Source: Calliopum simillimum (lineage: Eukaryota; Arthropoda; Insecta; Diptera; Lauxaniidae). Taken from it: a DNA stretch of 64,000 nt. Positions within the stretch are counted from its first letter, which is position 1. The number at the start of each line of letters is the position of its first letter. Below are positions 1-64,000 of the stretch, in pieces. The stretch is from contig OX638369.1 of assembly GCA_951812925.1 (NCBI GenBank), positions 55,688,373 to 55,752,372 on the forward strand, in the 5' to 3' direction. Both the position numbers and the translations under genes were made by a program. The notes beneath the pieces are model-generated. The model was given only the letters and a program-made list of their open reading frames with translations, had not been told where the DNA came from and did no database searches.

Positions 1-99
1 ATATTTAGAAAATTATTTGGAAAGTCATTTATTTATTTAACTATTTTAAGTTCCATTATAAGGCTTATAGTATTATAATCTCCTCAAATTGGGTTGTTT

Positions 100-640
100 T
101 CAACATATCCAGATAGTCTGCCAAGAACATTGTTTTATATCTGGCTTGGCAGACTCAGAACATATGTTAATTTGCGTTCTTATATTATTAAAAAACCTCA
201 AACAGAGATGTATTCACTTCAGATTAATGGTCTGTCAAGGTTGTTTCTTAATATCTGTCTCAACAGACCCATAAATTGTAGGTCTGCCAAGAATTTATAT
301 TTGTTTCCTGCCTGGCAGACTGAAATTTCTAAAACTCAAATGCATTTAAAGCTACTTTTCAAAAATAAAATGACACACATTTTAGGTCATAATATAAAAT
401 TTTATAATACATAGTCGGATATGTTGGATTATGAAATTTAAATTGTTAATCTGCCAAACAGTCCTAACCAATTTTTGATCAAGGAGATTAACATTGATAA
501 GCAAAATCTATATTTTTAAGTTCAAATTGGTATTCTGCCAAGCTTTTTTTACCATCGATCTGATACTACAGTGTTTTTAAAATTTTTCTTTAAACTCAAA
601 TCACTAATCTGCCACTGATCTTTTATCCATCAGACAACTT
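100..640. repeat. Array of short hairpins built on the word GTCTGCCAAG
   Basis: AGTCTGCCAAG at 115-125 pairs perfectly with CTTGGCAGACT at 145-155 across a 19-nt AT-rich loop. Further pairs are GGTCTGTCAAGG at 229 with CAACAGACC at 261, and GGTCTGCCAAG at 281 with CTGGCAGAC at 312. More degenerate single words occur at about 449, 533, 606 and 668, and again near 2360-2420 (TCTGCTAGAC, GGTCTGCAAGG). Filler between words is AT-rich and unrelated. No protein is encoded. Confidence 0.7.
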
Positions 641-729
641 TTTTTGATTTGACTGTCTTATATTCGATCTGGCAAACTACAATTTTTGTTATTTGCTTAA
701 ATGCATTCACACAACCAGAATCACCAACT

Positions 730-1830
730 TCAACTGCTCCAGTGACTCGCAGCAGTAGTCGAATGCAATCAGAGCTACCTACAACCAAGGAAACAGTGAA
801 AGCTATCCACGGCATGGAAAACAAAAAGGCCGCCGGCATCGATCAAATTACAGCTGAACTGCTAAGAGCAAACCCAATAACATCAGCCTAAATGCTCCAA
901 CCTCTCTTCAATCTTGAGCGAAGAGTATTTGCCATATTATTAGCTGCATGGTATGCTAATTAAGTGGCCAAAAAAAGGTGACCTTTGCGAGTGCAGAAAT
1001 TATGTAGGCATAACTAAGGTCTCAGTTTCATCAAAAATACTGACAAAAGTACTTCTAAAAAGAGTAAGCAAAAAACTTGATTCGGCCACCCGAGAAAGCA
1101 ACAAGCAAAATTTCGCCGAAAACGATCATACTTGGATCAAATTAACCGCCTTAGAATAATTGTCGAACAACCATGCAAGTGACATTCTATGCTTCAACTA
1201 GTCTCCGTAAGCATTTGGATTTCTTTGAAGCGAAAAGGTATTGCCGCAAAAGCCATACATTTAGTACGTGCACAGTACGAAGTCTTTAAATGCATTATGT
1301 TACACAACGGGTTCTTGTTCCCGACATCTCTCTTCCTTATAGTTCTTGACGATATCCTAGATAAAGCTCTAAATAACGCTAAGAGAGGTATCCGAATGAA
1401 ATTTACCAAATATCTACACGATCTCGTCTACGCTGACAAAATCTGCTTTCTATCGCCTAAGCACTCTGATATGTATAGAAAGATTGAAAACCTTATCTTG
1501 GAATCGCAATAGGCTGACCTAAAAATCAATGCATACAAGACTAAAAGCATTAATCTAAACCCATGCAGAAGTGACATCACTTTTAAAGCTGCCAAAGGTG
1601 AAATTGAGAATGTCAACAGCTTCACGAGTTTAAGCAACATTATCTCTCTGGATGATGGATAGCAACTCAAGAATATCAAAAGCGATAATCGTGTTCATCT
1701 GAATTAAATATGGTCACATTTCGGTAGAGTAGAGAACCGAGAATCACCTGGAGAAAGAAATTCTACAATCGAGAAAGTCGTGGAAAGAGAAAAAAGCCAT
1801 CGCAAAGAATCGTGACATTTGAACATTTTC
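730..1830 (+). pseudogene. Degraded non-LTR retrotransposon reverse transcriptase
   Basis: Translated pieces in several frames match the expected order of a LINE pol domain. NKKAAGIDQITAELL (RT block 1-2 start) is followed by LIKWPKKGD...CRNYVGIT, then DQINRLRIIVEQ, then a segment with YLHDLVYADKICFLS where the catalytic YADD is YADK. LKINAYKTKSINLN follows, and a tail resembling the GESPGER...IAKNRD end of RTE-like proteins. Stops and frameshifts are frequent, so it is inactive. The clade is uncertain (RTE-like is the best guess). No 5' ORF1 or 3' tail is recognisable. Confidence 0.75.
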
Positions 1831-2449
1831 TAACCCAAATAATGATCTAGCAGATTTAGGTTTTCGTTATTTTATGAACTTACAAAAATAAATTTAAAAT
1901 TTTTTTTGATATCTGCACAGTTAAAATTTTAGTTTAATGAGTTTGAACCATGAAGTATTTTTATAGAACGATGCCAAAAAAGTATTAATTTTAAACTATT
2001 TTGGAATAAATTTCATACTTTTTTGTAATAAATTTCAAAATTTTTTGGAAAAAAATCGGAAATTAGTACCAAAAAAGTTTAAAATCAATACTAAAGGGAA
2101 TCAAAAGTAAGAAAAACAAACTATCATTTTTTAGTGTGTGCTGAGCGTTTTATCTCATTTCTGATAATAAACCAATATTTTAGAAAAACAAAACAAAAAA
2201 AAAATATTTTAAAGTTCAAATTTGTGGTATGCTATTCATTTAAAACTTTGAATTAAATTATTTCAATATATTGATTTATTTCATTTAAAATTAAAATGCA
2301 GACACCAAGCAAATATCAAATTTTTATTTGAAATTAGTAGCAGATCAATATTAAATAGTCTGCTAGACTTGTTAGAGGATATCTGGCTTGTAAGACCAAC
2401 AAATTGGCGGTCTGCAAGGAAATACGAAGTGATTGACATAACTTAAAAA

Positions 2450-3210
2450 AAAAACTAGTAAGGGTGTAACATTTGGCCTGGTTAAACATTAAATACCCTA
2501 CACTGCAGTATCTTGAAAATTTTGCTCATATGGGAGGTGCCACGTACTCTTGTTCGAGTTCACCCATTTTTTGCTCAGAGCTTGCATTTATAATTCTTAG
2601 TGTCTGAGTAAAATTAATTTCGATTATCTCAAAAAACGCTTTAGTATAGAGATTTGAAGCTGTTGCTTCTATTTTAAGTATAAAATTTCACCGTTTTTGT
2701 TGAGAGCTTGCATTTATAGTTTGAGTAAAATTTAGTTTGATAATCTGAAAAAAAGCTTTCGGTATCGCATTTTGAAGCTTTTGCTTATATGGGAGGTGCC
2801 ACGCCTTCTTGTTTGAGTCCACCCAGTTTTTGCTCAGAGCTTGCGCTCATAATTTGTAATATTTATGTATATTTTGGTGTCATTGTCGTGAAAAATACTC
2901 CTAAAGTTGCATTTTCAATATATTTTTTGGATGGGCGGTAGGCGTGTGCGTTGACCGATATCGCTCATTTTCAATCCCGCTAGCTAACTTTGACGACGGA
3001 GGCAGTTTCATTGCATTATCTTGCTTAGTTTTCCCAAAAAATGTTTTCCACGCACAGCCACCCAGACAGACGGATATGGCTATATCGAATCAGGAGGTGA
3101 CGCTGAGCAAGAATATATATACTTTTCTATATGTGCCACACCTCCTTCTCTGCGTTACAACGGAAGAACAAAGTGAATATACCCTGGGTGTAGGGTATAA
3201 AAACCACAAG
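2450..3210 (+). repeat. Interspersed repeat F1, copy 1
   Basis: It starts near AACTAGTAAGGGTGTAAC, then TTTGGCCTGG...ATACCCTACAC. Next are three degenerate internal units of about 130-250 bp, each containing TATGGGAGGTGCCACGC, GCTCAGAGCTTGC and ATTATCTCAAAAAACGC. The end has CAGACAGACGGATATGGC and ATACCCTGGGTGTAGGGTAT. The same organisation is seen at 4700-5335 (inverted) and 15095-17765. It is a non-coding fly-type repeat with a conserved tail; the class is not assigned. Confidence 0.7.
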
Positions 3211-3216
3211 TCTGAA

Positions 3217-4690
3217 AGCATTTTTGATCAATCGTGTTCAAGCAGACTAAGATTTTTGAATTGTTTTATTATGTCTGGAATATTTGGATTATAAAATGGC
3301 GATCCGACATTCTTTTTTGGGCATTTTTGTTTTCACAAATCAATTTTATTGTTTTATGATTTCGTTGATGTTTATAAAAGAGGTAGTACTACTGTGCACC
3401 AGAGTGTGTATGAATACCAGAATAAATAAAAATATACTGTTAATACACTTTATACTTGAATTTCTTAATTTTAATTAAATTTTAATTAAAATTATAAATT
3501 TTTAAACTCCTCAACATGATCTCCTGTTGAGAACAAAAAGTAAATACAAATTAGTCAAAGGATTAACCACCATCCTTACGTAATGATTTAATCAGTTCAT
3601 CCAAATTAACTTTCCATTATGCGTGTATATAACCCCTTTCGGTTAAAAAGTTGGTAACAAAATAATGTACATAATTAATTAAAATATTTTCTCAAAATCG
3701 AATAAAAAAAAATTAATTTTCCATCAAAATTTATACGACCACATTTCAACTTGACTTAAGTACAGCACGCTGCCGAATTCCCACTGCTACGCATAACTTT
3801 TCCGATGTACGTGTTGTTTAAATTAATTCCCACTCAATTACAACAATTTTTTTCACAACTTTTCCATTCGCGAATATAAACCAAAAAAAAAAAAAATGTT
3901 CTTCATTCTACCCACATATTTTAAAACAAAACCACAATGAAAATTACCATTTAACCGCTACGTTAAACTTTTAAGTCTCAACGGCAACATTGCTGCTGTC
4001 AGTGTTGCCATACCGTGCTGCTTGCTATTGTGCGTGTATCTATTGTTTAATGTGTTGAGTTAAGGAAAACTTTTTACAACAATTTGTGTGTCAAAATTAA
4101 ATCAAAACCCATTCCCATTGCCTTTTTAGCGATGCTTCCTGTCAAAGCGTCTTCACAGCACAGACGCCTAAAAGTATGCTTTTAATTTGTTCAAGTATGA
4201 ACAGCAGCAATAAGCTCGCGCTGTTTTTTCGAGGTGCGTTGTCTACAAATTAATTACTTAATCATGAACGGGTTCAAAAGTAGAAACTCAAATAAATCTT
4301 TGTTGTTGGTTGGTTAAAATTACGAAATTTTATTTCTTCACGTTTAAGTACAACCAGCCAGCACCAGCAGAAAGGTAAATAAAAGTCATTGCTCACTTTT
4401 AATGAGCGCATTCGTCTTTTTTTGTTATAAATATCAAGGTTATGTTGACATGTCTACTTATGTGAAATTGGTTCTTAAGTACATGTGTGCGAAGTTTTCC
4501 TTAATTTTATATGCGTATGTACGTACCGTCATAAAACTATGAGTTGAGTAATGGTCTCTTAATTTCATATTATTGTAAGTGAAGTTGTTAAGGAGTTGTC
4601 CATAAAAGGCGTCCTCAAAAATGCAATCAAATTGAAAACTTTCGCACGATTATCTGATTTCATTGGAATTTTATAACCAAGAAACTACAT
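3217..4690. other. Stretch without recognised gene
   Basis: AT-rich sequence with many short A/T tracts. Bases 3955-4380 are somewhat richer in GC and contain CACCAGCAGAAAG|GTAAAT, which could be an untranslated exon donor, but no coding partner is visible. Small ORFs at 2944-3478 overlap the F1 tail and look fortuitous. Confidence 0.4.
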
Positions 4691-4699
4691 AATTTTTTT

Positions 4700-5330
4700 T
4701 ATACCCTACACCCAGGGTCTATTCACTTTGTCCTTCCGTTTGTAACGCAGAGAAGGAGGCTTGGCAGATATAGAAAAGAATATATAAACGAGACACGCCT
4801 ACCGCCCATACAAAAAATGTATTCAAAATGCATCCTTGGGAGTATTTTTCACGACAATGCAACCAAAATACACATTAATACCAAGAATTGTAAGCGCAAG
4901 CTCTAAACAAAAAACTTCAAAACGCTATACTGAAAGCGTTTTTTGAGATAATCAAACTAAATTTTACTCCGACACTAAAAACTATAAATGCAAGCTCTGA
5001 GTATAAACTGGGTGAAATCGGAAAAGAGGGCGTGGCACCTCCCATATAAGCAAAAGTTTCAAAATGCTTTACTGAAAGAGTTTTCGAGATAATCCAATTA
5101 AATTTCACTGAAATACTAAATAAGCAAAAGGTTCAAAACGCTACACTGAAAAAGTTTTTTGAGATAATCCAACAAAATTTCACTCAGACACTAAGAACTA
5201 TAAACGCAAGCTCTGAGCAAAAACTGGATGAAATCGGACAAGAGTGCGTGGCACCTCCCATATACGCAAATACTTCAAAATATTGCAGTGTAGGGCACTT
5301 AATGTTTGGCCAGGCCAAAGATTGCACCCT
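4700..5330 (-). repeat. Interspersed repeat F1, copy 2 (inverted)
   Basis: On the minus strand this repeats the F1 layout: TGCACCCTT...GGCCTGGCC at the head, four units with GGGAGGTGCCACGC and CTCAGAGCTTGC, and the tail ACCCTGGGTGTAGGGTAT at 4700-4720. The deletion-mariner at 5333 sits directly at its head, apparently inserted into the TA of the CCCTTACTAG head sequence. Confidence 0.7.
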
Positions 5331-5332
5331 TA

Positions 5333-6073
5333 CGTGGGCTGCTATATACATTTCTGGCCTAGGCAACTTTAATGTCAATAGCTAAAATCTGGCAACACCA
5401 TAATAAAGTTTGACATTTTTTAGCATAAAAGTACTCACAACGTTTTGGTGTACAAGTGCTATTTGTTTTGTTTACAGTGAGTTAAGAAAATTAATTTTTT
5501 CATTGATAATTTAAGCGATTGATAAATTATTGGGTTTCCAACGAGAACAAACGTTTTTTACAACTAAGTGTTCATGCAAAATCGTATGTATTGAAGTGGA
5601 ACTTATGCCCAAGAATGCCTCTATCTCACGGTATGTCACATGACGATCTTGCATTATCAGTTCACGCACGGCATCAAGATTCTCTGGCACAACGGACGTT
5701 ATTGGATGACCTTCACGGAATTCGTCTTTGTGCGAGCGTCGGCCACGATTGAATTCATCAAATAAGTTTTTCATAGTACTATAGAATGGTGCTTCATCGC
5801 CATACAAAGATTTAAGTTCATCGATGCATTCTTCTCGTGATAATCCACGTCGAAAGTTGTGAAAAATAATCGCACGAAAATGTTCACGAGTTAATTCCAT
5901 TTTTTTGCCAAATTGATTTTTTCAAGTTACTGTAAACAACACCAATGATGGTCGTACGTCAAAACGTTGTGAGTACGTTTATGCTAAAAATGTCTAGATT
6001 TATTATGGTTTTGCCAGATTTTAGCTATTGACATTAAAGTTGCCTAGGCCAGAAACATATACAGCAGCATACG
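5333..6073 (-). mobile_element. Non-autonomous mariner deletion derivative, copy 1
   Basis: 741 bp bounded by TA on both sides. Terminal inverted repeats of about 130 bp run from CGTGGGCTGC...TTTCTGGCCTAGGCAAC through AGCATAAA.GTACTCACAACG. Between them is only the N-terminal third of a transposase (minus strand, 5900-5511). Long TIRs plus an internal deletion make it a MITE-like derivative of a mariner. The sister copy is at 21527-22247. Confidence 0.88.
5511..5900 (-). pseudogene. Truncated mariner transposase, N-terminal DNA-binding part only
   Basis: 129 residues beginning MELTREHFRAIIFHNFRRGL. They comprise the paired helix-turn-helix DNA-binding region of mariner transposases (FRRGLSREECIDELKSLYGD; later VTYREIEAFLGISSTSIHTI). 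The frame ends at NNLSIA and stop, right at the inner end of the right TIR, so the linker and the DD34D catalytic domain are absent. It could bind TIR DNA but cannot catalyse transposition. The last segment matches where the WVPHELT-type motif lies in intact family members. Confidence 0.85.
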
Positions 6074-6183
6074 TACTAGTTTTATTTCTTTTTTTTATGT
6101 TTAAAAAATAGTTGCTCGATTCTTTCCTTCCTTGTCAATTCTGAAAAATAATCTCTTTAATATACAGACAGCACAAGCACTCG

Positions 6184-7029
6184 CCAAAAATTTTACACGT
6201 ATTTCTTGAACGATTCTAAGCATTTTATGCCTAGTACACTTTTTTCGTAAGATGCCTTCCTCTTAAGTAAACAAAGAGTTTTGCCTGCCGTGGGCGTTCA
6301 AAAGCCAAAAACTCTCATCTAGCAACCGAATCCCATGTTGAGTCATACATCATTTTAAAGCTTATAAATTATGCTTTCATTTAAAGTGCTTTTAAAAAAA
6401 ATTAAAGGGGTTTTTTCAAAAAAAATTTAAAAGTATTTTTAAGTTTAAAAAATGTTGGTGAAACAATTTTTTTTACCAAATAATATTTTTTTATAAGAAG
6501 AACACTTAAACATGAATGGGACCAGTTGCTTAGATATATCAATTTACAACCTTTGGTGTAAGCTATAAACTTTTTAAAAAACACTCTTTTCATGAAAATG
6601 ACTAAAAACGCCAACTTCAACACCCTGTATTTTAACAACAAATGGTACTAGAACCAAATCCTTCCGGATTATTGTTCTTGCACACCGGATCTACCATATT
6701 GCCAAATTTGAGCAGAGGCAAAAGAATTTTCAGCTGGTACACTTGACGTGTTTTGCTTCATATATAAGTAACTGGCCCTATTAATTTTGTTATTATTTTA
6801 TTATTTATTTTAAAGTACTTAAAATTAAAGCATATTTTATAAGCTTTAAAATTATGACTCAAGATGGGATTCGGTAACTACAAGAGAGTTTTTAGCTTTT
6901 GAACGCTCGCGGCAGGCAAAACTCTTTTTTTACTCAAGAGGAAGGCATCTTACGAAAAAAGTTAGACATAAAATGCTTCGAATCGTCCAAGAAATACGTG
7001 TGAAATTTTCTTCTAACAAATTTTTGGCC
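6184..7029. repeat. Foldback repeat with arms of about 210 bp
   Basis: The left arm 6184-6395 (GCCAAAAATTTTACACGTAT ... TTTAAAGTGCTTTTAAA) is inverted at 6808-7029 with roughly 85 % identity by eye. The centre of about 400 bp is AT-rich. Arm fragments also occur at 18.8-19.5 kb and at 43.50-43.63 kb. No ORF of note. Confidence 0.7.
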
Positions 7030-7522
7030 CATAAATAAATTTTTTTTCTTTTCTGAAACTCAAAAAAGATAATTGAGCTTAAAGTTCAGAAATGTTCGGG
7101 TTAACATTCATTGCGGTTCGGAATAATTAAATTTTTTACTATCTACCGATCTACTTGAACTCATCTGAAGTTATGTGTAGCAATTGGTACAAAAAATACA
7201 AAACATGAATTTTGGACTTATTCATATTTTGGCCTTTACCTTAGACAATATCGATCCACACACAAAAAAATGGTTCACTGAAAACCACCCATTTTGAAAG
7301 CTTATCAAAAATGATTTTTAAGGAAAAAAAAATGATTTTTTTCGACCTCTAAATAAGTAGCTGCTCGATTTTTTTCCTATAGTTCCGCCATTAAACTTCC
7401 GATTCTCAAGTATGGTATATTGTTGTAAGTGTTTTATTGTGCGTTACATTTTATTCATAGAAGTCATTTATCTGAAATTTTTTTTTCGAATAGTTGTACA
7501 CATTATCTCAGTTACTACTACC

Positions 7523-8052
7523 TAGAGCTGGGCACGGGCCGTGCTTTTTTTAGTGGCCTGCGGGCCTTTACTCTTCGACAATGGGCTCGGGCCTTGAAAT
7601 CGAGTTTTGTGCGGGCTTCAGGAGGGCCCGGACCTAACAACAACAGCCCAGACCTAACAACAACAGCCCGCAAAGGCCCGTAAATCACGCGAAGATTGAG
7701 AAGCATAAGCTTGGAGAAAATTCTGTTCTTACATAAAAATATGTAAAATAATGTATAAATATGGGGCTAAAAAAGGCAATGGAGTAAGTCAAGTCAAACA
7801 AATCGACTTATAGATTCGACCAAAAACTCAAATAAGCAATTTATGATGTTTGTTTTTTCTTCATTTGAAAATCATTGAATTAGCTTCGTCAATAAGTTGA
7901 AAAATTTGTAAATCATAAAAAAGTGTGAATATGTAATAATATGGTAGTATCGGGCCGGGCCAGGCCGGACTCGGGCCTCGACAAAAAATATTCGTGCGGG
8001 CCTGGGCCTATTTCCAAGTGCTGGTATTGTGTTCGTGCCGCGCCCAGCTCTA
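7523..8052. mobile_element. hAT-type MITE
   Basis: 530 bp with termini TAGAGCTGGGCACGGGCC and, inverted, TAGAGCTGGGCGCGGCAC. It is flanked by 8-bp direct repeats CTACTACC (7515-7522) and CTACCACC (8053-8060), one mismatch. Subterminal regions are strikingly GC-rich (GGGCCGGGCC-type) in an AT-rich background. An 8-bp duplication with TAGAG...CTCTA ends is typical of hAT elements. There is no transposase. Confidence 0.8.
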
Positions 8053-8060
8053 CTACCACC

Positions 8061-8960
8061 CTAAGGTACCAAGAACATCATAAAATTCATCCCTGCGAAA
8101 TTTCCTCAAATTGTTGAAATTGAAGAAGTTATAGCGAATCTAAAACTTCAGTGCAAAATAAATACAAAAAAACGGAAATTGGCCCCCAAAAATATGCAGT
8201 TAAGTATTGTTATATCGGTTTTGTTTTCAGAAATTGTTTTTAAAATCATACCAAGAATGAAAATAATTCCATCCAAAATTAACAAACGCAGTCAGCATTT
8301 ATATCTAACTAACCATTAGATTTCATTATTATTGCATCAAACCATAAAGTCATAACAATACATTTTGTTGCCCACATATAAACTCAATAAAAATGTTGAC
8401 TTAATTGTTGTAGCAAATACATACATAGATAGATAGATGAAGCAGCCAACAAGGACAATAATGGAATAAACAATAAAATAAATAAATAAATAAATACTAA
8501 TTGAAACAATCAATAATGGCAAATAAATGTTTGCAAATACATATTGTGTAAAATAAACAAATAAATATTCGGCTGTTGCGAAATTGAGAAAATTGAGAAT
8601 CACATACATATACACGCATACGCAGGATGCGAGTACAGCAACATAGACAGGATAATATTTGCTTAACAATAAGTTGCTGCGTGCGTGAGCAAATATTTTT
8701 TGTTATTTCAGTTGTTGCTGTTAGGCGCTCGTATTCATTGCTGTTGTTACTTTTAGTGCTGTTGTGCAGTTAAAATGTTTGTGATTTTTTGTGGTTATTT
8801 TGTTGCTTCCCTATGTTAATATTTGCATTTACTGTATGATTATTATTTGTGGTTTTGATTGTGAAACAAAATGAAAACGAAAATGTTAAGGGGGTGAACT
8901 CATTACTCACACCGAGCAGGAAGCAAATTATTATAAGCCTTAAATGTAGAGATTTCTACA
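8061..8960. other. Non-coding stretch with AAAT/AGAT simple repeats
   Basis: Contains AGATAGATAGATGA near 8426, (AAAT)n near 8475-8495 and several ATACATA tracts. The 110-residue minus-strand ORF at 8337-8669 is a by-product of this simple sequence. No gene is recognised. Confidence 0.5.
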
Positions 8961-9590
8961 GTCTCTTTCGATGAAAACGCTTCATTTTCCAAAATCGTGG
9001 CTGATTAGATCAGAAGATATACCCATAATTATGATCAAAATTTGGTATTTTTTGAAATGCAACAGTCTTCCTGAGCCAAAAAAAAAAATTTTGCATGCAG
9101 ACAGTTTTCCAAATGTATGTAGATTAAAAAACTCAAAACTGGAAAATTCAAGGTACTCCCGATCAGGAGATATTGAATTTTTACGTTTTTTCTTTTTGAT
9201 TTTTTTATTTTAATGTCACCGACCTAAAAAAAATTAACCAATTGTCAGTTTCGATGTATTTTGTGATGGTAATTCCGAATCCGGTCGTGGAATTGCTTTA
9301 TTTTGTATGATTTTTAAGATATCCTAACCTTCAAATTCAAGAAAATCAAGAAATTTTTTTTGTTTTTTCTTCAGAAACACTGTGTCATATCAAAAAATAC
9401 CAAATTCTGAAATATTGATCATATGTCTTCCGAAAATGATTAGGCACGATTTTGAGAAATATTACGTATTCATCGTGAGAAGCTGTAGAAAAATACTGCA
9501 AACTCAGAAAATCTCTCTAATGGGCCATATCAGGAAATTATCGAAAATTCCCAATCGAGTATATATTCCCAACTCTTAAATATTTGTAAC
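8960..9590. repeat. Diverged foldback repeat related to the 37-39 kb palindrome
   Basis: AAAATCGTGGCTGATTAGAT...GATCAAAATTTGGTATTTTTTGA (8990-9057) is inverted at about 9390-9460. The centre carries CCGAATCCGGTCGTGGAATTG and AAGATATCC, the same words found in the 37-39 kb palindrome (GATTCCGGTATTAGAATTG, GAGATATCC) and at 14.1, 20.9, 38.6, 39.4 and 43.3 kb. The arms are much decayed. Confidence 0.55.
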
Positions 9591-10697
9591 CGTCCAGAGG
9601 AAAAGGGACCTTATGTTCACAAAATCAAAAACTTTTTTTTTGCATATTCTGAAAATTCATATTATTTCGATCACAGGAAAATTTAAAAAATTTACTGACT
9701 ATAGCGTTTCAGTATCTATTCCAGGTCGATTTGGTATCAAATTTATGCATATGATTTGAAAAGCTAGAACAATGCTATTCATATAAGAAACGATCATAGA
9801 AGGCCTGCATTGCTCCATTTATTGTGGATTTTACTTTAGACATTGTAGTTCTTAATATATTTAATAAAAAATACTACTTAAGAGCTCTTGCTTGGTATAT
9901 AATTTTGGATTTCTAAGGTACAGTAGATATCAATGACACATAACAGAGTATATTTCAATGTATCGAATATCGAGTCATGCTCTTGCTTTTATCGAAGAAG
10001 CGATCGTAGAAGGCCTACATTGCTCCCTTCTTTGTGAATGCATTTGTGTCAAGCCTTGACGCCCAATGACATCATTTGTATAAAAGAAAAATAGAAGAAA
10101 AGGCAGCAGCGCTACTGGATCTCAAATAAGGCCTAATAACATTCCTATTAGTCCGCTCTTTCTCCTACTGGATAGTTAACTCTTGGATGGATTTCAAAAA
10201 ATATTCGTGTCATATGAAAGGTCTTTTTATTAGCTAAAAAATTGTCGTAAAAAAGTTTTTGATTCTCTGTTAAGAAATTGATGAGTAAAGGTTCATTATG
10301 GTAAATACTGTTTTTATGTTAATTTTGTAAAAAATAAAACAAATTGAGCTCTGTTTTCAAGTTTACTTAAAAGTGTTAAGTTAAATCCATTAAGTTGATT
10401 ACCTTTAACACTTTTGAGGACGAAAATAAAATGGGCAGGCTTATTCTTCTAATAGTTCTCAGTGAATATTATATGCCTCGGTGCCTTTTACATATATACC
10501 AAATTTCATCCATCTGCGTCGAATGGTTTCAGAGATAGATAGAGATACATAAGTTAAGTTTTTAAGGAGCGTTACCTATCCTGGAGCCCTTCATATTTAT
10601 ACCAAATCTCATTAAACTGGCTCAAATTCCTATCTATAATCGATTCTAACATCCATTTAAGCAAATTTTTAAATTAACTTTTTAATGTGAAGTATAT
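9591..10697. other. Non-coding stretch with a diverged direct repeat
   Basis: CGATCATAGAAGGCCTGCATTGCTCC (about 9790) recurs as CGATCGTAGAAGGCCTACATTGCTCC (about 10000), spacing near 210 bp. Otherwise AT-rich; a CCAAATTTCATCCATCTGCG segment near 10500 resembles the F2-type repeats. No gene. Confidence 0.5.
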
Positions 10698-10909
10698 CAC
10701 AAACACTGTGTTCTTAAAAGGCAGGATTATCACACAAATTTGTTTTATATGGAAAACTAGAAAAGAGGCTTTCTCGAAAGGGGCATCTGATCGAATTTTC
10801 TGGATGATGGGAAAATTATCACAAAAGCCTATAGAATCAACCCCCATTTTCACTTTTTGTCGTAATTTTTATGTGATAATCCTGCCCTTTAAACATACTG
10901 TGCAAATGG
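10698..10909. mobile_element. Small hairpin MITE
   Basis: GGCAGGATTATCACA (10720-10734) is inverted as TGTGATAATCCTGCC (10872-10886). The match extends outward through CACAAACACTGTGTTCTTAAAA on one side and TTTAAACATACTGTGC on the other. It is about 210 bp, with no target duplication recognised. A 116-residue ORF running across it is not gene-like. Confidence 0.55.
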
Positions 10910-11102
10910 TTTTTTTTTTTTATGTGAAAAAAAGAAAAATTTACAACTTTTTGAATAAAATCATGTTTCATCATCCATTCCAATGTTGCATTTCAAAATT
11001 TCTAAGTATTTACCAACTTTTCACAACCACCACTTGAAACGCTACTTCTTATATTGAATTTGTACGTACAAAGGGTGTCCCAAAAGAAAGCTTATATTTG
11101 TT

Positions 11103-11575
11103 TAGCTTCCTGTATTAACGCAACGAGCCCGAGTGGCTCAGCTGATATGTCAATCGGAAGCCTGGCTCTTCGGAATTTAGTCGATATCGAGCGTTTTTAG
11201 GGAGCGGACCAAGAGTTTTACAAAAACTCGGATTTCGGCGAATGACACTTTTTCTGCCGTTCTTGATAATCTTGGTGGCCTTGTTTTTGGTTTGTTCAAT
11301 GTTGTACCGGTATCTTAAAACCTCTTCATCCTTTTTCATATAAGAGGTATGCTTGGAGTCTCATTTAAGTGGCGAAAGCCTCAAAGAAAATATCCACGGG
11401 GCGACTAAGATTACCAAGAACGGCACAAAACGTGACAATCGACGAAATCAGAGTTTTGTAAAACTCTTGCACGCACGACGCCCAGTCCACTCCCGAGAAG
11501 CGCTCCATAGTGACTTAAATCCGAATTGACATACGCCCCGAGCTCCCTGGATTCGTTGCATTCACACAGGAAGCC
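11103..11575. repeat. Diverged GC-richer foldback element
   Basis: GCTTCCTGTATTAACGCAACGAGCCCGAG at 11105-11133 is inverted at 11541-11574 (CTCCCTGGATTCGTTGCATTCACACAGGAAGC). Pairing continues through GAGTTTTACAAAAACTC against GAGTTTTGTAAAACTC. Arms are about 130 bp with several indels. It is flanked by A/T-rich sequence and has no coding capacity. Confidence 0.6.
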
Positions 11576-14500
11576 TATATATAAACAATTCAATGTACAA
11601 TTTCCATATTAGAAGTAGTGTGTAGTGCTATAATCGGAAAACATGTTTTTTTTTTTTGCATACATACCATTTTTAGCCAGCCCTTTTCTAAAAAAACTAT
11701 TTTTCTCCCAATAACATTCTCTGTTTTCAGCATTATGTTTGATGAATGGATTAGACACTTCATAAAAAAAAACTTAAATTTATTTACCAAACCCCTATCA
11801 AAATGCGATAAAAAATTAAACTGTAATATAAAACACTTTCAAATGCACAATTTGCTTACAATTTTATTTAAAAAACACTACACTTTTCTTAACCCAACAT
11901 GGAAAATCCCACTGCAACATTTAAGACCACATTTAACAAAAAAAAGTTCAGCAACAAAAACAACCAAACGAATGGAAGAAGTTGGGCAAATATCAAAGGA
12001 TTTTGTATGGAATACATGAAGCTGATTCAGTTGCTATCTGTGTGTAAAAATATAAAATAAAAACAACTCTGAATAATATCGTAAAAATACAAATTCTATA
12101 AAATCATATGAGTTTTTTCCTACTACGAATCCTTTGCTGATGTGAGAAAAACAATCCCCAAAGGATACGCAAATAAGAGGAGATGAAAAAACAGAAAACC
12201 TGAACATTTTTTATTTACCCACAAAACAACAACTGAAAAAGGATAAACACAAATTGTTGTACGCAACAAACAACAAAAATTTCCAAGTGAACCAAAATGA
12301 ACCAAAGTCAAGAGGATTTTGTATCGGAGACCGAGCAGCAGCAGCCATAGTATGTGTAGGAGTCGTAGTAGCAGTAGTAGTAAAATAAACCATTTTTTAT
12401 ATGCAAATCTAGCACAGTCGTCGTCGTGTTGGTCATAAAGAAAAAAAGTGTTGTTGCTGTTCCGTGTTTACCTTTTCAGCAACGAACGCAAAGCAATGAA
12501 GAGGATAAACTAAACAAAAATATCGGATACGTACGTTCGAATCCTACTACTTGATGCATCCTTTTATGTAGGTACTACGTGTATACGAGTGTACGCTTCT
12601 TCTTGTATTGGTTTGGCCTTAGCTACTGTTTTAAATTACAGTGCGGGTAGTTTGGTTGTCCCCTGCATTTTCCTCCCCTTACTGCCCCTCAATATTCTTA
12701 AACAGTCCACTGTTCAGTTTTCAGAAAATCGAAGAAATTCACTTGAAACTGTGATGTTACTACTTTCTTTATTGCAGTTTTCCGAGTATTTTCTTTTTGG
12801 GATTGGTAGGAGAGTGGGGGAAACAAGTATTTTGGCAATAGAATTTTCTTCAACTGCTACTGGCATGTCAATGGTTAGTATCATCAAAATACTTCGATTG
12901 TCTGTCATGTTATGTTCTGTGTGGTATGTGAACGAGTATGTATGTTAGTAATCGTAGCAGTGTTGGTATTTGAAAATAAATGGCAATGGCAACATTGTAC
13001 ATATCCTTCTGATTTGGTCGTTTTGCCTTTGGGGTATGCATTGCCGTAAGCCAAAAATCAAGAAAATTACTCTGGATTTAAGTGCCTAAATGCTTGATGC
13101 GTGTTAGTGTCTGTCTCTCTGTTGCCTTTTTTGTAAATGTGGGTTTCTTTTTTTGGAAATCATTTAAAATGGGATTTGCATAGTTACTATTTTTTATCAT
13201 TCGATTCACATTACAATTTATAAAATAGTAGGAAAAAAAAGGGTTTATTATTGTAATTGGTATTAAATTCATTTATTTGTATTAAGATTTATGTGAAATT
13301 TATACCAATAGCCTTAATTGTAGGAAGTTAGTTTATTTTTAGAAAAACAATTTATTTGCTGCCTACGATTTCCTCTTATTTAGATGGATAATAAGGATAT
13401 TCTATTTGTTGTAGTATTTTTCAATAATATTGAATACGAATTTAATTAAATGTTTTAGAAAATAAAATACATAACTTATTGTTTTATTGGCTTATTGTTT
13501 AGCACAATGATATTGATGCCATTTACGAAAATTATGGTTCATTCACATCATGACATATATGTCAAAGCACGATGACATACTACGCCATTTGCAAAAGGTA
13601 TGGCACATTCACATCATTATATTATTTTTGCAAGCACCGAATGAATTTGCTTGACTTTTTTTTTCGTAGAAATATTGGGAAGACAGGCAGTGCACAGCAG
13701 AAAAATTGTTTCAAAAGTGGACGTAATGCCGCCCCTTACGGAAAAACAGCTTTGAGACCAGCTCCATGCCTTAAAAGTTAATATTTTTATACAATTTTTT
13801 TTATTTTTAAATTAGTCTTCATTCAATTCTCGACAACATAGGATTTCCAGAATAAATATTCCGTCTTTTGTTTACACAGTCCTACAATGGTTGACCTCTC
13901 TTAATTTTAAAATGCTATTTCTATAGATTTAATTGTGCTGACTATGAGAAAAATAGTGAAAAAATTTCATCATGTCACAATTTTCAGTAATTTAAGTTTT
14001 ACTTAAGTGATTTTGTTGTATATACTCACAAGACTATCACGCCTATACTACTACTTAAACTAATAAGCCAACAAGGGTAACTCATTTGAAACGACGGGAC
14101 TTTTTGATGCTGAGTCCAAATACGGATATAAAATTGCTCTACCACGTCAGAGTTTTTACAAATTTTAATATAACTGTGCAAAACACAGGATTTATTTTTA
14201 TTTTTGAGGTTATAAAAATTGGAATATCTCAAAATCCAGACGTGATGGAAATAAACCAAGTTCGTATTCGTAAATAGGAGGTCCCAGACAACCATAAACG
14301 GCTTGAAAAATCAAGAGCGGAAAAAAAGTGACAAATTTGTAGGCCTGTGTAATTACAAAAAGCCAATTTCTAGAAAAAAGTCATGAATAGTTTCTGAAAG
14401 AATTTTTATTTTTTACCAAAACAGCCAGGCTAAAGTAAGCCCCTATGCTAGTTTTTTTCTCGATTACTTGATTTTTTACTTAACTTGGTATCCAAAACTA

Positions 14501-15090
14501 AAAATCAATATTAATAATTAAGAATAAAATAGTAATAAGTTGAGCCAAGAAAAAGGTTTTTTATGAGAGAAGAATCCGAGTAAGTTTTCATTTCATTCAG
14601 GACCATCACATGGATATATCATTTAGAAGTCGTTGATAACACGTCACGTCTTTGACCTAATGTTGATGACATATAGACTTTGTGTCACTCATGTCCGTTG
14701 CAGGATGACAATGTCATTAACGAGAACTTGGTCACTTGTATAGAATTGTCATCAAAGACTTATATGGGAACGTCCCTAAATGTGATCACCGCCGTAGCAT
14801 TATTGTTAGTGACTCATAATGATTCTTTCATGACATTCGCTACGCGGGGATATTTATGTTTGCTTCAGATCGTCGTTGTATGACCTCTTGAAAGCCAAAT
14901 TTTAAAGGTCGAATTTCGGGCATAAGGCGAATTCAAGTGAGTAAAAACTGTTATTTCTAGCACAAATTTCGACGGATTGTTTCTCTAAAGAGCATGTACG
15001 AAAGCTATTGACTTTTTTTATTAATATTTTAGCTATGTGTGTGTGTGTACGTTTTAACATGATAACGCCCGCTAGCCAACTAACTTCGAA
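11576..15090. other. Long stretch with no supported gene
   Basis: Only short ORFs without recognisable similarity. Items seen: a 12-T run at 11646, a GCAGCAGCAG/GTAGTAGCAGTAG simple tract near 12340-12380, and GATGACATA-type short repeats at 13540-13620 and 14660-14760. A fragment at 14100-14280 (GAGTCCAAATACGGATATAAAATTGCTC, AATATCTCAAAATCCAGACG) is related to the 37-39 kb palindrome family. Base composition does not rise as expected for exons. Confidence 0.45.
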
Positions 15091-15545
15091 GAAAAACTAG
15101 TAAGGGTGTTACCTTTGGCCTGGCCAAAAATTTAATACCCTACACAGAAGCATTTTTAAAATTTTGCTTGTAGGGTAGGTTTCATGTCTTCTTTTCTGAA
15201 TTCACGTAGTTTTTGCTCAGACCGTTCGCCAACTATTTGTAGTATTTGTGCGAAATTTGGTTGCATAACCTCAAGTAACGTTTTCTTTAGAGCATTTCGA
15301 AAACTTTAATCGTATGGGAGGTTCCACGCATGTCTGAGAAAAATTTATTTGAATTATCTCAAAAAATTTAGTATAGCATTTTGAAATTTTTGCTCATATA
15401 GAAAGTGCCACGCCCCCATTGTCCAAGCTTACCGAATTTTTTCAGAGCTTGCATTTGATGTGTGATGTGATTTGTCTAAGTGAAATTTGGTTGGATTCTC
15501 TCAAAAAACGCCTTCGATATAACATTTTGAAAGCTTTATTTGTAG

Positions 15546-16370
15546 AGTCTGTCTATTCGGAGGAACGTGCGTAGGCGAAAGCTCAAGTAGCGTACGCGAA
15601 ATCCAGTGAAGTTCTTTCCCACGAGGCTGCTTCGATACGCATGATTAATTTAGCGTGCGCGAAATTCGAAATTCGCGAAAGTAGGGGAAAGTGGGCGGCC
15701 TGTGGCCGAAGCTCAGGATTTAAAACTCCCTCGCGGACCAGTCTATAATACATATATCCAACACATAGTTTCAGTGCTGGATTACCCATTAGGCCGGACT
15801 AGGCCATGGCCTAGGGCCCCCGACGAGCAGGGGCCCCCACGAAAATCTGAGAGCTAAAATATTTAATCGGCTGATTAAGAGCTAGCTCACAAAATTTGAC
15901 AAATGTAAAACCAAGCATGCTTTGAAAAAAAAAAAATTTAAATATAAAAATTGAAAATTCGAGGGACGTAATGACAACAACAAATCAATGACAAAGTTAG
16001 AATTCCCAATGCGCGACGAAAGCAACGAAAAAGGCTTCAACGCACTTGAGTTCAAGTTACATGAAATTGTTGTTGTTGTTTTTAATGATATGAATAAGCT
16101 GTTTAAATTCCATAAATGCATAAATACAGATTAACTTTACAATTATTAAACAAAGAGGTCCCCAAAATTTAAATGGCCTAGGGCCCCCGTTGGCTTCATC
16201 CGGCACTGCATAGTACGCAACATTTTTTAGCGAACGCAACATTTTTTATCGTGCGCTGCAACACTAAATTAATCATGCGTAATCAAGCTCCCCGGGGGAA
16301 AGAACTTCACTGTATTTCGCGTACGCTACTTGAGCTTTCGCGTACGCGCGTCCCCCGAATAGCCAGTCCC
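15546..16370. mobile_element. Non-autonomous element with ~115-bp terminal inverted repeats
   Basis: Left arm 15546-15660 and right arm 16258-16370 share GGCTATTCGGGGG-type ends, GCGAAAGCTCAAGTAGCGTA and CATGATTAATTTAG in inverted orientation. The centre contains GCTCAGGATTTAAAACTCCC and AGTCTATAATACATATATCC. The latter segment is homologous to the arms of the 54.0/56.4 kb foldback. A hAT MITE is inserted in the centre. The class is unknown. Confidence 0.7.
15772..16208. mobile_element. hAT-type MITE nested inside a long-TIR element
   Basis: Termini CAGTGCTGGATTACCC and, inverted, CAGTGCCGGATGAAGCC. Flanks CATAGTTT (15764-15771) and CATAGTAC (16209-16216) look like a partly decayed 8-bp target duplication. 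Subterminal GGCCTAGGGCCCCCG occurs inverted at both ends. CAGTG termini plus an 8-bp duplication are typical of hAT elements. No coding capacity remains. Confidence 0.75.
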
Positions 16371-16439
16371 CTATTTATGTGGGAGGTGTCACGCCCACTC
16401 GTTCGAGTTTACCTAGTTTTTGTTCAGAGATTGCATTTA

Positions 16440-17455
16440 CTATACTATTGTCGTTCCAGTGGGGTGTTCGGTTGCGTTTTGATCTGCTCCTGCATTGGAG
16501 GTCAAAAACTATTGAAAAGGAGAAAACTAAGTGGTGCTCTGAAGTTGGTTACCTGGCTGAGTATTGGTGTGGTCGGGGTATCCTTGATGTTTTGAAACAT
16601 GGAAGTCTTTTCTTTTAAATGATTTTCTGCCATTTTCCTGACTTTCGGGAGATTTGGTTCGCGATTTTCCATTGGATCCACGTAAAAAGAGTTAGCAAAA
16701 AATTTTGACAAGTAAAACTAAACAGCTGATTCGTTCTTTTTTTGCCATATGTACTGTTTGTGGCAAAACACTGTTGCACTGTACGAACAAAAAGCTGCAA
16801 GTAGATTTTCCTACGCCGGTACTGCACTGCCATTTTTTTGTCGCATGATTTATGGACGGTGAAGATTATGCCGAATGTGATAGATGTGATTCTCTCTTTT
16901 ATTTGAAATGTTGTAATGTGACTAATTATCGTACGCAAATGTTGCCAAGTCCTTAGTTGAACCACATTTAACTTATTGTGCGTCAATTTTGTATTTGTCA
17001 AACACATCGAACATAATTCGTCTACAGAGCCTACAAAACAAATGTATGAGACAAGTGTTAAGAGTGGACAATTTATCAAGTTGTAACATAATGCTAAATA
17101 CTTTAAACCTTTTAAGTGTCAACCAAATTATTGTATTTCGAACACTCATATTTATATTTAAAATAATTAGGGGACTTGTTGACTAATAAAAATATTTTTA
17201 ACTACCGATTGCATAACAGAACACTTAGAAGTACAAATAAAATCAGCTTAACAGACGCAACTAAGGCGTGTAGCCAAAATTCATTATTTTATAAGGGAAT
17301 CAAATTATTTAATTCACTCCCAATCTAAATAAAAAATCAAGAAACTGTCAATCAATTTCAAAACTGTTAAAAATATATATAAAACATAAATTCTAAGACA
17401 ATAATGTAAATGCTATTGAATGGATTAATCTAAATAAATTACCTTTTAATTAATT
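16440..17455 (+). mobile_element. Internally deleted CR1/L2-like LINE
   Basis: The insertion boundaries are inferred from comparison with uninterrupted F1 copies. Near 16750-16920 one frame gives CTVCGKTLLHC and, after a stop, ECDRCDSLFYLKCCNVTN, cysteine spacing like a PHD-type zinc finger of LINE ORF1 proteins. Directly after it comes KSLVEPHLTYCASILYL...RLQSLQNKCMRQVLR, the C-terminal part of a CR1/L2-type ORF2. The 3' end is AATTAATTACTTA. Most of ORF2 is missing. Confidence 0.65.
16940..17370 (+). pseudogene. C-terminal remnant of LINE ORF2
   Basis: Frame 1 runs to GLVD and stop at about 17184. Then, one frame over, NYRLHNRTLRSTNKISL and LFYKGIKLFNSLP follow, the usual end of CR1/L2-type ORF2 proteins. 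At least one frameshift and two stops, so non-functional. The long minus-strand ORF over the same bases (17079-16615) is a shadow. Confidence 0.7.
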
Positions 17456-17765
17456 ACTTAGTGTCTGGGTGCAGTTTGGTTAGATAACGCTTTCAGTATA
17501 GCATTTTGAAACTTTTAATTATATAGGAGGTATGGGCGGTAGGCGTTTCCGTTCACCGATTTTGCTCATTTTAAGTCCCTCGAGCTAACTTTTACAACAA
17601 AGGCAGTGTACCAAATTTCATCGAATTATCTTGCTTAGTTTTCCCGTAAAAAATATTTCCACAGGCGGACAGCCTGCCAGCCAGACAGACGGACAAGGCT
17701 ATATCGACTCAGGAGGTAACGCTGATCAAGAATGTATATACCCTGGGTATAGGGTATAAAAATAT

Positions 17766-18797
17766 GCCAGACTAGATTCCTAAAATTTTTTCGGTCTACA
17801 GTATCTGTGCGTCTCTTATATCTTGTGTTGTACTGAAGCATAAATTTCAACTAGTTCCGTTACTTGCAGAGGGCAAACTTTTCACATTGAAGCAAAAATA
17901 AAGAAAATTAACCCTTATAAAAGATTTCGGCTGAATATATAATAACCAACAGTTTCGTCGTTTCAGAGGTATGCTCGGAAAACAGTCCTAAAAGACTGAT
18001 TGTTGGCATGTATACCCTCATTGAGGCCCAGGACAGCCTCGAAGTTGAAGTTTTGAGCCAAGCCAGTTCATAAAAAACTCTTTGTTACAGGAGATTCTTC
18101 TAAAATAAATGTTATTCGTTTTCCCATTAACTCAATGAAGTGCCGCACAATCAAATGTACTTCACCTTTCTGAAGAATGCTTTGCTATAGATACAAATAA
18201 CCTTGTAATTTTGATGGACACTAAAATGTAGCATAAATTTTCTTTTACCTTTTGAATATAAAGAAGATTATGGTATCTAACTCAGTGCGCACAGTGCGGC
18301 AAAGTCTAAATATCCTGGCCTTTTGGCCTTTTTGTCAAAAAAAAACTTTAATTCCGGGAAATTTAAGCAAGATATTTTGAAAAACAGCTGTCCAGGATAT
18401 CATTAATCGAGCAAATAAAATAGTTTTCACACATACTTTAAAGTGTACAAACGACAAAATATAGAAAACTGCTTGATATCGAAAATTGTTATTAAAGTTA
18501 TGCCAAATGCAAATCGTTGGACAAGTTTTGTTTACAGTTGTAAATATTTTTCGGCTATAACCCTTTAACTCTGTTCTTTTCTGAATAATTTGATGCATCA
18601 CTAACTTTCAAAAAAGAAAAAATTAAGAGTAGAAGTGGCGTATTTCTAAGAAATTTAAAATTTCTATCAACTATATTATAAGCAAAGCGCCAAAAAAAAA
18701 GTTCCTTTTGGTCCCAGCAATTTTTTGACATGATTTGATAGTTTGAAGTATTGTTTGAAAATAAATTATTTTCTTGACAAAAATTGGTTGCTCTACA
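17766..18797. other. Non-coding stretch
   Basis: AT-rich, with no exon signals or recognised repeat. Short ORFs on both strands only. Confidence 0.4.
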
Positions 18798-19517
18798 TTG
18801 GACCGGGTCGATTTTGTATCAAGCAAAATAAAATCATACCGAAACCGACTCAAAAGTTAGAGGAACTCTTAAGAACAATATCTGCATAATTTTTTTTTTT
18901 TTTATTATTTTTTCATTCTGGGAAAAACCAATGGAGCACTTTGACTCTACTGAGGGCCTATTTTAGCTAAAAAAAAACAAGTTTTTTGGTCATAACTTTT
19001 TTTCATAACAAAATGGATACCCAAGAAATAAAAAACGATTTTTTATTCAAAAGTGAGGCATCTAACGGAAAAAGTGTGCATAGCAAAAAATGCTTAGAAT
19101 TATTCAAAGAATAGGTGTGAATTTCTTCAGAATTTTTGGAATTTTATAGTTTTGAAAAAATATAAAATAGCTCAAAGAATTATGAAAAAATTCACACGTG
19201 TTTTTTGGATAATTTCAAGCATTTTTTCCTTAGACACTTTTTTCGTAAGTTCCCTTGCTTTTGAGTAAAAAATCGTTTTTCCCGACCTCGTTATTAAAAA
19301 ACATAAAAAATTCAATTTTTGGAACCCAATATTTTCTATTTTTAAACGCCAAAATTTTTGTAATAACATAATCTTTATTTCTAAAGCACTTTTGGTTACC
19401 CCATTATAATGAAAAAAATCAGAATCATTGGTTTTTCTCAGAATGAAAAAAAAATGATGAAGAGTCTCTCCAACTTTTGAGTCGGTTTCGGGATGAATCT
19501 AAATTTCGACCAGGTCA
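18798..19517. repeat. Foldback repeat with ~350-bp arms
   Basis: GACCGGGTCGATTTTGTATC (18800) and ACCGAAACCGACTCAAAAGTT pair with AACTTTTGAGTCGGTTTCGG and ATTTCGACCAGGTC near 19473-19513. Inner parts pair around a tip near 19150 (AATTCACACGTGTTTTTTGG against GAATAGGTGTGAATT). The inner arms share CACTTTTTTCGTAAG and related words with the foldbacks at 6.2-7.0 and 43.5 kb, so this is one family. Confidence 0.65.
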
Positions 19518-19549
19518 ACTGTACATGAGACCACGCCCGTTTTTCGTGA

Positions 19550-21355
19550 AAATCGTTACTTACTTTTATGCTCTTATCTTCTCTTCTTATGCGAGATAAA
19601 ATTGTATGTATGTTTATTTATATTTTTATATATTTATAAATATATTTTCTCGAGAACGGATGCAGCGATTTCAATGAAACTTTATCAAAGGATGCACTCT
19701 AGCATAAAATGGAGAATTAACAAGGTTTCAACTTTATAGCTGCCCACTAGGGGGCGTGGCACCGCCCTAAAGTTTAAACTTCATCTAGTCATAACTTCCA
19801 AACCATTGAAGGTATTTTGATGAAATTTAATACACATCTACTTACTGTCAATGTCTTCTAACGGACAGAAAGTGGGCGGAATCGAAGAAGTGCCACGCCC
19901 ACTTTTTAGCCATTGAAAATTTTGATTTAATATTACTCGAAAACGACTCCAACAATTTTGATGATAATTTAGGAGATGTTACCTCTGCAAACAAGGATTA
20001 ATATGAAATGTGCCGTTATATTGGGAAAACTCGTTGAAGGGCGTGGCACCACCCACAAAATTATAATTCGGTATAAAAAGAAAACCAATAAAGTAATCAG
20101 TCTGAAATTTACTGTGGGGAGCCTACTTGCTATAAGCCATCTCTGATCTGAAAGTGGGTGAAATATCGCCGTTGTGCGTGGAACCTCCCATACAAGTAAA
20201 ATATGTAAAATGCTATATCTCGCAAATGTTCCTAGATATTTTAATGAAATTTGGTATGTAGGTACTGCTTATCAATTCCTTTTAATAACCGAAAAGTGGG
20301 CGGTATCGAAGAAGTGCCACGCCCTCTTTTTAACCATTGAAAATTTAAATTCAGTATTACTCGAAAACGACTCCAACAATTTTAATGATAATTTAGGAGA
20401 TGTTACCACTGCAAACAAGGATAAATATGTGATATAACGTTATATTAGGAAAATACGTTGAAGGGCGTGGCACCGCCCACAAAATATATAATACGCTATA
20501 AAAAGAAAACTACTAAAGCAATCTTTTTGAATTTAACTGCAGGGAGTCTACTTGCTATTAGGCACCTATGACCTGAAAGTGGGTAAAATATCGCCGGTGT
20601 GCGTGGAACCTCCCATACAAGTAAAACACATTAAATGCTATTTCTCACAAATGGTACAACATATTTTGATGAAATTTAGTATGCGGATCTGTATCATGAG
20701 TATCTAAATCATAACGAAAAGTAGGCTTTGTTCAATAATTGCCACGCCCAATTTTTATCAAAAGAATAATTTTGGTTAATAACTCAGGTACAAAAGAAAC
20801 AATGGAATGAACTTTTTAATTCTTATATTTAATTCTTCAATTCTTATGTCCTTTTTGACGCTGAATCCGTCTCCATTGCAGAACTTTCATTACACCTGCA
20901 GGATTTTGAAATATCCTTGCTTGAATTTGAAGAAAACGCTGTACAGCATAGCTACAAGAAAAGGTAAAATTCTTTTTTATTAATAGCATCGAATAGCCAC
21001 AATCTTCCTTATCAAAATATCGTTTCGGATTTTTACAATAGGACTCTTATAAGATATTTCAGCTCCCATACAAATGACGAAATATTTTGAGTTTGTGGTA
21101 TGTCCCATTTATTTATTTTAGGGCATTCTATTTCACCAAAAAAAAATTTGAGTTTTTTAAATTTTTCTATACCATTCGATATTTTCCGAGTTTTTTATTA
21201 TTATTATTCTCATCGGTTTATTTATCATTTTGAAAGCATGATCATTAGAGGTGAAAAGGTATAAGTTTCATAACAAAAAATAGCAATGAATAAAAACATC
21301 GACTAAAATAATAAAATCAGATTGTTGACCGAGCAGGGGTCGGTCTCCAGGTACT
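19550..21355 (-). repeat. Interspersed repeat F2 with internal ~422-bp tandem units, copy 1 (inverted)
   Basis: On the minus strand it starts at GTACCTGGAGACCGACCCC (21355) and proceeds through TTATTTTAGTCGATGTTTTTAT. It then enters tandem units marked by GGGCGTGGCACTTCTTC-type sequence at about 20312 and 19890 (422-bp spacing), with GGGCGGTGCCACGCC and TATGGGAGGTTCCACGC words inside each unit. Copies also occur at 36.9-39.8 and 51.85-53.4 kb. A fragment of the 37-39 kb palindrome vocabulary lies at 20865-20930. Confidence 0.7.
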
Positions 21356-21526
21356 TTCACTTAACTTAAACAATATCTGATGAAAAATGTAAGAGTTATG
21401 ATCAAAATTCATTTCAAGTCATAAGGGAAGTGCGGGTACTTGATTTTTGACCACGTCCATTTTTGTGATTATTATTAGTTTTTTGTAAGTGTTCGTCGGC
21501 CAATTTCGCCCAAATTCACATATATA

Positions 21527-22247
21527 CGTGGGCTGCTATACAAGTTTATATTTCTGGCCTAGGCAACACTAATGTCAATAGCTAAAATATGGCAATACCA
21601 TAATAAAGTTTGACATTTTTTAGCATAAACGTACTCACAACGTTTTGATGTACAAGTGCTATTTGTTTTGTTTACAGTGAGTTAAGAAAATTAATTTTTC
21701 CATTGAAAATTTAAGCGATTGATAAATTATAGGGTTTCCAACGAGAAGAAAAGTTTTTTACAACTTAAGTTCATGCAAAATCGAATGTATTGCAGTGGAA
21801 CTAATGCCCAAGGATGCCTCTATCTCACGGTATGTCACATGACGATCTTGCATTATCAGTTCACACACGGCATCAATGTTCTCTGGCACAACGGCCGTTT
21901 TTGGATGACCTTCACGGAATTCTTCTTTGAGCGAGCGTCGGCCACGATTGAATTCATTAAACCAGTTTTTCACAGTGCTATAAGATGGTGCTTCATTGCT
22001 ATACAAAGATTTAAGTTCATCGATGCACTCTTGTCGTGATAATCCACGTCGAAAGTTGTGAAAAATGATCGCACGAAAATGTTCACGAGTTAATTCCATT
22101 TTTTTGCCAAACAACACAAGTGATGGTCGTACGTCAAATCGTTTTGAGTACGTTTATGCAAAAAATGTCAAACTTTATTATGGTGTTGCCAGATTTTAGC
22201 TATTGACATTAGTGTTGCCTAGGCCAGAAATATATAAAGCAGCCACG
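21527..22247 (-). mobile_element. Non-autonomous mariner deletion derivative, copy 2
   Basis: 721 bp with TA on both flanks and the same long TIRs and the same internal deletion junction as copy 1 (5333-6073). The match by eye is well above 90 %, with small indels. The shared junction implies both descend from one already deleted progenitor. Confidence 0.88.
21758..22117 (-). pseudogene. Truncated, frameshifted mariner transposase N terminus
   Basis: The open frame has 119 residues; MELTREHFRAIIFHNFRRGL starts at 22099. The helix-turn-helix part is intact and closer to a functional sequence than copy 1 (KNWFNEFNRGRRSLKEEFRE). After ILHE a small indel shifts the frame and ends the protein. 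The catalytic domain is absent, as in copy 1. Confidence 0.82.
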
Positions 22248-22249
22248 TA

Positions 22250-23840
22250 TTTTGATAAAGAATTTTGAGGAACTACGTCCGCTTTGTTTCAAAATTCTAG
22301 AGTTATTTATTCGACTTTTGGCCATAAAATTGAGATTTTGCCGCACTGTGCAGCAGTGGGCTTTTATAACGAAAATCCATACCAGAGAAATATGTCGTGA
22401 ATATGTATTTCTTTTTATAACAACTTGTCTTCAAACATCTTGCAAATATCAATCAAAAAAAAAGTTAAGTTGTCAAACCATAAGCAAATCTGAATTTAAG
22501 CATCCATCATATGTATAAAATCTCAATTTGATCCCCTTGACAAAAGTAGGTATCGTATTTTAATGTACAAGGTCATGTTAAAATTTTAGTTGACATATGT
22601 CAAGATTATGAACCAACACAATCGACGAATGTCGTTGTTGACAAAAACTTTTTTTTTTTTTTAAATTCCATGCCACCAGTGCATACTTTTCGTATTAAAT
22701 GTAAATTAGTTGTGAAAAAAGGGGTTCAAAGTTCTTATTCTCATACGCCAATTAACTTTAATCCCTCAGCAACATTTTCACATGTTGTTAGCAAGATATT
22801 CGCCAACATGTTGGATGGTTAGTTGTTTTTCGCACATAAAATTCAACAGTGATTTGTTGTTGTTTTGGAGTTTTTTTTTGTTGTCATTAAGCTGACTGTT
22901 GAAATATTCCCCTGTTTTATTAACTCATGTTGAAAATATGTTGACATGTTGTTTATTTAGCAAATTGTTGAGAGGAGCGCAAAAAAACATAGCATATTTT
23001 TCAGAGTAATAAGCTGAAAATTCAAAACCAACTAAATACACCATGAGAGTTTTTTGGAATTTTAGTACTTAAACACAAGAATATTCTTATGTCCTTTGTT
23101 TTTATATTTTTTCCAGTAAAATTCTTTTGTTTTTATTATTATGATTACTATTCCTTTTTGATATGGTAACTTAAGCTGCTTATCATCAAAAATCTTACAA
23201 TGGCCATTTAAACAAGCAATTTGAAGTTTATTTTTATGGCGTATACTTAGAATGTCAGTTTTTCCCATTTCGCACACACACGTTAATGCCCGTATTAGCA
23301 ATATCTATAAGAATAACATGCTCTTTTTTATTTTCGAAATGATAATGTTCTTAATTCTTTTTACGGGTGAATATATTTTGAATGGGAGCTTACACTCATA
23401 TTCATTAAGCATCACTGAATGATAACATAAAACTTTAATGAGTTCTAAGTGAATTGGATAAAGACGAGACTGATATTATCATTTAAGCAAACATTTATGG
23501 ACTTCCATCAAATTTATATTAAATATTCAGTCATTATTTTTTGTATTGAAGATATCAAAGTGTTTGCTGAGAAAGCATATGAGTTTTACGGAGATACTCT
23601 CCGCTGATGGAGGACATTAGATTTGAGATTTTAAGGATTTTAAGTGCGATGTTTTGCATAAATTTTTATTGGCATCGTGGATTGGTTCATGAATAAGGGG
23701 TCTCACCTTTTCCTTTCCTGCATGGCGATATCAGAGATATAGACCTGCATAAGGACGGAATACATCAGTTAAGCCGATCCGATCAGCGAAATCCGAGAAG
23801 ATCAAGTCACGAAAGTCACGAATGGGTGAATTGTAAGCTT
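22250..23840. other. Non-coding stretch
   Basis: AT-rich, no exon signals. Bases 22780-22990 contain repeated CAACATGTTG-like words (CACATGTTGTTAG, CCAACATGTTGG, TTGACATGTTG) without clear periodicity. Confidence 0.4.
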
Positions 23841-24391
23841 AATTACACTGAGAAAACAGTATGATTATATACATCAATATTTTGTAATAATTAACAAATA
23901 ATATATTTGATATAGGCGAATCGAATATTTGATATTGTTTTATTAGCGGCATATTTGAGCAATTTTATTGGTTCAATCGTATATTTGTTAATAATTACCA
24001 AAGATTTGTTTGAATAAAAAGGCCTTAATTATTTTGTATGTAGGCCTTTGTTATTATTAATCTTTTTATTAATTAGGAACTAAAATGACAATATTTCCTT
24101 GGATCACGGCGACATCATAAAATATAATACATGCTATAAATTAAAAAAAAACTTTTATCTGAAGCTGCAAGAAAAAAAAAATTCTGTCTGGGTGGGGATT
24201 GAACTCATACCCCCGGGGCATTTTTTGTTCTAACTCTAACTCTATTTACATTTGTATTGATTGTTATTTTGAATTAATTTTAAAAAAAGTCGAACTAAAA
24301 ATTTAACAAGTATTGATATATGAGTTGTTAAGAAAATAATGTCAGTATATTTTTGAAGTTTTTTAATATCTACTTTTTAAATTTTTTGTAA

Positions 24392-24892
24392 AGGGCCGTC
24401 CACACGTACAGTCTTACCTGCGCAAGCCTAGTTCGTGCAAACTAGAGAGTTCGCGCATACTTTTCTTATCGTGTCCACACGACACAGGCAAGTCTGTGCA
24501 GTTTTCAGCATACTTCATTTTCATAGCAACATGACGTCTAGAAAAAATTTTATTTTCATTTGAATTGTTTTTTCTTTTGTATGTTTTCCAAAATAAATCA
24601 ATGAAAAAACGCAAAATTTTCATGACAGAGCTATCACAATCAATATAAATGCATTTGAAGACTGCAATTTAAGCGACAGATTGAAGGCAAGGCCTGTACG
24701 CCGTCCACACGTTCCAACTTGCCTGCGCAAGCTTAGTTTGCACAAAAAAATCTTTAGAAATTCAAAGAAAGCACAGGCCGCACTTTTAAACTGTGCAAAC
24801 TTGACTTTTGCAGTCCACACGTACAGACTTACCTGCATAAACCAGTTTGCGCAGGTAAGTCTTGAGGTAAAACTGTGCGTGTAGACGGCCCT
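24392..24892. mobile_element. PIF/Harbinger-like MITE, copy A
   Basis: 501 bp with termini AGGGCCGTCCACACG and AGGGCCGTCTACACG (inverted), flanked by TAA on both sides. Inner sequence has further inverted CCTGCGCAAGC / GCTTGCGCAGG words. A 3-bp TWA duplication and GGGCC ends fit PIF/Harbinger. About 90 % identical by eye to copy B at 30978-31476, in the opposite orientation. Confidence 0.75.
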
Positions 24893-24919
24893 TAAGACTT
24901 TTTGTTTAAATTTAATGTA

Positions 24920-25000
24920 GATAGTGTTGGCTCAATGCATAAGACGCTTGACTGATAACCTGAGGGAGTAGGTTCAAATCCCAGACAAGAAAGATTTTTT
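24920..25000 (+). other. tRNA-like sequence with A- and B-box matches
   Basis: TGGCTCAATGCATAAGACG resembles an A box/D arm. CTTGACTGATAACCTGAG resembles an anticodon arm. GGTTCAAATCC is an 11-nt B-box match, followed by a T run (Pol III terminator-like). A closed acceptor stem is not evident, so this is a tRNA-derived relic or SINE-like head rather than a functional tRNA. Confidence 0.45.
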
Positions 25001-25429
25001 TTTTTTGATTATTTTATTTTTGAGAGTGCACTCGAACCCCAGACAAGGTTTTATTTTAAGTTATAGCAAATATTTGACATTCCATCAAACAGATATCATT
25101 TTTGGCCCAATCAACAATATTTCAAGGTCCAATTAAAGGCATATTAATATTTACCGAAATTTGTTAATTATTAACAAATATTTTCTAGAATGTTCAATCA
25201 AATATGTTTCTGTGAGGGAAACATACTATTTTCTCAGTGTACAAAATTTAATTGGAGCTATAACACTTGAAGTTTTACAGAAAGTCGTTTAAAATGTTTC
25301 TGAAAGTTTTGATTGACACAATTTACATAGAGAATCACAGTCAAAAAAGTCATATCGTTATTGATGTTTCAAATATTTAAAGAAAACAATAGTGCAGGCA
25401 AATTAGGTAAAAACAGGTATTCATTTCTA

Positions 25430-25905
25430 ATTTTGTTGAACATGCACCGATTTTGATCCGACAGGACTCATTTTGTTCGTAATCAAATTTGAAACAAAAC
25501 CAACACATTAGTTTTTTTCGGCTTTTTTTTTTTTTGCTTAATATTTTTAAGACCACCCAAAAAAGCTTAACGTCAAAGAGGTGACCTCCCTACCCTTGCG
25601 CATTAGCCGCCATCTTAAAGTGAAATAAAATTCTACGTTTTTTTGATCTCGGACGCAATGTCCATAAGTTGATATTTTGAGCGGTAAAGGCCGCCAAAGT
25701 TACAAAAAATCAGTTTTTTCCATTTGCACCCACTGGGTGTTGAAAAGTTGTGATAACATAATTTGTAGCGCTTGCAAAAACAAGCAAAATAGTGTTTAAA
25801 TGAAGTTACTATCTCAATTGGTTCTCGAGTAATTAAGTATTATGTGATCAATGTTCAGATAAAAAACAAACAACATTTTTACACGCATTTTATTTTTAAC
25901 TTGCA
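25430..25905 (+). repeat. Dispersed repeat F3, copy 1
   Basis: GAACATGCACCGATTTTGAT...AACCAACACATTAG (about 25440-25512) and GCAAAAACAAGCAAAATA ... ACACGCATTTTATTTTTAAC (25774-25902) match 35025-35115 and 36710-36832 in the same order and orientation. Between them a GGTGACCTCCC...CGCCATCTTAAA segment also recurs near 32640-32675. Confidence 0.65.
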
Positions 25906-26232
25906 GTGCGCAATTTTTTCTAGGTCTTCATACATTTTTCAACAACTTTACTGTACTATTATAGGGGAACAGATGCTATTGTGGTATAGTTTTCAATGTG
26001 GTATGGTCGCATATCTCCGAATTGGGAAAGAACCTGTGAACGTCACTGCTTTTATCCTGTCAGAAAACATGAAAAACCAGGTATGTGTTGCTGTCATGGA
26101 CCAAAAAAAATTTTTCCGATGTCAGTTGAACGAAACGTAAATCGCGTGTGGTCGATGTAATTTTGCGTATTTTTTGGAAAAAAATTTTGTAAAGAAAAAG
26201 TTGCTTTTTGGTGAAGTTTTATTTATATTCAA

Positions 26233-26488
26233 CTAGCTGGCCTGGTTGCGACTTCGTTCGCCCATTCCATATGCCTTTACGTACGAAGACCCATCCATCT
26301 CCATCGTCCCTCTCTTCCAATCACCAAGGATTTTAAAGATCCATCCCCCCTCAGTGGCATCCCACCTCCTTAAGAACCTTCTACAGACCAAAAAAAAACA
26401 ATTTAAAAAAAAAATTATGTAAATCGGCCTTGTAGTTTCCGCGTTCATAAGCTACATACGGACACCATTTCATTTTTATATATATAGA
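26233..26488 (-). mobile_element. Short non-autonomous Helitron
   Basis: On the minus strand it reads TCTATATATATAAAAATGAA at the 5' end, then GGTGTCCGTATGTAGC. At the 3' end is a small stem GCGA...TCGC about 11 nt before the terminal CCAGCTAG, followed by T. Insertion between A and T without target duplication, 5' TC, 3' CTAG and the subterminal hairpin are the Helitron hallmarks. At 256 bp it carries no Rep/helicase. Confidence 0.8.
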
Positions 26489-27189
26489 TTAAGGTAAGTG
26501 AAAAATATTGCGAAGTAAGTGTTTAACTATGTAAATACAATTTTGTAATTTCTAATAATTGGCCAGTGTGGTATAGTCGGGCTTCGCTAATGTGGTATAT
26601 GTAACATTACCTAAGTTAATTAAGACAAGCTGCCTAAGCCGCTTTGGCATTTTATCCAATAATTTTAGGCAAATTACCTAAGTAAAATTTACCTAAGTTT
26701 TACCAAAGTTTTCTTTGCAATACTGCCTAAGAACTTAGCTGGAGCATATAGCCCTAAGTTCTAAGGCAAATTATACTCGATTCTTAGGTGAATTTGCGCA
26801 AGTTTTTCGTTATGTGTAGTTAAGTCATTTGTATGGAATTGTTTTATGTACATTTACTTCAATGGATAATGTTTCGGAAAGTAATAATCCAATTTTAAAA
26901 GGTTCAGTTTAATGAGGAAGATGCACAAAAAAGTGAATTAAATAACTATTCATCTTGGATGGCACCATATGCATAAAATAATATTTTCTGCACTTTAAAG
27001 CGAGGATAACTCGTACCTCGACCCGATATGGAAAAACGGTAAGATTCAGAATCAAGTACTTCAAATTATCCAAAAATAGTTGAGATTGAAATCGATCGAG
27101 GCAAAAAAGCGAGACAAAATACTTTACCGAGAATTCATTAAAAAAAAAATTACTGTTTTACTTGGTGACTTTTCGCAGCTTTCAGGTGT

Positions 27190-27667
27190 CAATTTTTTTG
27201 TTGCAAATCAAAGAGGAAATGTTCAAGAATGTTTTTAAGGTCATGAGCCGTTCAAAAAAAAAAATTTTGTTTGTATAACTTCTCATTGAAGAGTTATTGC
27301 AACTTAAAAAGTAAGATATTTTAATATGAACTCATAGGTAGTATTTCAAATCATAACTGTTAACAACTTTTTAAATTGGGTAATCTCCTAAACTATAAGT
27401 CGTACGCAAATACTTTTAACGTACTTTTGTAGGAAATTTCCTGTGCTACAAAATTGAAGACCAACATTTTTCTGTAAAAGTTAGCATTAGCGAGATATTT
27501 GCAAAAAACTGATTTTAAACACCTTTGAGCATTAATTACTTTTTATGCGCACACGACTTTGCAATGGACTTTTCACAGTTTGTGTATCATGCATAAATAA
27601 AGACAATTCCGGTGAAAAATTTCCACTGGGAATTTTTTCGCAGAAAATGTCTTATTTTCCTGGGCTA
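27190..27667 (-). repeat. Foldback family F4, single-arm copy
   Basis: On the minus strand it starts TAGCCCAGGAAAATAAGAC and continues through CCGGAATTGTCTTTATTTAT...GGTCATGAGCCGTTC. It matches 34135-34610 nearly base for base, including the central part. Only one arm is present; the partner arm was not found to the left. Confidence 0.7.
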
Positions 27668-27682
27668 CTCACTACAATCTTC

Positions 27683-27821
27683 ATAAAACAGTGTGAAATT
27701 TTCACACATTCTGAATAAAAATTGAGGCACACAGCAATGTGTAAAATTCTTCCACATTTTACAGGTTTCTGTGTGGTTTACTTTTTAACGCAGAATATGT
27801 GAAAATTTCACACAGTTTTAT
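27683..27821. mobile_element. 139-bp MITE
   Basis: ATAAAACAGTGTGAAATTTTCACACATTCTG-type arm at 27683-27713 is inverted at 27791-27821 with about three mismatches. GTGTGAAATTTTCACAC is itself palindromic. No coding capacity; the target duplication is not clear. Confidence 0.65.
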
Positions 27822-27960
27822 TTAGAGTGTTATTGTAGAAAAAAGATATCATATGCAAAACATAATAAGTGAGAAAACATACTATGTTAGTAAATATGTA
27901 CATAGTGTGTAGGAAATATGTATGACTGTTATAATTAAAAAGTTATCAATTAATTATCCA

Positions 27961-28125
27961 ATCCCAGTGTGCCAAACGGTTCATATCTCCGCTTTTTTAT
28001 CCGTTACGGATCCGTTACTGATCGAATCGTTTTTTTTTTTTTTGTTTTTTTTGAGAACTTCTCCCGCAAAACGGATCAGTAACGGATAAAAAAGCGGAGA
28101 TATGAACCGTTTGGCACACTGGGAT
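27961..28125. mobile_element. 165-bp MITE with perfect 46-bp inverted repeats
   Basis: The first 46 bases (CCCAGTGTGCCAAACGG ... ATCCGTTA) are an exact reverse complement of the last 46. A second inner stem CCGTTACTGATC / GATCAGTAACGG adds to the hairpin around a T-rich loop. Perfect arms suggest a young insertion or repair-driven homogenisation. Confidence 0.75.
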
Positions 28126-29560
28126 ATGTTTCACATCCAATACAGCTTTCAAATATTTCTATTTAGATAGAAATAAAAAATAGCAGTTAAAATAACAGCA
28201 GTATTCGACAATTTTTATATAAAATTATGACAACTTTTCCAGATGCTCGTATCTTTAAAATGCTATCAAAAATACAACCATTTTACTTATGCCTAACTTG
28301 TGAAATTTTCAAAACAGAAATTTTGAGGTCTTTTTATTAGAAGTTAAATTAAGCTTGAGCTTACTTCTCAAGCCCAAGCACTTAAAAGAAATCAAAAATC
28401 AATACAATTTATTCCCTTAAACTATGGAGAGATGGTTATTTTCATTAAATTAATGAATTTTTAAATAATTAATGAAGCATAACCGTAAAGGGTTACATTA
28501 TGGTAATAAAGTTTTTCCACTTGACATCAAGAGAGTCGTCTCTTCGACACACAAAGCAACGTCAAATGTTAAATGTACTGTCAATAACATGACAATCAAT
28601 TGAATTTTGTTTCAAAAACAAAACTGCGTAATTTTTCGCTATCAGCTTATTAATTTTTGTTGTTTTTTCTTTTTTAATTGATAAATTATGTTTTTCTTTG
28701 ATGTTGAGTACAACCGCTCGAAAGTAGGTGGCTTTCAAACAATTTAATGAAACAAAACCGCTTACTAAGGGGTTGCTTCTCTTTTTTCTGCTGATGAACG
28801 AATATTGAAGAAAAGTTTCAAATTGCAAAATAAGGAATTTTCCTTCATTTTTTTTGGTCCGGTCAAGTTAAATAGGCTGAAATAGTTAGCTGAATTCATG
28901 TATGAAGAAGTAAATTACGGCTCGTACTCACAAATTCACAAAAAATAAAAAATTCAATATGAAATTTAGCAAATTTAAAAATTTTCACTAAAGTGAAACT
29001 TCTCTGGTCCCAAGGGTATTGTTTTTCCAAATGCAGAAAAACTTTTTTTTTTAAGAGAAATAAAACACATTGAAATGACCAAATCACATTCGCACGATAA
29101 GATTTTTTTTTAGTTGTGATGCTTTGAAGTTGATAGAGAAACGTTAAAACAATTCCAAAAGAATCTGATTCCGTGACTCAAGGAGAGTGTCTGCCTAATC
29201 AAACTTTGAGTGTATTTACTATTGCAAAAGTTTAAGTGGGAATACTAAATGTGGAAAAAGTTACTGTATATCATAGCATCAAGGATTAGGAAATAAGGTC
29301 AGTAGTGGTGGTCACGTAGAAATTATATTTTGAGCAACAGATCGAATCGGTTGAAGTTACGGTTTTTCATGCTAAACTTTTTTCTTTCCAAGTAAAACAG
29401 AGCCAGGTATAAACATACGATAACTGTTAAAAGTTAAATCATCTTTTTTTTCCTAAAAAATTACATTTATCTAAGGAAAAAAATTCTCAAGAATATTCAT
29501 GGTAAAGCTTATTATGAATTAAAGAACTTCTTGGAAAAGTGAGGAGAAAAGTTAACTACT
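28126..29560. other. Non-coding stretch
   Basis: AT-rich, with many homopolymer runs. No exon or named repeat recognised. Confidence 0.4.
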
Positions 29561-29566
29561 TACATA

Positions 29567-30860
29567 AGGAGTGAAATCGAAAAAATCTTAACACACGTTT
29601 TATCTAATAATTTTTTTTGGGTGTAAAATTTAAAAATTTCTTTGATCTAGATATCTTTGAAAAATATGTCAGTTATTATTTTTAATGACAAACATGTTGA
29701 TTTGTTGTGAGTTTGATCAAAATGAGTGAAGAAAAAGAAGTACGTCTCAAAATTATTAAAAATTTTCAAAAAAATCCAAATTGGACCTACAAAAAATTGG
29801 CCAAAGAATTGAAGGTCTGCCGTCAAACTGTTTCTAATGTTATTAAATAGTTTCAGGAGAATTTTACCATCGATGGGAAACCTTGTTCAGGAAGAAAACA
29901 AGGACCACATGATAGTGGGAAAGCCAAGAAAATTTAAAGCATATTGAATAGATCTCCAAACACATTAGCTAGAAAAGCTGCCCGGTTAGCACAGTGCTCT
30001 GACTATTTGGTGCGAAAAGTTAAAGCCAATGCAGCTTTGAAAACATACAAAGTCCAAAAAGTTCCATGAATGCTGCAAAAAATTTAATCGCCAAAAGTAG
30101 GGCTCGGAAATTATAATCGAATTTCATACAAAAATATTCATGATGTATAATGGACGACGAAACGTATGTACTGGCTGATTTTACGCAGCCTCCGGGTCAA
30201 AATTTTTATGTTGCTGATGCTCGAGGAAATGTCGAAGAACAATTTAAAATCCAAAAGCAGACAAAATTTCCTAAAAAATTCCTGGTATGGCAAGCTATAT
30301 GCAGTTGCGGCAAAAGAAGCAAGTCATTTGTTACAGTGGGTTCTATAAATACCGAAATATACATCAAAGAATGTTTGAAAAAAAGACTTATTCCTTTTAT
30401 AAGAGAGCACAATGTGTCCACATATTTTTGGCCTGATTTGGCATCATGTCACTACAGCAAGAAAGCTCTGGAGTGGTACCAAAGTAATAACATAGTTTTT
30501 GTACCAAGAGAGGCCAATCCTCCAAATTATCCGGAGCTAAGACCAGTGGAGAGATATTGGGGTCTTGTGAAAAGAAACTTAAAGAGCACAAAAAAGGTGT
30601 CCCAAAATATCGAAGATTTTAAAAGGAGATGGGCAAACTGTTCCAAAAAGGTGTCTGAAACAACTATCAAATCTCTAATGGAAGGCTTACCAAAAAATGT
30701 CCACGAGTTCATAAATAGTGGTTAGAACTATAAAAGTTATATTTTTCTGTAATTTGTAAAATACTATCAATTAAATAAAAAAAAAAATCAAAACTCTAAG
30801 ATCAACCGTTTAAAAACTATTGAATTTTACATATGTTAAGATTTTTTCGATCTCACTCCT
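29567..30860 (+). mobile_element. Full-length ITmD37E (DD37E) transposon, inactive
   Basis: 1,294 bp between TA dinucleotides. Termini AGGAGTGAAATCGAAAAAAT and, inverted, AGGAGTGAGATCGAAAAAAT; the TIR is about 27 bp. It contains one interrupted transposase frame (29722-30725). Length, TA target and catalytic spacing all fit the ITmD37E branch of Tc1/mariner. Confidence 0.88.
29722..30725 (+). pseudogene. DD37E transposase with stops and a frameshift
   Basis: ATG at 29722 opens MSEEKEVRLKIIKNFQKNPN and an HTH (NWTYKKLAKELKVCRQTVSNVIK), then TAG at 29848. More stops follow at about 29935 and 30067, and a frame change before 30150. From 30150 a 191-residue frame holds the catalytic core: MDDETYV (first Asp), WPDLASCHY (second Asp) and PELRPVERYWG (Glu). 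Exactly 37 residues lie between the second Asp and the Glu, hence DD37E. The C-terminal half is uninterrupted and ends HEFINSG. It is inactive because the DNA-binding half is broken. Confidence 0.87.
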
Positions 30861-30895
30861 TATATGTAGGTATGTAGAGACAGAAATACAATAGG

Positions 30896-31815
30896 GGTAT
30901 TCACGATCTGGAGTAACGTCCTGAGTAATGGAGCAACAGGGTAACAGTGCACAACTTCAACAACAAAATATACGTAAAGGGCCGTCCACACGCACATTTT
31001 ACCTTAAGACTTACTTGCGCAAACTGGTTTGTGCAGGTAAGTCTGTACGTGTGGACGGCAAAAGTCAAGTTTGCACAGTTCAAAAGTGCGGCCTGTGCTT
31101 TCTTTGACTTTCCAAAGATTTTTTTGTGCAAACTAAGCTTGCGCAGGCAAGTTGGGACGTGTGGACGGCGTACAGGCCGTGCCTTCAATCTGTCGCTTAA
31201 ATTGCAGTCTTCAAATGCATGTATATTGCATGTGATAGCTCTGTCATGAAAATTATGCGTTTTTTCATTGATTTATTTTGGAAAATATACAAAAGAAAAA
31301 ACAATTCAAATGAAAATAAAATGTTTGCTAGACGTCAAGTTTCAATGAAAATGAAGTATACTGAAAACTGCACAGACTTGCCTGTGTCGTGTGGACGCGA
31401 CATAAAAAGTATGCGCAAACTCTCTAGTTTGCACGAACTAGGTTTGCGCAGGTAAGACTGTACGTGTGACGGCCCTTAAGTTACTCTGTTACTCTTTTAC
31501 CCTTTTAGTCATGCTATTTTCTAGTGTAAAATAATCTTACACTTTTGCCTTTTTTTACTATTTCTATTTCTATATGTAGAAACGTTTTAACTTGTTTATC
31601 ATTGAGAGACAATTTTCGTTCATCAAAAATAAAAATTAGAATAAGAGCAAAATATTCACAAAAAATTTTTTTTTTTTTTGTTTTCAGTTAAAATTATTTT
31701 GATAAACAAAAAGAAAATATACGTGCAAAAGTATGGAGTATGCTCACAATTCAGAGTAACCGAGTGCACTTTTACCCTGTTACTCAGCTCGTTACTCCAG
31801 ACCGTGAATAACTCT
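30896..31815. mobile_element. TIR element with GGAGTAACG arms, host of Harbinger-like MITE copy B
   Basis: GTATTCACGATCTGGAGTAACG...CAGGGTAACAGTGCAC (30898-30952) is inverted at 31763-31812 (GTGCACTTTTACCCTG...CGTTACTCCAGACCGTGAATA). Removing the nested 499-bp MITE leaves about 420 bp. No ORF; the superfamily is not assigned. Confidence 0.7.
30978..31476. mobile_element. PIF/Harbinger-like MITE, copy B
   Basis: 499 bp with termini AGGGCCGTCCACACG and AGGGCCGTCACACG (inverted), flanked by TAA on both sides, as for copy A. It is inverted relative to copy A. The ORFs of 60-100 residues inside both copies are conserved only because the DNA is, and lack family features. Confidence 0.75.
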
Positions 31816-32837
31816 TATACAAAAAAATCTTAAAAAGTAAAAAAAAATATCTATAGAAGAAATTCAAACGGCGTAATTATTTTTAAAATTTTTTTTTTCA
31901 GGCATTCAACATTTTACTTTATTTCTAATTAAAAAAAGTAAAAAAAAGTAGGTATTATTTACAGCTTAACCCACATATGACCTGCAATGCCATATGGCAT
32001 TCAAAATTTACTTCTCTGTACAAATAATTTAAATTGATAACTAGATAAATTTTGAATTTTAATATTTTTCAGCAATTTAAACTCAGATTTTAATTATTTT
32101 CGGGCAAGTTCGTTATTTGATTACGTGTTGTCTGACTATCTAGTGATATTTTTTTAAAAATGTTTTTACGTACATATTGTTGTTATGAAAGAGTATTCTA
32201 AAATAAAAATCAACTAAATTCGTTTTAAAATAAACGAGTTGTGATGATTTTAGAAACTTAAATGCCATATGGCAACGCTGAGCTTGAGTAAGCAAACTAG
32301 TTACTAACTATTGTTTCTTTTTCTGGTGGCATGTGACACGACAAGACAATTTATACAATATAAAAACTACTTTTTCGATATATCATCGCTCACTATAACA
32401 TATTCTTGAAGACCAACCTCAAATACGCCTTCACCCAAAAAATTGGAACGGTAATACAAACAATACCAACTTCATTAGATGTAACTAAACTGCATTTACA
32501 CAAGGTTGAATATTCTAAAAATATACAATAACCTAGAAAAAATTTAAATATTCTACATAGTACAGTAAAAATGTACAATGACCTAGAAAAAATTGCTTAA
32601 TGTTTTTAGGACCACTGTAGAGGCCTAAGCCACTAAGGTGACCTCCCCACCTTTGCGCTTTAGCCACCATCTTGAAATATGTTTGATTCGATATATCTCG
32701 TTTCCTATTGGTAGGACAGAAAATTTTTTTTTTAACGTTTATTTAAACCAAATTCATTAAGTATTACTATAAATAAACAAACAGTTTGAAATATACATCT
32801 CTTATTATACACTGTCCCATATTCGAGCTCTCAAGTA
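31816..32837. other. Non-coding stretch
   Basis: AT-rich; GCCATATGGCAT palindromes occur near 31990 and 32262. A segment GGTGACCTCCCCACCTTTGCG at 32638 is shared with 25584. No gene. Confidence 0.4.
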
Positions 32838-34084
32838 ACAAGTCATTCGATAAGCCCGTAGGATAAGTAAGAAAAATCAAAATTTTGACAAAACTCGATT
32901 TTATTATTCAACATAGTTGCCTTCGAGGGCGATACAACGAATATAGCGATTTTCCAACTTTTCGTTACCACTTTTACAGTACGATTTCTCTTTCTCGTCG
33001 TGAGATTACTTCATCATTGGACTTAAATTTCTTTCCAGCAAGCATTCTCTTGAGATCTGAAAACAGGATAAAGTCACTGCGTGCTAAATCTGGAGAATAC
33101 GGTGGGTGGGTAAGCAATTCGAAGCCCAATTCATTCAATATTGCCATAGTTTTCATCGATTTGTGACACGGTGCATTGTCTTGGTGAAACAACACTTTTT
33201 TCTTTTGCAAATGTGGCCGTTTCTTTGCGATTTCAGCCTTTAACCGATCCAAAAGTGCACAGTAATAGTCGCTGTTGATGGTGGTTCCTTTTTGGAGATA
33301 GTCGACGAATATTATTCCCTTCGCATCCCAAAATACAGACGCCCTCACCTTACTGGATTCGTTTCGACGACTGCTGTCTACTCAGCTGAGTGTATTTTGG
33401 ATTTTGGTGTGTAATAGTGAAGCCATGTGTCATCTATTGTCACATATCGACAATAAAATTCGATTTTATTGCGGCTTAACAGCGCCAAACACTCCTCTGA
33501 AGCATCAATTCGTTGTTGTTTTTTGGTCTACTGTGAGCTCATGCGGCAGCCACTTTGCACATAGCTTTTGCATATTCAAACGTTCATGTAAAATGGTAAA
33601 AATACTACCATCTGATATCTTTACAATGTCAGCTAGCTCGTGCACCTTCAATTTGCGATCGTTCATAACCAATTTGTGGATTTTTTTATGTTTTCTGGAA
33701 TAACAGCCTCATTTGAGCGTCAACTGCGCTCTGCATCATTTGTGCTGGTACAACCACGTTTAAATTCAGCAATCCACTTTTCTACCATTTGTCTCGATGG
33801 AGCAGGGTTCAGATAAGGTTTATCAAGCCATTGTTTGGTTTCCACTGTATTTTTTTTCATCAAAAAGTAATGCTTTATCAAAGCTCGAAATTTACTTTTT
33901 TCTATTTTTATTTCACTTACAAAAGTTGCTTTACACAAAATGCTATAACTCACGAATCAATAGTCAGATTGCTGTCAAATTTATACACGTATCGTTTGAA
34001 GGTTAGTACTAAATAAAAATTATATGGAAAAAATTCTACTAAAGCCATCTATGTGTCATCCTACGAACTTATTGAATGACCTGT
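32838..34084 (-). mobile_element. Full-length mariner, inactive
   Basis: 1,247 bp between TA dinucleotides. Termini ACAAGTCATTCGATAAG (32838) and, inverted, ACAGGTCATTCAATAAG (34084), followed by C(C/T)CGTAGGAT on the left and TTCGTAGGAT on the right. Length and TIR are normal for mariner. Confidence 0.88.
32974..33953 (-). pseudogene. mariner (DD34D) transposase with frameshifts
   Basis: Starting near 33953: SKFRALIKHYFLMKKNTVET (HTH region), SRQMVEKWIAEFKRG, then after a frame change NIKKIHKLVMNDRKLKVHELADIV. The catalytic half is open from 33348 to 32974 with VLFHQDNAPCH and HPPYSPDLARSDF; 34 residues separate the two Asp, giving DD34D, though the usual PSD is RSD. At least two frame changes and several stops, so it is inactive. 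Confidence 0.83.
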
Positions 34085-34134
34085 TACATTAATGGAATAA
34101 TTATTCTTAAACAAAATACATCTTTTTGAACTTA

Positions 34135-34991
34135 TAGCCCAGGAAAATAAGACATTTTCTGCGAAAAAATTCCCAGTGGAAATTTTTCACCGGAATTGTC
34201 TTTATTAATGCATGATACACAAACTGTGAAAAGTCCATTGCAAAGTCGTGTGCGCATAAAAAGTTATTAATGCTCAAAGGTCGCTAAAATCAGTTTTTTG
34301 CAAATATCTCGCTAATGCTAACTTTTACAAAAAAATGTTGGTCTCCAATTTTGTAGCACAGAAAATTTCCTACAAAAATACGTCAAAAGTATTTGCGTAC
34401 GACTTCTAGTTTAGGAGATCACCCAATTTAAAAAGTTGTTAACAGTAATGATATGAAATACTACCTATGAGTTCATATTAAAATATCTTACTTTTTAAAT
34501 TGCAGTAACTCTTCAATGAGAAGTTGTACAAACAAAAGATAATTTAATTTTCTATATACCGTACAAATTTTTTTTTTTCGAACGGCTCATGACCTTAAAA
34601 ATATTCTTGAATAACCGTTAAGGCTTCGAAATTACTGTTTTTTTAAGGATATCTGCGAATTGGTAAATACTACGATAAAAAGTAATAGGACGAAGTTTGT
34701 AGAGAATTACAAGATCTACAAAAAATAAGCGATATGTGTACACATAGAAGTAACCTGCGCTACAAAATTGGAGACCAACATTTTTCTGTAAAAATTAGCA
34801 TTAGCGAGATATTTGCAAAAAACTGATTTTAGCGACCTTTGAGCCTTAATAACTTTTTATGCGCACACGACTTTGCAATGGACTTTTCACAGTTTGTGTA
34901 TCATGCATAAATAAAGACAATTCCGGTGAAAAATTTCCACTGGGAATTTTTTCGCACAGAAGCTCTTTTTTCGTCTTATTTTCCTGGGCTA
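34135..34991. repeat. Foldback family F4, two-armed copy
   Basis: TAGCCCAGGAAAATAAGAC at 34135 is inverted at 34991. Arms of about 210-230 bp (34135-34348 and 34762-34991) are about 95 % identical by eye. The right arm has a small insertion (CACAGAAGCTCTTTTT). The centre includes the segment shared with 27190-27430. Confidence 0.78.
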
Positions 34992-35019
34992 TTATCGATA
35001 TAAGGCAGGCAAATTAGGT

Positions 35020-36840
35020 ATTCATTTCTAATTTTGTTGAACATGCACCGATTTTGATCGGACATGGCTCATTTTGTTCGTAATAAAATTTAGAACAAAA
35101 CCAACACATTAGTTTTTTGCGGCTTATCCCCAAAACTTTTTTAATCCCCGAAAATCCGAATAACTCAATTAAACTGTTTTAAAATGCTTAAAAATAGAAA
35201 ATTATACTACTCAGGAGGTTGTCGTGGTAGCTGAATCCAGATATGATGTTGGAAAATGGAAAAATTCAAAATGGCGCCAGGAAAGTTGCGCATACACCCA
35301 TTTTAAGCACCAAAAATGGAAAAAAATCGTTATAGTGGACAGCCCGGGGGTTTTAGCCTAGAAGTTTTGTTACAGTGCATGAATTTATACGGTCTAGGTG
35401 GGATTTTGTTTTCTATGCTATAAAAAGTAAAGTTTACCAAAAATTTTTTTCTGCTTTTGATTTGTTTAGTATTAAAGCAATAACTATAAAAAGTTAATAC
35501 AACACAAAATTAAAAATATTTGTAACATTTTGCAAACCATTTTTTCTAAACTAATTTGAGGTCGCTGAACACGAAAAACTCAATTATTTTTTTTTTTCCT
35601 TGGGGCGGCCGTTCACGTATTATTCGATTATTTCTATTTTCGAGGTTATAGCTTCATATACATTAATACATTTGTATGACGCCAAGTCCGATCGATTTAA
35701 TTTTTACACGTTTACAAAGAGTGATTAATGTTGCTTCGTACAAGTATACTAATGATAAAGCTCCGACCAAAATTTACTGAGTTATAGCAGGAAAAAGTTT
35801 GAAATTTCATAAATTTTTTAAATTTTTCATATAAACTTCAAATGAAACACTTCGTTTTTGGCATATATTTTGTTTCAAATAAATTTTTTTCAAAATTTTA
35901 TTAAATGGCGCATATAATTGCAAATATTTTAAGCCTATGTTGAGCAAAATCAAATGAAATTTTCAAAAGATATTAAGGATTTAGTGCAATAAGGATGATG
36001 AGAATTTTTCTAAAACATTTTTAAAATGTTCGGCCTAAGTCATCAGATCCAATTTTTCAGCCTCCAGATTGGACACTCTACACTCATTGAACATTTTGAA
36101 GATGCTCTAGATAACTTTTCATCATCCTCTGTTAAAGGACATTGCGGACTGAATCAAAAATAAAATTTTTTGAAAGAAATCAAAATGTCCCTATTGCACT
36201 AAAACCTTAATATCTTTTGGAAATTTCATTAAATTTTGCTCAACATAGGCATAAAATCTTTGCAATTATATGAGCCATTTAATAAAATTTCTAAAAAAAT
36301 TTATTTAAAACAAAATATATGCCAAAAACGAAGTGTTTCATTTGAAGTTGATATGAAAGATTTCAAAAATTTATGAAATTTCAAACTTTTTCCTGCTATA
36401 ACTCAGTCAATTTTGGTCGGAGCTTTATCATTAGTATACTTGTACGAAGCAACATTAATCACTCTTTGTAAACGTGTAAAAATTAAATCGATCGGACTTG
36501 GCGTCATACAAATGTATTGATGTATATGAAGCTATAACCTCGAAATTAGAAATTATCGAATAACTCGTGAACGGCCCAAGGAAAAAAAATAATTGAGTTT
36601 TTCGTGTTCAGCGACCTCAAATTAGTTTAGAAAAAATGGTTTGCAAAATGTTGCATGTTGATTTTTCACAAAGTTGTGATGACGTACTTTGTTACGCTCG
36701 CAAAAACAAGCAAAATATTTTTTAAACGACTGATTATCTCAATTGGTTCTTGAGTAATTAAGTATTATGTGATCAATGTTAAGATAAAAAACATAATCAA
36801 TTTTTTACACGCATTTTATTTTTAACTTGTCATGATTGGA
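35020..36840 (+). repeat. Dispersed repeat F3, copy 2, split by a foldback
   Basis: F3 left part at 35020-35120 and right part at 36655-36840. The 35524-36652 foldback and additional sequence lie between them. Copy 1 at 25430-25905 lacks this foldback. Confidence 0.6.
35524..36652. repeat. Foldback element with ~465-bp arms
   Basis: The left arm 35524-35993 starts AACATTTTGCAAACCATTTT and is inverted in 36188-36652 with high identity (a handful of substitutions and short indels). The loop of about 190 bp is itself partly self-complementary (GGATGATGAGAATTTTTC against AACTTTTCATCATCC). No ORF. Confidence 0.85.
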
Positions 36841-36991
36841 GAGCCAATTGAGATAATCATTTCATTTAAAAACTAGTACCTGGAGACCGATCCCTGCTCG
36901 GTCAACAATCTAATCTTATTATTTTAGTCGATGTTTTTATTTATAGCTATTTTTTGTTATGAAGCTGTATCTTTTCACTTCTAATGGTCAT

Positions 36992-39013
36992 CACGGTGGT
37001 TTTTAAAAAATTTTAACTTTTTGAAATACCACCCTCGATTTTTTTCAGGGATAATGTTGGGGGACCCTTCTAGTATCTAAATCCGCAATCCGCGAAATCG
37101 AACGTCCAGCCGTTTTTTTTTTCGACCTTTAAGTTTTTGTAACGATTTTTGAGTATATCTCGGTGTGTATATACATATTATGTACACATATATATGTATA
37201 TATATATACATACATACATACATGCATATGAAAGGTATCGTTTCCGCATCATTTATTTTTTAAAAAAATCGGTTTTTTCGTATTTAAGAAAAACACAAAC
37301 AAAAATCGAAAACAAAAGTAGTCATTCCAGATGTGATTTTTGATGCTTAATCCGATTCCGGTATTAGAATTGCTCTATTACGTCTGGACTTTGAGATATC
37401 CTTACATATATGTTTAAAGGACACCATTTTTTTTCCTATTTTTGAAGTTTATAACAAGATAAGGTAATATTATGCCGTAAAATTTGGTATGACAGTTAAT
37501 AGCCCTAGTTTTTTCCTTGAAAACTCAATCAAACCGATAACGATATCTTTTTTTTTGTCGGAGATATCTTTGCATAAAAAGTTGAAAAAGTGCAAAAAAC
37601 ACGATTTTTGGCTATATTGGATGTTATATGCAGGACACACAAAATTTGTTTGGGAATTTCTATTAACAGAAACATTTAGTACTTTCTTTTGGCTTCAAAT
37701 TGAGCTATCAAATGTTTATCTGCAATATTTTTCTGCAAAGTTATGTTAACTTTAAAATCACACCATGAAACTTAAAGCGAAAAATCTCGGTTTTCGGCTA
37801 TATTTGAGGTTATATACAGTACGGACGAAATTCGTCTGCTCTTTTTTACCAACCGAAGCATTTAAAACTATTCTTTATCTTTAAAATGAGCTAACAAGTG
37901 GTCTCTTGTAATTGTTTTCTAAAAAGTTATGACTATTTTAAGACAACATGTTGCAGTAATATAAGGAATACTCGTACACTGTGAGTTTGCACTCCATAAT
38001 GTTATTTTTAAATGGTCATAACTTTGTGGAAAACAATCACAAGAGACCTTTTGATAGCTTATTTTGAAGATAAAGAATGGTTTTAAATGCTTCGGTTGGT
38101 AAAAAAGAGCAGACGAATTTCGTCCGTACTGTATATAACCTCAAATATAGCCGAAAACCGAGATTTTTCGCTTTAAGTTTCATGGTGTGATTTTAAAGTT
38201 AACATAACTTTGCAGAAAAATATTGCAGATAAACATTTGATAGCTCAATTTGAAGCCAAAAGAAAGTACTAAATGTTTCTGTTAATAGAAATTCCCAAAA
38301 AAATTTTGTGTGTCCTGCATATAACATCCAATATAGCCAAAAATCGTGTTTTTGCACTTTTTCAACTTTTTAGGCAAAGATATCTCCGACAAAAAAAAAG
38401 ATATCGTTATCGGTTTGATTGAGTTTTCAAGGAAAAAACTAGGGCTATTAACTGTCATACCAAATTTTACGGCATAATATTACCTTATCTTGTTATATAA
38501 CTTCAAAAATAGGAAAAAAAATGGTGTCCTTTAAACATATATGTAAGGATATCTCAAAGTCCAGACGTAATAGAGCAATTCTAATACCGGAATCGGATTA
38601 AGCATCAAAAATCACATCTGGAATGACTACTTTTGTTTTCGATTTTTGTTTGTGTTTTTCTTAAATACGAAAAAACCGATTTTTTTAAAAAATAAATGAT
38701 GCGGAAACGATACCTTTCATATGCATGTATGTATGTATGTATATATATATCCATATATATATATTACACATACATACATATACAAGTATATATATGTACG
38801 TATATACATATATATGTGTACATAATATGTATATACACACCGAGATATACTCAAAAATCGTTAAAAAAACTTAAAGGTCGAAAAAAAAAAAACGGCTGGA
38901 CGTTCGATTTCGCGGATTGCGGATTTAGATACTAGAAGGGTCCCCCAACATTATCCCTGAAAAAAATCGCGGGTGGTATTTCAAAAAGTTAAAATTTTTT
39001 AAAAACCACCGTG
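36992..39013. mobile_element. 2.0-kb near-palindromic foldback element
   Basis: Ends CACGGTGGTTTTT and, inverted, CACGGTGGTTTTT. It is flanked by the 4-bp direct repeat TCAT (36988-36991, 39014-39017), and two other F2 copies show the empty site. The two arms of about 960 bp pair almost completely, leaving a spacer of under 60 bp near 37,960-38,010. Arms include a TATATA/CATACATA microsatellite and short ORFs that simply mirror each other. No transposase. Confidence 0.88.
37165..37225. repeat. TATA/CATA microsatellite in left palindrome arm
   Basis: TATATACATATTATGTAC then repeated ATATGTATATATATAC and (CATA)n. The counterpart at 38722-38845 in the right arm is longer, so the tract has expanded or contracted since the arms last matched. 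Confidence 0.7.
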
Positions 39014-39907
39014 TCATGCTTTCAAAATGATAATTAAACCGATGATAATAATGATAAGAAAAAACTCGGAAAGCATCGAATGGTATAGAAAAATGTCAAA
39101 AAAAAGAAAAATTTTTTTTGGTGAAATAGAATGCCCTAAAATAAATAAATGGGATATGCCACGCACCCAAAATATTTCGTCTTTTATATGGCGGCTGAAA
39201 TATCTTATTTTCAAAGGATCATAACTCGGAAAATAAGAATCCTATTGGAAAAATCCCAAAGGATATTTGGATAAGGAAAAGTGTAACTATTCGACGCTAT
39301 TAATAAAAAAGAATTTCACCTTTTCTTGTAGCTACGCTGTAAGACTGAACACAGCGTTTTCTTCAAATCAAGTAAGGAAATTTAAAAATCCTGCAGGTAT
39401 AATGACAGTTCTGCTAATGAAGACGGATTTAGCGTCAAAAAGTACATAAGACTGCATATAAGTTCATTCCATTATTTTTTTGTGCCTGAGTTATTAACCA
39501 AAATTTTTATTTTGATAAAAAAGTGGGCGTGGCAATTATTAAACAATGCTTTTTTTTGTTATGCTTTAGATACTCCTGATCCAGACCCGCATACCAAATT
39601 TCATCAAAATATGTTGCATCATTTGAGAGAAATAGCATTTAATGTGTTTTACTTGTATGGGAGGTTCTACGCGCACTTTTGAAATTTTGCCTATTTTCAG
39701 GTCGTAGTTGCCTAATAGCAAGTAGACTCCCTACAGTTAAATTCAGAAAGATTGCTTTAGTAGTTTTCTTTTTATAGCGCATTATATTTTTGTGGGCGGT
39801 GCCACGCCCTTCAACGAGTTTTCCCAATATAACAGCATATCAGATATTATTTGATGTCAATTGAAGAGATAAGACTTTTGATATTTGCTTATAAGAGATG
39901 TTTTTCA

Positions 39908-39939
39908 TTGGATTTTTTTTTTTTTTTTTTTTTTTTTTT
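39908..39939. repeat. Poly-T tract of about 28 nt
   Basis: An uninterrupted T run after GGA at 39909. It could be the A-tail of a minus-strand retroposed sequence, but no matching element body was recognised. Confidence 0.6.
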
Positions 39940-40342
39940 GATATTTTTGAGTGGATTCACCGCAGACCAAAGTTGGAGTTGGTTTTGATATTGAGTCTTG
40001 GTGTTGGTCTCGGTCTTGGTCTTGAACAAATTTCTAAACATTATTTAGCAGTTAAAACTTCCAAACCTTATTTTTCCAAAGCAGTTGGGTTTTTGAGATA
40101 CCAAATTTCTTATTTGGTTCCTGTTGGTCCTTAAAGGCAAGGGTATAAGCGTTTAAAAACCACTGAGTCAAGCCCAGAATTTTGTCTCGTATACAACAAC
40201 CACAATATTTCAATATTTTGCAAATTTCTTGGAACTACAACAATCACAAAAATATTATAATATTTCAATTAAAACAAAGAACAATAAAAAAAATTTTTCT
40301 AGAATCACAAGTTCCGAGAAATTTGCAAAATACTGAAATATT

Positions 40343-40437
40343 GGGGGTTATCGTGAATCAAGATTCCCGGGGGATTTTCTTAAACTGCAATAGAAAATGC
40401 ACGGCAGTCTCGGGAATATTTATTCACGATAACCCCC
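40343..40437. mobile_element. 95-bp MITE with GGGGGTTATC termini
   Basis: GGGGGTTATCGTGAAT at 40343 is inverted at 40437, with pairing extending to ATTCCCG (27-bp arms, about three mismatches). The flanks ATT/ATT may be a 3-bp target duplication. A solo end GGGGGTTATCATGAATAAAT is at 42564. Confidence 0.7.
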
Positions 40438-40479
40438 ATTGTGATTGTTGTAAGCGAGCCAAAAAAAAAAAAAAACAAT

Positions 40480-40624
40480 GAGGGGATTCCTGAAAACGTT
40501 TAAACGCCTCGAAAACCTCGTAAACTCATAAAACTGTCAAGTTTCGTATTGACATTTACATATATACAACATTTACGAGCTTACGAGGTTTTCGAGGCTT
40601 TTACACGTTTTCAGGAATCCCCTC
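40480..40624. mobile_element. 145-bp hairpin MITE
   Basis: GAGGGGATTCCTGAAAACGT at 40480 is inverted at 40624, pairing through CCTCGAAAACCTCGTAA (about 50-bp arms, few mismatches). Flanks AAT/AAT. The centre is about 40 bp. It lies 42 bp from the 40343-40437 MITE, and both are inside a larger inverted pair (CCACAATATTTCAATATTTTG 40200 / AAATATTAAAATATTGTGG 40656). Confidence 0.75.
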
Positions 40625-40739
40625 AATAAAAAATAGTTTTTATGAATGCAGTTCCGTGAAATATTAAAATATTGTGGTTGTTTTAGGCGAACCAAAATTG
40701 GCAAATTTTTGTTCTACGCTGACACTCTTGCTTAAGAGT

Positions 40740-43490
40740 ACAGAAAATCAAATTTTTTTTTTTTTTTTGTTTTTTTTAACCCTTATCCGGATCGAGATAC
40801 TGACTTTTGATGAATTTTATAGATAAATTTAGAGAATACTTTTAAAATGAAAAATAATTCGTACAAAAGAAAGTTTTTGCTTTGTTTTTAGTCCGAATTG
40901 AGTGCTCTTCGTGATTCAAGTAAGCCAAAAATTGTCAAAAAGGACCAACCAGATTAAATCGAATTGTTAAAAATTTAATGCAGATCAATTTTAGAACTGA
41001 GCGAAATATTGTACATTTCCCATTTCTAACTTTTTAAAATAAAAACTTGTAAATTAAATACCCTACACTGCGTCATTTTGACAAAAACAGTAATTTCCAA
41101 TGTAATTTTTCGATAGTCTTTAGGGAAACAATTATTTCTGGATAAATAGGAAATGCACCTCATTGAAAAATTTCCTTACACAAACAACCAATCTTGTTCA
41201 CACACAATTTATTACACTAATAAAACCTGAATCACTTATATTTATTTTTAAGTAACAATTTCGACCTCAGCATTATCTCTTTTACAACTTTTGACTCTAA
41301 ATAAAAGTTGTACCAAAAATAAAATTCGTAGTCAGGTCCAAAATTGAGGTAGAAAAATTAAAAAAAAAAATTTATCAAACATTTTAAAAAAAAAATATTC
41401 TTATATCCTGCCATAAAAGCCTTTAGATATTTTGAAATTGAGCGTAAGAATTTTGATAGTAACTTAAAATTTGCGCTTACATAATTTGTTAGTTATTTTA
41501 ACAATTGTTGTCAATTTCACCCATTAATTATCTCGTTGTTAATTACATGGGTTAACCATTTAGACCTTCAATTGGCTTAAATAATTATAATTTAAGTGTC
41601 TGCAATGTTGAAAATTTGTTCCAGCACTTAAGTGCGCTACTATGCACAAATTCAATAAATTAATTATTGTTACACAAGAAGTGATTATTAAATTTTTCGT
41701 AGGTGGCACACACAAACACAATCAAATGCTATTGTTTCCAGCGAAATAATTAAAACACACACGCATGCTATTCAAAAGACCTCTGATGTTGATCTCATAC
41801 ACACACTATAAAACTTAAAGGACACTACTACATCAACTTTATTTTCTAGGTTGCTTTCCTTTGTAACCGACGAGTTCAAATGCCGCGCTTAAACTAAACT
41901 GATGCAACAAACGCAGCATCCTTAAATACCAAAATTGCGACACAGGTGAGCAAGGATGCTAACGGTTTTTTCATTTCTGCTTTTTGTCAGCTATTGGCCA
42001 TAATGTTGTTGAAATTTTAGCGCTTGCAAATTGCTTGCTTTTTCATAGAAACTTTCCATTCAGCCGAAAAGCTTAATTTCTTAAAACTTTCACGAGCTTT
42101 TGTGGGTATTGGAAGTTTGTTTTCGTTTTTAACTTGAACACGTGAGAGGTTAGAGCACATGTTGTGTATTTTTCTTTAAGCTGTTGGAAAGATTTGTTTA
42201 TGTTTTTGTGTAGGGGGAACGAATACAACCGGCAAATTACATAATTTTCGCTTTGCATATAGTAATAAAAGAGCTGTAATTACCACAGATCAAACAAATA
42301 ATGGTATTCGGTCGAAAGTAATACCTGTAGATAATATATTAATGACTATTGTAATAAAATGTACAGCCCCTAAAATTGAAAAAAACTCCAGCTAAATGAA
42401 GACTAAAAATTGCTTTGCATGAACATTTCAACAGGTGGGCTGATTACACATCAATTCGAATCATTCCTATTATGAATTCTGAGCAAAGATCTTCCCTGCG
42501 AAGTAACTCCATTCTTCGTATGAAGAAAAAAAAACAAAAATTGAAAAATTCCGGGACGAAATTGGGGGTTATCATGAATAAATATTCTGCAACGGAGACC
42601 ACAAGGCAGCCTGAGCAAAAATCCTATAGAACATATAATCGCGATAAGGTCCATTTTATTTCACAATAGGGGTAAATAGTTTCTTTTATGATTCCAATTT
42701 TATTGAACGGCAATATCTTTCCAGATGCAGATAATTTTCTTAATCACTTTTTATAAGATGAATGTCCCGAGCTGACGTCGAATCCACGTGAATTCGTACA
42801 TGTGGGTATGTGATTTCAAGAACAGGGGCACGAAATCATGTACATCCAAATCACATGAATTTTAGGTTCGCACAGGCACGTGAATTTCGTGGAATTGATT
42901 CGAACTTTGTACCTCGCTGATTTCATTTTGAAACTTGCTTTATCAGTATAAAAAAAAAAAACATGATTCTAACAAATACTTCAGTGTACTCTATTTTGTA
43001 CAAAGAAATACTTCAGGTTAGAGTAAAACGTGCTAGTATAAAAACTGCAGTAAAATTTACGATACACGAGTCGTTTGAACTCTGCTGAACTAAAGAGATT
43101 CTCTAAACCCAGATTTTTTAATGCAAAGTTATTCAATGAGGTACAAATGCACAGAAGGTTTTTTTTTTAAATCGATTAACGAGCTAATCGATTTTCCGTG
43201 ACGGATTTCTGTACCTAATGGTCTTCACAACAAACGAAACCAAAAAAATAGTAATTTTTGATTTATTTTTCGATTCTGAATCCGAGTCGTGCATCAGAAT
43301 CATTATATCTCGTATGGTTTCCGAGGTATCCTACCCGAAATGTTCAAAAACACGATTTGTGAGGTATATGTATATTAGACCGCACACTGGGGACTCCATG
43401 TTCAAAACCACCCACAAATCGCAATTTTCATCGAAATATAAAAATTCTTAAAGTGGGATATTCGTTTTGTCATACTGAAGAATGGTACGA
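40740..43490. other. Stretch without supported coding gene; possible promoter and leader exon
   Basis: AT-rich. TATAAAAC at 41807 lies about 30 nt upstream of CATCAACTT. 120 nt later comes GCGACACAG|GTGAGC (41940-41955), a strong donor on the plus strand. All three frames between contain stops, so it could at most be an untranslated first exon or lncRNA exon. Bases 42770-42910 contain repeated CACGTGAATT/CACATGAATT words in both orientations. No coding exon connects to this. Confidence 0.3.
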
Positions 43491-43499
43491 AGCTTAATT

Positions 43500-43625
43500 T
43501 CCTAAATTTGATTCAAGATAGGATTCGGACGCTAAATGGGAGTTTTTGGCTTTTGAACGCCAGCGGAAGGCAAAAATCTTTTTTACTCAAGAAGAAAGCA
43601 TCTTACGAAAAAAGTGTACTAGGCA
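43500..43625. repeat. Arm fragment of the 6.2-7.0 kb foldback family
   Basis: GATTCAAGATAGGATTCGGACG...CTTTTGAACGCCAGCGGAAGGC...GCATCTTACGAAAAAAGTGTACTAGGCAT closely matches the arms at 6223-6340 and 6850-6975. Only one arm is present. Confidence 0.65.
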
Positions 43626-43639
43626 TTTTTTGGAATTTG

Positions 43640-43890
43640 TTCACATAATTTAATGTAGAATCAAGCATGGAACAATATTTACGCACATCATAACCTATTA
43701 TAACGCGTTTTTAAGGGTCTTTTCAACCCCTTTTTTCCAAAAACTTGTTTATAATGGGTTAAGATGTTCTTAAATATTGTTCCATGTTTGATTCTACATT
43801 AAGTTATGTGAACATCTTAACCCATTATAACGCGTTTTTAAGGGTCTTTTTGACCCCTTTTTCAAAAACTTGTTTATAATGGGTTAAAAA
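43640..43890. repeat. Direct repeat of a self-complementary ~70-bp unit plus inverted linker
   Basis: CATTATAACGCGTTTTTAAGGGTCTTTT...CCCCTTTTT...AAAAACTTGTTTATAATGGG occurs at about 43696-43762 and 43818-43882. Each unit is an imperfect hairpin (CCCATTATAA / TTATAATGGG). The linker segments ACATAATTTAATGTAGAATCAAGCATGGAACAATATTTA and its inverse (43775-43813) flank the first unit. Confidence 0.7.
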
Positions 43891-45145
43891 AATTTCCAAA
43901 TATTCTAAAAAAATTTTACTAGGGGCACCGAAAAAAAAAAATCCCGTCCGAACGTTGGGAACCGTCGTTGACTAAATATTTACGCCCGATTTCGTGATAT
44001 TTTTTGATAATAAAAATCAAAAATTTGTTTTTCATAAATAAAAATAATGTAGCGCAAAAAAAAAATGGTACCACTGGATTCGTCAGAAAAAATCCTAACT
44101 AAATGTATATTTAAAATTTTTCTAAGATTTTTTCTGTTCAATTGTGGAGTGCTCAAACAAGGGGATTTGGAAAAATTTCGACTTTTTTGAGCTGAAAAGT
44201 TCACTTAACGCCAAAAATGGACGTCTTATCAGAAAACTAATGATACCATTCGATTCTACGGAAAAAAATACATAAGAATCCATGTCTTGGATTTCAGTTT
44301 TCGACCTACTACGAAGCTGAGAATTGATTCACTTCGGACCTATGAGCACGCATTTTTAAACCACGTTTTTCAACCTTCAATAATATATCGACACCCCTTC
44401 CCGTCATCTCTCAGAGCTAGGGTGGCGACAATCTTCACGTCGATAGCTAAACTTTACAATTTCGCCGGTCGCGCGACAAATTTTAAACTTTCGTCCAAAA
44501 CGCACCGGTCTAATGTATATGTAGATAGAATACGCACGAAATTGTTTGCTCTTTTCTTTTAATACTATTTTTCGTCTTCAAAATGAGCTATGAAGTGGCC
44601 TTGTGTGATTTTTCTTCAAAAATGTATGACCACTTTGAAATGATACATGAAAGTTAACAATCGTATATGGATTCCCATATGATTTTTTACTCAATGGAGG
44701 TATTTCCAAATGGTCATAACTTTATTGCGAATCAGTTGAGTTGCCCAACTGGCAACAGATAGTACTATCTGTAAAGAATATATCAATTTAAAAAAGTAAC
44801 AGTACAAGAATGTTGTTTTAGCAGCATTTATTATTGTAAATTTATTTTTTTTTATTATTTACAGTATTTTTTAATGATTCTGCTTTTCGCTGCAAAAGTC
44901 TTCTGTGCATTTTTGTTATTTTATTAACTTTCAAACGCACAATTTGGTTGGTCAACACTAAAAAAATGATCAGTTCATCATTAAACTTAAATTTAGATAA
45001 TAACTACTTATATAATAATTTAACAATATCTCATACAATAATAAACTAAATTAATGAATGGCAAAACGGTTAGTGTATACATTTGAGTATAAGTTAATTA
45101 ATTTAAGGAGTAAGGTGTATAAGTGAGGTATAATTATTAATAATT

Positions 45146-45526
45146 TTGTTTTACTTTCAGTTGTTGATTACACACATTTCAGCAGCACTTGGTAGTAATT
45201 TTGTTTGTATTGACTTGGATGCTGATGACAGGCGTATAGTTGAAAACTTTGTTTGCCTTATGTTAGCATGCTGTATCATAAATACATCAGTTTCGTTTTT
45301 CTTTATCATGACCATGATTATTGCAGTTAGGCAGCAGAGGTCCATTTTAGCCGTTAGGACCTTTCGAACGCACAATTTTTGTTTATTGTGTTGTGTGCTT
45401 GATAATAACGATGTTCAGCAGTTACTTGTGCAGGATTTTTCTCGCAGCGACGTTAACCGATATTTGTATACACAGATATATAGAAAAGATAAAAACATTA
45501 GTAATGAAAAATGTTTAACATTTTGA
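45146..45526 (+). other. Unrecognised ORF region
   Basis: A 126-codon frame follows a good acceptor (TTTACTTTCAG|TTGTTG at 45159). A hydrophobic stretch MLACCIINTSVSFFFIMTMIIAV could be one membrane segment. The opposite strand also has an open frame of 72 codons. No family is recognised, no supporting donor was found, and base composition is near background. It is probably fortuitous or an old transposon fragment. Confidence 0.2.
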
Positions 45527-45875
45527 AATAATTTGTTTAACAAATTAAAAAGTTAACAAAAAAATAATTAAGTAACAACTGTTGATAAATATGTATAGAG
45601 CCAAAGATTTCAGGGTTTTTTCACTCTGCAGCAGATGAACAAAAAATTATTTTTTGTTTTTTTTTATGGTGGTATGGATTGTATAATAGGGTTGGAAAAA
45701 GGGGACGAGTCTTTAAATATTATGATATCAGTACATATTTTTTTTTTTTTTTTTTTTTTTTGGAAGCACAGTTTGTTCTTGTTTTTTTATATCAAAAAAA
45801 AATTTTCAGGATTTAGATGAGAATTTTTTTTCTTTTTGTCACTATCAAAAGTCCACTTTTGTTATTCATTTTTAG

Positions 45876-46264
45876 TTCAGCACCGATTTCACTTTAAAAG
45901 CTAATGCTTTTAAGGAAACCAATGTAAACACTCCACTTTTGGTTTTTCTTTCACTTGACGGCCATGACAAGGGAAGCAGTCGATATGAAGCTTTGCGACA
46001 GCGTCAATTATCGCCTTTGAGCATCAACGCTCTTATTCCAACGATTTCTGTTATCATTCACAGCGTTAAATTAAGCAGAAAATCAAATTCAGCATATTCT
46101 ATATGTGGACGATAATTCAGTACGAATTTCAACATTTCCATCATCTCGAGTGATTTCCAATACAGTTTAAGTAAATCCGAGTAAATTAGACGCGACGTCA
46201 AAAACAAGTTGTTACTAATATTTAAATTAAATTCAATAAAAAAGTTTATAAACCCCACGCACAA
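45876..46264. other. Two overlapping unrecognised open stretches 3' of LENG8
   Basis: On the plus strand, 78 open codons follow ATTTTTAG|TTC at 45876 (VFLSLDGHDKGSSRYEALRQ region), without ATG. On the minus strand 46264-46058 encodes SDLLKLYWKSLEMMEMLKFV...HIEYAEFDFLL before a stop. Composition is more codon-like than the surroundings, but neither is recognised. Could be remnants of a transposon gene. Confidence 0.25.
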
Positions 46265-46809
46265 TTTTGTGTTAAATTACTAGGGCTATTGCCAATTTAG
46301 ATTTTTTTTTCTTTTTTTGTTTGCAATAGTTATTTTTTACACTAATATGTTTGATTTTTTTTTTAAATTTATAAAAAAAAAAGAAAGTCCTATAATATAG
46401 TCTTAAAAAACCGCTTAACATTTCCAAAATATTTACACTTCGTGCCATTTAGGAAGGGCAAATATTAGACAGACACTTTAAAACGATATTTTATAGTTCA
46501 TGAAATTATTTAAAAAAAAAAAAGGAAAATATTTTGGGTAGCAATTGAAATTCTAAATTGGCACTTTAGAATGTCCTTTTCCTAATTGAAGAATTTTCAG
46601 CTCAGCGACCAACGAGGTGTTTGCGTTGTGTATTTTACAATTTCTTTTTTTTATGATTGGTTTATTTGAGTAGAGCGTATTTTTGTTTATTTCTTTGTTG
46701 ACATTTTGTTGCATCGAGTGGCGTCGTTTTATATGCTGTTTTGGTTGGAATGCATTTGTTTTTTAATCAGGAACTTTTCTTTTTTACATAAGGTTTTGCA
46801 TTATTTATA

Positions 46810-46815
46810 TTTATT
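46810..46815 (-). terminator. Probable polyadenylation signal of LENG8
   Basis: AATAAA on the minus strand lies 89 nt beyond the TAA stop, within an AT-rich 3' UTR. Position and motif fit a fly cleavage/polyadenylation signal. The cleavage site itself is not identifiable. Confidence 0.5.
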
Positions 46816-46903
46816 TTAGCAACAAACGCCATTAGCTCGGCAATTATATGATCATTAAGTTGAATCACTTCCTCTACTAGAGGATTATTTTTGGATTGCT
46901 AAT

Positions 46904-47051
46904 TTAAATAACAGCATTTTTGCAATCAATTTGTTCACTGTTTGTTCCGACAAAAGGAAGATTAAATGTAGCCAGCCATTCCTTGGATTTCTCAAGATTC
47001 TCAAAAGCCAACAGATTTGTGATGTACTCAACGCCAATAGATGGACGATAA
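46904..47051 (-). CDS. LENG8: LENG8 coding exon 5 and stop
   Basis: This terminal exon is too short to appear as a long ORF. It was found by extending the SAC3 frame. Acceptor TTGATTTAG|T at 47051 is followed by [18 protein letters not shown]...[14 protein letters not shown]...QIDCKNAVI and TAA at 46906-46904. The split codon TC|T (Ser) joins exon 4 as KSYRPS. The YRP motif and a late IDCK are conserved near the C terminus of family members. Confidence 0.85.
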
Positions 47052-50000
47052 CTAAATCAAGTGATGATATAGATTTGATAAATTTAATAAAGGTTTAAAA
47101 AAAAACGTTTTCATAAAATATTAAAAGAGAAGTCTTTGAATTAAATGAATAAATGTTTTTAAAAAATTAGCAACAGTTTATAAACAAAAATATAACAAAG
47201 ATTTAGAATTTCTTAAAGAAAAAAAAAAATTTATTTAAAAAGACATTTCTCTATCTAGGGTTTTAAATATTTCATTAAACGCCCAAGTTTTGGGCATTAT
47301 TTCATAAATGATTATCGTCCAAAATTTATACAAAAATAACTTGGGCGTTATTTCATTCGACGTTATTTCCTACTGCCCACAGCAGCTACAGCCAAACTTA
47401 ATTAACTCTTACTTAAAAGATAGGCAGTAGGAAATATCACACAAAATAAAAACGAAATAACGCCCATATTTTTAACGAAATAACGTCCAATGTGGACTTT
47501 CTTAATTTTTGGCCGTTATTTCAGGCGTAAGGAAATAACGCCCAAAAACGAAATGAAATAACGCCCAAATTATTTGCAAATAAATTTGGGCGATTGGGTT
47601 TAAAAAAAAACTAAATAACGCCTAAAAAATAAAAAAACCTAAAACCGCCCAAAATAAAAAGGAAATAACGCCCAAAAAATATGAAATAACGCTCTAACAC
47701 AAAATAACGCCAATATAATGCCCAATAAAAACGAAATTACGTCCAAAAAATAAAAAAACTGCGTTAGGAAATAACGCCCAAAATAAAAACGAAATAACGC
47801 CCAAAATATGTAGGCGTTAGGAAATAACGCCCAAGGAAATAACGCCCAAAAAAAAAACAAAATAATTTGGGCGATAATCATTTTGGAAATAACGCCCAAA
47901 AATTTGGGCTTTATTTCGTTTTTTTTTGGGCGTTATTTCCTTTTTTTTTTAAAAAAACGAAATAACGCCCAAAAAAAATGAAATAACGCCCAAAAAATAA
48001 AATGACGTAATAACGCCCAAAATAAAAAACGAAATAACGCCCAAAAATATGAAATAACGCCCAAAATCAAAAACGAAATAACGCCCAAATTATGTTCATA
48101 TAAATTTTGGCGATAATCATTTTGGAAATAACGCCCAAAATTTATTTGTATGAAAATAATTTGGGCGTTATTTCGTTTTTCGTTTTTAGGCGTTATTTCA
48201 TTTTTTAAAAATAAAACGAAATAACGCCCAAAAAAACGAAATAAAGCCCAAATTTTTGGGCGTTATTTCCAAAATGATTATCGCCCAAATTTATATGAAA
48301 ATAATTTGGGCGTTATTTCGTTTTTGTTTTTGGGCGTTATTTCATATTTTTTGGGCGTTATTTCGTTTTTTATTTTGGGCGTTATTACGTCATTTTATTT
48401 TTGGGCGTTATTTCGTTTTTTTTTTGGGCGTTATTTCCTAACGCCAAATATGTATATGAAATACGCCCAAAAATATGAAACATCGATCAAAAACAAAAAC
48501 GAAATAACGCCCAAATTATTTTCATATAAATTTGGGAGATAATCATTTTGGAAATAACGCCCAAAATTTATTTATATGAAAATAATTTGGGCGTTATTTC
48601 TTTTTTTTTTTTTTTTGGGCGTTAGTTCCAAAATGATTATCGCCAAAATTTATATGAAAATAATTTGGGCGTTATTTCGTTTTTGTTTTTGAGCATTTTT
48701 TCATATTTTTTGGGCATTATTTCCTTTTTATTTTGTGCGTTTTTTTATTTTTGGGCGTTATTTCGTTCTCATTGGACATTATTTCGTTTTTTTTTTTTTT
48801 AATCCAATCGCTCAAATTTATAAAAAAATAATTTTAGTGTTATTTCTTTGTTGTTGGGAGTTATTTAATTTTTTGGGCGTTATGACGTCTTTTTGTTTTT
48901 GGCATTTATTGTTTTTAAGAAATAATGCCCACAAAAAAACGAAAAAAAGCCCAAAAAAAAAAACAATAATATTATTTTCATATAAATGAATTCCAAATCC
49001 GTTATTTTTTTTTTTTAATTTTCAGTGGGCGTTATTTCCTAACTCAAATTTTTTTATAACATGAACCAAATCGAACGGCATTGACGATAGTTTTTATTAT
49101 CAATTCTATAACTTGCAGTCTTGATAATTAAAATTTCTATGAGCATAAAGTTAATTTGAGTTATCAAGTTTGACCGTACTTTTAAAAACTATTATAGAAC
49201 ACGTTAATTCATAAAAGAAACATAAGGTATAATTCCTTTCTTAAAATAAAAGTGCATATTGATGAGTAATTTTCTATTCTATAAAAGCTTCGAAAAATAT
49301 TCTTTTTTAATATATTTAAGCACTGTAAAAGGATATAAAGTGGGAAAAGTTCTTTTATGTGAGGGAAAGTCTTGAAGACCTTAATTTATCGCTTAATAAC
49401 TCACACAAGCACAAAAGCAAAAAAGAAATTAAAATATACGCATTTGTAAAACTCTCCAAGAGAAAGGTTAGCGAAAAGTCTAAAAAAAAAACTCGTTTGC
49501 CAATTTTATTAAATTACTTTAAATGATATGAAATTTGGAAAGCGGGATATAAAATCAAACTGCATGCATATTAATTGTATCGAAATAATAAGCTTAAACC
49601 TATATACGTACGATTTTATTATTGTTTTAAGAGCATTTTTACGCTCTCTCTCGATAAACCAATCAATTAAGTGACCTGCCATAAGTGGTGCCGTTTTATA
49701 CAACTGAAACAGTTTACAATAGTTACCCAAAGCCCATGCCGAACGGAATTCCAATGCATGAGCAACAATGGTGTTTTCACGTTGCGTTTGTGTCAGTGAA
49801 CGCAAGACAGTTGTTGTGTCTAAAATGAAACATCACAAAATATTTTATAACAGTTTTACTTTGTTAGTTGTACTTGATAAGCCGATGTTAATTACTACTT
49901 ACCCAAGGTATTTTTTGTAAATATATAATACAAAATACGATATGCGGTGAATTCCAAAGTATTCGAACTACTGCCCACTTCTGTATAAAGCATTTTCAAT

Positions 50001-53000
50001 TGAGTTTGACACTGATTAAATTCTTCATGATCACCCTTTTCCATAGCAATGCGAGCATGTGTTTCATAAACTTCAACAGTGAAATTATCGCGAATACCTT
50101 GGACCTACAAGAAAATTAAAAAAACATAAACATAAAAAATAAGTTTTAATTTAAACAAAAATAAGTTATATTGCTATACGTACCGTCAAATCCTGTCTTA
50201 TTGACTTCAACTGATCACAAGCATAAAAATAATCCTGATTATCACGCCACTTTTGTTTTACATTTTGCAATGAATGTGTCAACACCTCGATTGGCCGCAC
50301 TTCTGATGGTGATGGTGCTTTTGTTAAGCGCAAGAATGACTTTTCTAAATCCCTACATGTGCCTACTATATGTAAATCTAACAATTCTAAGCCTGCATCA
50401 CCCGCTACGCCCAAACCATCATCGATGAATAAACGAGAATTGTTTAATTTTTTATGTTTTTTCTGTGACGATGATGTCGCCGACGCTGCTGCATTTGAAA
50501 ATGGCGAAGAAGCTACAGCCACAACAGATTTTTTAGAACCACCTTGACTAAAACGTGCTGCACGTTGCTGTAAGCGTTGCGAATCATCATCGATTGCACC
50601 GCCTATTGAACTTGCATAAAATGCTGCTTTCGAGGATGACGCAGTGGAAAGGTTATTCGACGAAGAGGAAGAGTTTTTGGAATTTTTGCCTTTCTTATTT
50701 AATTTTGTTGGTTTTTTGCTAGAATTGAAAGAAATAAAATTTTCAGAAGATCGACGATCAGATGATTCTGAACTGCTGCTACGACGTTGTTTCCGTCTTG
50801 GACTGCCAGAGGAACTACGTGAACGCGAGCTACGTTTATTGTGTTTTGATGACGGTGAACTGAAAGAAAGAAAACAAAAATAAAATTTTATAGATTCCTA
50901 AAGTTACTTATGCTTACGTTCCCTAAAGAGATATAACTTACTACAGAAGTAAAATTAGGAAACATAAAACTCTCTAAATTACAAAACATGGAGTTAGCTT
51001 TGCGTGTGCAAATTAGATTTAATGATTATTAACTTGGAACAACCACACGTCTTTATGTAAAACCTTAAGAATTTTATAAGATCACCCAGAAACCATAAGT
51101 TTTTTGCAAGTACATATTCTCGGAAGTTAACCCCCTAGGAAGCCGAAAAACGAATGTGAAATATTACGACCATTCTTCTATGGATTAAGAAAGGCCATTA
51201 TGGTTATGTTAATGATGACCTAGCAGAAAAGGTTATAAATGGTGACCCATACATCTTGCAAGATTTGAATGTGCCACCATCAGTGCTATCAAAAACAGTT
51301 TGACTGTTGACAGTTTAGGGTAAGTAATGGATTATAGGAGGATATTCAACGCTGTATCAAATTCAACCCCATTTATGCAAAATGAACATGGAAATTTTCG
51401 ACAAGAGGGCGTTATAAGGGGTTTTCCTTCTTGTTTTGGTAGAACCCCAAAAGGAAGAAATAGAGAGTAAGTTCAGGGATAATGTTTTGAGGAAAAAAGG
51501 GATGGAAGTCAGGAGTCACTTTTTGTAAATGTAATTTTTGCAAGGAAGCAGCCCTAAGGGCACGGTGCTCGTGAGCGGGGTTTACACTAACATGATCGGT
51601 CTCTCGAAAATTCTTGTGGGGTTCAAATATATTTATAGTACTTAAACATCATTTTAAGCGCAAAATAAAAAAAATCCAGTAGTTTTACCTGGAAATTTTT
51701 GCGGGATTTTCGCAAATGAGTTATTTTATAGAATTCGATATGCTCTTTCAGAATTTCAACTTTGCTACCTCGAGTCGTGTTCGCTCGCGCCGCCATATTG
51801 GAAAAATGTTTTTTACAAATATCTCTTTAACGGTTACATTTAGAGAAAAAGTACCTGGAGACCGATCCCTGCTCGGTCAACAATCTGATCTTATTATTTT
51901 AGTCGATGTTTTTATTCATAGCTATTTTTTGTTATGAAACTCGTACCTTTTCACCCCCAATGCTTTCAAAATGATAAATTAACCGATGAGAAAAATAATA
52001 AGAAAAAACTCGGAAAATATCGAATGGTATAGAAAAATATCAAGAACTCCAAATTTTTAAGAGAAATAGAATGACTTAAAATAAATAAATGGGATACGCC
52101 ACGCACCCGAAATATTTCGTCTTTTGTATGGGGGCTGAAATATCGTATCATCATGCCTCGGAAAGATCATTCCATTTTTTTTTGTGCATGAGTTATTAAC
52201 TAAAATTTTTATTTTGGAAAAAAGTGGGCGTGGCAATTAATGAACAAAGCCCACTTTTCGTTATGCTTTAGATACTCGTGATCCAGATCCGCATACCAAA
52301 TTTCATCAAAATATGTTGTACCATTTGCGTTAAATAGCATTTAATTTGTTTCACTTGTATGGGAGGTTCCACGCCCACCTGCGATATTTTGCCCACTTTC
52401 AGCTCGTAGGTGCCTCATAAAAAGAAGATTCCCTACATTTAAACTCAGAAAGATTGCTTTAGTACTTTTCTTTTTATAGCGTATTAAATTTTTGTGGGCG
52501 GTGCCACGCCCTCCAACGAGTTTTCCTAATAAAACGGCATATCACATATTAGTACTTGTTTTCAGGGGAAAAATATTTTAAATTTTCATTAAAATTGTTG
52601 AATTCGTTTTCGAGTAATATTGAATTAAAATTTTCAATGGTTAAAAAAGGGGCGTGGCACTTCTTAGATACCGCCCACTTTTCGGTTATTGCAAGGCATT
52701 GATAAGTAGTACCTACATACCAAATTTCATTAAAATATCTTGTAAGATTTGCGAGAAATAGCATTTAACGTATTTTGCTTGTATGGGAGGTTCCACGCGC
52801 AATGGCGACATTTCGCCCATTTTCAAATCAGAGATGCCCTATTGCAATTAGGCTCCTCACAGTTAATTTCAGAATGTTTGCTTTATTGGTTCTCTTTTTA
52901 TACCGTTTTATATTTTTGTAGGCGGTGCCACGCCCTTCAACGAGTTTTCCCAATATAACGGCACATCACGTATGAATCCCTGTTTTCAGAGGTAATATCT

Positions 53001-56000
53001 CCTAAATTTTCATAAAAATTGTTGGAGTCGTTTTCGAGTAATATTGAATCAAAATTTTCAAGGGCTGAAAAGTGGGCGTGGCACTTCTTCGATCCCGCTC
53101 ACTTTTTTTCTGTTACAAGGCAATATTAAGCCGTATCCGCTGACCAAATTTCGTCCAAATACCTTGTATGGTTTGTGAGTTATGACTAAATCAAATTTAA
53201 AATTTAGTGCAGTGCCACGCCCTCTGGTGAGCATTTACAAAGTTCAAACCTAGCTCATTCTTCATTGTTTGCTAATACCTAACACTATTCCAAGTTTCAT
53301 TGAAATCGCTGTAGCCGTTTTCGAGAAGAAATATTGGCACAGAAATAAGTACAAAAAAACAAAAAAACATACAATTTTAGCTCCTATAAGAAGAGAAGAT
53401 ATTGTGGCGCAATATTGTAGCTTTCTATAAAAATTACGTCTTAATTGTTTTCGTACGACTTATAACTCAGGATATCCTAATTCAAAATTTGAAAAAAATT
53501 AGTAAATTGTGCATGCCGCTTATGAGTAGGCACAGTGATGTGTTGAGCTTAAAATTACAATAACTCATGAACGGTGAGTCACACGTTCAAAGTAAAAAAT
53601 CCTCTTTATAGGGAACTACTTCTACTATAAGCTTCATTTTATATTTTTTTTCACATGACCTATAGTTTACGAGATATTTTATCAACAAACCTAAAATTTA
53701 GAACAAAACCGTTTTTTCAAAATGTAAACGTTAACGTGTTGATTTGCATTAACGTAAAAATAACCGTTTAGAAAATATTCGATAAAATGAAATTTTTCGA
53801 CTTTTTGCGGATTTTTAAGAACGGTTATTTTTTCGTGGTTACCGGACATAATCCCCACTTCGTAAATGGGGATTATGTCCGAAAATTTTTTGGTCATAGT
53901 CCCAACGGACATAATCCCCACTTCGTAAATGGGGATTATGACCGAAAAATTTTGGTCATGGGGGTTATGTCCGCAAATTTTCCAAAAATTCCAATACCGT
54001 TTTCGCGGCGGCCTTCAGCCGCTGATCAGTCTATAATATATCCAACACCTAGTTTGCTAGCCACAGTAATTTTACATAAGAGTAGGGGTAAATGGGCGGC
54101 CGCAGCTTAGGATTTAAAACTCCCATAAATTCAACACCGGCTTCATGGGGGTTATGTCCGCAAATTTTTTGGACGTAATCCCAATAGGGGTTATGTCCGA
54201 AAAATTGAATAAAGATTGAACAAAATTTTTGCAATAAAAAATTTAAAAAATTAATGTAGTGTTGGATGTCATAAACTGATCCGCGGCAGAGATGTGCACG
54301 ATGTCCATTCAAACGCTTCTATGAGACATTCGCAAAAAAACGAACCGAGAATCATCACTAGACAGCAAACGCACGAAACGAATGGAAGCACGACAGTAGA
54401 CAAAAAAATGCAATGAGCTTCGCCGACACGAAGGCAAAAAGCAATAGAGACAGTGAAAAAGGCAACGAATGTTCTGAGTTTTGCTGACACGAAGCCTAAA
54501 AGCAATAAACGCAGTGAAAAAAGTAACGAGTATTGGAAAAAGCACCACTGCATTGCATTGCGTTTTATTAAATTTTTTATGCATTATTATTAAGTTTAAA
54601 GCATTTTTTGTCTTTGGTGACCCCTCACAAAATTTGAAGTAGAATATATTTGTAAAATACATTAACCTATTACAGTCGACGTCCAATAATACGAATTATA
54701 TAATGTCAGGCCTATTCGTAAAATCGAAAAATTCGTATTATCGCAACGAAATTTTGTTCCTTTTTTCTTTTATACTGAGGTATATCGTCGGTTTAGAGAT
54801 AAAATTGATTAACTCGAATATTTTATTTGAGAGAAAACATCAGTTTACTAAAAAAATTCTATGAAAAATAGAAAATTTATGAATTTTTCTTCTAAGTAAT
54901 AAGGTGGAGAAATGAAAAACACAATATTTTGATATCAAACAAAAAATATTTGATGGAAAAAAATATGGGAATCGGAGTTTTGCCAATAAAAGAAGAAATT
55001 TGAAGTAAATACGCCAAATGTAGCAGTTAAAGAAGCATGACGTGACTGATTTGGCTAAAATTAGGCATTGTTGTATTACCGATGCCTAGCATTATCAAAG
55101 TGCTAGGACTTAGCTCTTGTACTATTTGTTGTAAATTTCTTAGAAAGACTGCTTTTTATAAACTCAAACTTTTTGTTTTCAAATTTTTCGAAAAATTTTA
55201 AATTTTTGAACAATTTTTCTAAGCCCAAATAATAAGAAAAAAGCATTTCAAAACGTTCTAAAAACTCTGACGTATTCTTTCATGCATTCTAAGCATTTAA
55301 TGCTTTGCAAAAAAGCAAAGCCTACTAAGAAAAAAATCTCATTCGTATTATCGAACCGTAAAATTTACCGCTGTTCGTATTATAGAATCACATGTGGAAG
55401 AAATATTGCATTCGTATTATTGGACATTCGTAATACGGAGCATTCGTTTTACTGGACGTCGACTGTATATCCCACTTTTCGAAAAGGGGTCAAAAAGATT
55501 CTAAAAGACAAGATATAATGGTTAAAAAATGTTTATTGTGTAATTTCATGTTTACTCTGGAGCAACATATTTTGTCCAAAATGAAGAGATTTACAGTAGG
55601 ATGAAATTTCGAAAATAAATTTTTTGCAAGTATTTAAGCCAAAAAAAACAATATCTGGTTGATTTAAGTTTCCAGATATGATTTTTTTATACCTTAGGCG
55701 AAATATTTGACATATCTCAGAGAACTCATTCCGAACTTTTTTGCGATTGTTATAAAACAAAAACTGCATCAAGCCGAGGTTTTGCATAAAACGGCGTTGA
55801 GCGACCTCTAAATGCACTTCCAAAAATTATACAATACAAAATTCTCAGCTCATTTTTTTGACATCCTCTTTCAGATTTTTGAGGGTTATTCTGTAATTAA
55901 AAAAAAAAAATGTGTCCAACATTGTAATATGAACAACAAAAACAAAAAAAGGAATTTTTCCTATTTTACATTGCATTTACTTAACTTTATCCGCAATGCA

Positions 56001-58608
56001 CGGCAAATTTTAAAGTTAACAGTAGGTTTGTACAAAACATGAGCGCTAACAGACTACTCGTTGCTTTTTCCAATATTCGTTGCTTTTTCCACTGTCTTTA
56101 TTGCTTTCGCCTTCGTGTTTGCCGAAGCTCATTGCTTTTATTTTGAGCAAGCGTTAACACTGCAGCACACTACTCGCTGCTATCGATTCTGAATGAAAGC
56201 ACGGCAAAGACAACGAATAACCGAAGAGCAAGTAAACGCGAGCTCTTCATTGGAGATCTCTGATCCGCGGTCGAAGGCCGCCGCGAAGCCGGTGTTGAAT
56301 TTATGAGAGTTTTAAATCCTAAGCTGCGGCCGCCCATTTACCCCTACTCTTAAGTAAAATTACTGTGGCTAGCAAACTAGGTGTTGGATATATTATAGAC
56401 TGATCAGCGGCTGAAGGCCGCCGCGAAAACGGTATTGGAATTTTTGGGAGTTGTAAATCCTAAGCTGCGGCTGTTGTCAATAACAAAATATCGTTATGGG
56501 GACTGTGTCCGTTTTTTGCTGGGGATTATGTCCGAAACACTTGCGGACATAATCCCCATTTTAGAAATGGGGACTATGTCCGAATTATTGGCGGACATAA
56601 TCCCATCCATTTCGTGAATGGGGATTATGTCCGTGGTTACTATTTCACGGCACCTTTTTTCGTTAATACAAATCAATACTATTTGTTGAACCTGATATTC
56701 TCCACAAAAGAGATTCTTATACTTTTTATCGTTCGACTCACCGTTTTCATCAAAAAGCCTCCCAAATGAAATCAGATTGAAATCAATCGGATTTCACGAC
56801 ATGCCTGAGTAATTTAAGATGTATTTTTAGTTTTTGCTTTCAAAACCCATTTTGAATTATGTAAATATCTTTTTCTTTGAAAATGGGGGTCGATCATACA
56901 TGTAAACCCTCTCCAGTACTTCCTAAATGGGGAAATATTGATTTAATTAACAATGGGGGTAGGGTTAGACCTGTGGTGCGAAAACCTAGGGTGATCCGAA
57001 AAAACTGACTTCATATTCGGTTTCAACGACCTCTAAATTAGTAGTTTTTTTCGCTGTTGTAAAATATAATCATTTTGGAAATAACGCCCAAACTTTTTGG
57101 GTGTTGTTTTATATTTTCTGGGAAATAACGCCCAAAATAAAAACGAAATAACGCCCAAAATTAAATAAAAATAATATGGCTGTTGGTGTGGGTCGTTCCA
57201 TTTTTCAAAATTCATTTCATGGATATTGGACAAAGGAAGTTGGGTGTTTAAAGGTTTAGCAATAGTGTGATGTTCATAACATTAAGTGTTTACTGAAAAC
57301 TTACCGTGACCTAGAATTACGATGAAATTTCTGTGAACCGCCAAATGAACCACGTTGACCCAAACGAGCATTTAACGAACGCGAAATGCCACCTTTGCCC
57401 TTGAGTTGTTGTGCATTAACACCCCCCAATGAATTTCGTTGATTCTGATGTTGCTTATGTGGCGACAACGGTTGTGGTTGCTGTTGCTGCTGCTGATGAT
57501 GCAATTGCATTTTAATGCTATTACGTTCGCTATGAACACTTGGTATGGGTTCATTATCCCAATCACGTGTCCATAGTTCATTACGATTAGCAGCAGCAAT
57601 AATTTTACCCTTAAGACAAATATCTATCTGATCTTTATCCAAATCTGTATTACATTTAGCATAACAACGAGCAACATAGTTATTAAGCGATTCAGGCCAA
57701 GCATCATTGGGGTTATGAAAAGGATTTGGTTTTTTAAAACCATTTAGTGTTTGTTGTTGCTGTGGCTCAATTGATTGCTGTAGCTGTTGTTGCTGATTTG
57801 TGTCCGCCAAATTTGTTAGTATCGGTGGTGGTGGTTTGCTAAGATCGGGTGTAAGGGACATACCGCCACCATTCAATGGTGGTGGTATGGAGGTATCAAG
57901 AAAGCCATTATTATTATTGTTATTCTGCTGCTGACCAACACCAACACTTGAGGACTCAAAATGTGCATCAAAAGCTGCCTGCTGTTGGGCATATTGTTGC
58001 TGTTGTTGTTGGTTTTGCTTATTTTTATTACGTTTGCGCTTCTTTTTGTTACTGTTCATGGCGTTGTTGTTGTTGGTGTTATTATTGTTAAGACTTACTG
58101 GCGATGCTACAGCAAATGGATTGCCAATGTTCCCATGCAATGGCTGCTGTAGAGGATTTGGTGCATTTGCTAAACTTTTACGATTTTGATTCAGATTAAA
58201 ACGTATGGGACCAAAATTTTTGCTTTGCTGCTGTTGTTGCTGCTGTGGACCTGAAATTATTGGTGGCGGTGGTGGTGGTCCTGGAGGTAGCGGTGGCATC
58301 TTTTTATCCGCTTGTGCCATCACTGCATTACTGAAACCAGGTGGAGCGTTTGAATTACAAACCGATGATGTCACACCATTTTGTTGCTGCTGCTGTTGTT
58401 GTTGTTGCATGCCATAACGCATATAGTATTGATAATACTGAGAATATTGTTGCTGATATGCTGGATTGTTGTACATTGCTGCATTCCATGCGCCCTGATA
58501 ATTACCCCACTGTGGCGCTGCTGCATTGTTGGCAGCGCCATTTCCATTTTGTTGCTGCATTTCTTGTAATTGCGGTATCAACGGCGCCGCTGCCAAGGTC
58601 TCCGACAT
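46904..58608 (-). CDS. LENG8: LENG8-family SAC3/GANP-domain protein, five coding exons, 845 aa
   Basis: Coding exons in transcript order are 58608-57305, 50859-50184, 50104-49903, 49819-49612 and 47051-46904. Every junction is GT-AG and the phases (2, 0, 1, 2) keep one open frame of 2,538 nt including TAA. The start is ATG 58608 (begins MSETLAAAP); the open frame reaches a GTG further upstream that is not a plausible fly start. Residues 1-430 are Gln/Asn/Pro-rich with polyQ tracts, a polyproline stretch and a basic KKKRKR cluster near 187. A block near the end of exon 1 with [12 protein letters not shown] and a later DWDNEPIP is typical of LENG8 homologues. Residues 420-560 are Ser/Arg-rich. 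From about residue 600 to the end lies the SAC3/GANP region ([13 protein letters not shown], then helical repeats). SAC3 proteins act in nuclear mRNA export complexes with PCID2- and DSS1-like partners; that role is inferred from the family. It is orthologous to human LENG8; I believe the Drosophila counterpart is CG6700. Confidence 0.9.
47280..49040. repeat. Array of GGGCGTTATTTCC words in both orientations (LENG8 intron 4)
   Basis: Some 50 or more near-identical copies of the 13-mer GGGCGTTATTTCC or its complement GGAAATAACGCCC, separated by 6-25 nt of A/T-rich filler. The left half (47450-48130) mostly carries GAAATAACGCCC and the right half (48150-49040) mostly GGGCGTTATTTC, so the whole folds back on itself around 48.2 kb. 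Higher-order pieces such as TAATCATTTTGGAAATAACG recur at 47876, 48117 and 48541. ORFs here are artefacts. Confidence 0.88.
49041..49500. other. Remaining LENG8 intron 4 sequence
   Basis: AT-rich intronic sequence without repeat words or conserved features. The ORF at 49805-49509 on the minus strand runs from exon 4 into this intron. Confidence 0.5.
49612..49819 (-). CDS. LENG8: LENG8 coding exon 4 (SAC3 domain)
   Basis: Acceptor ATTTTAG|AC is at 49819. The donor is AAATC|GTACGT at 49612. A second GT four bases on (TAC|GTATAT) was rejected because only the first restores KSYRP with exon 5. It encodes [11 protein letters not shown]...[14 protein letters not shown]...[17 protein letters not shown]. 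The downstream intron (49611-47052) is 2.56 kb and contains the GGGCGTTATTTC array. Confidence 0.87.
49903..50104 (-). CDS. LENG8: LENG8 coding exon 3 (SAC3 domain)
   Basis: Acceptor TTCTTGTAG|GTC and donor CTTGG|GTAAGT give a 202-nt exon, phase 0 in and phase 1 out. It encodes the helical segment containing [18 protein letters not shown], a hallmark stretch of SAC3/GANP-type domains. The flanking introns are short (79 and 83 nt), typical of flies. Confidence 0.88.
50184..50859 (-). CDS. LENG8: LENG8 coding exon 2 (Ser/Arg-rich to start of SAC3 domain)
   Basis: Acceptor TTTCTTTCAG|T is at 50860/50859 and the donor is GACG|GTACGTATAG at 50184. The first 50 residues are SR/RS-rich, followed by a poly-Ser stretch. 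A conserved block then opens the SAC3/GANP-like helical region ([20 protein letters not shown]). Intron 1, immediately upstream in transcript order, is 6.4 kb and full of repeats. Confidence 0.88.
50884..51840. other. LENG8 intron 1, proximal unique part
   Basis: Mostly unique AT-rich intron sequence. A partly GC-richer stretch 51120-51330 has no open frame of note. No gene within the intron is recognised. Confidence 0.45.
51850..53400 (+). repeat. Interspersed repeat F2, copy 3, in LENG8 intron 1
   Basis: GTACCTGGAGACCGATCCC at 51851, then CAATGCTTTCAAAATGATAA at 51959 (empty site for the 37-39 kb palindrome). Tandem units follow, marked by GTGGGCGTGGCA at about 52224 and 53072 with GGGGCGTGGCAC at 52650, spacing about 424 bp. 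The tail has GAAGAAATATTGGCACAGAAAT and CCTATAAGAAGAGAAGATATT. Antisense to the LENG8 transcript. Confidence 0.72.
53838..54210. repeat. GGACATAATCCCC hairpin array, left part
   Basis: CGGACATAATCCCCA (53843-53857) and TGGGGATTATGTCCG (53867-53881) form a perfect 15-bp stem with a 9-nt loop CTTCGTAAA. A second hairpin with the same loop is at 53906-53940. Further words GGGGGTTATGTCC and GGACGTAATCCC lie at 53960 and 54148-54200. Confidence 0.85.
54673..55465. mobile_element. pogo/Tigger-like MITE
   Basis: 793 bp with termini CAGTCGACGTCCAATAATAC and, inverted, CAGTCGACGTCCAGTAAAAC, flanked by TA on both sides. Subterminal AATTCGTATTATCG words occur near both ends. CAG-starting TIRs with TA target and internal TAATACGAA words are characteristic of pogo-like elements. 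No transposase ORF. Confidence 0.72.
56490..56640. repeat. GGACATAATCCCC hairpin array, right part
   Basis: GGGGATTATGTCCG (56521), CGGACATAATCCCCATTTTA with ATGGGGACTATGTCCG (56544-56582), and CGGACATAATCCCATCCATT with ATGGGGATTATGTCCG (56592-56634). These pair with the left array as parts of the foldback arms. Confidence 0.82.
57063..57165. repeat. Small GGGCGTTATTTC-type cluster in LENG8 intron 1
   Basis: ATAATCATTTTGGAAATAAC followed by GCCCAAACTTTTTGGGTG, GGGAAATAACGCCC, GAAATAACGCCC. The flank ATAATCATTTTGG is the same as in the intron 4 array, so this cluster is related by copying and did not arise independently. Confidence 0.8.
57305..58608 (-). CDS. LENG8: LENG8 coding exon 1 (Q/N/P-rich N terminus)
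   Basis: This exon has 434 codons plus 2 nt and ends TCACG|GTAAGT at 57305. Composition is dominated by CAG/CAA (Gln) and AAC/AAT (Asn) runs, so long antisense ORFs on the plus strand here are shadows. The segment [12 protein letters not shown] near residue 110 is a formin/WW-type polyproline ligand by composition. The conserved WPESL...DWDNEP block sits near its 3' end. The splice codon CG|T (Arg) continues into exon 2. Confidence 0.88.
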
Positions 58609-58870
58609 AATCTCGGAAATAGTCCGCACTTTTTATAGTTCTTTAAATCTCTTGGTTTTTTATTTTCAAGAGATTGTATTGATAGAAACTTACCTTTAAA
58701 CACTTGTTAATATTGTAGAAATTGCAACTGAAAGAAATATAAATAGAATTATGAAATTTATAATAATTTTCACTTTCAAGACGCCATTTTGTTTTTTCAC
58801 AAAGAAAATTTTCACTCACCATATAAAGACACAAATTTGCATGCGTTATTTTTCACACTACCCCGATAAA
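58609..58870 (-). promoter_or_regulatory. LENG8 5' leader with two probable UTR introns
   Basis: Upstream of ATG 58608 the minus strand shows donor ATATG|GTGAGT at 58820. An acceptor TTTCTTTCAG lies just before 58727, then a 34-nt exon ending TTAAAG|GTAAGT at 58694. An acceptor must follow before 58620, most likely ATAAAAAG near 58631. If spliced this way, the ATG at the end of the first leader exon opens a short upstream ORF of seven codons that stops before the main start. This is inferred from splice consensus only; no TSS is identified. Confidence 0.45.
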
Positions 58871-59759
58871 ATTAATTTCAGAATAATGATATATTAAAGT
58901 TTTATTAAATTCTTTAGAAATTTCAACAATTTTCACAGTTGAAACTATTTTTATAAACAAATTTTTATGATAACCAAAGTTCGCACTTTTGACTTAAACA
59001 CGCAGTCAACTTCGATATTGAACGACTGATGACGAGCACGAAGAACAGTGCTATAGCAGTGTTGCCAATGCATGGAAATTTACCTAAATATATATTTTAA
59101 GTTAGTTTTTAATTAAATTTGGTTTTTCCTTTTAAAATATATATATAAATTTAACTGACGGGTAATTTTCAGCTCAATTTAAAATTTGAATAGCAAGGTT
59201 AAAAGGAGAGATAAAACACAAGTGGTAAATTTTACAGGAGGGCTAAATTTTAGTAACTTCGTTGTGCAGCTTAGTAAAAAGCAATGTAAATAACTAAAAC
59301 AACAACGTCAAAAGTTTTCTACGAATTCAAACTTGCTACGAAAAATTGCTCAGCATTTGAAAACAATTCTCATTACTTTGTTGTTTGCACTGAACTTCAG
59401 CAAAAGGTATGCACACGTATTTAAAAACTTTATTTTTTTATTAAATTGTGGTATTATTGCGGTAAATTATGTACAAAATTGTGTGTTTTATTAATAAGGG
59501 TATTCCATATAACGTCCAAGTGTCTTTTTAACTCGTAACAGCTTTCAAAATCAATATGAAATTTCACAGTTTTGCGAGTTACGATGTTTCAGAAGGATTT
59601 AAGAAAAATATATATTGTTATCAGTATGTTGGCAACACTGACACTGAACCTTGTGCTTGAGATGTGTTTATTAAGCACCCAACGCATGTGATTCACTGCG
59701 GCACATTGATGCCAGCGTTTTCATTTATAATTTTCACTAAAATAAAGTGCTAGCTTAAA

Positions 59760-59922
59760 GGGGGTACAGACTATCGATCAAGTTTCTCAGTTCAGCTCAA
59801 ATTTTCTTTTGTTTGCGTGTGTGGTCGCTTTTTTCGTCAGCCGTCAGTCAACCACAAAATGGTTTGTAGGACATTCAGTGGCAATATTTGACTGATGAAC
59901 ATGATCGATGGTGTGTACCCCC
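59760..59922. mobile_element. Small MITE with GGGGGTACA termini
   Basis: Termini GGGGGTACAGACTATCGATC and, on the opposite strand, GGGGGTACACACCATCGATC form inverted repeats of about 30 bp around a 100-bp centre without coding capacity. The target duplication is not clear. By terminus it could be a Harbinger-like or other MITE; class is undecided. Confidence 0.6.
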
Positions 59923-60189
59923 TATTAGGCTAAGGTTACAATAGAAACTGCTCCGTGCGAAAACTAATAGCGGAATTACAACGCGGCAGTGGCAGCGGCT
60001 GTGTCAGAGCAAGTGTCAGTAATCAGATGTTTCGAATTTTACTGCTTACAACTTATAATAAAGCAGTAGTAGTGTCACCGGTAGCAGCAGTTTTTCTTTG
60101 TCTTTTAATTATTACAATGTTGCCTCCCTTAATTTTTTCGTTTGTTTATTTGGCAGCACTGCGGCAGTAGCAGTTAATTTAGAAATAGA

Positions 60190-60430
60190 GCTAAGCATGG
60201 CAGAACTGCGTACTGCTACTGCTCCTATGTAAGTGCTACGATTGAAACACACTGTTTCTAAAAAAACAGCTGATCACTGACACTGCCACTGCAACTGCCA
60301 CTGCTGCATTGTATTTCAGCTAATGGAGCTAAGCATGGCAGTACTACTTACTGCTACTGCTCTTATGTAAGTGCTACCACTGACACTGCCGCTGCAACTG
60401 CCACTGCCGCATTGTGTTTCAGCTATAAGT
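60190..60430 (+). repeat. Direct duplication of a CTGCTACTGCTC-rich unit
   Basis: AGCTAAGCATGGCAG followed by ACTGCTACTGCTC and ATGTAAGTGCTAC occurs at about 60192-60243 and again at about 60330-60378. Each copy is followed by CACTGCC/GCAACTGCCACTGC and TTTCAGCTA. Unit spacing is about 138 bp with a few substitutions. It is a local tandem duplication next to the RTN4IP1 promoter. Confidence 0.7.
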
Positions 60431-61030
60431 AATACGACAAATATATTTTGGTCGCATCATATGAAGTCGTACGACTAATTCAAAGAGATGAGTATAGCTG
60501 TATTTTAGGCAACAGTTTTCAGTGGTTAATTAAGCACTTTCTAAGATTTGCATGGAAAAGCAACAACTAAAGTGCTTAATTTAACGCAGACAAATTTGCG
60601 TGTTTAATTGTTAAGCACAAAGTAGACAACACTGAATATTAGCTGTGTTTAATAGGATTTAACATAGTGGCACCACATTTTTACTAATTGTCTTGTCAAG
60701 AGGAGGGAAGTGGTGTGGAAACGAAAAGCAGAATGAGGTAAAACAAAATGAGAAGAAGGAGATAGCACACAAATTTGTTTTAGATGAACAGTGATAACTC
60801 CGTGTTAACACGCTGCCATCTTAAACACAGCTATTCATGTTTGAAGCTCAAACACCCATTTACGTTGTGACATCACATCGCATCAGTCAAAAACAAATAC
60901 GCCGACATGGTCTAGCTTTTTTTCGTGAAAGCTTGACAAGCACAAATATGTCAAAGTGTAAGCTATCAGCTGTTTACTTTCGACAAAAACATAATATTGA
61001 AAATATCAAAAATAAAAATAAGCAATAAAA

Positions 61031-62430
61031 ATGCAAAAATCTGTGAAATTTTTATATCGAATCAATTCTAAATATGTAGTAAATATACGATCGCTTACAA
61101 CTGGCGTTGTTGAACCCAGGACTTCCTCTGCCGGTCGTGAGATAACGACAACTGGAACTGTGACAAAATCCAAATTGAAAATGGGTGGTTGGCAGATACA
61201 CGCATATGGGAACATAGAGGAGTTACAATATTCTGATAAATTGAAATTACCACAAATACGTTGTTCCAACGAATGTTTGGTAAAAGTCCAAGCAACTACA
61301 GTTAATCCTATTGATGTTGCAATGCTAAGTAAGTGTAAAAACGCTGTGAAAAAGTAATCCATAACAATACACTCTCAATATTAATAGATGGATATGGCGC
61401 CAAAGTTCTGAATACAATGCGTTGCCAGCCCACCGATATTGAATTCCCACTAACATTGGGACGTGAATTTTGCGGTTATTTGGTGCAACGTGGAATGAAC
61501 GCCGATTCAAAAGTAGCACTCGGTGATCGTGTGTGGGGCGTTGTGCCTGTAAGCTCAACGGGAGCGCATGCTGAGTATGTTGTTGTGCCAGACTATTGCG
61601 TAAGTTTTTATCTAATTTTCCACTTGTCTAAGCTTAAGCCTACTATCATTTCAGCTCTCACGTGCACCAGCTGCACTTTCTGATGAAGAAGCTGCAGCTG
61701 TGTTGTACGCTGGTCTAACGGCCTGGTCTGGCCTTTATGTTACTGGGGGTCTGGGTGGCTTAATAAGTGCTGCTACTGGATCTGGTGGCGGTGCTGGCAA
61801 ACGCGTGCTTGTACTTGGTGGCTCAGGTGCAGTTGGCTCACTTGCAATACAAATGCTTAAGTCTCAAGGGGTACAAGTTTTCACCACTTGTAGTGAAGAT
61901 GCTATGCCCATGGTCCAGGCATTAGGCGCTGATTTGGTGGCTGATTATAAAAATCCGGTGGAGTTGGATTCATTGCGTGGATATGCGCCATTTGATATAA
62001 TACTCGATTGTGCTGGGCAGGGGGCAGAGCATGCAGATTTAATAAATATCGGTTTTCGTCAGTACATCACATTCTCTTCACCGCTATTACGTAATATTGA
62101 TAATTCTGGTCTTGGCTTGGGCTTGTTGAAAAATGCCGCAGATTTACTGGAAACGAATGTTAAATCATTTACCAAACAGGGTGGTTGTGTGAAATGGGGA
62201 TTTTTTGCACCAGCACCACAGGGAATTGATTTTCTAAAGAAACTAGTCGAAAGAAATAAGGTAATTTAGTTTATAAGTAAATAATGCTTTATTTCGCTAT
62301 ATAAACTTTGTTTTAATTTAAGTTACTGCCTGCCATTGATAGCTGCTTTGAGTTCAGTAAATTGCCGGATGCTTTTATTAGAGTACAAAATGGACATCTG
62401 CGTGGAAAAGTGGTTGTGAATCTAAAATAA
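61031..62430 (+). CDS. RTN4IP1: Mitochondrial RTN4IP1-type NADPH oxidoreductase, four exons, 407 aa
   Basis: Exons are 61031-61328, 61388-61599, 61655-62260 and 62323-62430. Introns of 59, 55 and 62 nt have clean GT-AG ends, and the frame totals 1,224 nt including TAA. The first 35 residues (MQKSVKFLYRINSKYVVNIR) have several Lys/Arg and no acids, as expected of a mitochondrial presequence. A GroES-like domain follows (WQIHAYGN, NPIDVAM, NGYGAKVLN, LGREFCGYL, GDRVWGVVP). Then comes a Rossmann fold with the glycine motif LGGSGAVGSLAIQ at about residues 224-236, and the C-terminal GHLRGKVVVNLK typical of zinc-less quinone-reductase MDR enzymes. RTN4IP1/OPA10 works in the mitochondrial matrix in ubiquinone and complex I biology (family knowledge). 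The length is about that of family members, and nothing is missing. I believe the Drosophila counterpart is CG17221. Confidence 0.92.
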
Positions 62431-64000
62431 TTGGTAAGATTTGCACTTTTACAATTATTTGAATTGCACAAAATAAGAGTGTTGAAGTTATTGAGGAAAG
62501 GCTGCAATTTTAGTTTTTTTTTTATTTACGAAAAAATTCTAAGACAAAACCTTAAAACTAGCAAGGAAATCCTGTGAAGTACCTTCATTTCACATGAAGA
62601 AAAAATCAAAGAAGTGAACAAATCCGGAAAAAAATTTGTTTCACAATAGGGGTGAATAACACAACAAACATATTTTTATACAAGAATAGGAATCAGTGTC
62701 TAATTATAAAAAGCGAAAATAGCAAGTTTTCCCACGGTATATTATAAATATTATTTAGTTTTAGATTTTGGGCTAAGTTTTATTTTTAATAAAATAGTTG
62801 AGCTCGATCGTAAAGTAAAATTTTACGAAAATTAAAACTAAAAAAAAAAAAAATATACAGCCATGTACTCAATTCCGATTTTGATCGGAATCGGAAGGAA
62901 TGGAATCTATCTTAAGGTGCTCTGCGTTTCGAAAAACAAAATGGAATCGGAATTTATTGCAAGAAGTTAAATTGGCTACTGGTTTCAATCCGATTTACTG
63001 AAACTTAATTCCGATGTGGTGTTCAATATCGAAACGCAGAGCAACTTAAGATTGATTATTGTTCAGTTATACATTTCATGAAAATTATATGCAGGGAGCA
63101 AATGCTGAATTGAAAAAAGGTTTAAGGTCATTTTATTCAATTTATTTCATTTTTTGAATTAGTTTCAGTTATTCCAGTATTATGGCTCAAATAAAGCATT
63201 GCCGTTGTCACCATGTCATTGCATAATCAAAGGTTAAGACCCATATTGCGTATCGAAATTTAATATTTGAAATTTTCCGCTATTTTTGAAAATAAATAAA
63301 AAGTGACAGAAATCAAGCATATTCAGTAGGGTGGAGCACTGCTCTATGGAGATTTTATATTTTGACATATTCTTAATGGGTCAGTGCGGAAAAGGTGCTC
63401 CGTCAATCACCTTTTAGAGGTGTATAAATATTTTTTCAAAATTTTAAGTTTTAATACTGCCAAAAGTCAATCAAACCTGTAACACATCCTGGGAATATAG
63501 GGAAAAACTCAAAGTTGGAACACTGAAGTTTTTTGATAAGGTTTTTTTCGTCCACTTCTCTTGAGTTGGAAAATATAAAAATTAAAATCCAGAATCTTCC
63601 TTCATGCGAATAAACTAGGCTTAAGCCCCCTTTTTCGAGGCATGTTTAAATTACCTGTATTATAGTTACCTCGAAGTCTTGGAAATTAAAATGTTCAGGC
63701 CTGTTCGTTAATTTGTCCAGAGTTGGAAAATGAGAAAATTTAATCCGAACAATGCCTTTTTTCTTGGTATTTTTAAATTATTAATATTAAATCGACCTCC
63801 AAATGTTGACACTGAAAATTTTTGATTAGGTTTGTTTGTTAGCTTCTTGTGAGTGGGATAAGGTTAAGAAGTGAATCAAAACAACTCTTTCTTGCGAATA
63901 AACCGGCTTTAAGCCCCTTTTTTGCCTCTAAAAGTTTGAATAAAACATACAACTTTCAACTCGCAATAACTATGCTCACAGTTGTTTATTTTCGGGTAAA
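62431..64000. other. Non-coding sequence 3' of RTN4IP1
   Basis: The first AATAAA on the plus strand is near 62788, about 360 nt after the stop. The short MITE at 62906-63058 follows. Bases 63300-64000 contain a diverged roughly 200-350-bp repeated theme (CTTGAGTTGGAAAATA, GCGAATAAAC..GCTTTAAGCCCC) without coding capacity. Confidence 0.5.
62906..63058. mobile_element. 153-bp MITE downstream of RTN4IP1
   Basis: ATCTTAAGGTGCTCTGCGTTTCG (about 62909-62931) is inverted as CGAAACGCAGAGCAACTTAAGAT (63030-63052). Inner AATCGGAATTTATTGC / TTAATTCCGAT also pair. No ORF; the target duplication is unclear. Confidence 0.6.

What the first reader, a model, noticed from the sequence alone, without database searches (positions are those of the whole stretch)
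47280..49040. Foldback array of a 13-bp word, GGGCGTTATTTCC, filling a LENG8 intron
Dozens of near-identical 12-13-bp words in both orientations are separated by variable A/T filler. The left half is mostly one orientation and the right half the other, so the 1.7 kb forms one large palindrome made of many small hairpins. Word identity is kept while the filler drifts. That differs from an ordinary satellite and suggests selection on the word, gene conversion between arms, or an undescribed element whose functional unit is the word. It resembles in concept the inverted repeats of Drosophila FB elements, but the word is not one I recognise.
Basis: partly seen in the sequence, partly recalled or inferred. 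Interest (0 to 1): 0.8.

Follow-up and report, generated by a model that had tools for sequence, protein, structure and literature searches.

The report
Nested foldback jumping genes in LENG8
The strange palindromic word array in this fly gene's intron is one recent jumping-gene copy sitting inside an older relative; the family is scattered through the genome, appears to belong to the Mutator-like foldback kind, and offers a ready test of what such repeated words do.

Summary
The array is real: 56 copies of GGGCGTTATTTC (up to 3 mismatches) in both orientations at about 47276-49046, in the last LENG8 intron. It is a dispersed transposon, not a satellite. The exact 13-mer occurs 4394 times in the 690-Mb genome (9 in a reversed control), the terminal 22-mer 947 times (control 0). 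In 40 fetched loci, 22 of 42 end pairs carry 9-bp target duplications (20 exact), against 1 of 418 shifted and 3 of 1664 swapped pairs. A young 633-bp copy (47813-48445, duplication AAATATGTA) sits inside an older decayed relative, which explains the palindrome and its clean centre. 'Word kept, filler drifts' fails: in 19 copies words differ at 1.9% and filler at 2.0% of sites. A sister family (word TGGCGTTATTTCC) carries a MULE transposase and RING finger between such arrays, with a 9-bp duplication. Another MULE family has word GGGGATTATGTCC; a non-autonomous member lies in the same gene (53837-56654). So: non-autonomous foldback MULEs. The word is most likely a transposase-binding site (inferred). 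No transposase with the exact word was found.

The parts
47276..49046 (.). Whole array: young element nested in an older decayed relative, in the last LENG8 intron; outer edges approximate
   Evidence: word positions, alignment of the joined flanks to the 19-copy majority from 47276, end-like motif ending at 49046 with 2 mismatches
47813..48445 (.). Young 633-bp non-autonomous foldback element, both ends GGCGTTAGGAAATAACGCCC
   Evidence: perfect ends, exact 9-bp duplication; 1.26% different from the nearest of the 18 other aligned copies, L047
47804..47812 (+). Left copy of the 9-bp target duplication AAATATGTA
48446..48454 (+). Right copy of the 9-bp target duplication AAATATGTA
47813..47832 (+). 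Left terminal motif GGCGTTAGGAAATAACGCCC of the young element
   Evidence: the 22-mer GGCGTTAGGAAATAACGCCCAA occurs 947 times in the genome
48426..48445 (-). Right terminal motif of the young element (reverse complement of the left one)
47276..47803 (.). Left part of the older, decayed relative or relatives; end-like motifs ending at 47377 and starting at 47524 and 47760
48455..49046 (.). Right part of the older, decayed relative; eroded terminus at 49046; no target duplication found
57060..57178 (.). Short remnant of the same family in another LENG8 intron, 41 of 41 bases identical to 47767-47807 at 57121-57161; GCTGTTG repeats at its edges may be chance
53837..56654 (.). Non-autonomous element of a second foldback family (word GGGGATTATGTCC), ends GGTTACC.. 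and GGTGCCG..
   Evidence: exact 9-bp duplication TTTTTTCGT at 53828-53836 and 56655-56663; same outermost bases as the elements in L088 and L089
46910..57903 (-). LENG8 exon matches 57903-57307, 50630-50178, 50110-49904, 49823-49545, 47053-46910 (open frame of the first continues to about 58629)
   Evidence: tblastn with Eupeodes and Megaselia LENG8; open frame; homologue search

Best explanation
The array is a nest of two non-autonomous foldback DNA transposons of the Mutator-like (MULE) superfamily. Shown: a dispersed family of about 670-bp near-palindromes, each made of about 25 copies of one word in both orientations, with ends GGCGTTAGGAAATAACGCC and 9-bp target duplications; a young copy (47813-48445) inserted in an older decayed copy, making the long palindrome; and sister families that carry a MULE transposase between arrays of a near-identical or related word. 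Inferred: a MULE transposase acts in trans, binds the word cooperatively along the arms (the many sites giving specificity to a short recognition sequence), pairs the two ends and moves the element. In the intron it is a passenger that adds a long hairpin to the LENG8 pre-mRNA (inferred from sequence; no transcript data).
For: 4394 exact words against 9 in the reversed control; 947 exact terminal 22-mers against 0. 22 of 42 end pairs (in 21 of 40 loci; 31 loci had a testable pair) with 9-bp duplications, 20 exact and 2 at 8 of 9; controls 1 of 418 over ten outward shifts and 3 of 1664 with flanks swapped between loci. Window copy with exact AAATATGTA; a second nest with both duplications exact, L023. 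Sister element L087: MULE domain E 2.3e-14, RING finger E 7.2e-11, 16 and 21 words at up to 2 mismatches on its two sides, exact duplication TCTAAAATT and ends GGCTCCCGGAAATAACGCCA. Family B (L088-L090) has the other word; the L088 MULE piece is 39% identical to that of L087 over 150 residues. Binding-site precedent: the THAP domain of Galileo binds sites repeated inside its long inverted repeats (PMC3688188, abstract and passages).
Against: No transposase flanked by the exact word GGGCGTTATTTCC was found in the 26 MULE loci held (about 1.5 kb on each side) or in L091, a further match; of the 24 places the other new ones were not examined. Mobilisation in trans by the L087 type is assumed. The older host element has no recognisable duplication, and 20 of 42 end pairs elsewhere have none, many of them cross-pairs in nests. 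Words are not clearly more conserved than filler, as a binding-site model might predict: all sites p = 0.51, but at G/C sites 59 of 2655 against 42 of 1089, p = 0.007, uncorrected. A 113-bp copy with only 5 words still has a 9-bp duplication (L048), so many words may be unnecessary, or were lost after insertion.
Confidence: 0.86

Rival explanations
1. A local satellite or palindrome grown in place by slippage, inverted duplication and gene conversion, without transposition.
For: Tandem stretches with 22-25-bp period; overlapping inverted blocks with several centres; word decay rises with distance from the centre (Spearman 0.44, p = 0.0006).
Against: Hundreds of dispersed termini and 9-bp duplications; the central block is an element with its own duplication, which explains the gradient.
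Confidence: 0.04
2. A host element under selection: the word is a host protein's site, or the intron hairpin feeds small RNAs or regulates LENG8, and this is why it is kept.
For: Very strong hairpin in the LENG8 sense strand (47950-48440, RNA z -35); slightly lower divergence at G/C sites of words; in one of ten inverted pairs words are better kept than filler (0 of 36 against 10 of 57 mismatches).
Against: Outer words decay. Over ten inverted pairs in the array words mismatch at 61 of 382 sites and filler at 55 of 544 (ungapped, so register slips may inflate the word count); a gapped arm alignment gave 33 of 325 against 34 of 337. The young copy is about 1% from copies elsewhere and needs no local selection.
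Confidence: 0.04
3. A foldback transposon, but of the P/Galileo kind or another superfamily, with the MULE-bearing copies only look-alikes by convergence.
For: Foldback arms recur in unrelated superfamilies, as stated in PMC3169594 (passages); no MULE gene with the exact word was found; transposases of other superfamilies were not searched for.
Against: 9-bp duplications, whereas Galileo copies are described with 7-bp ones (PMC3573991, passages); the L087 word differs by one base and its ends share the layout of a 7-bp head followed by GGAAATAACGCC.
Confidence: 0.06

Closest known systems
Tm1, Mutator/Foldback family of root-knot nematodes (PMC3169594; passages and one section read)
   Same: 8-10-bp, mostly 9-bp, duplications; a 7-bp outer motif, then GGA, then a variable number of 13-15-bp repeats; asymmetric outer motifs as in family B; MITE-like copies; MULE transposase
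   Different: Motif C is described as consecutive tandem units within each arm; here words run in both orientations through the whole element. Tm1 protein is FLYWCH + MULE; here MULE + C-terminal RING and no FLYWCH match
Drosophila Foldback (FB/NOF) and Rehavkus (Rehavkus from passages of PMC6446971; FB details recalled)
   Same: Long inverted repeats, 9-bp duplications; Rehavkus has MULE-like structure and an extra zinc finger
   Different: Rehavkus is described with a PHD finger and a minisatellite before the 3' end; here a RING finger. No sequence comparison with FB, NOF or Rehavkus was made here
Tetris of Drosophila virilis (PMC4079207; passages)
   Same: Foldback element without coding capacity, 8-10-bp duplications, variable number of repeats in the arms, transposase not found by its authors
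   Different: Its repeated unit is about 220 bp, not a 13-bp word
Galileo (P superfamily; PMC3688188, PMC3573991; abstract and passages)
   Same: Foldback-like arms with repeated transposase-binding sites shown by footprint and EMSA
   Different: P-type THAP transposase; described with 7-bp flanking duplications

Membership tests
DNA transposon family (class II, inverted-repeat type) | Dispersed copies with identical termini and fixed-length target duplications | tested here: met
   947 terminal 22-mers, control 0; 22 of 42 end pairs with 9-bp duplications, controls 1 of 418 and 3 of 1664
Foldback-type element | Long, internally repetitive inverted repeats that make up most or all of the element | tested here: met
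   about 672 bp with 25 words, near-palindromic in a 19-copy alignment
MULE superfamily | 8-10-bp, mostly 9-bp, target duplications | tested here: met
   of 20 exact 9-bp repeats none extends by a base on the left and 3 on the right
MULE superfamily | MULE (DDE) transposase encoded by the family itself | tested here: inconclusive
   found in the sister family with a one-base different word (L087) and in family B, not in a copy with the exact word
Phantom subclass | N-terminal FLYWCH zinc finger | tested here: not met
   no FLYWCH match up to E = 1 in N-terminal pieces of L087, L088, L089; these copies are broken, so sensitivity is limited
Rehavkus | PHD finger in the transposase | tested here: not met
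   the finger found is RING C3HC4 (PF13920) in L087 and L088
Rehavkus | Minisatellite before the 3' inverted repeat | not tested
   word arrays occur on both sides; no specific comparison made
Galileo / P superfamily | 7-bp duplications (as reported for Galileo) | tested here: not met
   duplications are 9 bp
Galileo / P superfamily | THAP-domain P-type transposase | not tested
   no THAP or P-element search was run
Ordinary satellite | Head-to-tail array of one unit | tested here: not met
   13 orientation runs over 56 words; dispersed units with termini

The most novel reading that the evidence does not exclude
This fly carries a radiation of foldback MULEs in which each transposase lineage is locked to its own short word, reiterated many times in its ends (TGGCGTTATTTCC, GGGGATTATGTCC, AAAATCCCGTTT, AGCGGCCAAAAA, TTGTCGGGAAAA). 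Word and DNA-binding part would have changed together, so the words are a readable record of changing transposase specificity. The elements also insert into one another more often than chance, so arrays grow by self-nesting.
Probability: 0.35. Interest if true: 0.72.

Novelty: new variant of a known kind. Interest (0 to 1): 0.55.

Why it matters
Whether the short repeats in Foldback and Phantom elements are transposase-binding sites was called untested in PMC3688188 of 2013 (passage). Here one genome offers several MULE families with differing words beside their transposase genes, and thousands of word copies. The lock-and-key idea can therefore be tested directly. The finding also shows how a puzzling intronic palindrome can arise simply by a transposon landing in its own relative.

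Tried and rejected
Satellite or slippage origin: rejected on termini and duplications. Gene conversion between arms: not needed once the nested insertion was found, not tested separately. Selection on the word: words and filler diverge alike. The arm alignment and the ungapped pairs contain register errors; I rely.

The shift control ran four settings that are only two distinct ones (20 and 30 bases outward, each twice); one search replaces it with ten shifts and swapped flanks.

Target duplication of the whole array: none found. My first reading of the neighbour's duplication as CGTGGTTAC was wrong; with the ends of L088 and L089 in hand it is TTTTTTCGT. GCTGTTG beside 57060-57178 is probably chance: about 3% of random 20 x 20 windows share a 7-mer (0.1% one as G/C-rich), I searched a larger area, and the edges are not family ends. 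An exact AAATTTGGG pair in L054 lies in filler-like sequence and is not counted.

Searches without yield: viral contigs and phages, none; prokaryote genomes, 4 loci with short local repeats that look unrelated; a translated stretch of the array (48225-48539) against proteins, none of 218 candidates; text searches for word strings, 2 and 12 papers whose titles and abstract openings show other subjects; L053 with a 1.5-kb interior but no open frame of 120 codons. The genome-wide count of GGGGATTATGTCCG did not complete.

Full report
Observation. The window holds 50 matches to GGGCGTTATTTCC at up to 2 mismatches, against 1.06 expected. At up to 3 mismatches, 56 copies of the 12-mer lie between 47292 and 49038, 27 plus and 29 minus, mostly minus in the left half and plus in the right, in 13 runs. 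The central parts that I folded (47800-48700 as DNA, 47950-48440 minus strand as RNA) are far more stable than shuffles. tblastn with two named fly LENG8 proteins puts exons at 57903-57307, 50630-50178, 50110-49904, 49823-49545 and 47053-46910 on the minus strand, so the array lies in the last intron.

Structure. Inverted blocks of 72-132 nt, 81-93% complementary among the eight longest, showed that filler is copied along with words. Scanning for the terminal motif GGCGTTAGGAAATAACGCC gave a perfect left end at 47813 and a perfect right end at 48445, bounded by AAATATGTA on both sides (repeated). This 633-bp element interrupts an older, decayed relative. Joining the flanks and comparing them with the family majority gives local matches of 66-95% identity (25 rows shown) over the older part. 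The older element's ends are eroded and no duplication was found. The nest explains the gradient of word decay from centre to edge (Spearman 0.44, p = 0.0006).

Family. In the whole genome (690,472,685 bases, 334 contigs) the exact 13-mer occurs 2186 + 2208 times; its backward control 3 + 6 times. GGCGTTAGGAAATAACGCCCAA occurs 461 + 486 times, control 0. I fetched 40 loci, all from contig C1, because only the first 100 places were listed: 20 chosen from the word listing, mostly by word clusters, and 20 from the end listing (17 chosen as facing pairs, 3 as single ends). 31 of the 40 have a testable pair of ends. Of 42 such pairs, 22 (in 21 loci) have 9-bp duplications, 20 exact and 2 at 8 of 9. 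Controls: 1 of 418 over ten outward shifts, 3 of 1664 with the left flank of one locus and the right flank of another. Of the 17 facing-pair loci, 13 qualify. Eight further loci gave duplications at family ends in three (L053, L055, L060; the last 8 of 9); a fourth, in L054, I do not count. The 22 copies run from 113 to 1355 bp, 14 of them at 595-690.

Word against filler. In an alignment of 19 near-full-length copies that I chose (593-690 bp, three without duplication), the majority is 672 bp with 25 words. Words differ from it at 100 of 5382 sites (1.9%) and filler at 139 of 6837 (2.0%), p = 0.51; at G/C sites alone words are lower (59 of 2655 against 42 of 1089, p = 0.007). The window copy is 1.26% from L047. 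Inside the array, ten ungapped inverted pairs gave 61 of 382 word and 55 of 544 filler mismatches, with one pair strongly the other way round. So the filler is inherited with the word, and strong selection on the word over filler is not seen; the G/C result is a weak, uncorrected hint.

Transposase. A Pfam MULE search of the genome gave 26 matches (only the best candidates are scored). In the stretches held (about 1.5 kb each side), one locus (L062, enlarged as L087) is flanked by words of this type at one mismatch; three (L065, L066, L068; enlarged as L088-L090) by GGGGATTATGTC words. L087 runs from 3113 to 6412 with duplication TCTAAAATT and ends GGCTCCC + GGAAATAACGCCA; its word is TGGCGTTATTTCC. 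Its frame is broken into pieces, with MULE (E 2.3e-14) and a C-terminal RING finger PF13920 (E 7.2e-11). L088 has MULE (8.9e-13) and RING (1.4e-8). The two MULE pieces are 39% identical over 150 residues. A homologue search with the L088 piece gave 8 proteins, one named, from Bactrocera latifrons. A genome search with the L087 piece gave 24 places; of those not already held I examined one (L091), which has no such words. So the partner of this family is either the L087 type acting in trans or not found.

Second family in the same gene. 53837-56654 has ends GGTTACC.. and GGTGCCG.., as have L088 and L089, and duplication TTTTTTCGT. Its word shares 10 of 13 bases with the first (120 of 200,000 shuffles do as well).

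More families. De novo counts of 10-mers in the 26 MULE loci show arrays of other words on both sides, facing each other, in L064 (AAAATCCCGTTT), L071 (AGCGGCCAAAAA) and L080 (TTGTCGGGAAAA); L063 has the L064 word in mixed order and L061 on one strand only. L064, L071 and L080 have exact 9-bp repeats at candidate ends, but many positions were scanned and no control was run. L067, L072, L075, L076 and L079 show only four or five copies of a 10-mer, and L069, L070, L073, L074, L077, L078 and L081-L086 no facing array, within the stretch held.

Mechanism. Shown: insertion with 9-bp duplications, nesting, and related families with MULE genes. Inferred: the word is the transposase's binding site. 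Support is by precedent: Galileo's THAP domain binds sites in its long repeats (PMC3688188), and long Mutator TIRs are stated to harbour transposase-binding sites (PMC3310237, abstract and passages). Against: the 113-bp copy with 5 words.

Self-nesting. Of 25 duplication-bearing copies, 4 have words within 150 bp outside, 2 of them on both sides, besides the window copy. About 470 elements of 0.67 kb would cover under 0.1% of the genome (arithmetic), so this looks enriched; but the loci were not drawn at random.

Comparison. Tm1 is nearest in layout; Rehavkus and Phantom are nearest in protein class as described in print, without a tree of mine. The RING finger, the words in both orientations throughout, and several word families in one genome are the differences. 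A C3HC4 ring finger is noted for one Phytophthora MULE in PMC6446971, and a 2026 arthropod MULE survey (PMC13359780; passages) has no occurrence of 'RING' or 'tandem' in its main text.

Noticed in passing
window 53837-56654: Second foldback family (word GGGGATTATGTCC) with 9-bp duplication TTTTTTCGT in the large LENG8 intron; ends match those of L088 and L089, which hold MULE genes
   Followed up: yes
window about 54673-55468: Inside that element, a sequence with inverted ends CAGTCGACGTCC..GGACGTCGACTG flanked by TA, perhaps a nested Tc1/pogo-type element (family recalled, not tested)
   Followed up: no
L064, L071, L080 (also L061, L063): Other MULE transposase loci with arrays of their own short words, and candidate 9-bp duplications in L064, L071 and L080, without control
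   Followed up: partly
L087 5364-5675, L088 3740-4198: C-terminal RING finger (PF13920) in two sister MULE families
   Followed up: partly
L023 380-1544 and 719-1331; L017; L020; L041: Further nests: L023 has exact 9-bp duplications for both inner and outer copy; L017, L020 and L041 have extra ends inside a duplication-bearing copy
   Followed up: partly
L053 454-2403: Copy with duplication GTTTTTCTG and a 1.5-kb interior without long open frame that looks like another inverted-repeat element
   Followed up: partly
L054 607-5702: Long open frames of 1.4 and 3.7 kb, looking like a non-LTR retrotransposon (not tested), between two word-bearing stretches
   Followed up: no
window 52292-53106: 424-bp unit repeated 1.9 times, 81% matches
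   Followed up: no
window 5511-5900, 30150-30725, 32974-33348: Mariner/Tc1-type transposase fragments
   Followed up: no
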